Assembly (NCBI RefSeq): GCF_934424005.1
Contig: NZ_CAKRXI010000021.1
Coordinates: forward strand, 1 to 56,649
DNA length: 56,649 nucleotides
From: an uncultured Blautia sp.
GTDB taxonomy: Bacteria; Bacillota; Clostridia; Lachnospirales; Lachnospiraceae
Reading direction: 5' to 3'
Each line of letters opens with the position of its first letter. Within the stretch, counting starts at the first letter, position 1. Below the pieces are notes generated by a model. The model was not told the DNA's origin and did not search any database. It saw only the letters and a program-made list of their open reading frames with translations. The translations under genes and the position numbers were made by a program. Of the stretch, positions 1-56,649 are shown piece by piece.

Positions 1-434
1 ACAGAGGAAACCACAATAACATCTTTCCGCTCACAGAGAGCCGCTGTTGCAGAAAGACGGAGTTTATCGATTTCATCATTCGTGGAAGCATCTTTTGCTA
101 TATAAGTATCCGTAGACGGAACGTATGCCTCCGGCTGGTAATAATCATAATAGGAGACAAAATATTCTACTGCGTTCTCCGGGAAGAATTCCTTCATCTC
201 GCCGTACAGCTGTGCCGCCAGTGTTTTATTGTGCGCTAGTACCAAAGTTGGCTTGTTTAACCGGGCGATAACGTTCGCCATAGTAAATGTCTTACCGGAA
301 CCGGTGACACCCAGCAAAGTCTCGAACTGGTTGCCTTCTTTAAAGCCTTTGACCAGTTTTTCGATTGCCTGGGGCTGGTCACCTGTGGGTTTGTATTCGG
401 AATGAAGTTTGAAGATTTGTTGTGAGTTCTGCAC
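1..434 (-). CDS. uvrB: UvrB, excinuclease ABC subunit B (N-terminal part, runs off left edge)
   Basis: First ~144 codons of UvrB, the helicase-like subunit that verifies DNA damage and recruits UvrC in cytoplasmic nucleotide excision repair. Visible: the N-terminal [17 protein letters not shown] block, Walker A GVTGSGKT at residues 42-49, the [10 protein letters not shown] block, and [12 protein letters not shown] at about 95-106, part of the beta-hairpin region that grips the damaged strand. The GTG start at 434 is chosen because aggaggtg (447..440) lies 5 nt upstream and the protein then begins as UvrB normally does; an in-frame ATG is lacking. The rest, including helicase motifs and the UvrC-interaction tail, is outside the window. 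Confidence 0.97.
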
Positions 435-526
435 AAAAACACCTCCTGGTTTTTATATCAAAAAAATTCGTCTAAATTGTTATGAACCAAACAAACTGAA
501 AGTCATATCAATATGCCTCTATTTGA

Positions 527-1075
527 TTATATACGCTTATAAATTATTGGTTCATCATATCCAAAAGTTCTCTTTCCATTAACTTCCATGCTTTCCGATA
601 CTTCCAGGAAATTATCAGAAAACTTTTCCCAAAGTTTAAATGTCATTATCGGAGAAAACTGGCTTGTACTGCCTCCCTCCCAGATTCCGTCCTTTTCACG
701 ATAAAGTGCCGGAGTAAATTTTTCAGATTTTTCTAGTTTAGCGTAATCAACATTCTTCATAGAATCATATGCAAATGTATTTTTATCTTCTCCTTTTGGA
801 ATTTTATAAGAAGAAAGTAAAATTCCCTGTTCTATTTCCGTGATAAGGAAAAGATGTGGGGATGCATGACGTTTCCCATTAATTTCATAGTAACTCTCTT
901 CAACAACAAATATGCCTTTGAAATCTTCAGGAAGATTATTTATTTTGTCATTACAGATTGTATTTACATGTTCAGCATATGGATATGTTTTTCTTTCTTC
1001 CTGCATCTTATCAAATTGATCCTTATTATCAAAATGTCCTGTCATCATTCCTACAAAATTTTCAAGTTTCATCAT
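527..1075 (-). CDS. CpcT/CpeT-like protein (tentative), 182 aa
   Basis: Small soluble protein with no signal peptide or membrane segment. The opening (LENFVGMMTGHFDNKDQ) resembles the L..W..G.F.N..Q start of the CpcT/CpeT (DUF1001) family, and a following VVEESYY...P segment and an FGYDEPIIYKRI ending also fit that beta-barrel fold. In cyanobacteria CpcT attaches bilins to phycobiliproteins; this organism shows no sign of phycobilins, so the role is unknown. Two ATGs are adjacent (1075 and 1072) behind a good gggaggt ribosome-binding site. It lies between the CoA-transferase gene and uvrB and may be read with either. Coding status is firm; the family call is a weak-motif judgement. Confidence 0.6.
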   Translation of the reverse strand: MMKLENFVGMMTGHFDNKDQFDKMQEERKTYPYAEHVNTICNDKINNLPEDFKGIFVVEESYYEINGKRHASPHLFLITEIEQGILLSSYKIPKGEDKNTFAYDSMKNVDYAKLEKSEKFTPALYREKDGIWEGGSTSQFSPIMTFKLWEKFSDNFLEVSESMEVNGKRTFGYDEPIIYKRI

Positions 1076-1146
1076 ATACTTTACCTCCCGCTATTTTCAT
1101 ATACATCACATTCATACAAATGTTTGTTCTGTACTTTTTCATTATC

Positions 1147-2658
1147 TCAGACTTCCACCTCAAATGGCAGCCTGTCTATAATATCTTTCTTCATATCCAC
1201 ACCCGGATACACTTCGATCAGTTTCAGACCTTTCGGAGTAAGGCGGAAGACACAACGTTCTGTCACATATAGAACTTTCTGACCGTTTTCAATCGCGCGT
1301 TTTGCTGAGAAACTGACGCTGGAGACATTCTCTACGAATTTGGATATCTCGCCTTCTTTGCAAATCGTCACGACGCCTTTTTCCTGGGTGACTTCAAGGC
1401 CTTTGGCGTTGAATGTCATACAGAAAACGACTGTCGGAGTTTTGGCCGTGATATTGGCAAAACCGCCAATACCCGCAAATGCTCCTGTACCTCTGTGTGC
1501 ATTGATATTTCCATATTTGTCAACTTCCAGTGCACCCATAAAACAGACATCCAGTCCACCATTATCATACAGGTCAAACTGGTTTGCCATATCATAAACA
1601 GAGGCCGCACCGATCATAGCTCCAAACGCCTCACCCGAAACAGGAAAACCTCCAATTCCGCCGGACTCTACTGTAAGTGTGATCATATCCAGCATTCCAC
1701 TTTTTCTGGCAAATCTGGAAACTGTCTCCGGTATTCCAATTCCGATATTTACGATATCGTCCACTCGTAGTTCCTTTGCTGCTCTTTTTCCGATGATGTT
1801 TGCCGGAATATTGTTTTTTCGCTGTTTCTGAGAAAGATCATTGATTTTCTCATTCCAGGTATGCCATTCTTTATATGGAATCTCAAAGCTTCCGGTAAGT
1901 GCCATATACGCTTCGTTACGTGCTTGCGGTTCTGCCACAACGATTGCATCAACCAGACATCCCGGAATAATGGCATTACGCGGACGAGACGGTGTATCTA
2001 CAAGACGATCCACCTGCACAATGACTTTTCCACGATTTGCCTTAACAGCCTGACAGATTGACAGTGCATCGCCGGACATAAACATATCATCAAAAGTGAT
2101 ATTTCCCTTTCTGTCTGCAGCCGTTCCCTTGATCATGGCTATCGTGATCTTTGGCAATTTATAATAAAGAAATTCATCTCCGTCTACTTCCACATGCTTG
2201 ACCAGTGAATCATCAATCGAAATACGATTGATTCCAGGTCCTTCTCTTCGTGGATCAACAAAAATATCCAGTCCAACCTTCGATAAAGCTCCCGGAAGTC
2301 CCCCCGCCTGTGCACGGATTGCATGAGAAATGCATCCAAGCGGCAGGTTATATGCCTCAAATCTATCTTCCAGTACCAGTTTCTTGGTACTCATCATCGC
2401 TCCAAAATGGCCACAGATCAGCTTGTCCACCGCACCTTCACGGATATATCCTTCCGCATTATGTTCGTCATCCCAAACGCCGAAACCGGCGCTGGATACG
2501 ATCGTCAAGTGCGTCGGCGACTGCATTTTCTGGTATCTTCGATACAATGCCTCATGAAGTTCCGTCGGGTTTTCGATTCCTACAAATGAATTCACGCAGA
2601 TACAGTCCCCGTCCCTGATCAGGCGAATAGCTTCATCTGCACTCATGATCTCATACAT
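1147..2658 (-). CDS. Acyl-CoA:acetate/propionate CoA-transferase family protein (YdiF/Pct-like)
   Basis: Family I CoA-transferase of 503 aa with alpha and beta halves fused in one chain, the layout of propionate CoA-transferase (Pct) and E. coli YdiF. These enzymes move CoA between short-chain acids through a glutamyl-CoA thioester. The second half holds ESGGIGGFP beginning at Glu-331, the expected catalytic Glu in an ExGxxG setting; the first half has glycine-rich GGLPGAL and a GTAADRKGN block. It is cytosolic, with no signal peptide. In a fermenting Firmicute it would fit propionate, lactate or butyrate metabolism, but substrate cannot be read from sequence. It appears to be transcribed alone from an extended -10 promoter about 110 nt upstream. 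Confidence 0.9.
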   Translation of the reverse strand: MYEIMSADEAIRLIRDGDCICVNSFVGIENPTELHEALYRRYQKMQSPTHLTIVSSAGFGVWDDEHNAEGYIREGAVDKLICGHFGAMMSTKKLVLEDRFEAYNLPLGCISHAIRAQAGGLPGALSKVGLDIFVDPRREGPGINRISIDDSLVKHVEVDGDEFLYYKLPKITIAMIKGTAADRKGNITFDDMFMSGDALSICQAVKANRGKVIVQVDRLVDTPSRPRNAIIPGCLVDAIVVAEPQARNEAYMALTGSFEIPYKEWHTWNEKINDLSQKQRKNNIPANIIGKRAAKELRVDDIVNIGIGIPETVSRFARKSGMLDMITLTVESGGIGGFPVSGEAFGAMIGAASVYDMANQFDLYDNGGLDVCFMGALEVDKYGNINAHRGTGAFAGIGGFANITAKTPTVVFCMTFNAKGLEVTQEKGVVTICKEGEISKFVENVSSVSFSAKRAIENGQKVLYVTERCVFRLTPKGLKLIEVYPGVDMKKDIIDRLPFEVEV

Positions 2659-2769
2659 ACTGTGTTCTCTCTTTCAAATTTCTCTTTTGTATACAGCTTC
2701 ATAAAAGCTTCTTTCACCTGTCGAAGCCAATGTCACCTTTTATAAACTAACTACAAAAGTTTTTTGCTC

Positions 2770-2778
2770 AGTATAGCA
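2770..2778 (-). promoter_or_regulatory. Extended -10 promoter for the CoA-transferase gene (putative)
   Basis: The minus strand reads TGCTATACT, a TGn extended -10 with TATACT, with no good -35. It lies just downstream of the terminator of the preceding Na/Pi gene, leaving a leader of roughly 105 nt. Confidence 0.45.
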
Positions 2779-2801
2779 TATCCATAAATATATATCCATA
2801 C

Positions 2802-2837
2802 AAAAAAATTACAGAGCATTTCTAATCCTGCTCTGTA
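2802..2837 (-). terminator. Rho-independent terminator of the Na/Pi symporter gene
   Basis: Perfect 8-bp stem acagagca/tgctctgt (2811-2818 with 2830-2837), a 11-nt loop, then a run of seven T on the minus strand just after the symporter stop codon. Confidence 0.85.
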
Positions 2838-2862
2838 ATTTCTGTTTACTCTGTTATTTTTA

Positions 2863-4671
2863 TTATTCTACCTCTTCCGGTTCCATGCTTAAAACATGTT
2901 CAGCATTATCAATCACATCATACTTCTGTCTGTACTCATTGAAATATGTGTAATACTCCCAGCTGTCTGTCGGATAGATCTTGGAATCATGGATATGAGG
3001 ATCCGCATCTGTATCACCGCTCTTTAAGAGTGCGGTCATCGCACTTGCGCTGTGCGCTGCAATACGGCCAAAGCTGTTCAGGATATCGTTAAAAACGGTT
3101 CCTTCCTCAAGTCCGCATTCTCCCTTACTGAGACGTTCTACATGGTGCATTTTTAACTCATCACAAAGGTTTGTGATCACAGCCCCTAAAGGCGCAACTC
3201 TCTGAGCTGCTTCCTTGTCATCTTTCATAAATGCATTACAGGTGACATTGATTTCCTCGCGAACTGCCTCCATAACGATATTCAGTTCATCCCAGGCTGC
3301 CTGAGAAAACTGTGTATGATTATCATGCATTTCATTTGCCATATGTGCAATATAAGAAGCATGGTCACCAATTCTCTCAAAGTCATTGATCGTATGCAGA
3401 TACAGAGAAACCTGTGTTGTTTGTGCTGTATTCATCTCACGTTTGGTAAGCTGAATCAGATATTCTCCCAGACGGCTCTCATACTTGTCGATCAAATCTT
3501 CTTTTCGTTGAACCTTATCGTACTTATCCTGCTGATAATCATTCAGAAGATTCATGGCTCTGTTGACATTCTTGCGAAGTTTTTTGGACATGCCGTTCAT
3601 CGCACGGTGACACTGAGCAATTGCAAGTGCCGGATAATTAATCAGACGTTCTTCCAGAAGATCGAAGTCTGCCTCATCCTCCAGTTCCTCTGCACTGTTT
3701 TTCACAAGCATGCACACCAGTTTTTCAAGCTTCGGAATAAATGGAAACAGAACAACAACTGTAGCTACACGGAACACGGTATTCAGTGCTGCGATTGTTA
3801 CCGGGGTCATGATCATATCCAAAAATCCGAAATGCACGATAGCATTTGCGGTATAGAAGATGATAGACCACAAAATCAGACCGAATAAGTCATTCATCAG
3901 ATAGATGAGTGCGGTCCTCTTACCATTCTTATTAGCTCCGATTGCAGAGATCAGAACTGGACAGGCCGCTCCAACACCAATACCAAGGACGATCGGGAAT
4001 GCACTGGCAAATGTCAGGATTCCTGTTACGGAAAGTGCCTGCAATACACCGACTGTCGCAGATGCGCTCTGCAATACAGCTGTGAAAGCAATACCTACCA
4101 GAATACCAGCGATCGGATTGGAAAACATCGTCAACATGTCAATAAAGACCGGGCTTTCTCTCAACGGTGCAACAGCACCACTCATGGTCTGCATACCCGT
4201 CATCAGAATTGCGAAACCAAGCATAATGTTTCCGATATTCTTATGTACGGATCTTTTGCAGAACATACGAAGAATAATACCAATGACTGCGACTACTGCT
4301 GAAATGGTTGCAGTAGAAAGAATACTTGCAATACCACCGGATCCCTGAATGTAGGACAGACACAGGATCCATCCTGTAATGCTGGTTCCGATGTTTGCTC
4401 CCATGATGATACCGATCGCCTGTTTCAGTTTCATCATACCGGAGTTAACAAAACCGATGACCATAACGGTAGTTGCTGAAGAAGACTGGATAACACTGGT
4501 AACACAAGTGCCAAGTGCAACTCCCTTCAGCGGAGTATTGGTCATACGGTACAGAAATGCCTCAAGCTTATTACCTGCTACAAGTTTCAGGCCGTCTCCC
4601 ATCAAAGACATTCCAAACAGAAACAATGCTACTCCTGAGAGCAAAGATAAGATCATTGAAAATACTGCCAT
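2863..4671 (-). CDS. Na+/phosphate cotransporter family protein with C-terminal PhoU-like domain
   Basis: Predicted sodium-dependent phosphate symporter (NptA/YjbB type), 602 aa, in the cytoplasmic membrane. Residues 1 to about 320 are a string of hydrophobic helices containing the inverted-repeat signature twice: VIQSSSATTVM near residue 60 and VLQSASATVGV near residue 200. After about residue 340 comes a soluble PhoU-like helical domain with an ERIGDHASYIAHMANE helix typical of PhoU metal-binding repeats. The combination suggests phosphate uptake or efflux with built-in regulation. Start ATG follows gaggagaaaaaa. It is a single-gene unit: promoter at 4794-4822, terminator immediately after the stop. 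The leader carries a small hairpin (gttccg/cggaac, about 4698-4727). Confidence 0.9.
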   Translation of the reverse strand: MAVFSMILSLLSGVALFLFGMSLMGDGLKLVAGNKLEAFLYRMTNTPLKGVALGTCVTSVIQSSSATTVMVIGFVNSGMMKLKQAIGIIMGANIGTSITGWILCLSYIQGSGGIASILSTATISAVVAVIGIILRMFCKRSVHKNIGNIMLGFAILMTGMQTMSGAVAPLRESPVFIDMLTMFSNPIAGILVGIAFTAVLQSASATVGVLQALSVTGILTFASAFPIVLGIGVGAACPVLISAIGANKNGKRTALIYLMNDLFGLILWSIIFYTANAIVHFGFLDMIMTPVTIAALNTVFRVATVVVLFPFIPKLEKLVCMLVKNSAEELEDEADFDLLEERLINYPALAIAQCHRAMNGMSKKLRKNVNRAMNLLNDYQQDKYDKVQRKEDLIDKYESRLGEYLIQLTKREMNTAQTTQVSLYLHTINDFERIGDHASYIAHMANEMHDNHTQFSQAAWDELNIVMEAVREEINVTCNAFMKDDKEAAQRVAPLGAVITNLCDELKMHHVERLSKGECGLEEGTVFNDILNSFGRIAAHSASAMTALLKSGDTDADPHIHDSKIYPTDSWEYYTYFNEYRQKYDVIDNAEHVLSMEPEEVE

Positions 4672-4793
4672 TTTTTTCTCCTCTGTGGCCGTTCCGTCAG
4701 CTCTGTATTCCTTTCGGAACAGCTCCTTCTGTAAAGTATTTTTTTACATTTTCTTAACTTTGTTTTTTCTTATTTTTAACCTCATACATATCT

Positions 4794-4822
4794 ATTATGC
4801 CATATCAATGCCTCGATTACAA
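4794..4822 (-). promoter_or_regulatory. Sigma-A-type promoter for the Na/Pi symporter gene
   Basis: Minus strand TTGTAA - 17 nt - CATAAT; each box matches consensus at 4-5 of 6 positions with ideal spacing. Start of transcription would be near 4787, giving a leader of about 115 nt. Confidence 0.55.
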
Positions 4823-4885
4823 TATTTGATTCCTTTGTATTAAAAAAAATTATCTCTTTCACTATCCTTATTTATCTGTTCTTCT

Positions 4886-5854
4886 TTATCTTATAAAAAT
4901 ACCATCTGCACCCATATAAGCACCATCCGGACAGCTTTCTTCCTGCACATTTTTTCTTATTTCAGCTACCGCAGAATAATCTTCTTCCATCAGACAATTC
5001 AATAATTTTCTGGAAATTCCAATACATATCTTTCTTTCATCCGGTTCTCTGTAATTTTCTGTAAAATATGGCACTTCCAGTGATACTTCCGCATAGAGAT
5101 CATGTAATCTGAGGTTGCTGCCTTTATCCAGAAAAAGTTCACAGATTGGTTTATAGTATGCCTTATAAAAATCCTCCTCAGTGAACTTCAACTGTTCCCC
5201 TTCTGTATTGCCTTCCGGTTCTCTCAATATTCCGCAGAGATAGCCATGATCATAATAGGTCATGCAGACTGCCGCCGGATCCGGGCGCACCCCATTTACA
5301 GTGCCAATTGCCTTCAGCTGGTCAGCACCTTTCTTCAGAGCCTGCTCTCTATAGTTGCTTCCACCTTTTGCTTCCCAGACATTCCAGGCATCAGCATCCG
5401 GTCTGTAGCCTATCATCTCTGGGCGCCATTCACTGGCAAAAAAATCAATAAATTCTTTGTGATCCGGTGTCTCAATCAGATTCAGATTTGTCAGGTACTC
5501 AGATTCATACAGTCGGCGACTGATCATCTTTGTAAAAAACATTCCCATATAGTAGGAAATCACACTCTTTTCAGAAGAATCCAGATATGCGATCTTCTTT
5601 GATTTTTTCAGGCGGTCTCCCTCTGCATCAAGAGCTGTTTCTACAAGAAAAAGTTTGTATAAGAATTCAAAACGTTTCTTCTCCGGAAATGCAGCTGTCA
5701 GTCTCTGGATCGGCATTCCACAGGTAACAATCGCATGTAATAATTCTTTGTTTGTAAATTCCAATTCTATCGTATTATTTGTTAATCCACTGTCACGATT
5801 GACAGATTCCGTCTCCAGTGACATGGTATAGATCTTATCTTCAGTTAAAATCAT
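4886..5854 (-). CDS. Uncharacterised protein with a PD-(D/E)XK-nuclease-like motif, 322 aa
   Basis: Not a family I can name. Soluble and cytosolic. The middle holds Pro-152/Asp-153 (YRPDADAW), then Glu-161-Ala-Lys-163 (VWEAKGGS), followed by a helix with Q and K (REQALKKGADQLKAI). That is the P-D...(D/E)-x-K arrangement of restriction-like nuclease folds, here with an EAKG strand. Flanking regions are helical and could recognise a partner. No methyltransferase, helicase or toxin-antitoxin partner is next to it, so a repair or housekeeping role is as possible as defence. Start ATG at 5854 is backed by gggagaaaagaa. It lies between two independent units with no terminator of its own seen. Confidence 0.55.
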   Translation of the reverse strand: MILTEDKIYTMSLETESVNRDSGLTNNTIELEFTNKELLHAIVTCGMPIQRLTAAFPEKKRFEFLYKLFLVETALDAEGDRLKKSKKIAYLDSSEKSVISYYMGMFFTKMISRRLYESEYLTNLNLIETPDHKEFIDFFASEWRPEMIGYRPDADAWNVWEAKGGSNYREQALKKGADQLKAIGTVNGVRPDPAAVCMTYYDHGYLCGILREPEGNTEGEQLKFTEEDFYKAYYKPICELFLDKGSNLRLHDLYAEVSLEVPYFTENYREPDERKICIGISRKLLNCLMEEDYSAVAEIRKNVQEESCPDGAYMGADGIFIR

Positions 5855-5930
5855 TTCTTTTCTCCCTGCATTCTACAAAAAATCTATATTATTATAACAT
5901 TTTACACTTGCCATACGCAATGGATTTTCA

Positions 5931-5965
5931 CAAAAAGGAAGGACTGATCTCTCATGCGAGATCAG
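5931..5965 (-). terminator. Rho-independent terminator of the FN3/lysozyme-like gene
   Basis: Stem ctgatctc/gagatcag (5944-5951 with 5958-5965), 6-nt loop, then tccttcctttttg on the minus strand, directly after the stop codon. Confidence 0.8.
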
Positions 5966-5982
5966 CCCTTGATGTATTCTTA

Positions 5983-7356
5983 TTATTTCATGTATGTCCG
6001 CAGCCACTGATATACTTTTGCCTGCCTTGTCTTATATGTACCTACCTGTCCACTGGAATCTGTAGCAAGTGCTCTGTACACATTGATCAGATTAACCGGC
6101 TTTGCAGTTTTTCCAAGAACTCTTGTAACAGCTCCGTATCCACCCTGATGACGGATGTTGATAAACATCCCTACAGCCTGTGGATCCGATACACCAAGAT
6201 TCCGTACTTCTGCTTCATATTCGTCAATCTGCTGATACATCAGCTGGTCCTGACATTTGATTCCAACATCTGTCTGAAGCAGTTTTACAATAACTCTTGC
6301 TCTCCAGGAGCTTTTGGGAATTCGATATTTTGTCCAGTCTTCATTACATACAGCTGTCCATACATAATGATTTCCTGTATCGATTTTATTCCACTCATCC
6401 TCTCCCATCGTCGCATGAATCAGTTTTAGAAGACGCTGTGCCTCTGTACCATACCACTGACCAGCACCAATTGTGATCGCGTACTCTGTACTGCTGTTTG
6501 TAAAAGCCTCTGTGAAATCATCATATTTCTGATTTCCATAAACCTGTCCACCAGTTTCCACCGCATAGAGGATTTTTTTCATGACATCCTTCTGTGCTGC
6601 AGTAAACCTGGTATTTGCCGCAACACTGCTGTTTGATGTGTTGTCTGACGGCGTAACCTTTGGTGCCGCTGGCGTTGATGCTATATTACTCAGCTTCACG
6701 GCTGACATATATTTTACATTACCGCCTCTTTTATATGGGCGTACTGTATACACATATTTCGTACTTGCATTCAAGCCTGTATCTGTATATGAAGTCAGAT
6801 TTTTGGCCACATCAGCAACCAGGACCCATTTTCCGGCAGCAGGTCTTCTGTAAATACGGTAACCATCTGCTCTTGAGCTCTTCTTCCATGTCACTTTCAT
6901 CGTTGAACTGGAAGCTGCCTTGATCGTTGTCTTCACAGTTGCAGGACGTGTAGCGCCTGTTACCATAAGATATCTGCTGTATACATATTTCCCATTTTCC
7001 TTGCGTATCGCACGTACTGCATACTGATACGGCTTGCTTGAGGTCAATCTTTTATCAATATAGCTTGTCCTGCTGGCGCTGACTTTCTTTATTCTTCTGA
7101 ATGCTTTTCTTGTAGATTCTCTTCTGTAGATCACATATCCCTGTGCAATCGGGCATTTCTCCCAGCTGATCTTAAGTGCTGTATTACTGGAAGCTTTTAT
7201 CTCTGCCTTCACGGTAACTGCACTGATGCTTGAAACAGTGGCACTGTCTGTCGTATCTGCACTTACCGGAATGTCTGTTACAAATAATGCAGCCAGTAGC
7301 ATAAGAAGTGTCAGGACTCTGGCAAATCCTCTTTTGTACTTGTCTGTGTTATTCAT
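5983..7356 (-). CDS. Secreted protein: two fibronectin type III domains plus lysozyme/chitosanase-like C-terminal domain
   Basis: Likely exported cell-wall-active protein, 457 aa. An N-terminal signal peptide (charged start, hydrophobic LTLLMLLAALFV, cleavage near VSADT) is followed by two FN3-like repeats at about 45-225, rich in Lys/Arg with paired GYVIYRR and GYRIYRR motifs. A Ser/Thr/Asn linker leads to a C-terminal domain (about 255-457) with ILYAVETGGQVYG, AITIGAGQWYG and MFINIRHQGGYG, which resembles lysozyme-superfamily hydrolases; the Glu of VETGG is my best guess for the catalytic acid. The ATG at 7356 is chosen: aaggaaggg lies 9 nt upstream, whereas the more upstream TTG has no site. 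No sortase signal is seen, so it is released or held by charge. The call rests on architecture. Confidence 0.75.
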   Translation of the reverse strand: MNNTDKYKRGFARVLTLLMLLAALFVTDIPVSADTTDSATVSSISAVTVKAEIKASSNTALKISWEKCPIAQGYVIYRRESTRKAFRRIKKVSASRTSYIDKRLTSSKPYQYAVRAIRKENGKYVYSRYLMVTGATRPATVKTTIKAASSSTMKVTWKKSSRADGYRIYRRPAAGKWVLVADVAKNLTSYTDTGLNASTKYVYTVRPYKRGGNVKYMSAVKLSNIASTPAAPKVTPSDNTSNSSVAANTRFTAAQKDVMKKILYAVETGGQVYGNQKYDDFTEAFTNSSTEYAITIGAGQWYGTEAQRLLKLIHATMGEDEWNKIDTGNHYVWTAVCNEDWTKYRIPKSSWRARVIVKLLQTDVGIKCQDQLMYQQIDEYEAEVRNLGVSDPQAVGMFINIRHQGGYGAVTRVLGKTAKPVNLINVYRALATDSSGQVGTYKTRQAKVYQWLRTYMK

Positions 7357-7473
7357 GAAATCATTCCCTTCCTTATACAAAATAGCCTTTATATATTTTA
7401 AGAAATAATTGAATAAAAAGCAAGTATTTTTTACATTTTTTTTAAATTTGTTAATTTTATCTTACATAATGAT

Positions 7474-8646
7474 CTATTGCAGCGTTTTTAAAGCCTCCTG
7501 CAGCTGGTTATCCTCCTCATGACTGATTTCCGTCTTATTCAACAGTTCTGATGCAAGTTTGACCTCGATATCCGGCTCGATTCCTACTTTATTAATAGAA
7601 TTTCCTTTTGGTGTATAATAGTTTGAAACAGTAAGTTTCACTGCGCTTCCATCACTAAGCTGTCTCAGCTCCTGCACAACGCCTTTTCCATAAGTTGTTG
7701 TTCCGACAATCTTTCCGATTCCATAATCTTGGACCGCACCGGCAAAAATTTCCGAAGCACTGGCACTGCTCTCATTGACAAGAACAGCCAATGGCATATT
7801 GAGTTCGTTTTTGCCATCACAAGTCTCTTCTTCCCGATTCCCATCCTTATCCTCCGTATAAACAATCAGTCCTTCCGGAAGAATATCCCGCAATATCTCA
7901 CATACTGATGTCAGAAGTCCACCTGGATTGTCACGAAGATCTACTACCAGTTTCTGCATTCCTTTCTGTTTTAGATCCGCAAAAGCATCTTTATACTGCT
8001 GTGGTGCAACGCCTGTGAACTGCGTGATCTGGATATATCCGGTCTCATCATCCAACATTTCACTGAATACGGCCGGAAGTTCCACATCTGTTACTTCTGC
8101 AGTGATCTGAAGAGGTGTCTCCTCATCTTCTCTCTGGACGGTCAGAACAATGTTTTTGTCTTTATTTTCTTTGATCAAGCTGACTACCTCAGAGAGTTCC
8201 ATATCCGTAACATCAGTATCGTCAATCGCAGTGATCACATCTCCTACGATCAGTCCGGCTTTCTTTCCTGAACCGCCCTCGTAACACTCTGCAATCTGTA
8301 CGCCACCGTTTTTATTTTTCTGGATAGATACCCCTATTCCTACATAAGAGCCATCCGTTGTTGCGGTCTCCTGCGCATATTCCTCCGCTGTATAATATCT
8401 GGAATACACATCTCCCAGACCATAAATCAATCCTGCATAAATTCCTTCTGCCAGTTTATCCTGATCAACATCCCCCAGATATTCCTGATCGATCAGTTTT
8501 TCCAGATATTCTACTTTTTCTACGTGCGCTGAATCTGCCAGAACACTCCCACTTTGATTCTGATGTACATAATTTAACCCGCCTGCTGCAAGTGCAGCAG
8601 CCAAAACTCCTGTCACAACTCCTGTCACGTATTCTTTATGTTTCAT
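7474..8646 (-). CDS. S41-family C-terminal processing peptidase (CtpA-like)
   Basis: Membrane-anchored, extracytoplasmic serine protease of the tail-specific (Ctp) family, 390 aa. One N-terminal membrane segment (VTGVVTGVLAAALAAGGL) is followed by a short helical region, a PDZ domain (about 95-190, GIGVSI to VGDVITAIDD) and the S41 catalytic domain. The catalytic Ser lies in NESSASASE and the Lys in TTYGKGVVQ. Residues GYIQITQF and VDLRDNPGG are family landmarks. The ATG at 8646 is chosen because aggaaagg lies 8 nt upstream; a longer reading would run into a hairpin. It follows ftsE-ftsX in the direction of transcription, a common Firmicute arrangement that suggests a role in peptidoglycan hydrolase control at division. 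Confidence 0.9.
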   Translation of the reverse strand: MKHKEYVTGVVTGVLAAALAAGGLNYVHQNQSGSVLADSAHVEKVEYLEKLIDQEYLGDVDQDKLAEGIYAGLIYGLGDVYSRYYTAEEYAQETATTDGSYVGIGVSIQKNKNGGVQIAECYEGGSGKKAGLIVGDVITAIDDTDVTDMELSEVVSLIKENKDKNIVLTVQREDEETPLQITAEVTDVELPAVFSEMLDDETGYIQITQFTGVAPQQYKDAFADLKQKGMQKLVVDLRDNPGGLLTSVCEILRDILPEGLIVYTEDKDGNREEETCDGKNELNMPLAVLVNESSASASEIFAGAVQDYGIGKIVGTTTYGKGVVQELRQLSDGSAVKLTVSNYYTPKGNSINKVGIEPDIEVKLASELLNKTEISHEEDNQLQEALKTLQ

Positions 8647-8676
8647 TACAGCTGCCTTTCCTGTTGTATTGTTATT

Positions 8677-8769
8677 CAAGAATGCCCTCGGCATTCTTGC
8701 TGCGAGATGGGAGTCATCTCACATCTGATATAACATAAGCGGCACAGAACTTAAAGTCCCATGCCGCTT
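8677..8769. promoter_or_regulatory. Three successive hairpins between ftsX and the S41 peptidase gene
   Basis: Within about 95 nt there are three perfect stems: caagaatgcc/ggcattcttg (8677-8686, 8690-8699), gagatg/catctc (8704-8709, 8715-8720) and aagcggca/tgccgctt (8737-8744, 8762-8769). In the direction of the genes none has a good U-run; the outermost one has its T-rich side on the plus strand. They could attenuate or process the ftsEX-peptidase message. Confidence 0.55.
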
Positions 8770-8826
8770 TTCTTTTATTTACTTATATGATCCCTGATGG
8801 TTATTTCACACCTTGCACTTTCACAA

Positions 8827-9732
8827 TTACACTCTCAGATGTTTTCTTGTTGTCATCAGACTTCCAATGAAACCAATGCCAATTCCAAGAGCAAGTCCGA
8901 TCGGAAGAAGTATCTGATAGATCTGCCATACCGGAATAAAAGCAACCACACCTGTAAGCACGCTGAATTTATTCAGAATGTACTCAACAACGCTATTATA
9001 CAGGAAATACAGTGCTATCAGTGGAATCGCTGCACCGATCACCCCAAGGACCATACCTTCAAGAAGGAACGGTGCACGGACAAATGCATCCGTTGCTCCA
9101 ATGTATTTCATAATTCCAATTTCTTCTTTACGAACAGAAATACCAACAGAAATGGTATTACTGATCAGGAAAATAGAAATGATCAGAAGGAGCGCAATGA
9201 TCACGATCGATGCATAGGAAACCAGCTTGTTAAAGCTTCCCAGCGTATTTGCTGCCTGTTCAGACTGCTCAACATCTCGCACATGCTCCAACCCCTGAAT
9301 ATAGTTTACTAACTCTGTCTGTTTCTCGATCTGGTTCAGGTATACATGATAGTTTGAAGAATTGACAAGCGGGTTGTCATCCTTAAAGCCTTCTGCCGCA
9401 TCAGATCCCTGGAAATATTTATCTTTAAAATTCTCCCATGCCTGATCTGCTGATTCAAACTCAACTCGTTCCACTTCTGGACGCGCCTGGATCAGATTAC
9501 CGACTTCCTGCATCTGTTCTTCAGTCGTTCCCTCATCAAAAAACACAGTGACCGGAACTTCCTGTTCTACTTTCTGTGCAATATTATCTACATTGGTTAC
9601 CAGTGAATAAAATACACCTACCAGAAAGATACAGGCTGCCATGGTCAGAATGGATGCAATGGAAAACATCCAGTTTCTTTTTATATTTTTGATACCCTGT
9701 TTGAGGGTATACCAGATTGTACTAGGCCTCAT
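8827..9732 (-). CDS. ftsX: FtsX, cell-division ABC transporter-like permease
   Basis: Integral membrane partner of FtsE, 301 aa. FtsEX does not transport a substrate; it relays ATP hydrolysis to peptidoglycan hydrolases across the membrane at the septum. Layout is typical: an N-terminal membrane helix (FSIASILTMAACIFLVGVFY), a large extracytoplasmic loop of about 130 residues, then three helices including IVIIALLLIISIFLISNTI. The conserved FLISNTISVGISVRKEEIGIMKYIGA block is split across the second helix and the cytoplasmic side. Start ATG at 9732 has aaggagg 5 nt upstream and overlaps the end of ftsE by 11 nt, indicating translational coupling. Confidence 0.95.
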   Translation of the reverse strand: MRPSTIWYTLKQGIKNIKRNWMFSIASILTMAACIFLVGVFYSLVTNVDNIAQKVEQEVPVTVFFDEGTTEEQMQEVGNLIQARPEVERVEFESADQAWENFKDKYFQGSDAAEGFKDDNPLVNSSNYHVYLNQIEKQTELVNYIQGLEHVRDVEQSEQAANTLGSFNKLVSYASIVIIALLLIISIFLISNTISVGISVRKEEIGIMKYIGATDAFVRAPFLLEGMVLGVIGAAIPLIALYFLYNSVVEYILNKFSVLTGVVAFIPVWQIYQILLPIGLALGIGIGFIGSLMTTRKHLRV

Positions 9733-10414
9733 GATATCCTCCTTCTTTCTCATCGCTGATGATCACGCCGTCATGCATGGTAACCACTCGTTTCTTCATC
9801 TGATTAACGATTTCTTTATTATGTGTTACCACAAGTACGGTCGTACCACGCTCATTAATCTGTTCCAGAAGCTTCATGATCTCTTCAGAAGTCTTCGGAT
9901 CCAGGTTTCCGGTCGGCTCATCGGCCAGGAGGATATCCGGACGATTTACAAGTGCCCTGGCAAGTGCCACTCTCTGCTGCTCACCACCGGAAAGCTCATC
10001 CGGGAAGGATTTGTATTTTTCAGCAAGTCCGACTTCCTGAAGCACCTCCGGGACACGTCTGCGGATCACTCGGGTCGGTCTCCCGATAACACGCTGCGCA
10101 AATGCAACGTTTTCATATACATTACGGTCTTTCAGAAGACGAAAGTCCTGAAATACCACACCAAGCTTACGACGGTATTTTGCAACTCGACGATGTCTCA
10201 TCTTCTCCAGACGCTCACCGCTGACTATCATCTGTCCACTAGTACTATCAAGTTCTTTCATAAGAAGTTTGATCAGTGTAGATTTTCCTGATCCACTGCT
10301 TCCTACTACAAAAACAAATTCTCCTTTATCCACGTGCAAATTAGCATGGTTCACAGCTGGAAGGCCCTTACCATACGATTTTGTCACATCAATCAGATCG
10401 ATCATCGTTTCCAT
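9722..10414 (-). CDS. ftsE: FtsE, cell-division ATP-binding protein
   Basis: Cytoplasmic ABC ATPase of 230 aa that drives FtsX. Walker [10 protein letters not shown] (about 38-46), signature LSGGEQQRVALARAL, Walker B ILLADEPTGNLD and the H-loop VVTHNKE are all intact. The FQDFRLLKDRNVYENVAFA segment is the FtsE-type Q-loop region. Start ATG at 10414 lies 5 nt after gaggagg. It is the first gene of ftsE-ftsX-S41 protease; the preceding transcript is closed by the terminator at 10490-10520. I did not find a convincing promoter between that terminator and the start. Confidence 0.96.
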   Translation of the reverse strand: METMIDLIDVTKSYGKGLPAVNHANLHVDKGEFVFVVGSSGSGKSTLIKLLMKELDSTSGQMIVSGERLEKMRHRRVAKYRRKLGVVFQDFRLLKDRNVYENVAFAQRVIGRPTRVIRRRVPEVLQEVGLAEKYKSFPDELSGGEQQRVALARALVNRPDILLADEPTGNLDPKTSEEIMKLLEQINERGTTVLVVTHNKEIVNQMKKRVVTMHDGVIISDEKEGGYHEA

Positions 10415-10489
10415 AATATCCTCCTCTATCTATATCCGGTCCAAAAGTGCCGTAACTGCCTAAAACAGCCAGATCTCTTTGGACTCCAT

Positions 10490-10520
10490 AAAAAATGCTG
10501 CCAGAATCCCGGCAGCATTT
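10490..10520 (-). terminator. Rho-independent terminator downstream of the CdaR-type regulator
   Basis: Perfect 10-bp stem aaatgctgcc/ggcagcattt (10493-10502 with 10511-10520), 8-nt loop, run of T on the minus strand. It sits between the regulator and ftsE; if a promoter lies in the 110 nt before it, it could instead attenuate ftsEX. Confidence 0.85.
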
Positions 10521-10633
10521 CATTGCATCCTGCGGTATAGTTTATTAACATTTCGTAACAATGTTGTAACATATATTATGCCGGAATGCAAGTATTTTTA
10601 TTGAATTCACAAAATTTTCATATCGACGTGCGA

Positions 10634-11722
10634 TCAATACTCAAGCGTTTCCATATACTTCATATAACGTACGACCATCAGTGCGATCTTGAATGTAATC
10701 GCATCTTCAAATACACGAAGATCCAATCCGGTACTCTTCTGTAACTTATCCAGACGATAGACCAGTGTATTTCTGTGAATATATAACTGTCTGGATGTTT
10801 CTGAAACATTCAGGCTGTTCTCAAAGAATTTGTCAATAGTAACCAGTGTTTCCTCGTCAAAATCATCTGGAGATTTATTCTCAAAAATTTCTTTGATAAA
10901 CATTTTGCACAGCGGAATTGGAAGCTGATAGATCAGACGTCCGATTCCAAGGGAACTGTAAGCAATAACATCTTTTTCGCCAAAGAAGATCTTGCCAACA
11001 TCCAGTGCCATTCTTGCCTCTTTATAGGAACGAGAAACTTCTTTCAGTTCATTTACGATCGTTCCATATGCAATATGAGTCTCTTCATTCTGGTTCAGTC
11101 CAAGGGTATCCAAAATTGCGTGGGCAAGCTTATCCATCTCGGCATAACCCTCGCCATCTTCCAGTTCCTTAACAATGATGATGCTCTTTTCATCAACCGC
11201 TGTGATAAAGTCTTTGCTCTTGCCGCCAAAGAAACTCTTCACACTCTCCATGGAACTGTGATCTTTTTCCTGCTGCAATTCCAGAATCATAACAACACGG
11301 CGAACATCTGCATCAATATGAAGTTTCTTCGCACGATTATAAATATCTACCAGAAGAAGGTTATCAAGAAGGAGATTCTTGATAAAGCTGTCTTTGTCAA
11401 ATCGTTCTTTATATGCAACGATCAGATTCTGGATCTGAAATGCAGCAAGCTTGCCAACCATATAAGTGTCTTCATCATCACCATGTGCCACAAGTACATA
11501 TTCCAGCTGGTAATCATCACAGACTTTAAAATACTGGAATCCCTTCACGAGCTGGCTGTCTGCCTGGGATTCCACAAATGCCTGTATATCCCCCGGCTGA
11601 ATTGAAAAATCTGCAAAAGTTGTTGCAAGGACTTTCCCCTCTGTGTCAATAATGCAGAATTCTGTTCTGGATATTTCCTTTAATCCCTCTAGTGTATTCT
11701 GTAGTACCTGATTTGATATCAT
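10634..11722 (-). CDS. CdaR/PucR-type transcriptional regulator
   Basis: DNA-binding regulator of 362 aa. The C-terminal SRQLYIHRNTLVYRLDKLQK helix-turn-helix is the PucR/CdaR output domain (HTH_30), and the middle region with ...AYGTIVNELKEVSRSYKEAR is the GGDEF-derived domain found in this family. The N-terminal region begins TLEGLKEISRTEFCIIDTEGKVLATT, which looks like a small-molecule sensory fold. Family members respond to sugar diacids, purines or related compounds, but no catabolic gene is adjacent, so the ligand cannot be inferred. The gene is alone between YitT and the ftsEX unit, with its own terminator. Confidence 0.85.
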   Translation of the reverse strand: MISNQVLQNTLEGLKEISRTEFCIIDTEGKVLATTFADFSIQPGDIQAFVESQADSQLVKGFQYFKVCDDYQLEYVLVAHGDDEDTYMVGKLAAFQIQNLIVAYKERFDKDSFIKNLLLDNLLLVDIYNRAKKLHIDADVRRVVMILELQQEKDHSSMESVKSFFGGKSKDFITAVDEKSIIIVKELEDGEGYAEMDKLAHAILDTLGLNQNEETHIAYGTIVNELKEVSRSYKEARMALDVGKIFFGEKDVIAYSSLGIGRLIYQLPIPLCKMFIKEIFENKSPDDFDEETLVTIDKFFENSLNVSETSRQLYIHRNTLVYRLDKLQKSTGLDLRVFEDAITFKIALMVVRYMKYMETLEY

Positions 11723-11864
11723 CTGCTTACATCCCTTCCCGCCTTTTTATGCGTATTTCTCCTTTTTCCCCATAGCTTTCCTTCGTTATGTGTTATTTTA
11801 ATACAAAATCACCAAAAATGAAAGACCAAAACTTAATTTTTTTGCATTTTTTTGTATAAAATTC

Positions 11865-12728
11865 CTATTTTTCTATAAAACCTTCCCCATGTACCTCTCG
11901 TGCATCCCCAACAATGACAAAAGCATTCTCATCAATTTCATCAATTTTCTCTTTCAAATGTACCAGTTCCTTCTTTCCGACTACGCAGAACAGCATCAGC
12001 TTGTCCTCACCGGAATACATCCCTTTTGCAGAAATACCGGTAATTCCACGATCCAGATCTTCCATGACCATTCTGGAAACCTCATCCGGTTTGTCCGTAA
12101 TAATATAAACAGATTTGGAGAACTTCAAACCTTCAATGATACCATCCGACACTTTTGTAACAAGAAATACTGCAATGATCGCGTAAAGAGCACGTTCCAC
12201 ACCAAACACATACATACCCACAACAACTATCGCACCATCTATAAACTGCATGATCTGTGCAATAGAATAATGTCGCAGATATTTCTGGATGATTGCAGCC
12301 AGCATATCTGTTCCGCCAGTCGTTCCACCACCGAGAAATACAAATCCAATTCCAATTCCCTGCAGAAGACCGCCATATAACGCGACAAGGAGAAAATCTT
12401 CAGACAGTTTCCAGGCAGGAAGAATGGCAAGCCATATTGTAAGTGAAATATCTCCCAGCAGTGCTTTCCTTACAAAAGCAAAACCTTTTATTTTAGTAGC
12501 GAGAAGAAACAATGGAACATTCAGAATCAGGTTTGTTATCCAGAGTGGAATTCCATTTCCATACAAACCTTTTGTCCAGGCTTTTACCAGGATCGCAATA
12601 CCGGAAAAACCGCCAGTTACCATTCCTGCTGCATCAAAACAGGAAGTGATCGCGGTTCCCATAAGTCCGGTTCCGACAATAATAAGAAGATATTCCAGAT
12701 ACCAGGGTTTTTTTCCAGCAATTTTCAT
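11865..12728 (-). CDS. YitT family membrane protein (DUF161 + DUF2179)
   Basis: Polytopic membrane protein of 287 aa: about six hydrophobic segments in the first ~190 residues, including LLIIVGTGLMGTAITSCF with a following GMVTGGFSGIAIL and GGGTTGGTDMLAAI, the two glycine-rich repeats of the YitT family. The last ~95 residues form the soluble DUF2179 domain (SVYIITDKPDEVSRMVMED, RGITGISAKGMYSG). The function of the family is not established; several paralogues per genome are usual in Firmicutes. The gene is separated from the upstream OPT/PqqD pair by a strong terminator. Confidence 0.9.
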   Translation of the reverse strand: MKIAGKKPWYLEYLLIIVGTGLMGTAITSCFDAAGMVTGGFSGIAILVKAWTKGLYGNGIPLWITNLILNVPLFLLATKIKGFAFVRKALLGDISLTIWLAILPAWKLSEDFLLVALYGGLLQGIGIGFVFLGGGTTGGTDMLAAIIQKYLRHYSIAQIMQFIDGAIVVVGMYVFGVERALYAIIAVFLVTKVSDGIIEGLKFSKSVYIITDKPDEVSRMVMEDLDRGITGISAKGMYSGEDKLMLFCVVGKKELVHLKEKIDEIDENAFVIVGDAREVHGEGFIEK

Positions 12729-12787
12729 AAGTACTCCTTTCTCTGTTGCTATATCTCTATATCTTAATAAAGTATCCCTTAACCCAA

Positions 12788-12824
12788 AAGAACGGGATAC
12801 AGCGATTTGCTGCTTCCCGTTCTT
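12788..12824 (-). terminator. Terminator of the OPT-PqqD operon
   Basis: Ten-bp perfect outer stem aagaacggga/tcccgttctt (12788-12797 with 12815-12824) with an inner gcagc/gctgt pairing, followed by ttttggg on the minus strand, 9 nt beyond the PqqD-like stop. Confidence 0.75.
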
Positions 12825-12832
12825 AGTGTGCC

Positions 12833-13213
12833 CTATTTAGAAGGCATATTTGCAAATTTAATAAAATGATAGCTCTCAACAATCTGGAAATATTTGATAA
12901 TTCGCGGATACAGCGGTTCAGCTGCCTCACCAAATTCTTCTTTTACCAGCGCCGCGATATCGGTCACCGTACGTTTTCCATCGATCAGAGGCCAGATAAA
13001 AGTACCCTGAGCATCCAGATGCACCTTGGTGTACTGCGGTTTGTTGAATACAGTCTGTGCAATCTTGTTGAACCATCCTGTATTTTCCACATCCAGAATC
13101 ACGCGTCCCTTGATATCCTTGTGCCAGTGAAGCTCTTCTGATCTGACTGGAATTAAATCCAGATAATTAATCTCTATATTTTGTTTTTTGCTTTTTTTAT
13201 TCTGTTTTCTCAT
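12833..13213 (-). CDS. PqqD-like (RRE-fold) protein coupled to the OPT transporter
   Basis: Small protein of 126 aa. After a Lys-rich N-terminus, residues from about 50 to 118 (FNKPQYTKVHLDAQGTFIW to YFQIVESYHFIKF) match the PqqD family: the LDAQGTFIWPLIDGKRTVTDI strand-turn-helix, then a C-terminal winged helix. PqqD folds bind peptides, typically leader peptides of ribosomally made natural products, but no radical-SAM or precursor gene is present here. Start ATG at 13213 overlaps the OPT stop as TGATG; an earlier ATG at 13234 lacks a ribosome-binding site. The coupling suggests equal production with the transporter and perhaps a peptide-handling role (inference). Confidence 0.75.
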   Translation of the reverse strand: MRKQNKKSKKQNIEINYLDLIPVRSEELHWHKDIKGRVILDVENTGWFNKIAQTVFNKPQYTKVHLDAQGTFIWPLIDGKRTVTDIAALVKEEFGEAAEPLYPRIIKYFQIVESYHFIKFANMPSK

Positions 13214-15111
13214 CAGGCTTTTTTCTTTTTCCATAAGGAGAATTTCAGCAGTGTCAGGATCATGATAATCATAAGAACAACACCACCGATGTTGCCAAAG
13301 TTAACAACTCCGGATACATCCAGGCTGATACCAGCAACTGCAAGGATAGCAAGTGCAATACCTACCAGACCTTCTCCGGCGATCATACCAGCACAGTACA
13401 GTGTACCATCTGTAACCTGATCGTTCTTTGTTTTTTCATCAACGTTCTTTCTGCCATCCATAAACATACGAACAACACCACCAATCATGATGGTTGCGTT
13501 CAGATAAATTGGAAGGTAAAGACCGATTGCGAAAGGCATTACCGGAATTCTTAAGATTTCCATACCGATTGCAAGGAATACACCGATAAATACGAGTGCC
13601 CATGGAAGGTTTCCACCCATGATACCCTCAACGATCATCTTCATCAGGCCTGCCTGTGGCGCCGGAACTTCTGCTCCGCCGTATCCCCATGCTGCATCCA
13701 GAAGATACAGAACACCACCGATTGCAAGACCGGAAGCAACAACACCGATCAGCTCACCGATCTGCTGTGTCTTAGGAGTTGCACCAAGAAGGTATCCTGT
13801 CTTAAGGTCCTGAGAAGTATCACCAGCGATAGCTGCGATGATACAGATTACGGAACCGATTGCGATCGCTGCTTTCATACCATCAATTCCAGTCTGTCCA
13901 CTACTCTTGATCACCATTGTGGAAATCAGAAGTGTAGCGATTGCCATACCGGAAACCGGGTTGTTGGAGCTACCGATCATACCTACCATACGTGAAGATA
14001 CTGTTGCAAAGAAGAATCCGAAGATTACAATGAGGAGTGCTCCGAGCGGATTAACCGGGATAGCCGGTACTGCCCAGATGATCACTACCATTGCAACGAT
14101 ACCGATCAGAATAAAGTTCATCGGAAGATCTCTCTCAGTTCTTGCAGTTCCTTTTACAGATCCGCCCTTCATACTCTTCATAGAATCACGGAATGTGCTG
14201 ACAATCAGAGGCAGGGATTTAATCAGGGAAATAATACCGCCAGTAGCGATAGCACCTGCACCAATATACTTAACATATTTGCTCCAGATTGCTGCGGCAC
14301 CGCCAGCTGCATACAGCTGAGAAATAGTCACACCCGGATCAGCCGGATACAGCCATGTGTCTGGTCCAAACAGACAGATCATCGGGATGATCACGAGCCA
14401 TCCAACGATAGAACCTACGAACATAAAGGATGCGATACGAGGTCCTACGATATAGCCAACACCGAGAAGTGCCGGATATACTTCCATACCGATTTCACCC
14501 TTAAAGGATGTAAATGCAGCAGAAACGTCTGCCGGAATAACCTTCAGACCATCTACTACAAATTTGAAAACTGCTGCAAGTCCCATACCAGAAAATACAG
14601 TAGAAGCATTAGATCCACCTTCTTCACCGGCAAGAAGTACGTCTGCGCAGGCAGTTCCTTCCGGATAAAGCAGTGTTGCATGCTCTTTTACGATCAGCGC
14701 ATTACGAAGCGGTACCATGAAAAGTACACCAAGGATACCACCGCAAAGTGCGATCAATGTGATCTCAACCAGACCTGGTTTTGCACACTTTCCTTCTTCT
14801 GCCCATAAAAAAAGAGCAGGCATTGTGAAAATAGCACCTGCTGCAAGTGACTCACCGGCGGAACCGATCGTCTGTACCAGGTTGCTCTCCAGAATGGAGT
14901 TTTTCTTCATGATCACACGGATAACACCCATGGAAATAACTGCTGCCGGAATAGATGCAGAAACAGTCATACCGACACGAAGTCCGAGGTATGCGTTTGC
15001 AGCACCAAATACGATAGCAAGGATAACACCCATGATCACTGATGTTACCGTCATTTCTGCTGTAACTTTTTCAGCAGGAATATACGGTTTGAACTCTTTG
15101 TTGTCGTTCAT
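13213..15111 (-). CDS. OPT family oligopeptide transporter
   Basis: Polytopic membrane protein of 632 aa with more than a dozen hydrophobic segments, proton-coupled uptake of small peptides (or metal-chelate-like compounds) being the family role. Landmarks: AYLGLRVGMTVSASIPAAVI near the N-terminus, LYPEGTACADVLLAGEEGG, GPRIASFMFVGSIVGWLVI, and a C-terminal MPFAIGLYLPIYLNATIMIGG. These fit the bacterial OPT subgroup. The start ATG at 15111 is chosen for gggagagg 6 nt upstream; an earlier ATG lacks one. First gene of a two-gene operon with the PqqD-like gene; strong promoter at 15157-15185. Confidence 0.92.
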   Translation of the reverse strand: MNDNKEFKPYIPAEKVTAEMTVTSVIMGVILAIVFGAANAYLGLRVGMTVSASIPAAVISMGVIRVIMKKNSILESNLVQTIGSAGESLAAGAIFTMPALFLWAEEGKCAKPGLVEITLIALCGGILGVLFMVPLRNALIVKEHATLLYPEGTACADVLLAGEEGGSNASTVFSGMGLAAVFKFVVDGLKVIPADVSAAFTSFKGEIGMEVYPALLGVGYIVGPRIASFMFVGSIVGWLVIIPMICLFGPDTWLYPADPGVTISQLYAAGGAAAIWSKYVKYIGAGAIATGGIISLIKSLPLIVSTFRDSMKSMKGGSVKGTARTERDLPMNFILIGIVAMVVIIWAVPAIPVNPLGALLIVIFGFFFATVSSRMVGMIGSSNNPVSGMAIATLLISTMVIKSSGQTGIDGMKAAIAIGSVICIIAAIAGDTSQDLKTGYLLGATPKTQQIGELIGVVASGLAIGGVLYLLDAAWGYGGAEVPAPQAGLMKMIVEGIMGGNLPWALVFIGVFLAIGMEILRIPVMPFAIGLYLPIYLNATIMIGGVVRMFMDGRKNVDEKTKNDQVTDGTLYCAGMIAGEGLVGIALAILAVAGISLDVSGVVNFGNIGGVVLMIIMILTLLKFSLWKKKKA

Positions 15112-15156
15112 TGTTTTCCTCTCCCTTGTTTTTTTTTGGTCCATTAACCTCAGACT

Positions 15157-15185
15157 ATTATAACCGACTCCATGTAGATTATCAA
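15157..15185 (-). promoter_or_regulatory. Sigma-A promoter of the OPT-PqqD operon
   Basis: Minus strand TTGATA - 17 nt - TATAAT: perfect -10, 5/6 in the -35, ideal spacing. Leader about 40 nt. Confidence 0.75.
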
Positions 15186-15261
15186 GGGTGATTTTATGAA
15201 TTTTTTATATTTTCATTCGTTTTATTTAACACTTTTTGGAAATGTTGCACATTTTTGTCTA

Positions 15262-17055
15262 TTATCCATCAATTTCCAGCTGTTTTGTCAGATATCGTCC
15301 GACAATTTTCGAAAAGTTCGCAATATCTCTGATGTAGGCAAAATCCTTACCAAAAATCTTTTTTTCCGTTGCGAGATCTTTTTCCTCTCCTGCGAATACC
15401 CCCAGAACACTGACATCAAGATTACGCAGACGCCGCACTTCTGTTGCTGTATCCGCGATTGCAGCCTTTCCCTGATAAGGCTCCGGATTTTTTGCATTCG
15501 GTCGGTTTATGATCACATCATATGGACGTCCATCACTCAAAATGATCATAATCTTCTTTTCTTCTTCTCTTTGAAGGAGATCATATCCGGCAGTTCTTAT
15601 GGCCAATCCGTCACGATTGTTCGAAGACGTAACATAATTAAAGATGTTATCATTTTCTGACCGCGGATCATCGTATCTGCGAAACCGATGCATGATCGTA
15701 TAATCCCAGAAGGTACAAAAGCTCATCACCCGATGCGGAATATCAACATTACTCAGTGCCTCGCTGATAATATAAGCCTGCAGTGCCACATCACCCTGCC
15801 GCTTCATCTGTGATCCGCTCGCATCGATCAGAACATCCACAACAAAATCCGATATTTCTCCTTTCAGTTCCTGTTGAAACAGTTTTGCATCATTAGTCCG
15901 GCCAATCCGCCACAATCTGGAAGGTACGATCATTCCACGATCCGAAAGAACAGTCTGTGTCTCATTTCTGAGTACCAGAGATTTCCGGAGTGTTTCTGTC
16001 AAGACAGTAATATTATGTTTCACGATCCTGTGTTTGTCATGATAAAGCCAGATATTTTTGTTTCGCAATCGTTTTGCATACTCGTACTGATAATTGCTTT
16101 TTACCGGATTTTTGAGAATTCCCTCCGTAAAGTACAGACTGCAGTCACTGTGAATTCCCCGGCACATCTGATAATTGATCTTCTTCTCTTCTGCTTCACT
16201 TAAATAAGACTTTCCATAATTCAATTCCACATATGTGTAAGCTTTCTCCAACATCTCCGGAGTAACTACTTTGACCGAACGCTTCTTTTGACGTTTTTCC
16301 TCCATTTCTTCTGTAACTGCAGAATTTTCAAGGCCGGAAACAGAATTTGTCAGCTGCTCTGCATAACTTTCCAGTACCTCTTCATACATTTCCTCTGAAA
16401 GAAAATCCTCCCAGGAATATTCCGTAAGATCTTCCATCGTCACTGCAAGCACCTGTTCCAGTGTCCCATGCATACTTTCAAAATCCGGATCCATTAATCG
16501 ATTATACAGTTCATCGATCACACGGATCAGTTCCAGTGTATCTGTACTGTTACCAGCTCTCTCTATCAACTCCATAAATGGCTGTAATTTTTTCTCCACA
16601 TGCCATTCTCCGTTGTTCAGTCTTCTGCGGAGCACTGCAACTTTCAATCTTCCCGGAATATCTCTAAGATCCGGTAGTATCTCAAATTCCTGTTCCAGAA
16701 TATCCTCCATACACTGTCTCTGCATATCACGGATACCCGGCCGTTCTTCACAGATTTTGTCTCCTATAGCCTCTTCAATGCAGATCTGTGCTACAAACGT
16801 CAGCTCATTCTCTCCTGCCTGAAGAAATATTTTTTTAACAAGATAAAGCCCGAGCATATCCTTATCATAATATCTGGCAAGAGCCCCCTGCTTGATTCCA
16901 TCATACAGTGCAATTGCCTTTGATCTGAGAAAAAGTGATACGTCAGGCTTCATATCCAGTTGGTAATCTCCGCTTACTGTCCACAACAGATTACGGATTC
17001 TATTCTCCAGTTCCAGACGATAATCATCAATTTCAACTGGTTCTGTATTATTCAT
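15262..17055 (-). CDS. VWA-domain protein, partner of a MoxR-type ATPase
   Basis: Soluble protein of 597 aa. The C-terminal ~200 residues are a von Willebrand factor A domain with an intact MIDAS: DASGS (in VDVLIDASGSQMKRQG), and downstream IILSDGRPYD. The N-terminal ~380 residues are helical and uncharacterised. VWA proteins paired with MoxR AAA+ ATPases (NorD, CoxE, CobT-like) act as metal-binding adaptors in enzyme maturation or remodelling. The ATG at 17055 is chosen: agagaag lies 6 nt upstream; the ATG at 17061 would have no spacer. It overlaps the MoxR gene by 8 nt, so the two are translationally coupled. The client is not evident; glutamine synthetase III precedes the pair. Confidence 0.85.
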   Translation of the reverse strand: MNNTEPVEIDDYRLELENRIRNLLWTVSGDYQLDMKPDVSLFLRSKAIALYDGIKQGALARYYDKDMLGLYLVKKIFLQAGENELTFVAQICIEEAIGDKICEERPGIRDMQRQCMEDILEQEFEILPDLRDIPGRLKVAVLRRRLNNGEWHVEKKLQPFMELIERAGNSTDTLELIRVIDELYNRLMDPDFESMHGTLEQVLAVTMEDLTEYSWEDFLSEEMYEEVLESYAEQLTNSVSGLENSAVTEEMEEKRQKKRSVKVVTPEMLEKAYTYVELNYGKSYLSEAEEKKINYQMCRGIHSDCSLYFTEGILKNPVKSNYQYEYAKRLRNKNIWLYHDKHRIVKHNITVLTETLRKSLVLRNETQTVLSDRGMIVPSRLWRIGRTNDAKLFQQELKGEISDFVVDVLIDASGSQMKRQGDVALQAYIISEALSNVDIPHRVMSFCTFWDYTIMHRFRRYDDPRSENDNIFNYVTSSNNRDGLAIRTAGYDLLQREEEKKIMIILSDGRPYDVIINRPNAKNPEPYQGKAAIADTATEVRRLRNLDVSVLGVFAGEEKDLATEKKIFGKDFAYIRDIANFSKIVGRYLTKQLEIDG

Positions 17056-17965
17056 ATACATCTTCTCTGGTCCATTCCGATGGAATTCTGGTACTTACCA
17101 CATCTTCTACGATTTCTTTTTCGAATACATCAAACGTTTTGTTAACCACTCCCATCCGGACAGCTTTTGCCGGGGAAAGTCCCACATCCACGATTTTCAT
17201 TGCCGCAAGAAGTCCTCGAAGATCCAATGCTTTTGTTGAGATTTCACTGTTCAGTGCCTTCAGCTGCAAGTCCAGAAACAATCCAACAAACTGCTCTATC
17301 GCGCTTTCTCTGGCATTCGGGAACATCTGATGAAAAATAAATCCCAGCGTTTCTTCCGTCTGTGCCGGCATGTCAATAACCAAAAATCTGGATACAAGTG
17401 CTTCATTTAATTCTTTTGTTCCTGCATACCCATAATTCATCGTACCGATAAATCTTGCTGCAGGATGAAGATCAATCTTGTCATATCCCGGAACATCAAT
17501 GGAACGCCGATAGTCCAGCGTTGCATGAAGAACAGAGACTGCATCATTTTTTGCCATATTGATCTCATCAAGGATTCCAAATCCGCCATATTCTGCACAC
17601 CGGTAAATGCTTCCCTTTCGAAGCTTTACTTCATTGTCCTCAAAAGTATCCGTACCGATCAGGTCTCCACTGTTTGTATTGACATGAAAAGAAATATTAT
17701 AAGAAGGCCGGTTAAAAATATATGCCAGATTTTCTGCCAAAATATTTTTGCCGGTTGCTTTTGGTCCGGTCAGAAGCAGATTCTGTCCCTGCAGGATCCC
17801 CGCAATGGCCATCTCCAGAATATCTTTTCCATAAAATGGAATTGCAGGTTTGATAATTCTGTTTTTCACCTCATCAGAAACGGGATATACTTCCCGAAAC
17901 TTTACAATTTTATTTATTAAAGAGGAGGAGACACCCTGCTCCTCCAGAAATTTCAATTCATTCAC
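17048..17965 (-). CDS. MoxR-family AAA+ ATPase
   Basis: AAA+ ATPase of 305 aa. Walker B GILDEIN (Asp-133/Glu-134), sensor 1 RFIGTMNYGYAGTKELNEAL and the arginine-finger region SRFLVIDMP are intact. The P-loop is GPKATGKN at residues 67-74: the last position is Asn-74 instead of Ser/Thr, the residue that normally helps bind Mg. MoxR proteins pair with VWA proteins to remodel or load metal into clients. Twenty nt follow glnA(III); an aaaggag site is present. It overlaps the VWA gene downstream. Whether ATP is hydrolysed despite the changed P-loop cannot be told. Confidence 0.88.
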   Translation of the reverse strand: MNELKFLEEQGVSSSLINKIVKFREVYPVSDEVKNRIIKPAIPFYGKDILEMAIAGILQGQNLLLTGPKATGKNILAENLAYIFNRPSYNISFHVNTNSGDLIGTDTFEDNEVKLRKGSIYRCAEYGGFGILDEINMAKNDAVSVLHATLDYRRSIDVPGYDKIDLHPAARFIGTMNYGYAGTKELNEALVSRFLVIDMPAQTEETLGFIFHQMFPNARESAIEQFVGLFLDLQLKALNSEISTKALDLRGLLAAMKIVDVGLSPAKAVRMGVVNKTFDVFEKEIVEDVVSTRIPSEWTREDVYE

Positions 17966-17985
17966 TTAAATTTCTCCTTTGAAGA

Positions 17986-20100
17986 TCACACTTCAAAAAT
18001 CAGATCGCCATAAGACGGCATCGGCCACATTTCTTTGTCCACCAGCATTTCCAGTTCATCCACCGGTGTACGAAGTTCTGTCATAGCCTTGCATACTTCA
18101 TCTTTGCAGTACACTGCACGTTCTCTGCCTTCCGGAATCTCCGGAACCTTTGCCACGACCTTGGACAGTCTGTTCATTGCACTGTTCGTATCCTTCAGAA
18201 GTGCCGTACATTTCTCAAGAAGATCCATCTGTACGCTCACATCGATCGGGCCTGCGGCTTTCACTGCATTGATGGAATCTGCCAGAACAGTCGTATATTT
18301 GATCACTGCCGGGATGATCTGTTTCGTTGCAATATCGATCATAGTCTTCGCTTCGATATTAACCGCTTTTGCATAAATTTCATACTGAATCTCTGCACGG
18401 GATTCCAGTTCAGTCTTTGTAAAGACATGGAACTCCTCAAACAGCTTCTCTGCCTTTGGTGTAGTCAGTGCCGGAATCGCATCTACCATAGACGGCAGAT
18501 TCGGCAGTCCACGACGTTTTGCTTCTTCTGCCCATTCCGGTGCATAACCATTGCCGTTGAACACGATTCTCTGATGATCAATTGCATATTCTTTGATCAG
18601 ATCATGCACTGCCATATCAAAATCTTCGGCTGCTTCCAGACGGTCACATGCTTCTTTGAATGCTTCTGCTGCGATCGTATTGAGTACAACATTGCATTCA
18701 GAAATAGAATCTCTGGATCCTACCATACGGAATTCAAATTTGTTTCCGGTAAACGCAAACGGTGAAGTACGGTTACGGTCTGTCGCATCTTTCATGAAAT
18801 CAGGAAGAGTCTTAACACCTGTCTCCAGAAGGCTGCCTTTCTTACTGTGCGTAGCCGTTCCGGTGCTGATCAGCTGATCAAGCACATCTCCGAGCTGTTC
18901 TCCAAGGAATACGGAAATAACAGCCGGCGGAGCTTCGTTTCCGCCAAGTCTCTGGTCATTTCCAACATCTGCCGCAGATTCGCGCAGAAGGTCGGCATGT
19001 GTATCTACTGCTTTGAGGATACAGGTCAGAACCAGAAGGAACTGTATATTCTCATGCGGTGTCTTCCCCGGATCCAGAAGATTGATTCCGTCATCTGTAG
19101 TCAGTGACCAGTTGTTGTGTTTACCGGAGCCATTTACGCCTGCAAATGGTTTCTCATGAAGCAGGCAGCGCATACCATGACGGCTGGCTACTTTCTTCAG
19201 GATACGCATCATGATCTGGTTATGATCTGCTGCAATATTTGCCGGTGCATAGATTGGTGCCAGTTCATGCTGTGCCGGTGCAACTTCATTATGCTGTGTC
19301 TTTGCTGTCACACCAAGTTTCCAGCATTCTTCATTTACTTCCTTCATATAAGCAGAAATTCTCTGACGGATAGTTCCAAGATAATGATCATCCATCTCCT
19401 GACCTTTCGGCGGCATCGCACCAAACAGCGTTCTTCCTGTATATGTAAGATCTTTTCTCTGCAGCCATTTTTCTTTATCTACAAGAAAATATTCCTGTTC
19501 AGCACCAACAGACGGTGTTACCTTCTTTGAAGTTGTATTGCCAAAAAGGCGAAGGAGACGTAAAGACTGTGTATTGATTGCTTCCATAGAACGAAGAAGC
19601 GGTGTCTTCTGGTCAAGTGCTTCCCCTGTATAAGAACAGAATGCGGTCGGGATACACAGAGTTCCGCCAGCTGCATCATGACGTACAAATGCAGGTGAAG
19701 TACAATCCCATGCCGTATAACCTCTTGCCTCAAATGTTGCTCGAAGTCCACCTGACGGGAAAGAAGACGCATCAGACTCTCCCTTGATCAGTTCTTTACC
19801 TGAAAAGCTCATCAGTACTTTGCCGTTTTCCTTTGGAGCTGTGATAAAAGCATCATGCTTTTCTGCTGTTACTCCTGTCAGAGGCTGAAACCAGTGGCTG
19901 TAATGTGTGGCACCTTTCTCGATTGCCCATTCTTTCATCTCATGAGCAACGACATCTGCTACTTCCAGAGAAAGTTCCTTTCCCTCTTCTATCGTCTTTT
20001 TCAGCTCTTTGTATACTTTTTTCGGAAGTCTTTCTTCCATGACAGCGTCATTGAATACATCACATCCGAAAAGTTCGGTTACATTCACGTAGTCTGACAT
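17986..20100 (-). CDS. glnN: Glutamine synthetase type III (GlnN)
   Basis: Large (704 aa) ATP-dependent ammonia-assimilating enzyme making glutamine from glutamate in the cytoplasm. The length and sequence mark the GSIII class, clearly different from ~450-aa [36 protein letters not shown], and [20 protein letters not shown] are GSIII catalytic blocks. GSIII occurs in Bacteroides, cyanobacteria and many Clostridia as a dodecamer of double-stacked hexamers. The gene lies 57 nt after a lipid-kinase gene and 20 nt before MoxR. No riboswitch or obvious nitrogen-control site was seen in the short upstream gap. Confidence 0.96.
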
Positions 20101-20157
20101 CTTCTATCTCCTTTGGTTTGTGCTTTGCTGTATGTTTCTCAATTTTGATCTTTATGA

Positions 20158-21063
20158 TCATTCTTTGTTTTTGGTACTTTTTAAATAAAGATTCAGTGCT
20201 TTATGCCTGTTTTCAATCTCCACATAAGTGTGATCACCACCAAACTCTCCGTCCAGTGTCCACGGCACTTCCTCTTCTGTCTCTATCGTAAGCTTCTTTG
20301 ACTTGAACGAATAGATCATGTCCGTGTTGTCCTCAGCCATCACCAGTGCAGTCATGATTTCCTGCAGCTGAAGAGGATTCTTCGGATGTCTGATCAGTGT
20401 CACCTCAAAAAGCCCATCATTCATATCTACATTTTTGCCAGTAAGATTTTTAAATCCTCCAACAGATCTGGAATTTGTAATCATTCCTACGATAAAATCA
20501 TCTTCTACCTGAATCTCTTCAGAGGTTACTTTCATATGGTAGGATTTGATATCGAACAGTCGTTTTACCCCTTCCAGAAGGTATGCCACATGTCCAAGAA
20601 CATTCTTCAGATCCTGGTCTGTTTCATAGGATACATCTGTAAACAGTCCAAAAGCAGCCACATATGCAAACGTCTTGCTGTTAAATCTTCCTATATCACA
20701 GTGATACAGTTTTTCTTCCATGATCATCTGAGCAGCCTTCACCATGCTTTTTGGCATAAAGAGACTGTTTGCAAAATCATTGGTACTTCCTGCCGGAATA
20801 TATCCAATCGGTACATTACTGTTTTTCTCTGTGATTCCGGTAACTACCTCATCCAATGTACCGTCTCCTCCGCTGCACACGATCAGATCAACAAAGTCCG
20901 CATATTCTTTTGCTTTTTCATATGCATCTTTCGGTGCCTGTGTTGCGCGGATAATGACCTCATAATCATGACTGCTGAATATATCAACAATATCCAGTAA
21001 ATGCATCTTAATCCTGCCTTTTCCCGCTTTTGGATTAAACACAAAGAGCATTTTCTTTGCCAC
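20158..21063 (-). CDS. Diacylglycerol-kinase-like lipid kinase (YegS/DgkB family)
   Basis: Soluble lipid kinase of 301 aa. Motifs of the DAGK catalytic fold: FNPKAGKGR near the N-terminus, CSGGDGTLDEV (GGDGT at 65-69), YIPAGSTNDFANSL and the C-terminal WTLDGEFGGD. Substrate is probably diacylglycerol or a similar membrane lipid, feeding phosphatidate recycling, as for B. subtilis DgkB. The GTG at 21063 is chosen: gaaagggg lies 10 nt upstream and MAKKMLFVFNPKAG is the usual family start; an upstream TTG has no site. It precedes glnN closely and may share its transcript. Confidence 0.9.
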   Translation of the reverse strand: MAKKMLFVFNPKAGKGRIKMHLLDIVDIFSSHDYEVIIRATQAPKDAYEKAKEYADFVDLIVCSGGDGTLDEVVTGITEKNSNVPIGYIPAGSTNDFANSLFMPKSMVKAAQMIMEEKLYHCDIGRFNSKTFAYVAAFGLFTDVSYETDQDLKNVLGHVAYLLEGVKRLFDIKSYHMKVTSEEIQVEDDFIVGMITNSRSVGGFKNLTGKNVDMNDGLFEVTLIRHPKNPLQLQEIMTALVMAEDNTDMIYSFKSKKLTIETEEEVPWTLDGEFGGDHTYVEIENRHKALNLYLKSTKNKE

Positions 21064-21190
21064 GGTCTGATGTCCCCTTTCTTTTGTTTTATTACGCAAT
21101 TTATATCATACAACAAATTATTGCAAATTCCTAGATGCAAATTTTTCTGTTGCTCACGCCAAAATTTTTTATGGCAGATTTGACGACAAA

Positions 21191-21219
21191 CAAAAAAAAT
21201 CCTCTGTAAAACAGAGGAT
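21191..21219 (-). terminator. Rho-independent terminator of the tRNA cluster
   Basis: Stem atcctctg/cagaggat (21199-21206 with 21212-21219), 5-nt loop, eight T on the minus strand, right after the last tRNA-Met. Confidence 0.92.
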
Positions 21220-21223
21220 AAAG

Positions 21224-21297
21224 TAGCGAGAGGGGGATTCGAACCCTCGACACCACGGGTATGAACCGTGTGCTCTAGCCAACTGAGCTATCTCGCC
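21224..21297 (-). tRNA. tRNA-Met (CAU), copy 2
   Basis: Full cloverleaf of 74 nt with CAU anticodon in a UUCAUAC loop, anticodon stem CACGG/CCGUG, T-loop UUCGAAU. The 3' CCA is not encoded. G1-U72 pairing and lack of the GGG/CCC anticodon-stem pairs argue against initiator tRNA; elongator Met is likely, though tRNA-Ile2 (lysidine-modified CAU) is possible. Positions 50 and 64 form an A-C mismatch in the T stem. Identical to the neighbouring copy. Confidence 0.93.
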
Positions 21298-21321
21298 ATA
21301 TACAATATAAATGATACAAAA

Positions 21322-21395
21322 TAGCGAGAGGGGGATTCGAACCCTCGACACCACGGGTATGAACCGTGTGCTCTAGCCAACTGAGCTATCTCGCC
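21322..21395 (-). tRNA. tRNA-Met (CAU), copy 1
   Basis: Base-for-base identical to the adjacent copy over all 74 nt, separated by a 24-nt AT-rich spacer. It carries the same T-stem A-C mismatch. The pair most likely arose by tandem duplication. Cotranscribed with the tRNA-Val upstream. Confidence 0.93.
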
Positions 21396-21403
21396 ATATT
21401 GAA

Positions 21404-21476
21404 TGGGACCTATAGGGCTCGAACCTATGACCCTCTGCTTGTAAGGCAGATGCTCTCCCAGCTGAGCTAAGATCCC
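21404..21476 (-). tRNA. tRNA-Val (UAC)
   Basis: Cloverleaf of 73 nt, acceptor GGGAUCU/AGGUCCC, anticodon UAC in loop CUUACAA, T arm AUAGG-UUCGAGC-CCUAU, discriminator A; no encoded CCA. First gene of the three-tRNA unit. Confidence 0.95.
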
Positions 21477-21597
21477 ATTTTGTATCTGTCACTTTGACCG
21501 ACTCTATGTAAGCCGCTCTTGCAACCGACTTCGTTAGTATACTATGTCCCACTCAAAGTGTCAACACTTTTTTTATTTTTTTTATATTTTATTTTGT

Positions 21598-22080
21598 TTA
21601 TAAATTTCCGACAATTTTATCTTTGATAATTGCCAGGATCTCTCTGGGAATATACAGAAGAAGTCTCCAGGAACGATATCTGGACGGAACCGGATAAATT
21701 TCCCGACAGCCACACTTTCTGCCAATCATTACACCTCGAAACACATGAAAATTATTAGTCACTACCCCAATTGCCGGCTCCGTACTGCCGATCAGCTCCA
21801 GACTGTAATCCAGATTTTCTTTGGTATTGGTCGAACGTTCTTCTCGGATCAGACGTCCTCCATCAATCCCATGTTCTGTCAGATATCTGTACATGGCCTC
21901 CGCTTCACTGATTCGTTCCCCGTCTCCCTTTCCTCCGGAAAGCACAGCCCTTGTCCCGGGGTTTTCTTCAAGATAGAGCAAAGCCCTTCTGGTTCTTTCC
22001 AGAAGGGCTAATGTCATTCTTGTACCATCTACATGCGCGCCAAGTACAATGATATAATCCAGATTCTCTCTGGCTTTCAT
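21598..22080 (-). CDS. YdcF-family (DUF218) protein
   Basis: Short (160 aa) DUF218 domain protein without membrane segments. Landmarks: YIIVLGAHVDGTRMTLALLERTRRA at the N-terminus, AVLSGGKGDGERISEAEAM, and a C-terminal VVTNNFHVFRG, all typical of the YdcF/SanA fold. E. coli YdcF binds S-adenosylmethionine and SanA affects envelope permeability, but no activity is firmly assigned in Firmicutes. Its ATG overlaps the SEC-C gene stop by one base (taATG), so the two are coupled. Confidence 0.85.
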   Translation of the reverse strand: MKARENLDYIIVLGAHVDGTRMTLALLERTRRALLYLEENPGTRAVLSGGKGDGERISEAEAMYRYLTEHGIDGGRLIREERSTNTKENLDYSLELIGSTEPAIGVVTNNFHVFRGVMIGRKCGCREIYPVPSRYRSWRLLLYIPREILAIIKDKIVGNL

Positions 22081-22589
22081 TATTTACCGCAGCAGTATTT
22101 GTATTTCTTACCGCTTCCGCACGGACAAGGATCGTTACGGCCGATTTTATGCGGTTTTACAACTGTACCGGATTTTTTCTGCTCTTTGTAGAGTTCTTTA
22201 CGTTTTTCTTCTGAGAAGATTTCATCCCACTGTGGAAGCTGATACAGCCAGTCTGCCTTTGCATCAACCATATTCTTGTAAAGAAGTTCTTTGTCAAATG
22301 CAAGTGTGACTTTTGTATTCTCATCCATAGTCTCAATCGGGTTCGGGATCTTAAGACTGTCATTGATACCATCCAGGAAACCAACCATAGTCAGGACATC
22401 CTGTCCGTATTTTTCTGCCAGTTCCTTAACTGTACCACTTACAACTTCATCCGGATTGGAAAGAAGCTGTTCGTAGATTCCTTTTTCAATATTAAAATAG
22501 TTTGCCCAGAATCTCTGAAGCTGATTGCGATCTGCCTGCTGATTGTAAGCAATTTCGCGCCACTGCTCTAAGATTGTTTTATCACTCAT
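22080..22589 (-). CDS. SEC-C zinc-motif protein
   Basis: Soluble protein of 169 aa ending in [21 protein letters not shown], the SEC-C zinc-binding motif first seen at the C-terminus of SecA (CxCxSGxxxxxCC type). The N-terminal ~140 residues are helical, acidic and not recognised; a [17 protein letters not shown] stretch is conserved-looking. The zinc motif may bind SecB-like partners, ribosomes or nucleic acid; no function is set. Start ATG at 22589 in a leader from the promoter at 22627-22655. Heads a two-gene operon with the YdcF gene. Confidence 0.88.
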
Positions 22590-22626
22590 TGTTTCATCCT
22601 CTTTTCAAAAATTTTGCCTGTGTCCC

Positions 22627-22655
22627 ATTATATCATCTTTTTTCCCAAAACACAA
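22627..22655 (-). promoter_or_regulatory. Sigma-A promoter of the SEC-C/YdcF operon
   Basis: Minus strand TTGTGT - 17 nt - TATAAT: perfect -10, -35 matching at 3-4 positions. Leader about 30 nt. Confidence 0.6.
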
Positions 22656-22725
22656 ATCCTATTCTTATAATTTTTGTGAAAAATGTGTATATATAAAAAA
22701 TAAACCGGTCATACTGTAAATGTTC

Positions 22726-22743
22726 CCTGAAGGATTCTTCAGG
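22726..22743. repeat. Short hairpin cctgaag/cttcagg
   Basis: Perfect 7-bp stem with a 4-nt loop, between the HAD gene's terminator and the SEC-C promoter. No U-run on either side, so it is not a clear terminator; purpose unknown. Confidence 0.4.
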
Positions 22744-22793
22744 AAATATACTGCAAAAGATAATTTCAGGAAAAACTTATATCCTCCCCTTAA

Positions 22794-22833
22794 AAGGTCT
22801 CAGGGCTGACGCAGATACGCGGTTCTGGGACTT
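22794..22833 (-). terminator. Terminator of the HAD-family gene (putative)
   Basis: Stem aggtctcag/ctgggactt (22795-22803 with 22825-22833; two G-U pairs), loop of 21 nt with its own gc-rich pairing, then ttttaagg on the minus strand. Confidence 0.6.
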
Positions 22834-22841
22834 TTCTCGTT

Positions 22842-23660
22842 TTATTTCACACCGAGTTTTTCAAGATCTGCTGTTACCTGTTTAAAATCTTTAAAACAAA
22901 TGGTATGAATTTCCTGTTCCTGTGCTCCCCTGCAGTTTTCCGGACGATCATCGATGAACACACATTCCTCCGGTTTCAACTGGTATTTATTCAGAATTAT
23001 CTGATAAATTTCCGCATCTGGTTTCAGCTGGTTAGCATAACAGGAAAAAACCTCTCCATCCATTTCTCTGCGGAATGTCAGTTCCTTTTTCGTGTGATCC
23101 AGCATATAACTGCTGTAATTAGACAGGATATATACATGATATCCCTTACTTTTCAGATATTTTACCCAGGTATCCGCATATGGTCTCTTTCGAATAGTCT
23201 GTCCGCTGCCTTTGATGACTTTTTCGATATCCTCTGCATCCTGTGGATCCAGTTCCTGAAACTGTTTCAGATAAACTTCTTCCTCATACAGTCCACGATC
23301 CCGTTCCTCCCATACCGGGCTCAGAAAAGTCGCATTCGCAATTCGTTCTCTTTTTTCAGGAGCAAATCCAAAACTGTCCAGATAAGACTCCCAGTCATAA
23401 TCTACCAGGACTTTTCCTACATCAAAGATCACATTCTTTATCTCACCAGCCACCTGCTGATCTTCTTTTTTCTTATTCAAATATTTGAACAACATAAGAA
23501 GTACATAACACATCACTGCCACAAACAGTACAGTAAAAAGTGATGCCATAAATTGTTTCTGTGAAAAATCGCCCTTCAGTGCAAAATACATTGGAAGACA
23601 AAAGATCACCAGTAGTGCGATCACGCCAATGATCGCAGCATATTTTTTCCAGTTTTTCAT
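22842..23660 (-). CDS. HAD-family hydrolase with N-terminal double membrane anchor
   Basis: Protein of 272 aa. Residues 7-30 and about 37-60 are two hydrophobic helices with a short loop, after which comes a complete HAD domain of the YihX-like (IA, epoxide-hydrolase/glucose-1-phosphatase-like) subgroup: motif I FDVGKVLVDYDW with Asp-80, motif II YILSNYSSYM, motif III Lys region, motif IV CVFIDDRPENC. The second motif I Asp is Gly-82, as in YihX (FDLGNV). The likely activity is dephosphorylation of a sugar or other phosphate at the membrane. The membrane hairpin is unusual for this subgroup. Stands alone, with its own terminator. Confidence 0.82.
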   Translation of the reverse strand: MKNWKKYAAIIGVIALLVIFCLPMYFALKGDFSQKQFMASLFTVLFVAVMCYVLLMLFKYLNKKKEDQQVAGEIKNVIFDVGKVLVDYDWESYLDSFGFAPEKRERIANATFLSPVWEERDRGLYEEEVYLKQFQELDPQDAEDIEKVIKGSGQTIRKRPYADTWVKYLKSKGYHVYILSNYSSYMLDHTKKELTFRREMDGEVFSCYANQLKPDAEIYQIILNKYQLKPEECVFIDDRPENCRGAQEQEIHTICFKDFKQVTADLEKLGVK

Positions 23661-23691
23661 ACAAACCTCTTTGTCACAGATATTAAGAAAT

Positions 23692-23713
23692 GCGCCGGAG
23701 CGAACTCCGGCGC
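23692..23713 (-). terminator. Terminator of the purB-purA operon
   Basis: Perfect GC-rich 9-bp stem gcgccggag/ctccggcgc with a 4-nt loop (ttcg on the minus strand), followed by atttctt. It sits 28 nt past the purA stop. Confidence 0.8.
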
Positions 23714-23741
23714 GTCATCATGTCAACTAATTTTTATGAAA

Positions 23742-25022
23742 TTATTTATTTCTGTAAATGATATCGTTTCTTCCTGGTCCATTGGAGATCATTGTGATCG
23801 GGAATCCGATATGTTTCTCCACAAACTCAACATACTTACGGCAGTTTTCCGGAAGATCTTCATATCTCTTGATTCCACGGATATCTGTTTTCCATCCCGG
23901 AAGTACTTCCAGAACCGGTTTTGCTTTCTCAAGAAGACCTGTTGTCGGGAAATCTGTTGTAACTTTGCCATCGATTTCATAACCTGTGCACACCGGAATT
24001 TCATCCAGATAACCAAGTACATCAAGTACTGTAAATGCTACATCTGTCGTTCCCTGCATACGGCAGCCATATTTGGAAGCAACGCAGTCGAACCATCCCA
24101 TACGTCTCGGGCGGCCAGTTGTTGCACCATACTCTCCACCGTCTCCTCCTCTTCTTCTGAGCTCATCAGCTTCTTCACCAAAGATTTCAGAAACAAAGGC
24201 GCCAGCTCCTACTGCACTGGAGTATGCTTTACATACAGTGATGACTTTTTTGATTTCGTATGGCGGTACACCTGCTCCGATTGCACCATAAGCTGCAAGT
24301 GTAGAAGAAGATGTAACCATTGGATAAATTCCGTGGTCAGGATCTTTCAGAGAACCAAGCTGGCCTTCAAGAAGGATCTCTTTGCCTTCTTTTAATGCAT
24401 TCCACAGGAAAAGAGATACATCTCCAACATAAGGAGCAACCATTTCTTTATATTTCATCAGTTCATCAAAGATTTCATTTGGATCAAGAAGCGGTTTGTG
24501 ATACAGATGCTCAAGAAGAATATTCTTAGTCTCAACAACACGCTCTACTTTTTCTCTCAGGGAATCATCATGGAACAGCTCATTTACCTGGAAACCGATT
24601 TTTGCATATTTGTCTGAATAGAACGGTGCAATACCGGATTTGGTAGATCCGAAGGATTTACCACCCAGACGTTCCTCTTCGTACTGGTCAAACAGAATGT
24701 GATATGGCATAACGATCTGAGCCCGGTCAGAGATCATGATCTTCGGTGCCGGAACACCTCTTGAAACAACTTCATTGTATTCTTTGAAAAATACCGGAAT
24801 ATTCAGTGCGACACCATTTCCGATAACGCTTGTTGTATGGTTATAAAATACGCCAGATGGAAGTGTGTGCAGTGCAAATTTGCCATAATCGTTGACGATT
24901 GTATGTCCTGCATTGGCTCCTCCCTGAAATCTAACGATAATATCAGCTTCCTGTGCGAGCATATCAGTAATTTTACCTTTACCTTCATCTCCCCAGTTTG
25001 CTCCAACTACTGCTTTGATCAT
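23742..25022 (-). CDS. purA: Adenylosuccinate synthase (PurA)
   Basis: GTP-dependent enzyme joining IMP and aspartate to adenylosuccinate, the first committed step to AMP. 426 aa, the usual length. N-terminal GANWGDEGKGKITDMLA P-loop-like motif with catalytic Asp, then FQGGANAGHTI with catalytic His, and GRPRRMGWFDCVA near residue 300. KTDIRGIKRYEDLPENCRKYVEF is a family C-terminal block. Thirty-four nt after purB, which makes the next-step enzyme: the two convert IMP to AMP as one operon. Confidence 0.97.
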   Translation of the reverse strand: MIKAVVGANWGDEGKGKITDMLAQEADIIVRFQGGANAGHTIVNDYGKFALHTLPSGVFYNHTTSVIGNGVALNIPVFFKEYNEVVSRGVPAPKIMISDRAQIVMPYHILFDQYEEERLGGKSFGSTKSGIAPFYSDKYAKIGFQVNELFHDDSLREKVERVVETKNILLEHLYHKPLLDPNEIFDELMKYKEMVAPYVGDVSLFLWNALKEGKEILLEGQLGSLKDPDHGIYPMVTSSSTLAAYGAIGAGVPPYEIKKVITVCKAYSSAVGAGAFVSEIFGEEADELRRRGGDGGEYGATTGRPRRMGWFDCVASKYGCRMQGTTDVAFTVLDVLGYLDEIPVCTGYEIDGKVTTDFPTTGLLEKAKPVLEVLPGWKTDIRGIKRYEDLPENCRKYVEFVEKHIGFPITMISNGPGRNDIIYRNK

Positions 25023-25056
25023 AACACTTTTTCCTCCTCGTGTTTTATTTGATCTA

Positions 25057-26490
25057 TCATACGTTTATCTCTGCCGTCATCCCCAGCATATCTTTGTGTG
25101 CATCCAGAACCGGCTGTACAGTCTTCTCAATAAATGTAACCGTCTGTTCTTTGGCTCTGCCGACATATCTGGACGGCTCCATAGATTTGCGCAGTTCCTC
25201 GATCGTCAGATTGAAGGCCGGATCTGCTGCGATTCTCTCAAGAAGATCATTGTCCTTTCCTTCTACTTTAACGGTACGTCCGGCTTCCATGGAAAGTTCA
25301 CGGATACGTTCATGAAGCTCCTGACGGTCTCCACCTGCTTTTACAGCATCCATCATGATGTTTTCTGTTGCCATAAACGGAAGTTCTGCCATCATATGTT
25401 TCTCGATTACTTTCGGATATACAACCAGACCGTCTACTACGTTCAGGCACAGATCCAGGATACCGTCGATTGCAAGGAATCCTTCCGGAATGCTCAGACG
25501 TTTGTTCGCGGAGTCATCCAGAGTTCTCTCAAACCACTGTGTAGCGGATGTGATTGCCGGATTCAGTGCATCAACCATCACATATCTGGAAAGAGATGCG
25601 ATACGCTCACTTCTCATCGGATTACGTTTGTATGCCATCGCAGAGGAACCGATCTGTGATTTTTCAAATGGTTCTTCTACTTCTTTCAGATGCTGCAGAA
25701 GACGGATGTCATTGGACATTTTGTGTGCACTTGCTGCGATTCCTGCAAGAATATTCAGGACTCTTGTATCTACCTTACGGGAATAAGTCTGGCCGGATAC
25801 CGGATAGCAGCTCTTGAATCCCATCTTTTCAGCAATCATCGGATCGATCTTATCGATTGTCTCCTGATCACCCTCAAACAGCTCAAGGAAGCTTGCCTGT
25901 GTTCCTGTAGTTCCTTTGGAGCCAAGGAGTTTCAGTGTGCTCATCACATATTCCAGATCCTCCAGGTCCATCAGGAATTCCTGCGTCCAGAGAGTTGCAC
26001 GTTTACCAACTGTTGTCGGCTGTGCAGGCTGGAAATGTGTGAATGCAAGCGTTGGCTGCTCTTTGTATTTATCTGCAAATTTGGACAGTTCTGCAATTAC
26101 GTTCACCAGTTTCTTCTGAACCAGTTTCAAAGCCTCTGCCATAACGATGATATCTGTGTTATCACCTACATAGCAGGATGTTGCACCAAGATGAATGATA
26201 CCTTTGGCCTTTGGGCACTGCACACCATATGCATACACGTGTGACATAACATCATGACGAACCTGACGTTCTCTTTCTTTTGCCACGTCATAGTTGATAT
26301 CATCCTTATGAGCCTTCAGTTCATCAATCTGCTCCTGAGTGATATTCAGGCCAAGCTCTTTTTCTGTTTCAGCCAGAGCGATCCATAATCTTCTCCAGGT
26401 GCGAAATTTCATATCCGGAGAAAAAATGTACTGCATTTCCTTGCTGGCATAACGCTCTGAAAGGGGACTTACGTATCTGTCTGTACTCAT
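25057..26490 (-). CDS. purB: Adenylosuccinate lyase (PurB)
   Basis: Fumarase-superfamily lyase of 477 aa that cleaves adenylosuccinate to AMP (and SAICAR to AICAR). Landmarks: YVSPLSERYAS at the N-terminus, GATSCYVGDNTD, THFQPAQPTTVGKRA, and the flexible signature loop SSAMAYKRNPMRSERI. This longer ADSL form is common in Clostridia and resembles animal enzymes more than the ~430-aa B. subtilis type. Start ATG at 26490. Leader hairpin at 26519-26540 and promoter at 26568-26596. Confidence 0.96.
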   Translation of the reverse strand: MSTDRYVSPLSERYASKEMQYIFSPDMKFRTWRRLWIALAETEKELGLNITQEQIDELKAHKDDINYDVAKERERQVRHDVMSHVYAYGVQCPKAKGIIHLGATSCYVGDNTDIIVMAEALKLVQKKLVNVIAELSKFADKYKEQPTLAFTHFQPAQPTTVGKRATLWTQEFLMDLEDLEYVMSTLKLLGSKGTTGTQASFLELFEGDQETIDKIDPMIAEKMGFKSCYPVSGQTYSRKVDTRVLNILAGIAASAHKMSNDIRLLQHLKEVEEPFEKSQIGSSAMAYKRNPMRSERIASLSRYVMVDALNPAITSATQWFERTLDDSANKRLSIPEGFLAIDGILDLCLNVVDGLVVYPKVIEKHMMAELPFMATENIMMDAVKAGGDRQELHERIRELSMEAGRTVKVEGKDNDLLERIAADPAFNLTIEELRKSMEPSRYVGRAKEQTVTFIEKTVQPVLDAHKDMLGMTAEINV

Positions 26491-26518
26491 GTATTTACTC
26501 CTATCATCTCACTCGATT

Positions 26519-26540
26519 AACCGCAGGGGTAACTGCGGTT
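26519..26540 (-). promoter_or_regulatory. Hairpin in the purB leader
   Basis: Perfect 8-bp stem aaccgcag/ctgcggtt with a 6-nt loop, between the promoter and start codon, not followed by a U-run. Could stabilise the message or be a protein site; not a purine riboswitch. Confidence 0.5.
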
Positions 26541-26567
26541 GCTCGGATTTCCTATCATTACGCAGAA

Positions 26568-26596
26568 ATTATATAACATCGCATCATTAAAAGCAA
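26568..26596 (-). promoter_or_regulatory. Sigma-A promoter of purB-purA
   Basis: Minus strand TTGCTT - 17 nt - TATAAT: perfect -10 and 4/6 -35. It starts just after the ABC-transporter ATPase stop codon. Leader about 70 nt. Confidence 0.7.
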
Positions 26597-26601
26597 TCCC
26601 T

Positions 26602-27372
26602 TTATTCCTCTCCCTGATGAAATTTGCCAAGGAATTCTTTGATTCGCGCATTATTTGAAGAAAATACTTCCTGCGGAGTACCTTCTACAGCAATTACACC
26701 TTTATCCATAAAAATAACTCTGTCAGAAATATCCCGGGCAAAATTCATTTCATGTGTCACGATCACCATCGTGATATGGATATCCGCCAGTGAACGGATT
26801 ACTCTCAAAACTTCTCCGGTAAGTTCCGGATCAAGTGCGGAAGTCGGCTCATCAAAGAACAGGATTTTCGGATTCAGCGCAAGGGCTCTTGCTATCGCAA
26901 CTCGCTGACACTGGCCGCCTGACAACTGATACGGATAAGCATCTTCTTTATCAGACAATCCCATCTTTGCCAGAAGATCTCTCGCTTCTCTGTAAACCTC
27001 ATCTTTATTTCTCTTCTGCACATGTATCGGTGCATCGGTAATATTTTTCATGACTGTATAATGCGGAAACAGATTAAAGTTCTGAAAAACCAGGCCAAAA
27101 CAGGACTGAATCTCTTTCAATTTTGTTTTATTCGGCAGACAGACTTTACCATTTTCGGTCCAGACCGTTTTATTTCCCATATAGCTTACTTCACCGTCAT
27201 CAATCAATGTCAGCAGTGTCGCACAGCGAAGAAGCGTGGATTTACCGGAGCCTGAGGAACCGATGATTGAAACGACCTCTCCTTCATTTACATGGATCGA
27301 CACATCCTTCAGTACCTGAAGACCGTCGAACTCTTTTTTGATATGATTCATTTCCAGAAGACTTGTACTCAA
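26602..27372 (-). CDS. Polar amino-acid ABC transporter, ATP-binding protein (GlnQ-like)
   Basis: ABC ATPase of 256 aa energising amino-acid uptake. Walker [10 protein letters not shown], signature [16 protein letters not shown], Walker [17 protein letters not shown]-loop VIVTHEM. The GlnQ/HisP group is recognised by the polar amino-acid signature and the context. Twelve nt after the permease gene in a SBP-permease-ATPase operon. Confidence 0.93.
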
Positions 27373-27383
27373 AGCATTTCCTC

Positions 27384-28031
27384 CTAACGATAGTAATTCA
27401 GTTTCTTTTCAAACCATTCCATAACCCAGGCAACTACAAAGTTAAAGATATAGTAGAACACCCCGGCGATCACAAACGGAACAACCGTCGTCTGCGCAGC
27501 TGCGATCTGTTTTGCCAGCGCAAACATCTCAATATAAGATACCGAATAAACAAGGGAGGTATCTTTGACAAGTGTAATGACTTCATTTGTCACAGAAGGA
27601 AGCACGATCTTTACAACCTGTGGTAATACGATTTTGAAAAATGTCTGGCTTTTATTGTATCCCAGAAGTTGTGCTGCCTCATACTGTCCTACCGGAATCG
27701 ACTCAATTCCGGAACGATAGATTTCTGCAAAATATGCGGCATAATTCAGCGAACATCCCAGAATGATCGCGGTAAATTTATAATTGCCGATATTCATTCC
27801 CCACAGATAGAACGGTCCAAAATACCACAGCAGCAGCTGCAGCATCAGCGGTGTTCCTCGCATAATGGAAATATAAGCCTTAACGATCCAGCTTAATGGC
27901 TTGAACCTGCTCACACGTCCAAAATATACAACCATGCCAAGTGGCAGGGAAAATAACAGGGTCAGAAAAAAGATCAGCAGCGTCTGCCCAAACCCCGTGG
28001 TAAGCTGTTGTAACATTACCTGAAAACTCAT
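27384..28031 (-). CDS. Polar amino-acid ABC transporter, permease
   Basis: Membrane protein of 215 aa with about five helices and the His/Glu/Gln permease (HisM/GlnP) signature: [19 protein letters not shown] at the first cytoplasmic loop and [21 protein letters not shown] with the EAA motif that docks on the ATPase. Only one permease gene is present, so it would work as a homodimer. It follows the binding-protein gene after 85 nt that include a hairpin. Confidence 0.93.
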
Positions 28032-28057
28032 GTACTCTCCTCCATAAACCTACAAGA

Positions 28058-28089
28058 GGGATGCCACCCGGAAACCCGGGAAGCATCCC
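28058..28089 (-). promoter_or_regulatory. Intercistronic hairpin between binding protein and permease genes
   Basis: Stem gggatgc/gcatccc (28058-28064 with 28083-28089) with an inner cccgg/ccggg pairing. On the minus strand the tail is tcttgtagg, a weak U-run. Such hairpins usually cause partial termination or protect upstream RNA, giving more binding protein than membrane components. Confidence 0.65.
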
Positions 28090-28116
28090 ATTCTGTATTC
28101 GTATTTTATATATTGC

Positions 28117-28986
28117 TTATTTTTCTTCTGTTTTATCTGCTTCTGCATCATCTGCCGCATCTTTGGAATCCTCTGCCGATGCATCATCAGAAGCTTTCAG
28201 TGTTACCATATCTGCGATTTCATACTTCTCAGCAAGTTCTGCAACCGTTCCATCATCTGCAAGTTTCTGAAGGTCTGCATTCACGATATCACAGAGTTCT
28301 GTATTACCCTTTTTAAATCCGATCGCATACTGTTCTGTATTCAGAGTCTCATCAAGGATCTTGAATCCCTCTCCTCTGGAATTCAGCTGATATTTGGCAA
28401 CTCCGACATCGATTGCCAGTGCATCCAGTGCCCCTGCCTGCAGTTCTGTGAACGCAGTATTGTAATCTGCAAATTCATTCAGCGCTCCAAAGGTATCTGC
28501 CAGTTCTTTCTGTCCGCCTTCTTCCTCACTCTGAAGAAGATCCAGGGCTGCGGAAGCCGCCTGCACACCAACAGTCTTACCGGCAAGATCTGTAAGCTTC
28601 TCGATTCCGGAATCATCCGCAACAACGATTACCTGGCTGTTATCTACATACGGCTCTGAGAAAGTATAATCATCTTCTCTTCCGTTCATAGTAAATCCAT
28701 TCCAGATACAGTCAATAGATCCGGAATTCAGTTCCATATCCTTGGAATCCCAGTTGATTGGTTTTTTCTCCAGCTCCCAACCTTCCAGATCACACACAGC
28801 CTGTGCCAGTTCCAGGTCAAATCCTGTGTATTCACCATTCTCATCCATATATCCATATGGTGGATATTCCGCATCAAATCCAACGATCAGAGTCTTATCT
28901 TCTATTCCTGCCTGCACACTTACTGCAGATACCATTCCCAGTGCCATTACTGCTGTCATAACTACTGCAACTGCTTTTTTCTTCAT
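28117..28986 (-). CDS. Amino-acid ABC transporter substrate-binding protein
   Basis: Extracellular solute-binding protein family 3, 289 aa: IVGFDAEYPPYGYMDENGEYTGFDL, GFTMNGREDDYTFSEPY, and LAGKTVGVQAASAALDL are typical of polar amino-acid binders. The N-terminus has a signal peptide (MKKKAVAVVMTAVMALGMVSAVSVQA) but no lipobox cysteine, so it would be released after cleavage near VQA-GI unless held by other means; Gram-positive binding proteins are normally lipoproteins. The C-terminus is a strongly acidic Asp/Ala/Glu tail (~25 residues) of unknown role. First gene of the operon; promoter at 29056-29084. Confidence 0.92.
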   Translation of the reverse strand: MKKKAVAVVMTAVMALGMVSAVSVQAGIEDKTLIVGFDAEYPPYGYMDENGEYTGFDLELAQAVCDLEGWELEKKPINWDSKDMELNSGSIDCIWNGFTMNGREDDYTFSEPYVDNSQVIVVADDSGIEKLTDLAGKTVGVQAASAALDLLQSEEEGGQKELADTFGALNEFADYNTAFTELQAGALDALAIDVGVAKYQLNSRGEGFKILDETLNTEQYAIGFKKGNTELCDIVNADLQKLADDGTVAELAEKYEIADMVTLKASDDASAEDSKDAADDAEADKTEEK

Positions 28987-29055
28987 CTCTCTATCTCCCT
29001 TGATATAATATTTTCTTTTTAGTACGTAGCCACTCTACCACGTGAAAGTATTGAT

Positions 29056-29084
29056 ATCGTAACATACCCATTCTGACCTGTCAA
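29056..29084 (-). promoter_or_regulatory. Sigma-A promoter of the amino-acid ABC operon
   Basis: Minus strand TTGACA - 17 nt - TACGAT: perfect -35, -10 4/6. Leader about 60 nt. Confidence 0.7.
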
Positions 29085-29131
29085 GTGAATTTTGCATTGC
29101 AGCTTTCATATAACATACCAACTCTCTAATC

Positions 29132-31240
29132 TTACAGCTGGTCTTTATGATGCAGTACTGTCACACTGCACGGTGGCAGATACAGATTCAGCGATCCGGC
29201 CTGGCACAGAATCTGTTTCTGGTGATCTGTATACCCTTCCTGAGAAGATTGCACCAGCCTTGTAAATACCGATTCTTCCAGTCTGCTGATTCCTGCCGGC
29301 CAGACTTCAATCATAACATCTCTGCCTTCATCCCGGTTGTTCAGTACGATGATCATCTGCTCCGTATGAGAGAATCTCGCATAACAGAGGCCCTGATAAT
29401 CATTCCATAGGAATTTCAGAGAACCGCTTCTGAGCATTTTGTATTTCTTATGAATCGCGATCATGGTCTTGTAGAAATTCAGAAGTTCCATGTCTTCATG
29501 ACCCCACGGATAAGTTCTCCGGTTATCCGGATCTGTAAATCCGCAGACACCTGCCTCATCCCCATAATACAATGTAGGAGCGCCCGGCCATGTCATTTGT
29601 ATTGCAATCGCTTCACGCATGATCGCCGTATTGATATTTTCAGACGCCGCCTGTGCTCCGGCATAGGAAACACGTCCAACCCTGCGATTTGTTCTGGTAA
29701 GGAATCTGGAATGATCATGATTTGACAATTCATTCATCGCAGTGTGAAGAGATGACATATGCAAAGAGCGCATATGCGTCTTCATTGCTCCGATAAACGC
29801 ATCACTGTTTCCATAAAGATCCTCTCTGTATTCATCACTGTGTTTTTCCATTCCGGTCAGAAACCACGTCACAGGCTCCATGAATGCATCATAGTTCATG
29901 ACAGAATCCCACTCATCTCCCTGCAGCCATCCTTCCGGACTTCCATAATGTTCTGCAAGAATCAGTGCTTCCGGATTCGCTTCCTTGACAGCTTTGCGGA
30001 AATCTTTCCAGAACTGATGATTAAACTCATTGCTGTGTCCCAGATCCGCTGCCACATCCAGTCTCCATCCGTCCACATTATACGGTGCAGATACCCACTT
30101 CTGTGCCACTTTCAGGACATAATCATATAATTCTCCTGAACCTTCATAATTCAATTTCGGAAGTGTATCATGCGTCCACCATCCATCATAAGTCGGATTA
30201 TAAGGCCAGCGATTCTGATCATGAAAATCAAAGAAATAGCGATACGGACTGTCTGCAGATATATAAGCTCCCGGTGCATAGCCTTCCTGTCCTTCATATA
30301 TTCTTTCTCTGTCCATCCATTTATTAAAAGAGCCACAATGGTTGAACACTCCATCCAGAATAATCTTCATGCCACGTTTATGCAGCTCTTCCACAAGTTC
30401 CGCAAACAGTTGGTTACTTGCTTCCAGATTACGTTTGTCTGTCACCCTGCGAATATATTTGGACGCATGTGAATTATCCCTGTCACCAGGAGCCAGCAGT
30501 CCATCACAATCTTCAACAATTTTTCCATAATGCGGGTCTACATAATCGTAATCCTGGCAATCATATTTATGGTTACTTGGTGAAACAAAAATTGGATTCA
30601 GATACAACACTTCAACGCCCAGTTCTTCAAAATAATCCAGTTTGTCAATAATGCCCTGCAGGTCTCCTCCATAGAATTCCCTTACTCCCATAACTGCCGG
30701 AGTCTTGGACCAATCTGTCACTTTTTCACTGTGTTCACCAATATATGCATATTCGTCACTTTCCACATCGTTGGACGGGTCGCCATTGCGGAATCGATCC
30801 ACAAAAATCTGATACATCACAGCACCCTTTGCCCAGTCAGGTGTATGATAATTTGGATAGATTTCAAACTGTGCCCATTCCTGCGGCTCAGAACAGACTC
30901 CCTGCTCCGTGTAATAGCATGTAGCCCATCCATACTGAATTTCAAAATGATACCGAAAAATCTCTTCCGGCATCACAATCTTTGTTCCGTAATAATCAAA
31001 ACCTTTTGTGGTTTTGTATACTTTCATTTTATATTTCTGATCTCCGGATACGAGATATACCGTATCCACATTATTCTTCTGGGTTCTGAAGCTGATCATT
31101 ACCTTTTCGCCGCTCTTTGGCTCCGTTGGATTTCTGTAATATCTTGTTCCGTCACTGAAAAGAGCCTCCTTGTTGAATACTGGTCTCATATTCAGAATAT
31201 ACTGCATTTTTCTTGCAATATCTTCGTTTTCCTGCTTCAT
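29132..31240 (-). CDS. Glycoside hydrolase family 13 (neopullulanase/cyclomaltodextrinase-like)
   Basis: Alpha-glucan hydrolase of 702 aa without a signal peptide, so cytoplasmic. An N-terminal ~120-residue CBM34-type beta domain (RYYRNPTEPKSGEKVMISF) precedes the (beta/alpha)8 barrel. GH13 regions: DGVFNHCG (region I), DGWRLDVAADL with nucleophile Asp (II), LAEHYG with acid/base Glu (III), LSNHDHSRF (IV). These fit the neopullulanase/maltogenic amylase/cyclomaltodextrinase group, which degrades imported maltodextrins. ATG at 31240 is chosen for aaggaag 7 nt upstream; the TTG two codons earlier overlaps it. Monocistronic by context; promoter not located. Confidence 0.93.
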   Translation of the reverse strand: MKQENEDIARKMQYILNMRPVFNKEALFSDGTRYYRNPTEPKSGEKVMISFRTQKNNVDTVYLVSGDQKYKMKVYKTTKGFDYYGTKIVMPEEIFRYHFEIQYGWATCYYTEQGVCSEPQEWAQFEIYPNYHTPDWAKGAVMYQIFVDRFRNGDPSNDVESDEYAYIGEHSEKVTDWSKTPAVMGVREFYGGDLQGIIDKLDYFEELGVEVLYLNPIFVSPSNHKYDCQDYDYVDPHYGKIVEDCDGLLAPGDRDNSHASKYIRRVTDKRNLEASNQLFAELVEELHKRGMKIILDGVFNHCGSFNKWMDRERIYEGQEGYAPGAYISADSPYRYFFDFHDQNRWPYNPTYDGWWTHDTLPKLNYEGSGELYDYVLKVAQKWVSAPYNVDGWRLDVAADLGHSNEFNHQFWKDFRKAVKEANPEALILAEHYGSPEGWLQGDEWDSVMNYDAFMEPVTWFLTGMEKHSDEYREDLYGNSDAFIGAMKTHMRSLHMSSLHTAMNELSNHDHSRFLTRTNRRVGRVSYAGAQAASENINTAIMREAIAIQMTWPGAPTLYYGDEAGVCGFTDPDNRRTYPWGHEDMELLNFYKTMIAIHKKYKMLRSGSLKFLWNDYQGLCYARFSHTEQMIIVLNNRDEGRDVMIEVWPAGISRLEESVFTRLVQSSQEGYTDHQKQILCQAGSLNLYLPPCSVTVLHHKDQL

Positions 31241-31277
31241 TGTCAATCTTCCTTGTCTGTATTATTTATATTGTGCC

Positions 31278-31366
31278 GGAAATGTAATCTGCATTTCTAA
31301 ATTTCTTTGTTTGCAGTTTACTTTGGCATTGGAAATGTGATCTGCATTTCCCGGTTTGTTTGCAGT
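31278..31366. repeat. Imperfect direct repeat with internal dyads, ~40 bp x 2
   Basis: Two copies beginning ggaaatgt(a/g)atctgcatttc and ending ttgcagt: 31278-31317 and 31331-31366 (the second has a 4-nt deletion). Each has an internal gaaatg/catttc dyad. The second copy ends at the macrodomain stop codon. Both are in the gap before the amylase gene. Confidence 0.7.
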
Positions 31367-31888
31367 CTATTTTTGTGTTAAAGATACTGCTTTTTCATAT
31401 GCGGATGCGGCCTGGTCGTTAAATAACACCCACTCAACCAGATCAAAACTCTCTGGATTTTCCTGCAGAAATCTATAAACAGTATCTACTGCAATCTTCG
31501 CAGCTCGCTTCACCGGAAAACAATACACTCCTGTAGAAACAGATGGGAATGCAATTGTTCTGATTCCATTCTCCATAGCAAGCTTCATTGAATTATAATA
31601 GCAGCTTGCAAGAAGCTTATCTTCATCATTATTTCCACCATACCATATCGGTCCGACTGTGTGGATCACATAATCACATGGCAGATTATAAGCCCTGGTA
31701 ATCTTTGCTTCTCCAGTTTCACACCCATGAAGTGTCCTGCATTCTGCAAGAAGTTCCGGACCTGCGGCACGATGGATTGCACCATCAACACCGCCACCAC
31801 CAAGAAGGGAATTATTAGCAGCATTTACAATTGCCTGTACATCCGTGATTTTTGTTATATCACCTTTGACTGTTTTAATCGAATACAT
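31367..31888 (-). CDS. Macrodomain protein (O-acetyl-ADP-ribose deacetylase-like)
   Basis: Stand-alone macrodomain of 173 aa, MacroD/YmdB type: [21 protein letters not shown] with the Asn and GGGVDGAIH loop that bind ADP-ribose, and [19 protein letters not shown]. Such enzymes hydrolyse O-acetyl-ADP-ribose or remove ADP-ribose from aspartate/glutamate. The ribosome-binding site (agagagg) lies 13 nt before the ATG, a long spacing. No PARP- or sirtuin-like gene neighbours it. Between it and ftsH are a gene remnant and a terminator. Confidence 0.92.
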
Positions 31889-31916
31889 AAACTTCGCAAT
31901 ACCTCTCTGTTACAAT

Positions 31917-32120
31917 TTATTTTTCATATGGAAGCGTGCTCTGCCATCCGGTATGTTTTTGTTTTAATTTGAACGTAATAGGATCTGGAATTTCTTCCTT
32001 CTCGGCTATATTATACTCACATATTTGATTAATGATATCATGAATCTTTTCTGACGTAAAGCAGTTCTGGAACCGGAAGTGTATCCTATTTTCTCGTTCG
32101 ATGCTGCTGTTTTTAGACAG
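31917..32120 (-). pseudogene. Unrecognised gene remnant, 67 codons, no start
   Basis: An open minus-strand frame ends in a stop at 31917-31919 and reads upstream through 67 protein-like codons: (KNSSIERENRIHFRFQN, DIINQICEYNIAEKEEIPD, KHTGWQSTLPYEK). It has no ATG/GTG/TTG start with a ribosome-binding site and is open on into the ftsH terminator, where it can hardly be real. It looks like the 3' end of a gene whose beginning was lost. Family unknown. It could be chance coding-like sequence. Confidence 0.35.
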
Positions 32121-32121
32121 T

Positions 32122-32152
32122 AAAAAAGACAGCGGGATAAGCTGTCTTTTTT
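32122..32152. terminator. Strong bidirectional terminator between ftsH and the gene remnant
   Basis: Perfect 12-bp stem aaaaaagacagc/gctgtctttttt with a 7-nt loop; A- and T-runs on both ends make it work in both directions. It would end the ftsH transcript on the minus strand. Confidence 0.92.
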
Positions 32153-32243
32153 GGAGAAGGTATTTCTTCTTATGGGGTGTAGCAAAAACTATATAATGTA
32201 TTGGGGGGTTTTTACGGTTATTATAGTACCATGAACCCCGCCA

Positions 32244-32292
32244 AAAGTGTGCACAAACTTCACAAAATTTGCAATTAGTTTTTGTACACTTT
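32244..32292 (-). promoter_or_regulatory. Inverted repeat just after ftsH
   Basis: aaagtgtgcacaaac (32244-32258) and gtttttgtacacttt (32278-32292) are 15-bp arms with two mismatches, starting 8 nt past the ftsH stop. On the minus strand the tail is ttttggcgg, a weak U-run: a possible first terminator or 3' stabiliser. Confidence 0.55.
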
Positions 32293-32299
32293 GTATAGG

Positions 32300-34135
32300 C
32301 TAATCTTGAGGTGTTTCTTCTTCTGATGTAAAAAGTGCCTCAAACTCATCTCTCTGGATCTTTTCCTTCTCTAAAAGAAGTGCTGCACACTTATGAAGGA
32401 CATCCATATGTTCAGAAATAATCTTCTTTGCATCGGCATGACATTGGTCGATGATCGCATGAACTTCTTTGTCGATCTCGTTGGCGACTTCTTCGCTGTA
32501 GCTTCTTGTATGAGCCAGATCACGACCAATGAAGACCTCGTCCCCCTCATCGCCATAAGCGATCAGTCCAAGCTTCTCGGACATACCATACTGCATTACC
32601 ATTGCACGGGCAGTGCCGGTTGCACGTTTAATATCGTTGGAAGCACCTGTAGTGATGTCGCCGAAGATGATTTCTTCTGCTACGCGACCACCAAGAAGTG
32701 TTGTGATATCTTGAAGCATCTTGCCTTTTGTATTAAACATCTCATCATTTTCAGGAAGCGGCATGGTATATCCTGCGGCTCCCATTCCGGTAGGAATGAT
32801 GGAAATTGTATATACAGGATCCATATCCGGAAGCACATGGAAAAGGATCGCATGTCCTGCCTCATGATATGCTGTGATCTTCTTCTCTTTTTCAGAGATA
32901 ACTTTGCTTCGTTTTTCTGCACCGATGCCAACTTTAATGAACGCATGCTTGATATCCATCTGTGTAAGATAACTTCGAGCTGATTTTGCAGCCATGATCG
33001 CAGCCTCATTCAGTAGGTTCTCAAGATCAGCGCCTGTAAAGCCGGCTGTTGTCTGCGCAATCTGTGCAAGATCCACATCCTCGCCGAGCGGTTTATCTTT
33101 GGCATGTACGCGAAGGATTTCTTCTCTTCCTTTGACGTCCGGACGGCCAACTGCAACCTTACGGTCAAAACGTCCAGGGCGAAGAATCGCCGGATCAAGG
33201 ATATCCACACGGTTGGTAGCTGCCATTACGATGATTCCTTCATTCACACCAAAACCGTCCATCTCAACAAGAAGCTGGTTCAGTGTCTGCTCTCTCTCAT
33301 CGTGGCCACCACCCATACCAGTTCCACGCTGTCGTGCAACTGCATCGATCTCATCAATAAAGATAATACATGGTGCATGCTTCTTACCCTCTTCAAACAG
33401 GTCACGTACACGAGATGCACCTACACCAACAAACATCTCCACAAAATCAGATCCTGAAATAGAGAAAAACGGAACTCCCGCTTCTCCTGCAACTGCTTTT
33501 GCAAGAAGTGTCTTACCTGTTCCAGGAGGTCCCACAAGGATCACACCTTTTGGGATTCTGGCTCCGACATTTGTATATTTCTGTGGAGCTTTCAAAAAAT
33601 CCACAACCTCAACCAGATCTTCTTTTTCTTCCTGAAGACCTGCCACATTCTGAAATGTAACTTTTTTGTCATCCGGCAGCATCATTCGGGCACGGCTCTT
33701 TCCAAAATTCATCATTTTGGCATTACCTCCGCCTCCTGACATCTGACGGTTCATCATAAGAAACAGGAAAATCACCAGTGCACCTGTAATAAGTACCGGA
33801 AAAAGCGTTGTCATGAATACACTTTCCTGCGGAACATCTGCCACTTCCGGATGAATGTTGTAACTTTCCAGAAGTTTCTGTGCATCTTTAACATCTGTTA
33901 CATATACTTTTTTCTGTCCTTCACCTTCGATATCCACAACAACGGAACCGGTAGGCACTTCCCTGTTCTGGTAGATTTTTGCAGAAGAAATCTTACCATC
34001 CTCTGCTGCCTGTTTCATACTTTCCATTGAGTAACTGCTCTGTGATGTTACCTGATTGTTCAGATAAAAGTATCCGGCAACCAACATCACGATCAATACA
34101 AAATACAGGCCAATTCTGCCTGACTGTTTATTCAC
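32300..34135 (-). CDS. ftsH: FtsH, ATP-dependent zinc metalloprotease
   Basis: Membrane AAA+ protease of 611 aa that degrades membrane and regulatory proteins. Two N-terminal membrane segments ([17 protein letters not shown] and [18 protein letters not shown]) flank an external domain. AAA module: Walker A GPPGTGKT, pore loop FVEMFVGVG, Walker [13 protein letters not shown] region [20 protein letters not shown]. Protease motif HEAGH with zinc. Short acidic C-terminus. Sixteen nt after hpt, as in B. subtilis, where tilS-hpt-ftsH is conserved. Confidence 0.98.
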
Positions 34136-34151
34136 CTGCTGCTGTCTCCTT

Positions 34152-34685
34152 TCAATCCTGGTCTTCTAATTCAACCACCCCGATAAACGGAAGATTTCTG
34201 TATTTCTGTGCGTAATCCAGACCATATCCTACTACAAATTCATCCGGAATATTAAAACAGCAGTAGTCTACTTTTACGTCTTTTACCCTGCGTTCCGGTT
34301 TGTCCAGCAGTGTACACAGACGGATGCTGTTTGGATTTCTTCCCTTCAGGATTTCGATCAGGTAGCTGAGAGTTCTTCCTGAGTCAATGATATCCTCCAC
34401 GATCAGAACATCTTTGCCGATCAGCGGCTGATCCAGATCTTTTACGATTTTTACAACGCCACTGGATTTTGTATCATCCCCATAGCTGGATACTGACATA
34501 AAATCAAGTGATACCGGAACAGTAATTCTCTTTGCCAGTTCACAGGTAAAGAATACGCCACCTTTCAGAACGCAGATAAGATGGATTTCCTTTCCGGCAT
34601 AATCCCTGCTGATCTGGGCTGCGATCTGCTTAATTCTTGCATCCACTTCTTCTTCACTCAGTAAGACTTTGATTTTTTCACTCAT
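34152..34685 (-). CDS. hpt: Hypoxanthine phosphoribosyltransferase
   Basis: Purine salvage enzyme of 177 aa making IMP/GMP from hypoxanthine/guanine and PRPP. PRPP loop VLIVEDIIDSGRTLSYL with the two acidic residues, and a YCCFNIPDEFVVGYGLDYAQ C-terminal segment that contacts the base. Starts inside the tilS stop (ATGA overlap), so translation is coupled. In B. subtilis Hpt also binds TilS and regulates ftsH, so this neighbourhood may be functional. Confidence 0.96.
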   Translation of the reverse strand: MSEKIKVLLSEEEVDARIKQIAAQISRDYAGKEIHLICVLKGGVFFTCELAKRITVPVSLDFMSVSSYGDDTKSSGVVKIVKDLDQPLIGKDVLIVEDIIDSGRTLSYLIEILKGRNPNSIRLCTLLDKPERRVKDVKVDYCCFNIPDEFVVGYGLDYAQKYRNLPFIGVVELEDQD

Positions 34686-36097
34686 TGTACGTTTCCTCCT
34701 TGGTATGTGATCTCCAATACCCTTCCTGTTTCGGAAGTGATTTTGTAACGCTCATTGATTCTTCCGCCTACGATCCACAAAATTTCATTTCCATCGGCAA
34801 CCAGTGGAATTTTCCCTCTCAGTTCACCCGGAATTTTATCATCGATCATACAGCGTGTCAGCTTCTTATGCCCGCCGCTCTGGCTGACTACCATATAGTC
34901 GCCGCTTCTGCGCGTACGGACAGACAGTTCGCAATTTATTCTATCACAATCAAACCATTTCGTATACTTTTTTTCCAAAATCTTCTCACCATTATATGAA
35001 AAAATTTTTGCAGCAAAGCATCCCTGCTTCCATTTCGTTTCTCCCGGAACAACAAGATTTTGGATTTTCAGTTCTTCTGTTTCACTATCCGACTCTGAGA
35101 TCATATTTTTCTTTCGGATCTGCACTCCCTCATAAACTCTGGACGCCTCCAGTTCATATGGCAGATCTGCTTTTCGTCCATTCTGCATACCATACAGATC
35201 CCGGATCTGTTTTATATGGCCAGAGGTAAGGTCACTCTGATGTCCGGCTGTAACTTCTAATATCTCCCTGATCACATATGTCTGGATAATTGTTTCTTTT
35301 TTGAAAAACTCATGATCCAGAACATATCTGTCTTTTGCTTTCCTGTATCCTTCTGCCATTTCTCCTGCCAGCTTCGTAAAATAGGCTTCTGCCTGTCCGA
35401 ATATTTCTGACGCTTCTGCCATATGTGAAACTGCTCTTGGATTTACTTCCTGCTCAATGAGCGGCAGAATGTGACGTCGTATACGGTTTCTCGTATAATC
35501 ATCTTCCAGATTACTGCTGTCCAGAACTGTCTGAATGCCGTTCTCCTCTACATAATTGACGATTTCATTCCGTTCTAAACACAAAAGAGGCCGAATAATT
35601 TCTCCGTTCAGCGGCTTCAATGAACAGAGCCCCCTGATTCCAGTTCCCCTGGCCAGGTGATGCAGCATAGTTTCCGCCATATCATTTTGGTTATGTGCAA
35701 GCGCCACACGTGCCTGTTCCGGTATCGCCACTGCATTTCCTTTCTCTTTTTCAAAAGCGATTCGACGCACTTTGCGTCCGGCTTCTTCAGTTCCCATCTT
35801 CCAGCTGAGAGCCAGGGCGGGAACATCATAATTGTATACTGCACACGGAATCTTCCATTCACTGCATATTTTCTCCACCATCTGCTGGTCCCGCAGAGCT
35901 TCTTTTCCACGGATTCCGTGATTTACATGTACTACACGGAGACGATAGCCAAATTCATCTCTGAGTTCATTCAATATATGCAGCATTGTCATCGAATCCG
36001 GACCGCCAGAAACACCAAGGATAATCTCTGCACAGTTTTGCAGCATTCCTGTTTCAGTCATAAATATTTTTACTTTCTGCAATGTATTTTTATGCAT
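34682..36097 (-). CDS. tilS: tRNA(Ile)-lysidine synthetase TilS
   Basis: ATP-dependent enzyme that modifies the CAU anticodon of tRNA-Ile2 to lysidine, so it reads AUA. 471 aa. PP-loop motif LGVSGGPDSMTML at 28-40; HVNHGIRGKEALRDQQMVE and NDMAETMLHHLARGTGIRGL are characteristic; the C-terminal ~150 residues hold the tRNA-binding domains. Nineteen nt after spoIIE, overlapping hpt by 4 nt. Confidence 0.96.
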   Translation of the reverse strand: MHKNTLQKVKIFMTETGMLQNCAEIILGVSGGPDSMTMLHILNELRDEFGYRLRVVHVNHGIRGKEALRDQQMVEKICSEWKIPCAVYNYDVPALALSWKMGTEEAGRKVRRIAFEKEKGNAVAIPEQARVALAHNQNDMAETMLHHLARGTGIRGLCSLKPLNGEIIRPLLCLERNEIVNYVEENGIQTVLDSSNLEDDYTRNRIRRHILPLIEQEVNPRAVSHMAEASEIFGQAEAYFTKLAGEMAEGYRKAKDRYVLDHEFFKKETIIQTYVIREILEVTAGHQSDLTSGHIKQIRDLYGMQNGRKADLPYELEASRVYEGVQIRKKNMISESDSETEELKIQNLVVPGETKWKQGCFAAKIFSYNGEKILEKKYTKWFDCDRINCELSVRTRRSGDYMVVSQSGGHKKLTRCMIDDKIPGELRGKIPLVADGNEILWIVGGRINERYKITSETGRVLEITYQGGNVQ

Positions 36098-36116
36098 CTT
36101 CTTTTCTCCTGTGTGT

Positions 36117-37610
36117 TTATTTTCTTACCACATTCGCTACAAGGACCGTCATATCATCTCTCGCATGATAATCGCTGTACCCGAGTGCCCGTTCCAAAAT
36201 TCCCCGGCTGATCTCTCTGGGTGTTTCGTCCTGAATATCCATAATGATCTCTTTCATTGTCTCTTCCTCACATTCGACAGGCAGCGCATCCATCACGCCA
36301 TCGGTCATCATGATCAGATAATCTCCATGATACAATTTTCTGGATGCCGTGTCAAAATCAATCCTCTGTACCAGTCCCGCCGCAAGGCTTTCTGATGAAA
36401 TAGCCTCCACCCAGTGATCACGTTTGATAAATGTCGAAGCTGCACCTGCTTTTAGAAATTCACAGATTCCCGTATAGAGATCTACTGCGCAGATATCTAC
36501 CGTAGAGAACATTCCTTCCCTGCCTTTCAGAACAAGCGCAGAATTTACCATACGTGCTGCTGTCTCCTGAGAAAAGCCGGAATCCAGAAACTGTTCCAGT
36601 AGTTCCACTACAATCTCACTTTCTCTGCATGCGTCCATACCCGATCCCATTCCATCAGACAGACACATCACAAATCTTCCACCGTCTTCCTGTCTGCAGA
36701 TATAATTATCCCCCGATACTTTTTCATTTTCTCTTGTAAGTCTGGATACTCCGTATAACATCTGATAACTGACATCTTCCACAAAATGAATCGTATGAAA
36801 TTCCCCATTTACAATACACCGGCTTCCCTGCACAGACGTCATATTACTTTCACATAACTCTGAGAGCATCTGTGCGACCTCTGTTACAGAAACACACTGT
36901 CCGCTCCTGGCACGCAGAGTAAGAAAAATCTGTCTGCGGCCTTCAACCTTGTCCATCACCCACGCAGCTTTCAAAATCACATGTTTTCTTCGCAGATTCT
37001 TTTTCAGTTCTTCCTGAAATTCCGGTTCCGCTGCTGAAATATCATACAGATCATTTGCTACCGTCTCCATAATGGCAGCTGTCTCCGTCAGCTGCTGAGC
37101 CACCGCCAGCCGGCTTTCGATCATACGATTCATCCATATAAGATTCTGTTTTTCCTGTCGAAACTGTTCGCGCACTTCTTCCAGATATTGCAATGATTTT
37201 CCGCATACGCTCCCCCATTGCATACGAAGTTTCTCAATTTCTCCTTCATCATCTTTTTCAAGAGCACGTACCAGGGCTTCTCCTCCCTGATACATTGTTT
37301 CTGCCTGACTTCCCCAGCAGATTTCCCGATGATAACAGTTACTGCACAGGCGGTCATTCGCATCCGTCAGAATATGCTCAATCTGCCCGCTGCTCAGGTA
37401 TTCCTTTTTGTACGGCATTCCATAAAATGTATCTGCAAGTTTCTGAAAAGCTGCCGCATAGCGTTCCACTTTTTCTTTCTGAGGATGATCTTCTCCAATC
37501 GGAAAGATTTCTTCTTTTTTCGACATTCTCCCCGTCAAAATAGTTTTTGCCATGTCCCGCAATATCAGCAGTACACTGATCACGAGCATGGCAATTATCC
37601 ATTCCTGCAT
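36117..37610 (-). CDS. spoIIE: SpoIIE-like PP2C phosphatase with a single membrane segment
   Basis: Sporulation phosphatase that, by analogy with B. subtilis SpoIIE, dephosphorylates SpoIIAA to release sigma-F in the forespore. 497 aa. PP2C domain from about residue 290: SGDNYI, LSDGMGSGMDA with metal Asp, VDICAVDLYTG, MMTDGVMDALP, HARDDMTVLVANVV. The middle holds a Cys-rich LCSNCYHREICW segment like SpoIIE. The N-terminus has only one helix (EWIIAMLVISVLLILRDM) in place of SpoIIE's ten. Its position (divIC - spoIIE - tilS) and an atypical promoter agree with the identification. Start ATG at 37610 follows agggggatat. Confidence 0.85.
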   Translation of the reverse strand: MQEWIIAMLVISVLLILRDMAKTILTGRMSKKEEIFPIGEDHPQKEKVERYAAAFQKLADTFYGMPYKKEYLSSGQIEHILTDANDRLCSNCYHREICWGSQAETMYQGGEALVRALEKDDEGEIEKLRMQWGSVCGKSLQYLEEVREQFRQEKQNLIWMNRMIESRLAVAQQLTETAAIMETVANDLYDISAAEPEFQEELKKNLRRKHVILKAAWVMDKVEGRRQIFLTLRARSGQCVSVTEVAQMLSELCESNMTSVQGSRCIVNGEFHTIHFVEDVSYQMLYGVSRLTRENEKVSGDNYICRQEDGGRFVMCLSDGMGSGMDACRESEIVVELLEQFLDSGFSQETAARMVNSALVLKGREGMFSTVDICAVDLYTGICEFLKAGAASTFIKRDHWVEAISSESLAAGLVQRIDFDTASRKLYHGDYLIMMTDGVMDALPVECEEETMKEIIMDIQDETPREISRGILERALGYSDYHARDDMTVLVANVVRK

Positions 37611-37667
37611 ATATCCCCCTCCCCTGATACTTCCCGGTAAGTATTACGATACTTTCACTAGAAAAAT

Positions 37668-37700
37668 ATTATAAGAGGGTTCTTTTAAAATATCTGTCAA
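37668..37700 (-). promoter_or_regulatory. spoIIE promoter with 21-bp spacer (Spo0A-dependent sigma-A type)
   Basis: Minus strand TTGACA (37700..37695) - 21 nt - TATAAT (37673..37668): both boxes perfect, spacing four bases too long for ordinary sigma-A. This is the arrangement of B. subtilis spoIIG/spoIIE promoters, which need Spo0A-P. A near-match to the 0A box (tgtcaaa vs TGTCGAA) overlaps the -35 on the plus strand. Leader about 50 nt. Confidence 0.7.
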
Positions 37701-37748
37701 ATAAAGGAGATTGTTCCAGAAAACTTTTCTGCAAAATCTCCTTTATTT
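37699..37748 (-). terminator. Hairpin/terminator at the end of divIC
   Basis: Perfect arms aaataaaggagatt (37699-37712) and aatctcctttattt (37735-37748) with a 22-nt loop; the far arm includes the divIC stop codon and the near arm abuts the spoIIE -35. T-rich tail tttatttgac on the minus strand. Confidence 0.75.
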
Positions 37749-38057
37749 CTCTTCTTCAAATACGATCTCATTTCCTTTGACAAGACCAAGCTTATCTCTG
37801 GCAACTTCGGCTATATATTCATCCGTCTGCATGTACTCTTTCTGTTCATCTATTTCCTGTGTACGTTCCTGTTCATCTGCAATAGAATCTTCGAGCGCTG
37901 ATGCCTTTGCATCGTATACAGCAATCCTCGCCTTAAGTGTACGGCTCTGATAAGTCAGTCCACCCAGCAGAAGCAGAACAACAATAGCAATTGCTGCCAT
38001 TCCAAGGTAGTTATTCGCTATTCTTTTTTTATTTTTTTTCTGTTTTGACTTTTTCAA
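37743..38057 (-). CDS. divIC: DivIC/FtsB-family septum formation protein
   Basis: Division protein of 104 aa: basic cytoplasmic tail (KKSKQKKNKKR), one membrane helix (YLGMAAIAIVVLLLLGGL) and an extracytoplasmic coiled coil with the ADEQERTQEIDEQKEY-like heptads, ending KLGLVKGNEIVFEE, the FtsB/DivIC signature end. It would join FtsL and FtsQ at the septum. Overlaps the end of yabQ by 29 nt. Same place as in B. subtilis. Confidence 0.9.
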   Translation of the reverse strand: MKKSKQKKNKKRIANNYLGMAAIAIVVLLLLGGLTYQSRTLKARIAVYDAKASALEDSIADEQERTQEIDEQKEYMQTDEYIAEVARDKLGLVKGNEIVFEEEK

Positions 38058-38415
38058 AGTGTCTGCTCCTTCTATTACACCGTAAACGTCTTTTCGTATG
38101 TCTATACGATGAAATTTTACATCTTTTTACCAGAAATAGCAACCTATTTAACACAAAATTTGCAAAAATTCCACCAAAAGCAACACCTGCCAGCATAAAA
38201 AAACGAAGTCTGCCATAATTACACTGATATAAAGCAGCAAAAAGCAACAAACCAGCCAATAACCAGTACAAAATATCCACTGTACTGTTCCATATTCTGT
38301 CGCAGGACAGACGTCTTTTCAGCATATCGGTCAGCCTGTAAACAACAAGCATCCCTACTCCTGTTTCGAAAGCGCGAAAAAAAAGCAGTATTTCCAATCT
38401 GATATAACTGCTCAT
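38029..38415 (-). CDS. yabQ: YabQ, spore cortex protein
   Basis: Membrane protein of 128 aa with several hydrophobic segments (SYIRLEILLFFRAFETGVGMLV, ILYWLLAGLLLFAAL, LRFFMLAGVAFGGIFANFV). YabQ is made under sigma-E and is needed for spore cortex formation in B. subtilis. Family identity rests on length, membrane pattern and its place between yabP and divIC. One base separates it from yabP. Confidence 0.82.
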   Translation of the reverse strand: MSSYIRLEILLFFRAFETGVGMLVVYRLTDMLKRRLSCDRIWNSTVDILYWLLAGLLLFAALYQCNYGRLRFFMLAGVAFGGIFANFVLNRLLFLVKRCKISSYRHTKRRLRCNRRSRHFEKVKTEKK

Positions 38416-38416
38416 C

Positions 38417-38713
38417 TTACCGGAACATCCTTTTCAGCAAAGGTTCTTCTTTTTTCTGCGCATTCTTCGTCAGATAAGAAACACTGTTCACTTTTCCTTC
38501 TATCTCAGCCTCTCCCTTTTCGAGGTCAAGGCTTTTTACATGAAGCTGCTCTCCTTTGATCTGCACTTTCCCGTCCTCAGTCTGAAGCAATATCTCATTT
38601 TCATTAAACGAATGAATGTCCTGAACACCTGTCAGTTTTCCATATTTACGCTCTTTTAGCGTCAGACTGTTCACTTTGCCTGTCTTTTTCTCTTCCAAGC
38701 CCACAGCTCCCAT
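38417..38713 (-). CDS. yabP: YabP, sporulation protein
   Basis: Small soluble protein of 98 aa with the YabP/YqfC fold: repeated short strands LTLKERKYGKLTGVQDIHSFNENEILLQTEDG (shown here as LTLKERKYGKLTGVQDIHSF and NENEILLQTEDG), GEQLHVKSLDLEKGEAEIEG and NSVSYL. YabP acts with YabQ in cortex assembly, under sigma-E in B. subtilis. A sigma-E-like promoter lies 16 nt upstream of the start. Confidence 0.88.
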   Translation of the reverse strand: MGAVGLEEKKTGKVNSLTLKERKYGKLTGVQDIHSFNENEILLQTEDGKVQIKGEQLHVKSLDLEKGEAEIEGKVNSVSYLTKNAQKKEEPLLKRMFR

Positions 38714-38728
38714 CCTGCATTTACTGTT

Positions 38729-38757
38729 AATCTATGTGAGAGTCCTGTCCAATAGAC
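38729..38757 (-). promoter_or_regulatory. Sigma-E-like promoter before yabP (putative)
   Basis: Minus strand GTCTATT - 14 nt - CATAGATT, resembling the sigma-E consensus (-35 KMATATT, -10 CATACANT, 14-15 bp). It falls just after the rqcP stop and in front of a gene known to be sigma-E controlled elsewhere. Weak by itself. Confidence 0.4.
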
Positions 38758-38768
38758 ACAAAAAACGA

Positions 38769-39008
38769 TCAAAGATAGCGAAAAAGATTTTCCGCGTCTT
38801 CTTTTCGAACCGTTTCTTTGATATCCAGTACCTCAACCTTTACATTTTTGCTTCCAAACTGGATTTCAATCGTATCACCGGCTTTTACCTGCGCGGATGC
38901 CTTGGCCGGACGATCATTGACCAGTACTCTTCCTGCATCGCAGGCTTCGTTTGCAACTGTTCTTCTTTTGATCAGACGAGAAATCTTTAAATATTTGTCC
39001 AGTCTCAT
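38769..39008 (-). CDS. rqcP: RqcP/YabO-like S4-domain RNA-binding protein
   Basis: Short (79 aa) S4 RNA-binding domain protein: MRLDKYLKISRLIKRRTVAN, then GRVLVNDRPAKASAQVKAGD and IEIQFGSKNVKVEV. In B. subtilis RqcP binds stalled 50S subunits with RqcH and helps add alanine tails in ribosome quality control. The ATG at 39008 is chosen since MRLDKYLK is the invariant family start and aggagg lies 11 nt upstream; an earlier frame start would run through the hup terminator. Confidence 0.92.
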   Translation of the reverse strand: MRLDKYLKISRLIKRRTVANEACDAGRVLVNDRPAKASAQVKAGDTIEIQFGSKNVKVEVLDIKETVRKEDAENLFRYL

Positions 39009-39034
39009 ATTATCAAATACCTCCTGAAATAAAC

Positions 39035-39060
39035 AAAAGGGGGAACTCACCGTTCCCCCT
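39035..39060 (-). terminator. Rho-independent terminator of hup
   Basis: Perfect 9-bp stem agggggaac/gttccccct (39038-39046 with 39052-39060), 5-nt loop, ttttgttt on the minus strand, 17 nt past the HU stop. It sits between hup and rqcP. Confidence 0.85.
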
Positions 39061-39077
39061 GAAAACACAATTTAAGA

Positions 39078-39353
39078 TTATGCGTTTACCATATCTTTCA
39101 GAGCTTTACCAGCTTTAAATTTCGGAGCTTTGGAAGCTGCGATCTTCATTGTTTCACCAGTCTGAGGATTTCTTCCTTCTCTAGCTGCTCTTTCGCTAAC
39201 TTCAAATGTACCGAATCCAACTAACTGGATTTTTCCACCTTTTTTTAATTCGTCTGCTACAACATCAGTGAAAGATTTTAATACAGCCTCTACATCTTTT
39301 TTAGAAAGGTTTGTTTCTTTCGCCATTGCTGCTACTAATTCTGTTTTATTCAT
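39078..39353 (-). CDS. hup: HU, histone-like DNA-binding protein
   Basis: Nucleoid protein of 91 aa: MNKTELVAAMAKETNLSKKD, VLKSFTDVVADELKKGGKI, FGTFEVSERAAREGRNPQTG with the DNA-intercalating arm RNPQTGE. Very typical HU. It is inserted in the mazG-rqcP-yabP run, as in several Clostridia. Own strong promoter and terminator; gaggagga ribosome-binding site. Confidence 0.97.
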   Translation of the reverse strand: MNKTELVAAMAKETNLSKKDVEAVLKSFTDVVADELKKGGKIQLVGFGTFEVSERAAREGRNPQTGETMKIAASKAPKFKAGKALKDMVNA

Positions 39354-39427
39354 GGTGTTCCTCCTCTAAATAACCTCATTCTTATTTATTGCGTAATGCT
39401 TTCTTGGCATATGCACGCTATTTACTA

Positions 39428-39456
39428 TATATAAACCTTTTATGTCAAATTGTCAA
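39428..39456 (-). promoter_or_regulatory. hup promoter overlapping the mazG stop codon
   Basis: Minus strand TTGACA - 17 nt - TATATA. The -35 box contains the TGA stop codon of mazG (39455..39453). Leader about 75 nt. Confidence 0.75.
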
Positions 39457-39854
39457 GGCTTTTCAGCTTTTTCAGGCTCTTCTTCTGTCGCTTTTTCCAA
39501 TTGTTTCAACTCTTCCCACGAAAGCCCGGCCAGTTGTTTATCCTCCGGTGAAAAAATCTTCGGATGCCGGAATTTCATTTTGGATGAAACGCCTCGAATC
39601 ACATCCTCAACAGTGAAAAATCCCTCTTCTTCCGCGATCACACTATGAAGCGCCACCTGAAACAGCACATCTCCCAGTTCCTCACAAAGATTTGTGCTGT
39701 CATTCTCTTTTGAAAGGCGGTCGATTCCTTCCAGTACCTCATTGCTTTCTTCCAGCAGATATTTTTTCAGGCTTTCATGCGTCTGCACACTGTCCCAAGG
39801 ACAATTTTTGCGTATTTTCCCGACAATTTCCATAAAATCATCAAATTCTCGCAT
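39453..39854 (-). CDS. mazG: MazG nucleotide pyrophosphohydrolase (single-domain)
   Basis: Nucleoside triphosphate pyrophosphohydrolase of 133 aa: NCPWDSVQTHESLKKYLLEE, then the acidic metal-binding EESNEVLEGID and EELGDVLFQVALHS helices, MKFRHPKIF. It lacks the second MazG repeat of the E. coli enzyme and the N-terminal methylase domain of B. subtilis YabN. Role: removing aberrant or excess NTPs. Eight nt after pgcA; starts the conserved run leading to ftsH. Confidence 0.93.
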   Translation of the reverse strand: MREFDDFMEIVGKIRKNCPWDSVQTHESLKKYLLEESNEVLEGIDRLSKENDSTNLCEELGDVLFQVALHSVIAEEEGFFTVEDVIRGVSSKMKFRHPKIFSPEDKQLAGLSWEELKQLEKATEEEPEKAEKP

Positions 39855-39862
39855 ATGCCAGT

Positions 39863-41596
39863 TTACATCATGGAATCAACCATATCCAGAACAGCTTTGC
39901 CCATGACTGCTGATTTTTCATCTGCATCTGCCAGGGATGTACCTTTTACTCCGTAGTAGAACTTAACTTTTGGTTCTGTACCAGACGGACGAACACATAC
40001 CCAGGCATCATTTGTCAGTTCATAATACAGAACATTGGAATTCGGAAGTCCTGTCGGTGTAACTTCGCCTGTTTCCAGATTTTTGATCGTGTCTGCTTTG
40101 TAATCTCTTACGGCAACCACTTTGTGTCCTGCAAATTCTGCCGGCGGATTCTGGCGAAGTGAATTCATAATATCCTGAATCTTCTGCAGACCTTCAATGC
40201 CTTTCATAGTTACAGCTTTGATATCATCTTTGTAATATCCAAACTGTTCATACATCTCGATCATTGCATCCCACAGAGTCTTACCCTGCGTCTTATAATA
40301 TGCTGCTGCTTCGCAAAGTGCCATTGTCGCAACGATTGCATCCTTATCTCGTGCATATGTACCGATCAGGCAGCCATAGCTCTCTTCAAATCCAAAGAGA
40401 TAAGATCCTTTTCCGCTCTTTTCAAATCCAAGGATCTGCTGTCCGATAAACTTAAATCCTGTAAGAACCTCGATCAGTTTTACACCATAACCCCTGGCGA
40501 TTGCATCTGCAAGGTTGGTAGTAACGATCGTCTTGATCAGTGCTCCGTCCTCCGGAAGGCTTCCGTTTACGGCTTTGCGCTGGCTGATCTCATAGTTTGC
40601 AAGAAGGCATCCGGACATGTTTCCTGTCAGGTCATGATATTCTCCGTTTTTGTCTTTGACACGAACACCAAGACGGTCTGCATCCGGGTCTGTTGCAAGA
40701 ACAAGATCTGCATCTACTTCTTTTGCAAGCTTCAGACCAAGTTCAAAAGCTTCTGCGGCTTCCGGATTCGGATAACTTACTGTTGGGAAATCTCCATCCG
40801 GCAGTTCCTGTTCTTTGACAACATAAACGTTCTCAAATCCAAGTTCTTTGAGGATTCTTCTTGCAGGAATGTTACCAGTTCCATGAAGTGGTGTGTACAC
40901 GATCTTCAGGTTCTTTCCTTCTGCCTGGATAGCATCCATATGAATAACCTGTTTCTTCAGTTCTGCCATGTATGCATCGTCCACTTCTTTGCCGATCACC
41001 TCAAAAAGGCCTGCTTTTTCTGCTTCAGCCTTGTCCATAGTCTTAACGGTATTCCAATCGGAAATTGCCTTAACTTCTCCCATGATTCCGCTGTCATGTG
41101 GCGGTGTGATCTGTGCACCGTCCTCCCAGTATACTTTGTATCCATTGTATTCCGGTGGATTATGGCTTGCAGTTACATTGATACCGGCAACACATCCCAG
41201 ATGACGTACCGCGAAAGAAAGCTCCGGTGTAGGTCTTAATGTCTCAAAGATATACGCTTTAATTCCGTTTGCTGCAAGACAAAGAGCTGCTTCCTGTGCA
41301 AATTCCGGTGACATATGACGGGAATCATATGCGATTGCAACGCCCTGGGATTTCTTATCTACTTTTGCAATATAGTTTGCAAGGCCCTGTGTTGCTCTTC
41401 TGACAACATAGATGTTCATACGATTGGTTCCGGCTCCGATGATTCCACGAAGACCAGCTGTACCAAACTCCAGATCCATATAAAAACGTTCTTTTATCTC
41501 ATTTTCGTCACCTGCAATATTTTTCAATTCCTCTTTTGTTGCTTCGTCGAAGTATGGGTTTGCAATCCACTGCTCATAAACCTCTTTGTAATCCAT
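39863..41596 (-). CDS. pgcA: Phosphoglucomutase / phosphomannomutase (PgcA type)
   Basis: Alpha-D-phosphohexomutase of 577 aa interconverting glucose-6-P and glucose-1-P. Active-site serine loop GINVTASHNPPEYNGYKVYW, metal loop LVLATDPDADRLGV, sugar-binding FGFEESYGCLIGTYARDKDA and phosphate loop VRPSGTEPKVKFYYG are intact. The long N-terminal region (MDYKEVYEQWIANPYFD) is typical of Firmicute PgcA. The ATG at 41596 is chosen for gggaggt 8 nt upstream. Would feed glycogen, teichoic acid and UDP-glucose synthesis. Confidence 0.95.
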   Translation of the reverse strand: MDYKEVYEQWIANPYFDEATKEELKNIAGDENEIKERFYMDLEFGTAGLRGIIGAGTNRMNIYVVRRATQGLANYIAKVDKKSQGVAIAYDSRHMSPEFAQEAALCLAANGIKAYIFETLRPTPELSFAVRHLGCVAGINVTASHNPPEYNGYKVYWEDGAQITPPHDSGIMGEVKAISDWNTVKTMDKAEAEKAGLFEVIGKEVDDAYMAELKKQVIHMDAIQAEGKNLKIVYTPLHGTGNIPARRILKELGFENVYVVKEQELPDGDFPTVSYPNPEAAEAFELGLKLAKEVDADLVLATDPDADRLGVRVKDKNGEYHDLTGNMSGCLLANYEISQRKAVNGSLPEDGALIKTIVTTNLADAIARGYGVKLIEVLTGFKFIGQQILGFEKSGKGSYLFGFEESYGCLIGTYARDKDAIVATMALCEAAAYYKTQGKTLWDAMIEMYEQFGYYKDDIKAVTMKGIEGLQKIQDIMNSLRQNPPAEFAGHKVVAVRDYKADTIKNLETGEVTPTGLPNSNVLYYELTNDAWVCVRPSGTEPKVKFYYGVKGTSLADADEKSAVMGKAVLDMVDSMM

Positions 41597-41672
41597 ACTA
41601 AAATACCTCCCTGTACAATGTATTTTCGACAGTTTCATTGCTGTCTTTGATAGTTCTATATTATACACCTCT

Positions 41673-42644
41673 TCAGAAGAAAAAGGAAGTACAATATCGT
41701 TTCCACGCCTCTCTCTGTCGTATCAGATTCTGCAGTTTTTCTGTATTTTTCACAGAAATCCATGTTTTGCGATGCGTATAATAATAATTTGCAAGTTTCC
41801 AGTATTTTTCAGGATAACTGAATCGAATCTTAAGATTTGTCCATTCTTCTCTGCTCACGGGTTTTATCTCATGATATACTTTCAGCATTTCTTTTCCAAA
41901 GCGAACATCCCAGTTGTATTTCTCGAGAATTTTTCTCATGAAGCGATACAGATCAGCCATCTGCGTGTCAAATCCCCAGTGTTCAAAGTTTGTAACTGCA
42001 GTTCCATTTTTTAAGATCAAAACATTATGCTGGTTATATTCTCCGTGGCAGACTTCACCCTCCGTTTCTGCTTTCCGGCGAAGTTCCTGATAACCAGACT
42101 CTCTTAATGCTGCATACGCCTCTTCTCCGTCTCTCAGGAAATCTTCTACTGTTGCCAGATATATTTTTTCAAAAGGACTGGATGGCCCCCGTTTTCTGAT
42201 AAAACTGCGGATTTTTTTTAATTCCTGATTATGCCGCAGATATCCATTTTCCAACGACGGTTCTACATAATATTCTACAGTCGGCATATGCATGCGCTGA
42301 TGCAGTTCTGCCATGGCGCGAATACTTTTGAAAATGTCTTCTTTGGAACGTGTATCGCATTCTCTGCCCTCATACCAGTACTGCATTGTATATGGAATGC
42401 CATCACGGTCGCGGCTGACCAGGTTTTCTTCCTGATTTGGAATATAGCAGTCCACCTTGCCGCCCTGACTCTGGATCTGCAGAAGCAATTCCTGTTGTTT
42501 CTGTAGTTTTTTTTCTGTTCCTTTGAATTCTTTTACAATGACAAGTCCTTTTTCTGTATGGCACAGAAGTCCGCCACGTGTCCGGGCTGTAGATTCGGCG
42601 GTGAGGCCATACTGCTCCAGTGTGCTGAGTCCATAATCATACAA
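41673..42644 (-). CDS. CotS-family spore-coat-like kinase-fold protein
   Basis: Protein-kinase/aminoglycoside-phosphotransferase fold of 323 aa like CotS/YutH/YsxE spore coat proteins: TRGGLLCHTEKGLVIVKEF (lysine of the N-lobe), IPYTMQYWYEGREC hinge, HGEYNQHNVLI and TNFEHWGFDTQMADLYRF. The usual catalytic HGD is HGE and the second metal-binding Asp region reads TNFEHW, so kinase activity may be lost, as in many coat proteins. The position close to spoIIE/yabP supports a role in sporulation. A hairpin with its Shine-Dalgarno sits in the leader. Confidence 0.8.
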   Translation of the reverse strand: MYDYGLSTLEQYGLTAESTARTRGGLLCHTEKGLVIVKEFKGTEKKLQKQQELLLQIQSQGGKVDCYIPNQEENLVSRDRDGIPYTMQYWYEGRECDTRSKEDIFKSIRAMAELHQRMHMPTVEYYVEPSLENGYLRHNQELKKIRSFIRKRGPSSPFEKIYLATVEDFLRDGEEAYAALRESGYQELRRKAETEGEVCHGEYNQHNVLILKNGTAVTNFEHWGFDTQMADLYRFMRKILEKYNWDVRFGKEMLKVYHEIKPVSREEWTNLKIRFSYPEKYWKLANYYYTHRKTWISVKNTEKLQNLIRQREAWKRYCTSFFF

Positions 42645-42651
42645 ATAAAAA

Positions 42652-42692
42652 TCCCCCTCTTGATTTTATACCTTCTATCTTATGTAGGGGGA
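42652..42692 (-). promoter_or_regulatory. Leader hairpin covering the CotS-like ribosome-binding site; overlapping sporulation-like -10
   Basis: tccccct (42652-42658) pairs with aggggga (42686-42692); the near arm is the gene's Shine-Dalgarno. On the minus strand the arm is followed by tttttat, so it is also terminator-shaped. A CATAAGAT box (42684..42677) with ACATTTT about 14 nt upstream resembles a sigma-E promoter; if that is used, the far arm is not transcribed and the hairpin cannot form. Confidence 0.4.
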
Positions 42693-42835
42693 ATCCAGAA
42701 AATGTATGGGGAAGTAATAGATTCTGTTATGAAAAAATAGTTATCTTTAAATTACGGAAGGGATGAAAATCGACACTGAATTTGCTAAGGCTTCGTCGCC
42801 TGGAAGTACTAGGCCATAACCTGCCTGTTAAAAGC

Positions 42836-42888
42836 ATCACACCCAAATGTATAACTCGCGATGCTCAGACAATGCATTTGGGTGTGAT
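42836..42888. repeat. Perfect 14-bp inverted repeat
   Basis: atcacacccaaatg (42836-42849) and catttgggtgtgat (42875-42888) with a 25-nt loop. No U-run on either strand, and no gene directly upstream on the plus strand. Confidence 0.8.
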
Positions 42889-43149
42889 AACACAGTCAGA
42901 ACATGACCAAGGACTTCCGAAAGCTCCTGCAGAAAACGCAAATTCAGCGCCGATTTTCTCCTCTTCCTGCGAATTTAAAATACCTAACATCTATATCTAA
43001 GTCAGAATCTTTCCTGCCTATACATTTTCTATGCACTGCCGTGATTCCCTGCTCGCGCCTGCGGTGCTATTTGTTTTTAGTGTCATACGCACGGTCCAGT
43101 CCTTGCCCTTCCCGGGCGGGATTTATAAAAAATATAATACGTAATAAAC

Positions 43150-43462
43150 GACAGTACATTCGTATATCAGTCCCGCTATTCCAACATAGAAAAAAAAGAC
43201 CATACAATTTGTATATCAGGATTTTCAACTTTCTGCAGGAATGTCGAGTTTTCTTAGATATGTTCTGGCTGCCTTATGAATAAAAATTGCTCTGTCTGAG
43301 CCTTCAGGCAAGTTTGCAATTTTTATGAATGCTTTTCGCAGTCAGGTTATATCTTAGATAACTCCCATTCCGAAGCCTGTTGAAAATCCGATATACAAAT
43401 GTATGGTCCATTAATTAATATTCTCTTTCCTTGCAGGAATTTCGACATACAAATGTACTGTC
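43150..43462. mobile_element. Nested palindrome, possible MITE (313 nt)
   Basis: Outer arms gacagtacattcgtatatc (43150-43168) and gacatacaaatgtactgtc (43444-43462), 17 of 19 paired. A second inner pair starts at 43198-43229 and 43379-43408, 30 of 32 paired. The centre has perfect arms taaaaattgc/gcaattttta (43281-43290, 43316-43325) around gcc-ttca-ggc. The motif (A/G)TACATTTGTAT occurs four times, twice each way. There is also a direct repeat tgcaggaat.tcga (43233 and 43432). No coding frame fits. The terminal arms suggest a miniature inverted-repeat element; no clear target duplication was found. Confidence 0.6.
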
Positions 43463-43469
43463 TAAATTT

Positions 43470-44801
43470 TTAATATTTTTCTTTATTTATAAATTCCATT
43501 AACTTCTCTTTTGTATTATCGGAAGGTTCTTCGAGCACATGTTCCAGCATCTCCTTCAACACCTCTCCGAGTTCCGGTCCTGGCTTATATCCGGCCTGGA
43601 TCAAATCTCTTCCTGTCACGGCAAGTGTCTTTAACGAAACGCATTGTTTCTCCTCTACCACCTTATGATAACACTCTGCCACCCCTTTCAGTCGGGCAGA
43701 TTTTTCCTCTCGGCGATACTCACTCTGGGCAAGCATATCCGCCTCCTGTACTTCGAGATACATCGGAAACAGATCTTCTCCGATCCGGTTCACCGCACGT
43801 CTTACCGAACGCATTTCCGGCATCGGGCGGTCGTCATGATATTTGATCAGTCTGGAGACTTTACTGATCGTATCGTTGTCAAATTTCAGCCGGCGAAGAA
43901 TGCTTTTGGCCATTTTTTCACCTTCCGGTGCATGCATCTTGAAATGATCACGCCCATTTTCATCGGTCTTTCGCATCACTGGCTTCGCAATATCATGAAG
44001 TAGCATCGTCAGCCGAAGGACTTTGTCCGGCCGCACCAGAAGCAGACTGTGAAGAATATGTTCTCCTACTGTATAACAGTGATGCGGAGTATTCTGTTCA
44101 GTCTCCATACATGCATCAAACTCCGGTAGAAATTCTCTGGTAATTCCGGTTTCATAAGCCACTCGGAGATAATCCGGATGTGGTGACACCAGAAGCTTCA
44201 CCAGCTCTGTCTGGATTCGCTCTGCACTGACACATTTCAGATTCGGTGCCAGTGCCTGAATACCAGCCTTCGTTTTTTCTTCAATTGTAAATCCCAACTG
44301 TGCGGAAAAGCGCACTGCACGCAGGATCCGAAGTGCATCTTCATGAAAACGCTCCATCGGATCACCGACACAGCGTACGATTTTATGCTCCATATCTTCC
44401 ATTCCATGAAAAAGATCTACAAGACCTCTTTCCGGATGATATGCCATTGCATTGATCGTAAAATCTCTTCGTTTCAGATCTTCTTCCAGACTCGAAGTAA
44501 ACATGACCTGCTTTGGATGGCGTCCATCTTCGTAATCTCCATCCACACGATACGTCGTTACTTCATAGCCTTCTTTATCCATTAATACGGTCACTGTTCC
44601 ATGCTGCAATCCGGTATCCACCGTGCGCTGGAACAGTTCCTTCACCTGCTGCGGAGAAGCAGATGTGGTGATATCCCAGTCGTTGGGGTTGCGTCCCAGA
44701 ATAGAATCTCTGACGCATCCACCGACAACATAAGCCTCATAACCGTTTTCCTCTAAAATGTGCAGTATTTTTTCCGCATTGGAAGGAATCGTTAATTTCA
44801 T
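43470..44801 (-). CDS. cca: CCA-adding tRNA nucleotidyltransferase
   Basis: Adds CCA to tRNA 3' ends; the tRNAs in this window lack encoded CCA, so it is needed. 443 aa. N-terminal YVVGGCVRDSILGRNPNDWDI (nucleotidyltransferase GG and DxD), RRDFTINAMAYHPERG, RFHEDALRILRAVRFSAQLGF, then an HD domain (LTMLLHDIAKP). Start ATG at 44801, one base after the proS stop, with ggggaag upstream; upstream frames would overlap proS. Cotranscribed with proS. Confidence 0.95.
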   Translation of the reverse strand: MKLTIPSNAEKILHILEENGYEAYVVGGCVRDSILGRNPNDWDITTSASPQQVKELFQRTVDTGLQHGTVTVLMDKEGYEVTTYRVDGDYEDGRHPKQVMFTSSLEEDLKRRDFTINAMAYHPERGLVDLFHGMEDMEHKIVRCVGDPMERFHEDALRILRAVRFSAQLGFTIEEKTKAGIQALAPNLKCVSAERIQTELVKLLVSPHPDYLRVAYETGITREFLPEFDACMETEQNTPHHCYTVGEHILHSLLLVRPDKVLRLTMLLHDIAKPVMRKTDENGRDHFKMHAPEGEKMAKSILRRLKFDNDTISKVSRLIKYHDDRPMPEMRSVRRAVNRIGEDLFPMYLEVQEADMLAQSEYRREEKSARLKGVAECYHKVVEEKQCVSLKTLAVTGRDLIQAGYKPGPELGEVLKEMLEHVLEEPSDNTKEKLMEFINKEKY

Positions 44802-44802
44802 A

Positions 44803-46236
44803 TTAGTATGCTCTTCCCCAGTAAACCATCTTCTTAGCCGGTTTTCCGCAGCATACGCAGACATCGCTCAAGTGTTCCTGTTCAAACGGCATGCATCTGG
44901 ATGTTGCCTGAACATCTTCTTTGATCTTGTCTTCGCATTCACGGTTTCCGCACCACATAGCTTTTACAAAGCCAGGTTTGTTGTTGATGGTATCTTTGAA
45001 TTCTTCATAATTCGTTGCAACATATGTGTGTGCATCACGATGTGCACGTGCGCGCTCCAGCATATCTTTCTGCATGGTATCCAGAACTTCCTGTACTTTG
45101 GCAGCAAGCTCTTCGAAAGAAACCACATATTTTTCTCTTGTATCACGACGACAGATAACAGCCTGTCCGTTCTCGATATCTTTCGGGCCACATTCGATAC
45201 GAACCGGAATTCCTCTCATTTCCTGCTCAGCAAATTTGAATCCCGGGCTTCTGTCTGTGTCATCAACTTTAACACGGATGCCAGCTGCTTTGAGTGCTGC
45301 AAACAGTTCATCTGCCTTTTCCAGAACACCCTCTTTACGCTGCTGAATCGGAATGATAACAGCCTGTGTCGGAGCAATTCTCGGAGGCAGAACAAGTCCG
45401 CTGTTATCACCATGAACCATGATGATCGCACCGATCATACGTGTTGTCATACCCCAGGATGTCTGATGCACATATTTCAGTGTGTTATCTTTGTCTGTGT
45501 ACTGGATGCCGAATGCTTTTGCAAATCCGTCACCAAAGTTATGGCTGGTACCGGACTGAAGTGCTTTTCCATCGTGCATCAGAGACTCAATTGTGTAAGT
45601 TGCTACTGCACCTGCAAATTTTTCTTTGTCTGTTTTCTGACCTTTGATTACCGGAATTGCCAGAACTTCTTCGCAGAAATCAGCATACAAATTCAGCATC
45701 TGGATCGTTCTTTCTTCTGCTTCTTCTGCTGTTGCATGAGCAGTATGTCCCTCCTGCCACAGGAATTCTCTGGAACGAAGGAACGGACGGGTTGTCTTTT
45801 CCCAACGTACTACAGAACACCACTGATTATAGACCTTCGGCAGATCTCTATGGGACTGGATGTCTTTCTGATAAAAATCGCAGAACAGAGTCTCAGAAGT
45901 CGGACGAACGCAGAGACGCTCCTGCAGTTCATTCAGTCCACCATGTGTTACCCACGCTACTTCCGGTGCAAATCCTTCTACGTGATCTTTTTCTTTCTGC
46001 AGAAGAGATTCCGGAATAAACATCGGCATGTACACATTCTGTACACCTGTTTCTTTGAATCTGCGGTCCAGTTCATGCTGGATATTTTCCCAGATCGCAT
46101 AACCTGCCGGTTTGATTGCCATGCATCCTTTTACACTTGTGTAGCCGCACAGTTCCGCTTTTTTGACAACGTCTGTATACCACTGTGCAAAATCGTCTTC
46201 CATGGAAGTGATCGCTTCAACTAATTTCTTTGCCAT
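44803..46236 (-). CDS. proS: Prolyl-tRNA synthetase, short (ProS3/eukaryote-archaeon-like) type
   Basis: Class II synthetase of 477 aa that charges tRNA-Pro. [52 protein letters not shown] (motif 2 region), [14 protein letters not shown] and motif 3 GCxxR-like region are visible. It lacks the ~180-residue editing insertion of the bacterial type and ends [10 protein letters not shown] with the terminal Tyr of the archaeal-like form. Expression is under a T-box (46312-46556), which senses uncharged tRNA-Pro. Good gggag-like aaaaggag ribosome-binding site. Confidence 0.96.
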
Positions 46237-46311
46237 AGTTCTTTTCTCCTTTTTAATATGATGATGCCGGAATCAAAAAACTCCGACCAGATACATGCCG
46301 GGATAAAAAGC

Positions 46312-46556
46312 ATCAAAAAAAGCCCTTCAGATCCCGGTAAAGGGACCGAAGGACTTCGGCGGTACCACCCTAATTAACAATCCCATATGGAATCGTTCTC
46401 TCTAGATCCTTTAACGCAGGAAACACGCCATGCTTCAATCACATGGAGCTCAGAGGCCGGTTCCATGATTCACGCACAGAATCCTCACACCATATGGATT
46501 CCTCTCTGAGATTGCTCCTCATGTACTATTCTCTTCATCGCTCATAAACTTATTAA
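46312..46556 (-). promoter_or_regulatory. T-box riboswitch of proS
   Basis: The leader holds the T-box sequence TGGTACCGCC (46367..46358), preceded by stem I (GAGCGATGAAGAGAATAGTA, GGTGTGAGG distal loop, paired ctcagag/ctctgag) and followed by the terminator at 46314-46356. A CCG triplet followed by a purine at 46460..46458 (GGAACCGGCC) is the best specifier candidate, matching proline. Uncharged tRNA-Pro would pair and stabilise the antiterminator. Confidence 0.93.
46314..46356 (-). terminator. T-box terminator hairpin
   Basis: agtccttcggtccc/gggatctgaagggct pairing with a 6-nt loop, followed by seven T on the minus strand; it competes with the antiterminator formed by the T-box sequence. 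Confidence 0.85.
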
Positions 46557-46595
46557 AATAAGCCGGATAACTCTTAATTCATCCGAACTTATCTT

Positions 46596-46624
46596 ATTTT
46601 AAATAAAAATAATCCGAGTGTCAA
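46596..46624 (-). promoter_or_regulatory. Sigma-A promoter of proS-cca
   Basis: Minus strand TTGACA - 17 nt - TAAAAT: perfect -35, 5/6 -10. Transcript starts near 46589 with a stem aagttcggat/atccggctt before the T-box. Confidence 0.82.
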
Positions 46625-46663
46625 CCCCAAAGTAAACGCCCTGGAATCATTTTTTCACCATTT

Positions 46664-47158
46664 TTACACAGAAAGTTTGATTTCCCTTCCTGTCCGATTA
46701 TATTTGTAATATCTTACCCCCGCCGCATCCAGCATCCTTTTGGATGCAATGACAGACGGTGTGTGCTCGTATTTGTCACAGTCATACACAACCGTTTTGA
46801 TCCCTGCCTGGATGATCGCCTTGGCACATTCATTGCACGGAAAAAGCGAAACATAGAGCTTTGCACCTTCCAGACTTCCACCCCGGTAATTCAGGATCGC
46901 ATTCAGTTCGCTGTGCGTCACATACAGATATTTCGTATCCAGCGGATCCCCTTCCCGTGCCCACGGAAATTCATCATCTGAGCAGCCCTTTGGAAATCCA
47001 TTATAACCCATGGAAAGAATCTTGTTATCATTGCTGACAATACAGGCACCCACCTGTGAATTCGGATCCTTGGAACGCATTCCGGAGAGCATTGCCACTC
47101 CCATAAAATACTCGTCCCAGGAAATATAATCCTCACGTTTTTTGATATGTACAGCCAC
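46664..47158 (-). CDS. dCMP deaminase family protein (ComEB-like)
   Basis: Zinc-dependent cytidine/deoxycytidylate deaminase of 164 aa: HSELNAILN (HxE-type with catalytic Glu) and FPCNECAK (PCxxC with zinc cysteines), SQVGACIVSNDNKILSMGYNGFP. Likely makes dUMP from dCMP for thymidylate synthesis; related ComEB is named from competence loci but no competence genes are nearby. Third gene of tsaC-rpiB-deaminase, 20 nt after rpiB. Confidence 0.9.
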   Translation of the reverse strand: MAVHIKKREDYISWDEYFMGVAMLSGMRSKDPNSQVGACIVSNDNKILSMGYNGFPKGCSDDEFPWAREGDPLDTKYLYVTHSELNAILNYRGGSLEGAKLYVSLFPCNECAKAIIQAGIKTVVYDCDKYEHTPSVIASKRMLDAAGVRYYKYNRTGREIKLSV

Positions 47159-47178
47159 CGTAAAAACCTCCCCTGTTT

Positions 47179-47640
47179 TTAGATTTCCGGATAAGCGTCT
47201 GTGATATCTGTATCCTCTTCGATCTGTTTGATTCTGCGGATATGACGTTCTTCCTCTGAGAACGGTGTATTCAGGAATGTATCCACGATCTTGACTGCCA
47301 GTCCAGGTCCGACTACTCTGCCGCCCATTGCAAGAATATTGGCATTGTTATGAAGTCTTGTTGCCTCTGCACTGAAGCAGTCGGAACAAAGAGCTGCACG
47401 AATACCTTTGAATTTATTTGCTGTGATAGAAATACCGATGCCTGTTCCACAGATCAGAATACCTTTTTCACAGTCACCATTCTGAATCGCAATGGCTACT
47501 CTTTTGGCATAGATCGGATAATCCGTAGAATCTGTACTGTCACATCCGAAGTCTTTATATTCGATATTATTCTCCTCTAAATATTTAATAATTTCCTGTT
47601 TCAGTTCATAACCGCCATGGTCACATCCTAATGCTATCAT
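47179..47640 (-). CDS. rpiB: Ribose-5-phosphate isomerase B
   Basis: Isomerase of 153 aa interconverting ribose-5-P and ribulose-5-P. MIALGCDHGGYELKQEII, GILICGTGIGISITANK with the substrate-binding loop, and RAALCSDCFSAEATRLHNNANIL are RpiB signatures. Starts inside the tsaC stop (ATGA, 4-nt overlap). A tsaC-rpiB linkage is also seen in Bacillus (ywlC...ywlF). Confidence 0.95.
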   Translation of the reverse strand: MIALGCDHGGYELKQEIIKYLEENNIEYKDFGCDSTDSTDYPIYAKRVAIAIQNGDCEKGILICGTGIGISITANKFKGIRAALCSDCFSAEATRLHNNANILAMGGRVVGPGLAVKIVDTFLNTPFSEEERHIRRIKQIEEDTDITDAYPEI

Positions 47641-48701
47641 TTCTTTTCCTCCTGTGCATTTATGATTTTATGTCCTGCCGCCTTTAGAAGACGGTTCATA
47701 ATAGCCTGCCCCATTTTCGGCGTATAAAACGCCTCCGAATAGATCACATCCACTCTGTCATCATCAAAATCTCTCAGGACTTCATACAGATGATGTGCGA
47801 TTGTCTCTTCTTCTTCTCTGCTTCCGATACTTAACACATCAGCATGTGCATACCGTTCTTTCGTCTCATCCGTTGCAATGACTCCAACTTTCATACCTTT
47901 GGCCGCTGCCTCTTCTGTCAGACGATTGATGCAGCTGACAACCTCTTCTTCCGCACCCTCTACGATGGAAAGATCCGCTTTCGGCGCATAATGACGATAT
48001 TTCATTCCCGGTGCTTTCGGATGTACACTGCTGTCTGTAATCAGAAGTCCCTTATCCATCCGTACGTCTCCGAGTGTCTCCTGAAGCATTTCCAGTGAAA
48101 TATATCCCGGACGCAGAACGACCGGAACATCTTCTGTAAAATCAACGATCGTTGACTCCAGGCCGATGCCAACCTGGCCGCCATCGATGATCATATCAAT
48201 GGCATCTCCAAGATCTTCTTCCACATGCTCTGCCATAGTCGGGCTAGGTCTGCCCGACGTATTGGCACTCGGTGCTGCCACAAAACCGCCGCCGGCTTTG
48301 ATCAGCTCCTGTGCTATTTTGTCACTTGGAAAACGAACTGCCACACTGTCCAGACCACCGGTAGTCTCCCGTGGCACGATATCCGCTTTCGGGAGAATCA
48401 TGGTAAGCGGCCCCGGCCAGTATTTCTCAGCAAGGATCTTTGCTCCCTCAGGTATCTCTGTCGTAATCTTCTCTAACTGCTCCAGCTCTGCGATGTGTAC
48501 GATCAGCGGATTATCTGACGGTCTTCCTTTCGCTGCGTATATTTTCATGGAAGCCTGCGGATCCAGTGCATTTCCACCAAGTCCATATACTGTCTCAGTA
48601 GGAAACGCGACCAATCCACCCGCCTTCAAAATGTCTCCTGCCTTTTTTATGGCATCCATATCCAGGTTCTCACCCGTCATAGCCACAACTTCAGCTCTCA
48701 T
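47637..48701 (-). CDS. tsaC: L-threonylcarbamoyladenylate synthase (TsaC2/Sua5 type)
   Basis: Makes threonylcarbamoyl-AMP for t6A37 modification of ANN-decoding tRNAs. 354 aa: YrdC domain first (KAGGLVAFPTETVYGLGGNA, RPSDNPLIVH, KYWPGPLTMIL, VAAPSANTSGRPSPT), then the ~120-residue C-terminal Sua5 domain (GMKYRHYAPKADL, TPKMGQAIMNRLLKAA). ATG at 48701 chosen for aaggagagg 10 nt upstream; longer frames have no site. Promoter at 48759-48787. Confidence 0.95.
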   Translation of the reverse strand: MRAEVVAMTGENLDMDAIKKAGDILKAGGLVAFPTETVYGLGGNALDPQASMKIYAAKGRPSDNPLIVHIAELEQLEKITTEIPEGAKILAEKYWPGPLTMILPKADIVPRETTGGLDSVAVRFPSDKIAQELIKAGGGFVAAPSANTSGRPSPTMAEHVEEDLGDAIDMIIDGGQVGIGLESTIVDFTEDVPVVLRPGYISLEMLQETLGDVRMDKGLLITDSSVHPKAPGMKYRHYAPKADLSIVEGAEEEVVSCINRLTEEAAAKGMKVGVIATDETKERYAHADVLSIGSREEEETIAHHLYEVLRDFDDDRVDVIYSEAFYTPKMGQAIMNRLLKAAGHKIINAQEEKK

Positions 48702-48758
48702 AATAATAAGTCCTCTCCTTGAATTATATTGACTACAAACTCCCAATAATGCTAGTAT

Positions 48759-48787
48759 ATTATAGACTAAATCCCAGAATTATACAA
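48759..48787 (-). promoter_or_regulatory. Sigma-A promoter of tsaC-rpiB-deaminase
   Basis: Minus strand TTGTAT - 17 nt - TATAAT: perfect -10, 4/6 -35, just beyond the terminator of the HD gene. Confidence 0.72.
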
Positions 48788-48790
48788 TAG

Positions 48791-48816
48791 AAAAACTCCC
48801 CGGATACCGGAGAGTT
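48791..48816 (-). terminator. Rho-independent terminator of the HD-domain gene
   Basis: Stem aactccccgg/ccggagagtt (48794-48803 with 48807-48816; one mismatch), 3-nt loop, tttttct on the minus strand. Confidence 0.72.
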
Positions 48817-48882
48817 CCAAATACAATGCCTTAGGATCATTTTATATGATGTCGAGTCAAAGCCCCCGACTATGATACTTGT

Positions 48883-49464
48883 TCACTGACGAATATAAAT
48901 TCCCTGGGATTCGATAAAATCATCCAGTTCCTGGAGACCATCCTGTGCCCAGGTATCTGACATCTGGAATTCTTCCGGGAAGAACATTTCCGTTGCAATC
49001 CGGATTCCGGTCTCCGTCTTAAAGATTTTCTTCACACTCTTTTTAATCGATTCCGTCTCCAGGTGATCTTCAAAATAATTCACCAGAAAATCAGCCTCCA
49101 CAAGAATCTGATAATCCATTCCATCAACATCCGTGTATGTATGATGGTGTCCGACAAGATAGGATACCCTTTCGATCACATCCTGCTCAAACCCAAGACT
49201 CTTCAGCATTTTCTCTGCCTCTGCCGGACCTTCCTGCTCCTGGAGTTTACCGTCACATCTGCCAAATTTAGCCTCCGCCGGACGGATTCCAATATCATGT
49301 ACATAAGCTGCCGCTTCCAGAATATAGAGCAGCTTCTCATCCAGATGCTCTTCCTCCCCGATCAGCTTAGCAAAGCTGTGCACCTTTATAAAGTGCTGGA
49401 TTCTCGCCGGATCATCTCTGTAAAACTCAATCATCCTGCTGCAAAGATTATTTAATCTACTCAT
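48883..49464 (-). CDS. HD-domain phosphohydrolase
   Basis: Soluble HD-superfamily protein of 193 aa. HD residues: FIKVHSFAKLIGEEE (first His), EAAAYVHDIGIRPAEAKFG (HD), LVGHHHTYTDVDGMDYQ and LVEADFLVNYFED (later His/Asp). Such small HD proteins hydrolyse nucleotides or phosphomonoesters; exact substrate unknown. ATG at 49464 chosen for aggagga 6 nt upstream; earlier starts lack it. Independent unit with a terminator. Confidence 0.85.
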   Translation of the reverse strand: MSRLNNLCSRMIEFYRDDPARIQHFIKVHSFAKLIGEEEHLDEKLLYILEAAAYVHDIGIRPAEAKFGRCDGKLQEQEGPAEAEKMLKSLGFEQDVIERVSYLVGHHHTYTDVDGMDYQILVEADFLVNYFEDHLETESIKKSVKKIFKTETGIRIATEMFFPEEFQMSDTWAQDGLQELDDFIESQGIYIRQ

Positions 49465-49502
49465 AAAAATTCCTCCTGTCCGACTGTGATGTCTTTTAAT
49501 AA

Positions 49503-49707
49503 TTACCCCAATACCACCCTGCAATTCTTTTTGTAACAGGCAATTCCATATTTAACAATATTACGCATGCATGTCTCTTACTTCTGCATCTGTGAAGCCA
49601 AAATATTCATCGAACCTGACATCTGTGAGTGTCAGAACCTTTAAATTATTTAAGCCTGTAGAAAAAGGTTCCACAAAACCATTAATATGTAAAATTAATG
49701 ATATCAT
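49503..49707 (-). pseudogene. Remnant of an AAA-ATPase/PDDEXK_9 (DUF1703) gene
   Basis: Two frames bear pieces of this family: an N-side piece (49561-49707) EPFSTGLNNLKVLTLTDV then FDEYFGFTDAEV ending at a stop, and a C-terminal piece in another frame (from 49503) KYGIACYKKNCRVVLG ending at a stop. In intact proteins these are separated by several hundred residues, so the gene has lost its centre and is frameshifted. Intact members carry an AAA domain and a C-terminal nuclease. It lies between the HD gene and glmS. Confidence 0.65.
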
Positions 49708-49734
49708 GAAACCATTTTTCCGTAAAGCAATTGT

Positions 49735-51603
49735 TTATTCCACTGTCACGCTCTTGGCGAGATTTCGCGGCTTATCTACATCCAGTCCTTTTGCCACGCT
49801 CACGTAATATCCAAGCAGTTGCAGCGGTACCACTGCCAGGCTTCCTGCAAAGTACTCGTCGATTCGCGGCACATACACAGCAAAATCCACGGTCTCTTCA
49901 ATCTCATATTTCCCATAAGTTGTCAGACCCAGCAGATATGCGCCACGGCTTCGGCACTCAACCATATTGCTCATGGTCTTCTCATACAGTTTACTCTGCG
50001 TCAGCACACCGATCACCAATGTTCCCGGCTCGATCAGACTGATCGTTCCATGCTTCAGTTCTCCCGCAGCATATGCCTCTGAATGGATATAGGAGATCTC
50101 CTTTAATTTAAGACTGCCCTCCAGGGAAACCGCATAATCAATTCCCCTTCCGACAAAGAACACATCATGCGCACCGGCATATTTAGCCGCAAACCACTGC
50201 AGTCTCTCTTTGTCTTCCAGTATCTTATTGATCTTCGGAGCGATCGTGAGCAGTTCTGAAATATAATATGCATACTGCTCTTCCGTGATCTTGCCTCTTA
50301 CAAAAGCAAACTCCACCGCAATACAGTACATTGCTGCAAGCTGCGCACTATAGGCTTTTGTTGTTGCCACTGAAATCTCCGGACCTGCAAGTGTGTAGAA
50401 CACCTTGTCCGCTTCACGTGCAATACTGCTTCCGACCACATTCACGATTGCCAGAGTTGTCATTCCCGTTTCTTTTGCAAGACGAAGCGCCGCCAGCGTA
50501 TCTGCTGTCTCGCCGGACTGGCTGATCACAATAACAAGCGCATTCTGATTCAATGCCATCGGTCTGTAACGGAATTCCGACGCCAGTTCCACTCTTACCG
50601 GAATCCTCGCCATATCCTCCAGGACATATTGTGCGGCCATACCTACATGCCATGCTGATCCACAGGCCACAATATAGATCTGCTCAAAACTCAGGATTTC
50701 TTCCTTCGTTAATTCCAGCCCTGAAAAGTCAATGGCTCCATCTTTAATAACAGAATTCAGAGTATCCTGAATAGCCTTAGGCTGCTCATGGATCTCTTTC
50801 ATCATAAAATGCTCAAAGCCTGCCTTCTCAGCCGCTTCCGCATCCCATTTGATCTGAGTCGTCTGTTTCTCGATTTCTTCACCATTAAGATTGTAGAAAT
50901 GCGCCTCGCCCGGTGTCAGTCTGGCAAACTCCAGATTTCCAATATAATAAACCTGTCTGGTGTATTTGAGGATTGCCGGCACATCCGAAGCCACATAAGT
51001 CTCCCCGTCTGCAATACCAATGATCATTGGACTGTCTTTTCGAGCCACCCAGATCTCACCCGGATAATCCCTGAACATCAGCTCCAGCGCATAAGAACCA
51101 CGGACACGCACCATTGTCTTTGCGATTGCATCCACCGGACCAAGATTATACTTTCTGTAATAATAATCCACCAGCTTGATCACAACTTCCGTATCTGTCT
51201 CACTATAAAAAGTATAGCCATGCTTTAACAGCTTATCTTTCAACTCCGCATAATTCTCAATGATTCCATTATGTACTCCGACTACTTCGGATTCCACTTC
51301 GCCGGAACCAGAACGCGTACAATTACCAGAAACATGCGGATGTGCATTGATCTGGCTTGGCTCACCATGCGTTGCCCAGCGTGTATGCCCAATTCCACAG
51401 GTACCACGAAGAGCCCTTCCCTCATCCGTTTTTTCAGCCAGATTTCCAAGACGTCCCTTTGCCTTTACAACCTCCGCCAGCTTATCACCATCACGAACAG
51501 CAATTCCTGATGAGTCATATCCTCTGTATTCCAGCTTTGACAGCCCGCTCAAAAGAATCGGTGCTGCCTGCTGCACACCGCTAAAACCTACAATTCCACA
51601 CAT
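49735..51603 (-). CDS. glmS: Glutamine-fructose-6-phosphate aminotransferase (GlmS)
   Basis: First enzyme of UDP-GlcNAc synthesis, 622 aa. MCGIVGF start with catalytic Cys-2 of the glutaminase domain, HTRWATHGEPS, HNGIIENY, then two SIS domains (SQSGETADTL, ELKHGTISLIEPG) and C-terminal DKPRNLAKSVTVE. UDP-GlcNAc from here would feed the CapE/CapG enzymes nearby as well as peptidoglycan. I looked upstream for a glmS ribozyme but did not see one; the leader is at most 196 nt. aaaggag lies 11 nt before the ATG. Confidence 0.97.
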   Translation of the reverse strand: MCGIVGFSGVQQAAPILLSGLSKLEYRGYDSSGIAVRDGDKLAEVVKAKGRLGNLAEKTDEGRALRGTCGIGHTRWATHGEPSQINAHPHVSGNCTRSGSGEVESEVVGVHNGIIENYAELKDKLLKHGYTFYSETDTEVVIKLVDYYYRKYNLGPVDAIAKTMVRVRGSYALELMFRDYPGEIWVARKDSPMIIGIADGETYVASDVPAILKYTRQVYYIGNLEFARLTPGEAHFYNLNGEEIEKQTTQIKWDAEAAEKAGFEHFMMKEIHEQPKAIQDTLNSVIKDGAIDFSGLELTKEEILSFEQIYIVACGSAWHVGMAAQYVLEDMARIPVRVELASEFRYRPMALNQNALVIVISQSGETADTLAALRLAKETGMTTLAIVNVVGSSIAREADKVFYTLAGPEISVATTKAYSAQLAAMYCIAVEFAFVRGKITEEQYAYYISELLTIAPKINKILEDKERLQWFAAKYAGAHDVFFVGRGIDYAVSLEGSLKLKEISYIHSEAYAAGELKHGTISLIEPGTLVIGVLTQSKLYEKTMSNMVECRSRGAYLLGLTTYGKYEIEETVDFAVYVPRIDEYFAGSLAVVPLQLLGYYVSVAKGLDVDKPRNLAKSVTVE

Positions 51604-51799
51604 AAATTTCTTAACTCCTTTGTTTCTATAAATTATTTATTGTCATATTACACGAACATTTGTCGAACACTTTTTGTTGCGAACTACAACTGCTTATGCT
51701 ATCTTATATCCATAGCACATATCTGGATATCTGTGATATTTCTTTTAATATTCCCAACTAAAGAGAACGATACTTAAACTATAAGAAAGGACCGTTTAT
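51604..51799. promoter_or_regulatory. Divergent intergenic region with three CGAAC repeats
   Basis: Separates glmS (minus) from the Rpn gene (plus). Holds three direct CGAAC copies at 51653, 51664 and 51680, the first two each followed by a T-rich stretch; tttgtcgaac also resembles a Spo0A box. Plus strand TTGCGA (51677) - 17 nt - TATCTT with a TG before it is a weak promoter candidate for the Rpn gene. No convincing glmS promoter was found. Confidence 0.4.
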
Positions 51800-52756
51800 T
51801 TGGAAAACACCAACAATTCTGAGAAAAAGAACGACACCAAAGTCTTCGATGACGTCTTTCGCACCGCTCTGGAAAAGATCCCACAGCTCATCTTTCCTCT
51901 CATTAACGAAATCTACGGAATTTCATATCCTATGGACACCACCATTGATCAATACCGTAATGAATTTTACACCCTGCAGGGCATGAAGATCACGGATTCC
52001 AATCTCAAGATCACGGATGCACGTTACCATTTCGAGCTTCAAAGTACCAGCGATTCACATATGCATATCCGCATGCTGGAATACGATACTGCTGTCGGTA
52101 TAGATAACCTTGTCAAAGCAGACAAGAACTTACATATGTATTATCCACGCTCCTGCGTCCTGTACCTTCGCGGCACTTACAGCCGCACATCTCATGAAAT
52201 AACCATCCATTATCCTGATGGGAGCAGCATACTGTATAAGCCATTTGTCTTGCATATTCAGAATTATTCTCTTGAAGAAATGTTCCAAAAACACTTGATT
52301 TTGTTTCTGCCATTCTATATCATAAGATATGAACACGACAAACTTTTACTAAACGATAACCCCAGTCGGCTTCAGGCTCTACTGGACGAATTTTCCGATC
52401 TCATACAGACTCTTTATTATGAGCCAATGGTTGCGGAAAACAAAGAATACTTTTGTTATATGGTCAATATGATTCAAAGGGTCATAAACCACATTTTCAA
52501 GGATCATGAACCAATTAGAAAAAGACTGGAGGATGTTATTATGCGTGGTAATCTATTAAAACTTGAAACAGATGTAATTATTGAAAATGCAACAAATGAG
52601 GGTCGTGCCGAAGAACGAGAAAACGGTATTCGGATTATGATCTCAGCTCTAAAACCTTACGCTACACATGAACAAATTACCAAACAGCTTATACAAAGTT
52701 ATAACCTCTCCTTAAATCAGGCTGAGGACTACATTCGTAAATACACCCAGAATTAA
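51800..52756 (+). CDS. Rpn-family recombination-promoting nuclease / PDDEXK transposase-like protein
   Basis: 318 aa, the only plus-strand gene. Starts TTG (ENTNNSEKKNDTKVFDDVFR) behind gaaagga. The domain follows the Rpn pattern: FDDVFRTALEKIP at the start, then ITDARYHFELQSTSDSHMHIRMLEYD with the acidic-x-(E)xQ nuclease core (FELQS) of PD-(D/E)XK transposase-like proteins, and a C-terminal helical tail (EERENGIRIMISALKPY). Rpn proteins are linked to RecA-independent recombination and to selfish or defence roles. A GC-rich terminator follows. Orientation opposite to all neighbours suggests a recent arrival. Confidence 0.8.
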   Translation: MENTNNSEKKNDTKVFDDVFRTALEKIPQLIFPLINEIYGISYPMDTTIDQYRNEFYTLQGMKITDSNLKITDARYHFELQSTSDSHMHIRMLEYDTAVGIDNLVKADKNLHMYYPRSCVLYLRGTYSRTSHEITIHYPDGSSILYKPFVLHIQNYSLEEMFQKHLILFLPFYIIRYEHDKLLLNDNPSRLQALLDEFSDLIQTLYYEPMVAENKEYFCYMVNMIQRVINHIFKDHEPIRKRLEDVIMRGNLLKLETDVIIENATNEGRAEERENGIRIMISALKPYATHEQITKQLIQSYNLSLNQAEDYIRKYTQN

Positions 52757-52760
52757 GTCA

Positions 52761-52792
52761 TGCAGGGGCATTGCCCCTGCATTCTTCATTTT
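52761..52792. terminator. Terminator between the Rpn gene and capF
   Basis: Stem tgcaggggc/gcccctgca (52761-52769 with 52773-52781), 3-nt loop, ttcttcattttt on the plus strand. Convergent position also lets it stop capF transcription on the minus strand, though the U-run is poorer there. Confidence 0.82.
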
Positions 52793-53988
52793 TACACCGG
52801 TTCTCCAAATGTATCCGGATGTTCTGGATCGAAGATCTCATTACAGGTCATAACTGTTACAAGATCCTCTGTGTCACTCAGATTGATAATGTTATGAGTC
52901 CATCCCGGAATCATATAGATTGCCTCAATCTTATCTCCGGAGACCTCAAACGAAACCTTCTCACCTGTATTGATGTTTCTCTCTTCGATCAGTCCATGTC
53001 CATGGACTACAATAAACTGTTCCCATTTGCTGTTGTGCCAGTGCTGTCCCTTAGTAATTCCTGGCTTGGAAATATTAATAGACACCTGTCCACAATCCTG
53101 TGTATGAACAAGTTGTGTAAAAGAACCCCTGTCATCACAATTCATCTTCATGGCATATTTAAATTTGTCTGCCGGAAGATAAGAAAGATACAGAGAAAAC
53201 AGCTTCTTAGCAAAACTGCCTTCCGGCATCTTTGGCATCATCAGACTAACTGGTTGCTCTTTGAACTGCTGCAAAAGATCCACGATCTCACCTAACGTTA
53301 CTTTATGCGTCACCGGAACACAGCAGTATCTTCCATCCTCTTTGAGTACTGTTTCCGTTCCATCAAAGTCACAATACTGCTCTTTACTTTCCAGAAGGTC
53401 AAACATTCCCTCTACTAAGTCATCAATATAAAGAAGCTCCAGCTCTGTAGATCTGTCATTTACTGTAAAAGGCTCATCGTTTGCAACAGCCCAACAGAAA
53501 GTAGATACAGCTGAATTATACTTCGGTCTGGAGTGGCCCATCAGGTTCGGAAAACGATAAACCGCTACTTTCACCCATGTTTCTTTTGCATAGTCAAAGA
53601 ACAGTTCTTCACCATCCTTTTTTGACTGTCCGTATTCAGAATTCCCAAATCTTCCTGCCAGTGTAGCCTGAATAGAAGATGAAAGCATGATCGGTGCTTT
53701 GTTATCGTATTTCTTAAGGTTATCCAGAAGCTGTGAAGCAAAACAAAAGTTTCCCTTCATAAAGTCTTTCGGATTTTCCGGACGGTTTACACCTGCCAGG
53801 TTAAAAACAAAATCAGCTTTCTTACAGTATTCATCCAGTTCTTCTGCAGTAGAATCCAGATCGTATTCATAAATCTCATCCACCTTGATCCCCGGCCTCG
53901 TTCTGTTCTTGCCATCTCTGATATTCTTTAAGTTATTTACAAGGGCAGTTCCAACCATACCCTTTGCACCCGTAACTAAAATATTCAT
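52792..53988 (-). CDS. capF: CapF/WbjC/FnlB: NAD(P)-dependent reductase with C-terminal cupin
   Basis: 398-aa bifunctional protein of the UDP-N-acetyl-L-fucosamine pathway. N-terminal SDR-type domain (MNILVTGAKGMVGTALV, NLAGVNRPENPKDF, VYRFPNLMGHSRPKYNS) reduces the keto intermediate; C-terminal ~110-residue cupin domain (KPGITKGQHWHNSKWEQFIVV, with metal His) is an epimerase. Last gene of the three-gene set; 9 nt after capG. Confidence 0.92.
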   Translation of the reverse strand: MNILVTGAKGMVGTALVNNLKNIRDGKNRTRPGIKVDEIYEYDLDSTAEELDEYCKKADFVFNLAGVNRPENPKDFMKGNFCFASQLLDNLKKYDNKAPIMLSSSIQATLAGRFGNSEYGQSKKDGEELFFDYAKETWVKVAVYRFPNLMGHSRPKYNSAVSTFCWAVANDEPFTVNDRSTELELLYIDDLVEGMFDLLESKEQYCDFDGTETVLKEDGRYCCVPVTHKVTLGEIVDLLQQFKEQPVSLMMPKMPEGSFAKKLFSLYLSYLPADKFKYAMKMNCDDRGSFTQLVHTQDCGQVSINISKPGITKGQHWHNSKWEQFIVVHGHGLIEERNINTGEKVSFEVSGDKIEAIYMIPGWTHNIINLSDTEDLVTVMTCNEIFDPEHPDTFGEPV

Positions 53989-53997
53989 ACGTTTCCC

Positions 53998-55188
53998 CTA
54001 ATTCTGGTCTTTTCTCCAAACCATCTTGTTGACTACATTAACATAACCCTGAATAATACGAACAACCTTCATGGATACAGTTTCGTCCACATAATCCGGG
54101 CAAGGTTTTCCAAGAACTCCATCCTGTTTCATTTTGATTGCCATGTCAGTAGCATTTAAAAGTTCTTTTGTTGTAATACCGGCTAAAATAAAATCTCCTG
54201 CTTCTAATGCTTCCGGTCGTTCAGTGGATGTACGAATACATACTGCCGCGATCGGATGACCGATGGAAAGATAGAAAGAAGATTCCTCCGGCAAAGTTCC
54301 GGAATCAGAAACAATTGCCAGTGCGTTCATCTGCAGTTTGTTATAATCATTAAAACCAAGTGGCTCATTTACACGTACACGCGGATCAAGCTTAAATCCA
54401 CTCTTTTCCAGTCTGTTCTTGGAACGTGGATGACAGGAATACAGAATCGGCATATCATACTTCTCTGCCAGTGCATTGATTGCTGTGAACAGGCTTAAGA
54501 AGTTCTTTTTGGAATCAATGTTTTCCTCACGGTGGGCGGAAAGGAGTATGTATTTATCCTTCTCAAGACCGAGTCTTTCGAGTACATCACTCTTCTGGAT
54601 CTTCTCAAGGTTCATGCGAAGAACCTCAGCCATTGGAGAACCTGTCTGATATGTTCTCTCCTTTGGAAGCCCTGTATCAGCAAGATATTTACGTGCAAAC
54701 TCAGAATAACACAGGTTTACATCAGAAATAACATCTACGATACGGCGGTTTGTTTCTTCCGGAAGGCATTCGTCTTTACATCTGTTTCCTGCTTCCATGT
54801 GAAACAGTGGAATATGAAGTCTCTTTGCTGAAATTGCAGAAAGACAGGAATTGGTATCTCCTAATACAAGATAACCATCCGGCTGCAGTTCAGAAAGAAT
54901 CTCAAAAGATCTTCCAAGGATATTACCACATGTTACTCCAAGATTATCTCCAACAACAGATACCAGGATATCCGGACCAAATTCTCCAAATGTATTTTTC
55001 AACTCAAAATCTTCCCAGAAAACAGTAGAAAGATTACGATCCCAGTTCTGATTGTAATATACAACACAACAATCGAAATATTCTCTACATCTTTTGATAA
55101 CCGCAGCAAGACGGATAATCTCCGGACGCGTTCCGCAGCCAATCATTACCTTTGTACGGCCATCATTTTTCCATTTAAAATCGTACAT
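53998..55188 (-). CDS. capG: CapG/WbjD/FnlC: UDP-N-acetylglucosamine 2-epimerase family
   Basis: 396 aa GT-B-fold epimerase. GCGTRPEIIRLAAVIKR (start), LVLGDTNSCLSAISAKR, HMEAGNRCKDECLPEETNRR (motif with catalytic residues), LLSAHREENIDSKKNF, VSDSGTLPEES. The family makes ManNAc or, in this operon setting, converts to UDP-L-FucNAc. ATG overlaps the capE stop by one base (taATG). Confidence 0.93.
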   Translation of the reverse strand: MYDFKWKNDGRTKVMIGCGTRPEIIRLAAVIKRCREYFDCCVVYYNQNWDRNLSTVFWEDFELKNTFGEFGPDILVSVVGDNLGVTCGNILGRSFEILSELQPDGYLVLGDTNSCLSAISAKRLHIPLFHMEAGNRCKDECLPEETNRRIVDVISDVNLCYSEFARKYLADTGLPKERTYQTGSPMAEVLRMNLEKIQKSDVLERLGLEKDKYILLSAHREENIDSKKNFLSLFTAINALAEKYDMPILYSCHPRSKNRLEKSGFKLDPRVRVNEPLGFNDYNKLQMNALAIVSDSGTLPEESSFYLSIGHPIAAVCIRTSTERPEALEAGDFILAGITTKELLNATDMAIKMKQDGVLGKPCPDYVDETVSMKVVRIIQGYVNVVNKMVWRKDQN

Positions 55189-56225
55189 TAGTTTTCCTCC
55201 GCAAGTCTTTCCTGAATATATGGAAGCTTCGCAATTGTAGCTTTAGTCTCTTCAAGATTCAGTCTTCTGGTATTGTTGCTGTTGAACTCTGTAAGAGTGT
55301 TTCTCTTATCATCGCCCTCTTTGAAGTACTTATCATAATTCAGGCCTCTGTTATCTGCCGGAACTCTGTAGAAATCTCCCATATCGATTGCCTTGGCACA
55401 TTCCTCATTTGTGAGCAGTGTCTCATACATCTTCTCACCATGACGGATACCGATTACTTTGATTTCTTCCTTCTTACCACCAAACAATTCACAAACAGCT
55501 TCTGCCTGAGTCTGGATTGTACAAGCAGGCGCCTTCATGATAAGAAGATCTCCATTTTCACCATGTTCAAAAGCAAAAAGTACCAGGTCAACTGCCTCAT
55601 CAAGACTCATGATAAAACGTGTCATGGACGGTTCTGTAACTGTAATAGAATTGCCCGCTTTAATCTGATCGATCCACAGCGGAATAACAGATCCACGAGA
55701 ACACATAACATTACCATAACGAGTACAGCAGATCTTTGTCTTTCCGGACATACGGCTCTTTGCTACTGCAACTTTTTCTTCAACTGCTTTAGTAATACCC
55801 ATTGCATTAATCGGATATGCAGCCTTATCTGTAGAAAGGCAGATAACAGATTCTACACCTTCCTCGATTGCTGCAGTCAGAACGTTTTCTGTACCAATTA
55901 CATTAGTACGAACTGCTTCCATTGGGAAGAACTCACAGGACGGAACCTGCTTTAACGCTGCTGCATGGAAAATGTAATCCACACCGTGCATTGCACCTCT
56001 AACAGATTCTAAACTACGAACATCTCCAATGTAAAACTTGATCTTGTCAGCCACCTCAGGCATCTTCGCCTGGTATTCATGACGCATATCATCCTGCTTC
56101 TTCTCATCACGTGAAAAGATACGGATTTCTCCGATATCTGTTTTTAAAAAACGATTTAAAACTGCATTTCCGAAAGATCCTGTACCTCCGGTAATCATGA
56201 GTGTTTTATTTGTAAACAATGACAT
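55188..56225 (-). CDS. capE: CapE/WbjB/FnlA: UDP-GlcNAc 4,6-dehydratase/5-epimerase
   Basis: SDR of 345 aa starting the UDP-L-FucNAc pathway from UDP-GlcNAc. GGTGSFGNAVL Rossmann loop, YIFHAAALKQVPSCEFFP, STDKAAYPINAMGITKA and CTRYGNVMCSRGSVIPLW are characteristic. The canonical YxxxK reads Met-142...Lys-146 here, which I recall as a trait of this group. Order is capE-capG-capF; in S. aureus it is capE-capF-capG. aggaggaaaaaa lies before the ATG. Confidence 0.94.
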   Translation of the reverse strand: MSLFTNKTLMITGGTGSFGNAVLNRFLKTDIGEIRIFSRDEKKQDDMRHEYQAKMPEVADKIKFYIGDVRSLESVRGAMHGVDYIFHAAALKQVPSCEFFPMEAVRTNVIGTENVLTAAIEEGVESVICLSTDKAAYPINAMGITKAVEEKVAVAKSRMSGKTKICCTRYGNVMCSRGSVIPLWIDQIKAGNSITVTEPSMTRFIMSLDEAVDLVLFAFEHGENGDLLIMKAPACTIQTQAEAVCELFGGKKEEIKVIGIRHGEKMYETLLTNEECAKAIDMGDFYRVPADNRGLNYDKYFKEGDDKRNTLTEFNSNNTRRLNLEETKATIAKLPYIQERLAEEN

Positions 56226-56307
56226 TTTTTTCCTCCCTTAGTTTAATAGCATCACCTTTACATTGTGTTCTTTATAACTTATCTTTAATGAATCAAATTA
56301 AAACAAA

Positions 56308-56649
56308 TCAAACTTTTTCAATTATTATTTCAATTTTACTTAAAACCGCTTCTGCAATTTTAATTGCCATTTCCGCATTATCTGCCTGTGTAATTATATG
56401 ACCAAGTCTATCATTACTAGACTTTAAGTCATGACAGATATCTCCCTCTTTACAATAAACTTTTAATTCAACTAAACCTTCAGCATCATATAAATCATCA
56501 TTAAAGTTTATTTTTTTTATTTTTCCCTCTGTTCCTCTAATAAATCTGATAGCACTACCTTTATTCAACTTTTTCTCTACTACAATATATTTATGGTTAA
56601 TATCCCTTACAGCCAGTAAGGAATTATCCATCTTGTTGCTTAAGCTGTT
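56308..56649 (-). CDS. ATP-grasp-like protein, C-terminal end (runs off right edge)
   Basis: C-terminal ~113 codons, frame still open at the window edge. The sequence (GSAIRFIRGTEGKIKKIN, LVELKVYCKEGDICHDLKSS, RLGHIITQADNAEMAIKIAE) resembles the tail of carbamoyl-phosphate-synthase/carboxylase-like ATP-grasp ligases (biotin-carboxylase C-type strand pair and R.GHI.T motif). More AT-rich than the adjacent cap genes. Probably an amino-acid ligase or modifying enzyme of the polysaccharide locus; the catalytic part is outside. Confidence 0.65.
   Translation of the reverse strand, partial: NSLSNKMDNSLLAVRDINHKYIVVEKKLNKGSAIRFIRGTEGKIKKINFNDDLYDAEGLVELKVYCKEGDICHDLKSSNDRLGHIITQADNAEMAIKIAEAVLSKIEIIIEKV

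Follow-up and report, generated by a model that had tools for sequence, protein, structure and literature searches.

A nested palindrome beside cca in Blautia: a probable MITE-like, terminator-nested hairpin element, partly explained

What is a long nested palindrome doing at the end of the cca gene of a gut bacterium? In the window, by which we mean the whole 56,649-nt stretch of DNA analysed here, positions 43150-43462 of the + strand form two nested palindromes, and a preliminary description made from the sequence alone had offered two readings of them, a non-autonomous transposon and a long hairpin RNA affecting cca. These readings are not exclusive: in this study, we report that the palindrome, here termed E1, belongs to a family of hairpins that is dispersed and also structurally constrained.

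Structure and setting of the palindrome

The nested arrangement beside cca was confirmed by arm pairing and by folding. The pairing counts given earlier for the outer arms, and in the predicted fold those for the inner arms, were borne out (Table 1). The centre stem, formerly counted as 10 of 10, is fully paired, with a length of 11 pairs here, and E1 does adjoin cca, with 7 nt rather than the reported 8 between it and the stop codon (TAA, 43470-43472). A shared TACATTTGTAT-type motif noted at four places is present with small variations in all four arms, and the tgcaggaat direct repeat was found as TGCAGGAAT at 43234 and 43432. As a separate observation, a TACATTTGTA-type motif in the arms is itself palindromic (about 43157-43168, 43203-43216, 43391-43404 and 43445-43458); it resembles the TACANNTGTA operators of the BlaI/MecI/CopY repressors, possibly by chance.

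The predicted folding energy of the whole 313 nt was -121.1 kcal/mol, far below the mean of -57.8 for shuffled sequences (z -12.7, with 0 of 100 shuffles as low), so the poor folding that had been named as an argument against a structured element was not observed. Three features had escaped the preliminary description, namely a run of eight T on the - strand, a second copy of the element (E2), and a hairpin formed by 43198-43408 on its own within the outer 19-nt arms, which is continuous over 211 nt, with folding energies of -97.2 kcal/mol (+ strand, z -15) and -82.4 kcal/mol (- strand, z -10). A scan of the window in 30-nt steps placed its strongest 210-nt hairpin within E1 and identified E2, at 42751, as the second strongest. 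The gene next to E2 has its 5' end towards the hairpin, and E2 is not obviously a terminator. Among the ORFs of at least 80 aa, the sole one to overlap E1 is an ORF of 126 aa (42903-43283, + strand). Elsewhere in the window, a T-box leader (46338-46547, - strand) was seen upstream of an ORF of 477 aa (44803-46236, - strand), and three consecutive tRNA genes at 21224-21476 (- strand).

Table 1. Positions of E1, E2 and their parts in the window, and of variant copies in other genomes (R1, covariance model of the family)
Feature	Coordinates	Strand	Remarks
Outer arm of E2, 3' side on - strand	42756..42785	-	
Core of second copy E2	42778..42941	-	R1, 145 bits; divergent to E1
Outer arm of E2, 5' side on - strand	42938..42967	-	
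Spacer between E1 and E2 cores	42942..43223	.	282 nt; contains the facing arms
Outer left arm of E1	43150..43168	+	17/19 complementary (89%) to 43444-43462
T8 run	43190..43197	-	After the inner hairpin in cca direction; read from sequence
Inner left arm of E1 (32 nt)	43198..43229	+	30/32 paired with 43379-43408 in predicted fold; presumed second arm of terminator, cca direction
Conserved core of E1	43224..43388	+	R1, 153.1 bits
Basal motif CTGCAGG, 5' side of E1 core	43233..43243	+	
Segment with 5' CTTAG of symmetrical internal loop, E1	43249..43262	+	
Centre stem of E1	43280-43290 / 43316-43326		11/11 pairs
Conserved apex of E1	43292..43317	+	CTGTCTGAGC-(mini-hairpin)-AAGTTTGC
Segment with 3' CTTAG of symmetrical internal loop, E1	43351..43362	+	
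Basal motif CGAAGCC, 3' side of E1 core	43370..43377	+	
Inner right arm of E1 (30 nt)	43379..43408	+	Predicted fold; presumed first arm of terminator, cca direction
Outer right arm of E1	43444..43462	+	7 nt from cca stop codon
cca ORF	43470..44864	-	464 aa; 3' end abutted by E1; gene name as in preliminary description
Variant subfamily, genome G001	L070/L168 1446-1589; L078/L157 1489-2096		
Variant subfamily, genome G002	L140		

A family of structured hairpins

BLAST searches with E1 against ten genomes reached via their cca loci gave dispersed matches, with good ones in genomes G001 and G002, all of them to the middle part of E1; the search of close relatives suggested earlier thus showed that E1 is not a single copy without homologues. 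The family consists of a conserved hairpin core of about 163 nt inside a variable outer stem. At the base of the core, CTGCAGG...CGAAGCC is followed by a symmetrical CTTAG/CTTAG internal loop and then a stem; towards the top, a T-rich bulge interrupts the 3' side, and an upper stem of some 16 bp carries the apex TGTCTGAGC-(mini-hairpin)-GCGAGTTTG.

The covariance model R1 was built from 13 copies, 12 found by the apical pattern and E1 added by hand, and three variant copies (L070 and two in L078) were left out of it. The scores of E1 (153) and E2 (145) are those of sequences that were themselves among the 13 model builders. The variant subfamily has the same apex and a different lower core, and scores about 26-37 bits with R1. 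Two-sided changes were found at 45 of 55 pairs among the 13 copies, the stems varying while pairing was kept, and at 52 of 55 among 93 distinct copies, so that covariation is very strong. In the 93 copies, aligned by fitting to the structure and with orthologous copies counted in, 91.6% of cells were paired; the figure dropped to 58% on shuffling and to 35-48% when slid. Across genera the bulges, internal loops and apex stay the same, which argues that the core is selected.

The distribution of R1 matches was examined in three samples; copy counts are given as lower bounds because only a limited number of candidates was scored per genome. In a search of 14 genomes, with at most 150 candidates of each scored, at least 24 copies were found in Blautia MSJ-19, at least 41 in Marseille-P3087, at least 19 in MSJ-9, at least 19 in B. 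luti, at least 21 in B. massiliensis and at least 2 in B. schinkii. Two Blautia MAGs had at least 6 weaker copies each, and the scored candidates of the remaining six genomes, one of which is a Blautia MAG, included none. Under stricter filters, matches were present in at least 17 of 120 sampled genomes of the family Lachnospiraceae (at most 24 candidates per genome) and in at least 5 of 291 sampled genomes of the class (at most 10), G001 being among them in both cases.

The family is apparently undescribed so far. Rfam 15 gave no counterpart at gathering score over E1 and E2 and none at E 0.1 in seven further loci; a match of MIR5048 over E1 and E2, at 31.9 bits against a gathering score of 160, was taken as a long-hairpin artefact. 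No account of these hairpins was found in the literature searched, which took in main texts and part of the subscription papers. Carriage by phages was considered and rejected: four viral stretches fit the apical pattern, but R1 gave two poor matches there, a partial one at a contig end (25 bits) and one of 27 nt (19 bits), the latter taken for chance.

The closest relatives of the cca protein are from Blautia (92 and 90% identity), which places the window most likely in a Blautia genome. R1 gave no match at any of 53 further cca loci, of which 10 carry the label Blautia. The distance of only 7 nt between E1 and the cca stop codon might suggest a conserved cis-regulatory RNA of cca; because E1 is absent from all 53 loci, it is not a conserved cca regulator, and the other copies adjoin other genes, with no recurrent neighbour except at orthologous loci. 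Such a conserved role, for which occurrence at cca in all relatives had been proposed as the sign, is refuted here and is almost certainly wrong, while a lineage-restricted function is possible. In the closest relative (L001), cca is followed by a plain palindrome, GACCGTACATTTGTATGGTC-TTTCTTT, which looks orthologous to the outer right arm of E1 and is an apparent plain terminator, and in L002 by a different plain hairpin and T5. A comparison of an E2 arm with the L001 flank had raised the idea that the arms might be copies of adjoining host DNA.

Position at gene ends and traces of movement

For counts of position, arms and T-runs, 86 of the 95 R1 matches were used; the other nine were partial, weak or on the opposite strand of another match. 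Genes were defined as ORFs of at least 100 aa, and each orthologous or array copy entered the counts on its own. On the 3' side of the hairpin, a gene lying no more than 150 nt away showed its 3' end to it in 50 of 60 copies, compared with 11 of 22 on the 5' side (Fisher p 0.004), and the ratio of 3' to 5' ends on the 3' side was 36:8 in Blautia, 5:1 in genome G061 and 9:1 in the others. Neighbouring copies are mostly divergent, with at least 20 (-,+) pairs less than 700 nt apart, E2/E1 included. At convergent genes there is one hairpin per gene, an account that does not explain E2. A single transposon bounded by two divergent hairpins was also considered and was dropped, because hairpin-bearing convergent genes explain many of the pairs and the copies in G061 are mostly single.

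The remaining close neighbours, (+,-) or on the same strand, lie in two arrays, L146 1365-3982 (G002) and L163 1380-3065 (G001). Both adjoin parA- and parB-like genes and consist of tandem hairpins in register with parS-like TGTTTCACGTGAAACA sites (five perfect and two near sites in L146; three perfect and one near in L163). In L146 the distance from the start of a perfect site to the (+) core that follows is exactly 41 bp in four cases, and three cores of L163 begin 114 bp after a site. Every perfect site of G001 (3) and G002 (5) falls within the arrays; in G005, G007 and G010, none of the R1 matches listed lies within 10 kb of a perfect site.

In many Blautia copies the order in the direction of the gene is stop codon, left arm, core, right arm and T-run, examples being L148 (AAAACTCCGTCC...GGACGGAGTTTTTT), L136, L151, L161 and both copies in L165. 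At gene 3' ends, 27 of 36 Blautia copies had a T-run on the gene strand, compared with 11 of 29 in other contexts (p 0.005), the corresponding counts for the sense direction being 17 of 36 and 11 of 29. In genomes outside Blautia few copies have a T-run (2 of 14 at gene 3' ends). E1 matches this anatomy, its inner hairpin being followed by T8 in the cca direction. In Blautia, judged from these sequence features, the outer stem and T-run thus often resemble an intrinsic terminator for the gene, and the core then occupies the terminator loop.

Several orthologous gene ends in other species have ordinary short terminators of different sequence, and for this reason none of these ends is a clean empty site. 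Some copies are reversed (L215, L166), and the gene at L136 has in G001 a copy in the opposite orientation. Loci L134 (G002) and L214 (G001) share the same terminator arms, and the interior of the core is absent from the latter, between GGCTTC and TGCAG; L214 may be the empty state of the locus, or it may have lost the interior by deletion between short direct repeats. The idea that GGCTTCTGCAG serves as an empty platform, or target, was rejected. This sequence occurs at 30 places in six genomes, and 11 of the 12 loci examined had no hairpin of this family, ten of them lying in open frames of at least 188 codons and one in a frame of 73; the sole family hairpin, at L235, is in the same place as L214. 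L214 was therefore read as a reduced copy.

Traces of movement were found in G061 (6.9 Mb), where most copies are about 290 bp long, with long outer stems, GTTACNGTTCA-type ends and 8-bp target duplications. Identity of 7-8 of 8 was found in 6 of 11 copies and in 0 of 110 swapped controls, in a scripted count in which the ends of L178 and L179 were misplaced and that of L114 was one base off (L114 reaches 7-8 of 8 after a one-base shift). One of the six, with 7 of 8, is a 48-bp version without the core. Hairpins with these ends have therefore transposed, at least in this genome. A test of 73 of the 86 copies (56 Blautia, 10 other, 7 G061) gave target duplications of at least 7 nt in 4 of 56 Blautia copies, not above the control of 4.1%. 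Terminal inverted repeats are shared within G061 (GTTACNGTTCA type) and within G097 (GCAAGTTCCCC), differ between genomes and mostly differ among Blautia copies. G001 and G002 share about nine loci, seven of which were matched through similar genes nearby (in one case just one gene) and two through gene ends. The family is multicopy, dispersed and without coding capacity, traits that it shares with MITEs.

As for a mobilising enzyme, the copies have no recurrent neighbour gene beyond orthologous loci, and no autonomous partner with the same ends was recognised in G061 among the places listed, which comprised exact matches, judged by position, and part of the 424 one-mismatch places. The transposase family searched was Y1. 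A system of the REP/REPIN kind, mobilised by a RAYT (Y1) transposase and leaving no target duplication, would suit copies that are palindromic, extragenic and often in inverted pairs, the lack of target duplications in Blautia, and the presence of PF01797 (Y1/RAYT) in 14 of 22 genomes with the element. That domain is also present in 8 of 18 genomes without the element, however, and had 0 matches at E 1e-5 in G002, the copy-richest genome (at least 41), and the copies of G061 carry 8-bp duplications; we consider such a system very unlikely.

Interpretation and known systems

Mispairs read on the sense strand favoured G-T over A-C in the upper and middle core (59:14 and 83:20), were balanced in the lower core (61:58) and leaned the opposite way in the outer arms (98 G-T to 140 A-C, counted in 73 of the 86 copies), favouring the gene strand. 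The upper-core bias would fit a core whose opposite strand is the one read, either as RNA or in single-stranded DNA, and the outer-arm reversal would fit outer stems that work in the mRNA of the gene, as terminators do; because the copies are related, the bias is suggestive only. It could also mean that the core has a function as a noncoding RNA, transcribed from the sense strand in antisense to the adjacent gene and perhaps bound by protein, its dispersal being secondary and its position in terminators incidental. The loop and apex motifs, kept while the stems change, agree with this explanation, as do the upper and middle core; the balanced lower core, the opposite lean of the outer arms and the patchy distribution do not, and a strand-specific DNA fold would yield an equal bias. 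On this evidence a noncoding RNA appears unlikely.

Covariation may also arise by mutation. The outer stems of the G061 copies have diverged faster than the core and differ from copy to copy, yet remain complementary, and at L178 (330-680, G061) the core is flipped and the asymmetric basal motifs have been turned into a perfect complement. We read both as template-switch correction between arms, and therefore covariation of the outer stems alone is no proof of RNA function. Were the whole family neutral, this quasi-palindrome correction would keep the arms complementary, and covariation would reflect mutation rather than selection; identical bulges, internal loops and apices across genera and the favoured orientation at gene ends speak against it, and we hold this explanation to be improbable.

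Our preferred reading, held with moderate confidence, takes E1 for one copy of a MITE-like hairpin element that is dispersed and non-autonomous, its core lying in the loop of the apparent intrinsic terminator of the gene that E1 abuts, here cca. The transposon proposed earlier gains from multicopy dispersal, patchy distribution, absence at all 53 other cca loci and the G061 duplications, and loses from Blautia duplications that do not exceed the control and from the failure to find a partner enzyme; the Blautia copies, too, probably arrived by transposition. Of the proposed hairpin RNA affecting cca, one part stands, in that the hairpin probably ends cca transcription, but this effect would not be specific to cca. 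Because the core is itself a closed hairpin, the terminator arms on both sides could still meet, so termination would survive the insertion, and gene ends would be a harmless place to settle. A trans-acting factor may recognise the conserved apex on one strand, whether in RNA or in single-stranded DNA. It is possible, although we regard it as doubtful, that these hairpins form a new class of selfish element that lives in host terminator loops without breaking them, offers its one-strand apex as a handle to a mobilising or binding factor, and has multiplied in register with parS beside parAB in two Blautia species.

Common gut bacteria thus carry up to at least 41 copies per genome of a strongly covarying structure of about 163 nt that has seemingly remained undescribed. 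If the terminator reading is true, the family would show how a mobile element can settle harmlessly at gene ends, and would offer natural terminators, their loops very large and structured, on which to probe how far loop size and structure restrict termination. The arm correction at L178 is a warning that palindrome-correcting mutation can mimic conserved RNA structure.

Several known systems resemble this family in part. REP, BIME and REPIN sequences, associated with RAYT, are palindromic, extragenic and often in inverted pairs, as are the hairpins described here; the core of the latter is about 163 nt, however, and the copy-richest genome has no Y1 transposase match. Some repeats serve as terminators, inverted DNA-uptake signals for example, and likewise combine dispersal with intrinsic termination, whereas the repeat described here is a long structured insert in the loop. 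Group IIC introns are mobile structured elements tied to terminators and placed after the stem-loop; the present elements give no Rfam match, are far too short and lie inside the stem-loop. The mobile/repeat sequence candidates (MRSC, PMC11109978) are also multicopy structured motifs that may act as DNA; Blautia and Lachnospir- are absent from the main text of that paper, and overlap with an unnamed candidate is possible. Bacterial MITEs and foldback elements, such as MITEAba12 (PMC6382973), are similarly short, gene-free and multicopy, with inverted ends, and the 8-bp duplications of G061 add to the likeness. In contrast to these, the hairpins reported here have a core that is conserved over many genomes in structure and not in stem sequence, ends that vary by genome, no duplications above control in Blautia, and an apparent location in terminators.
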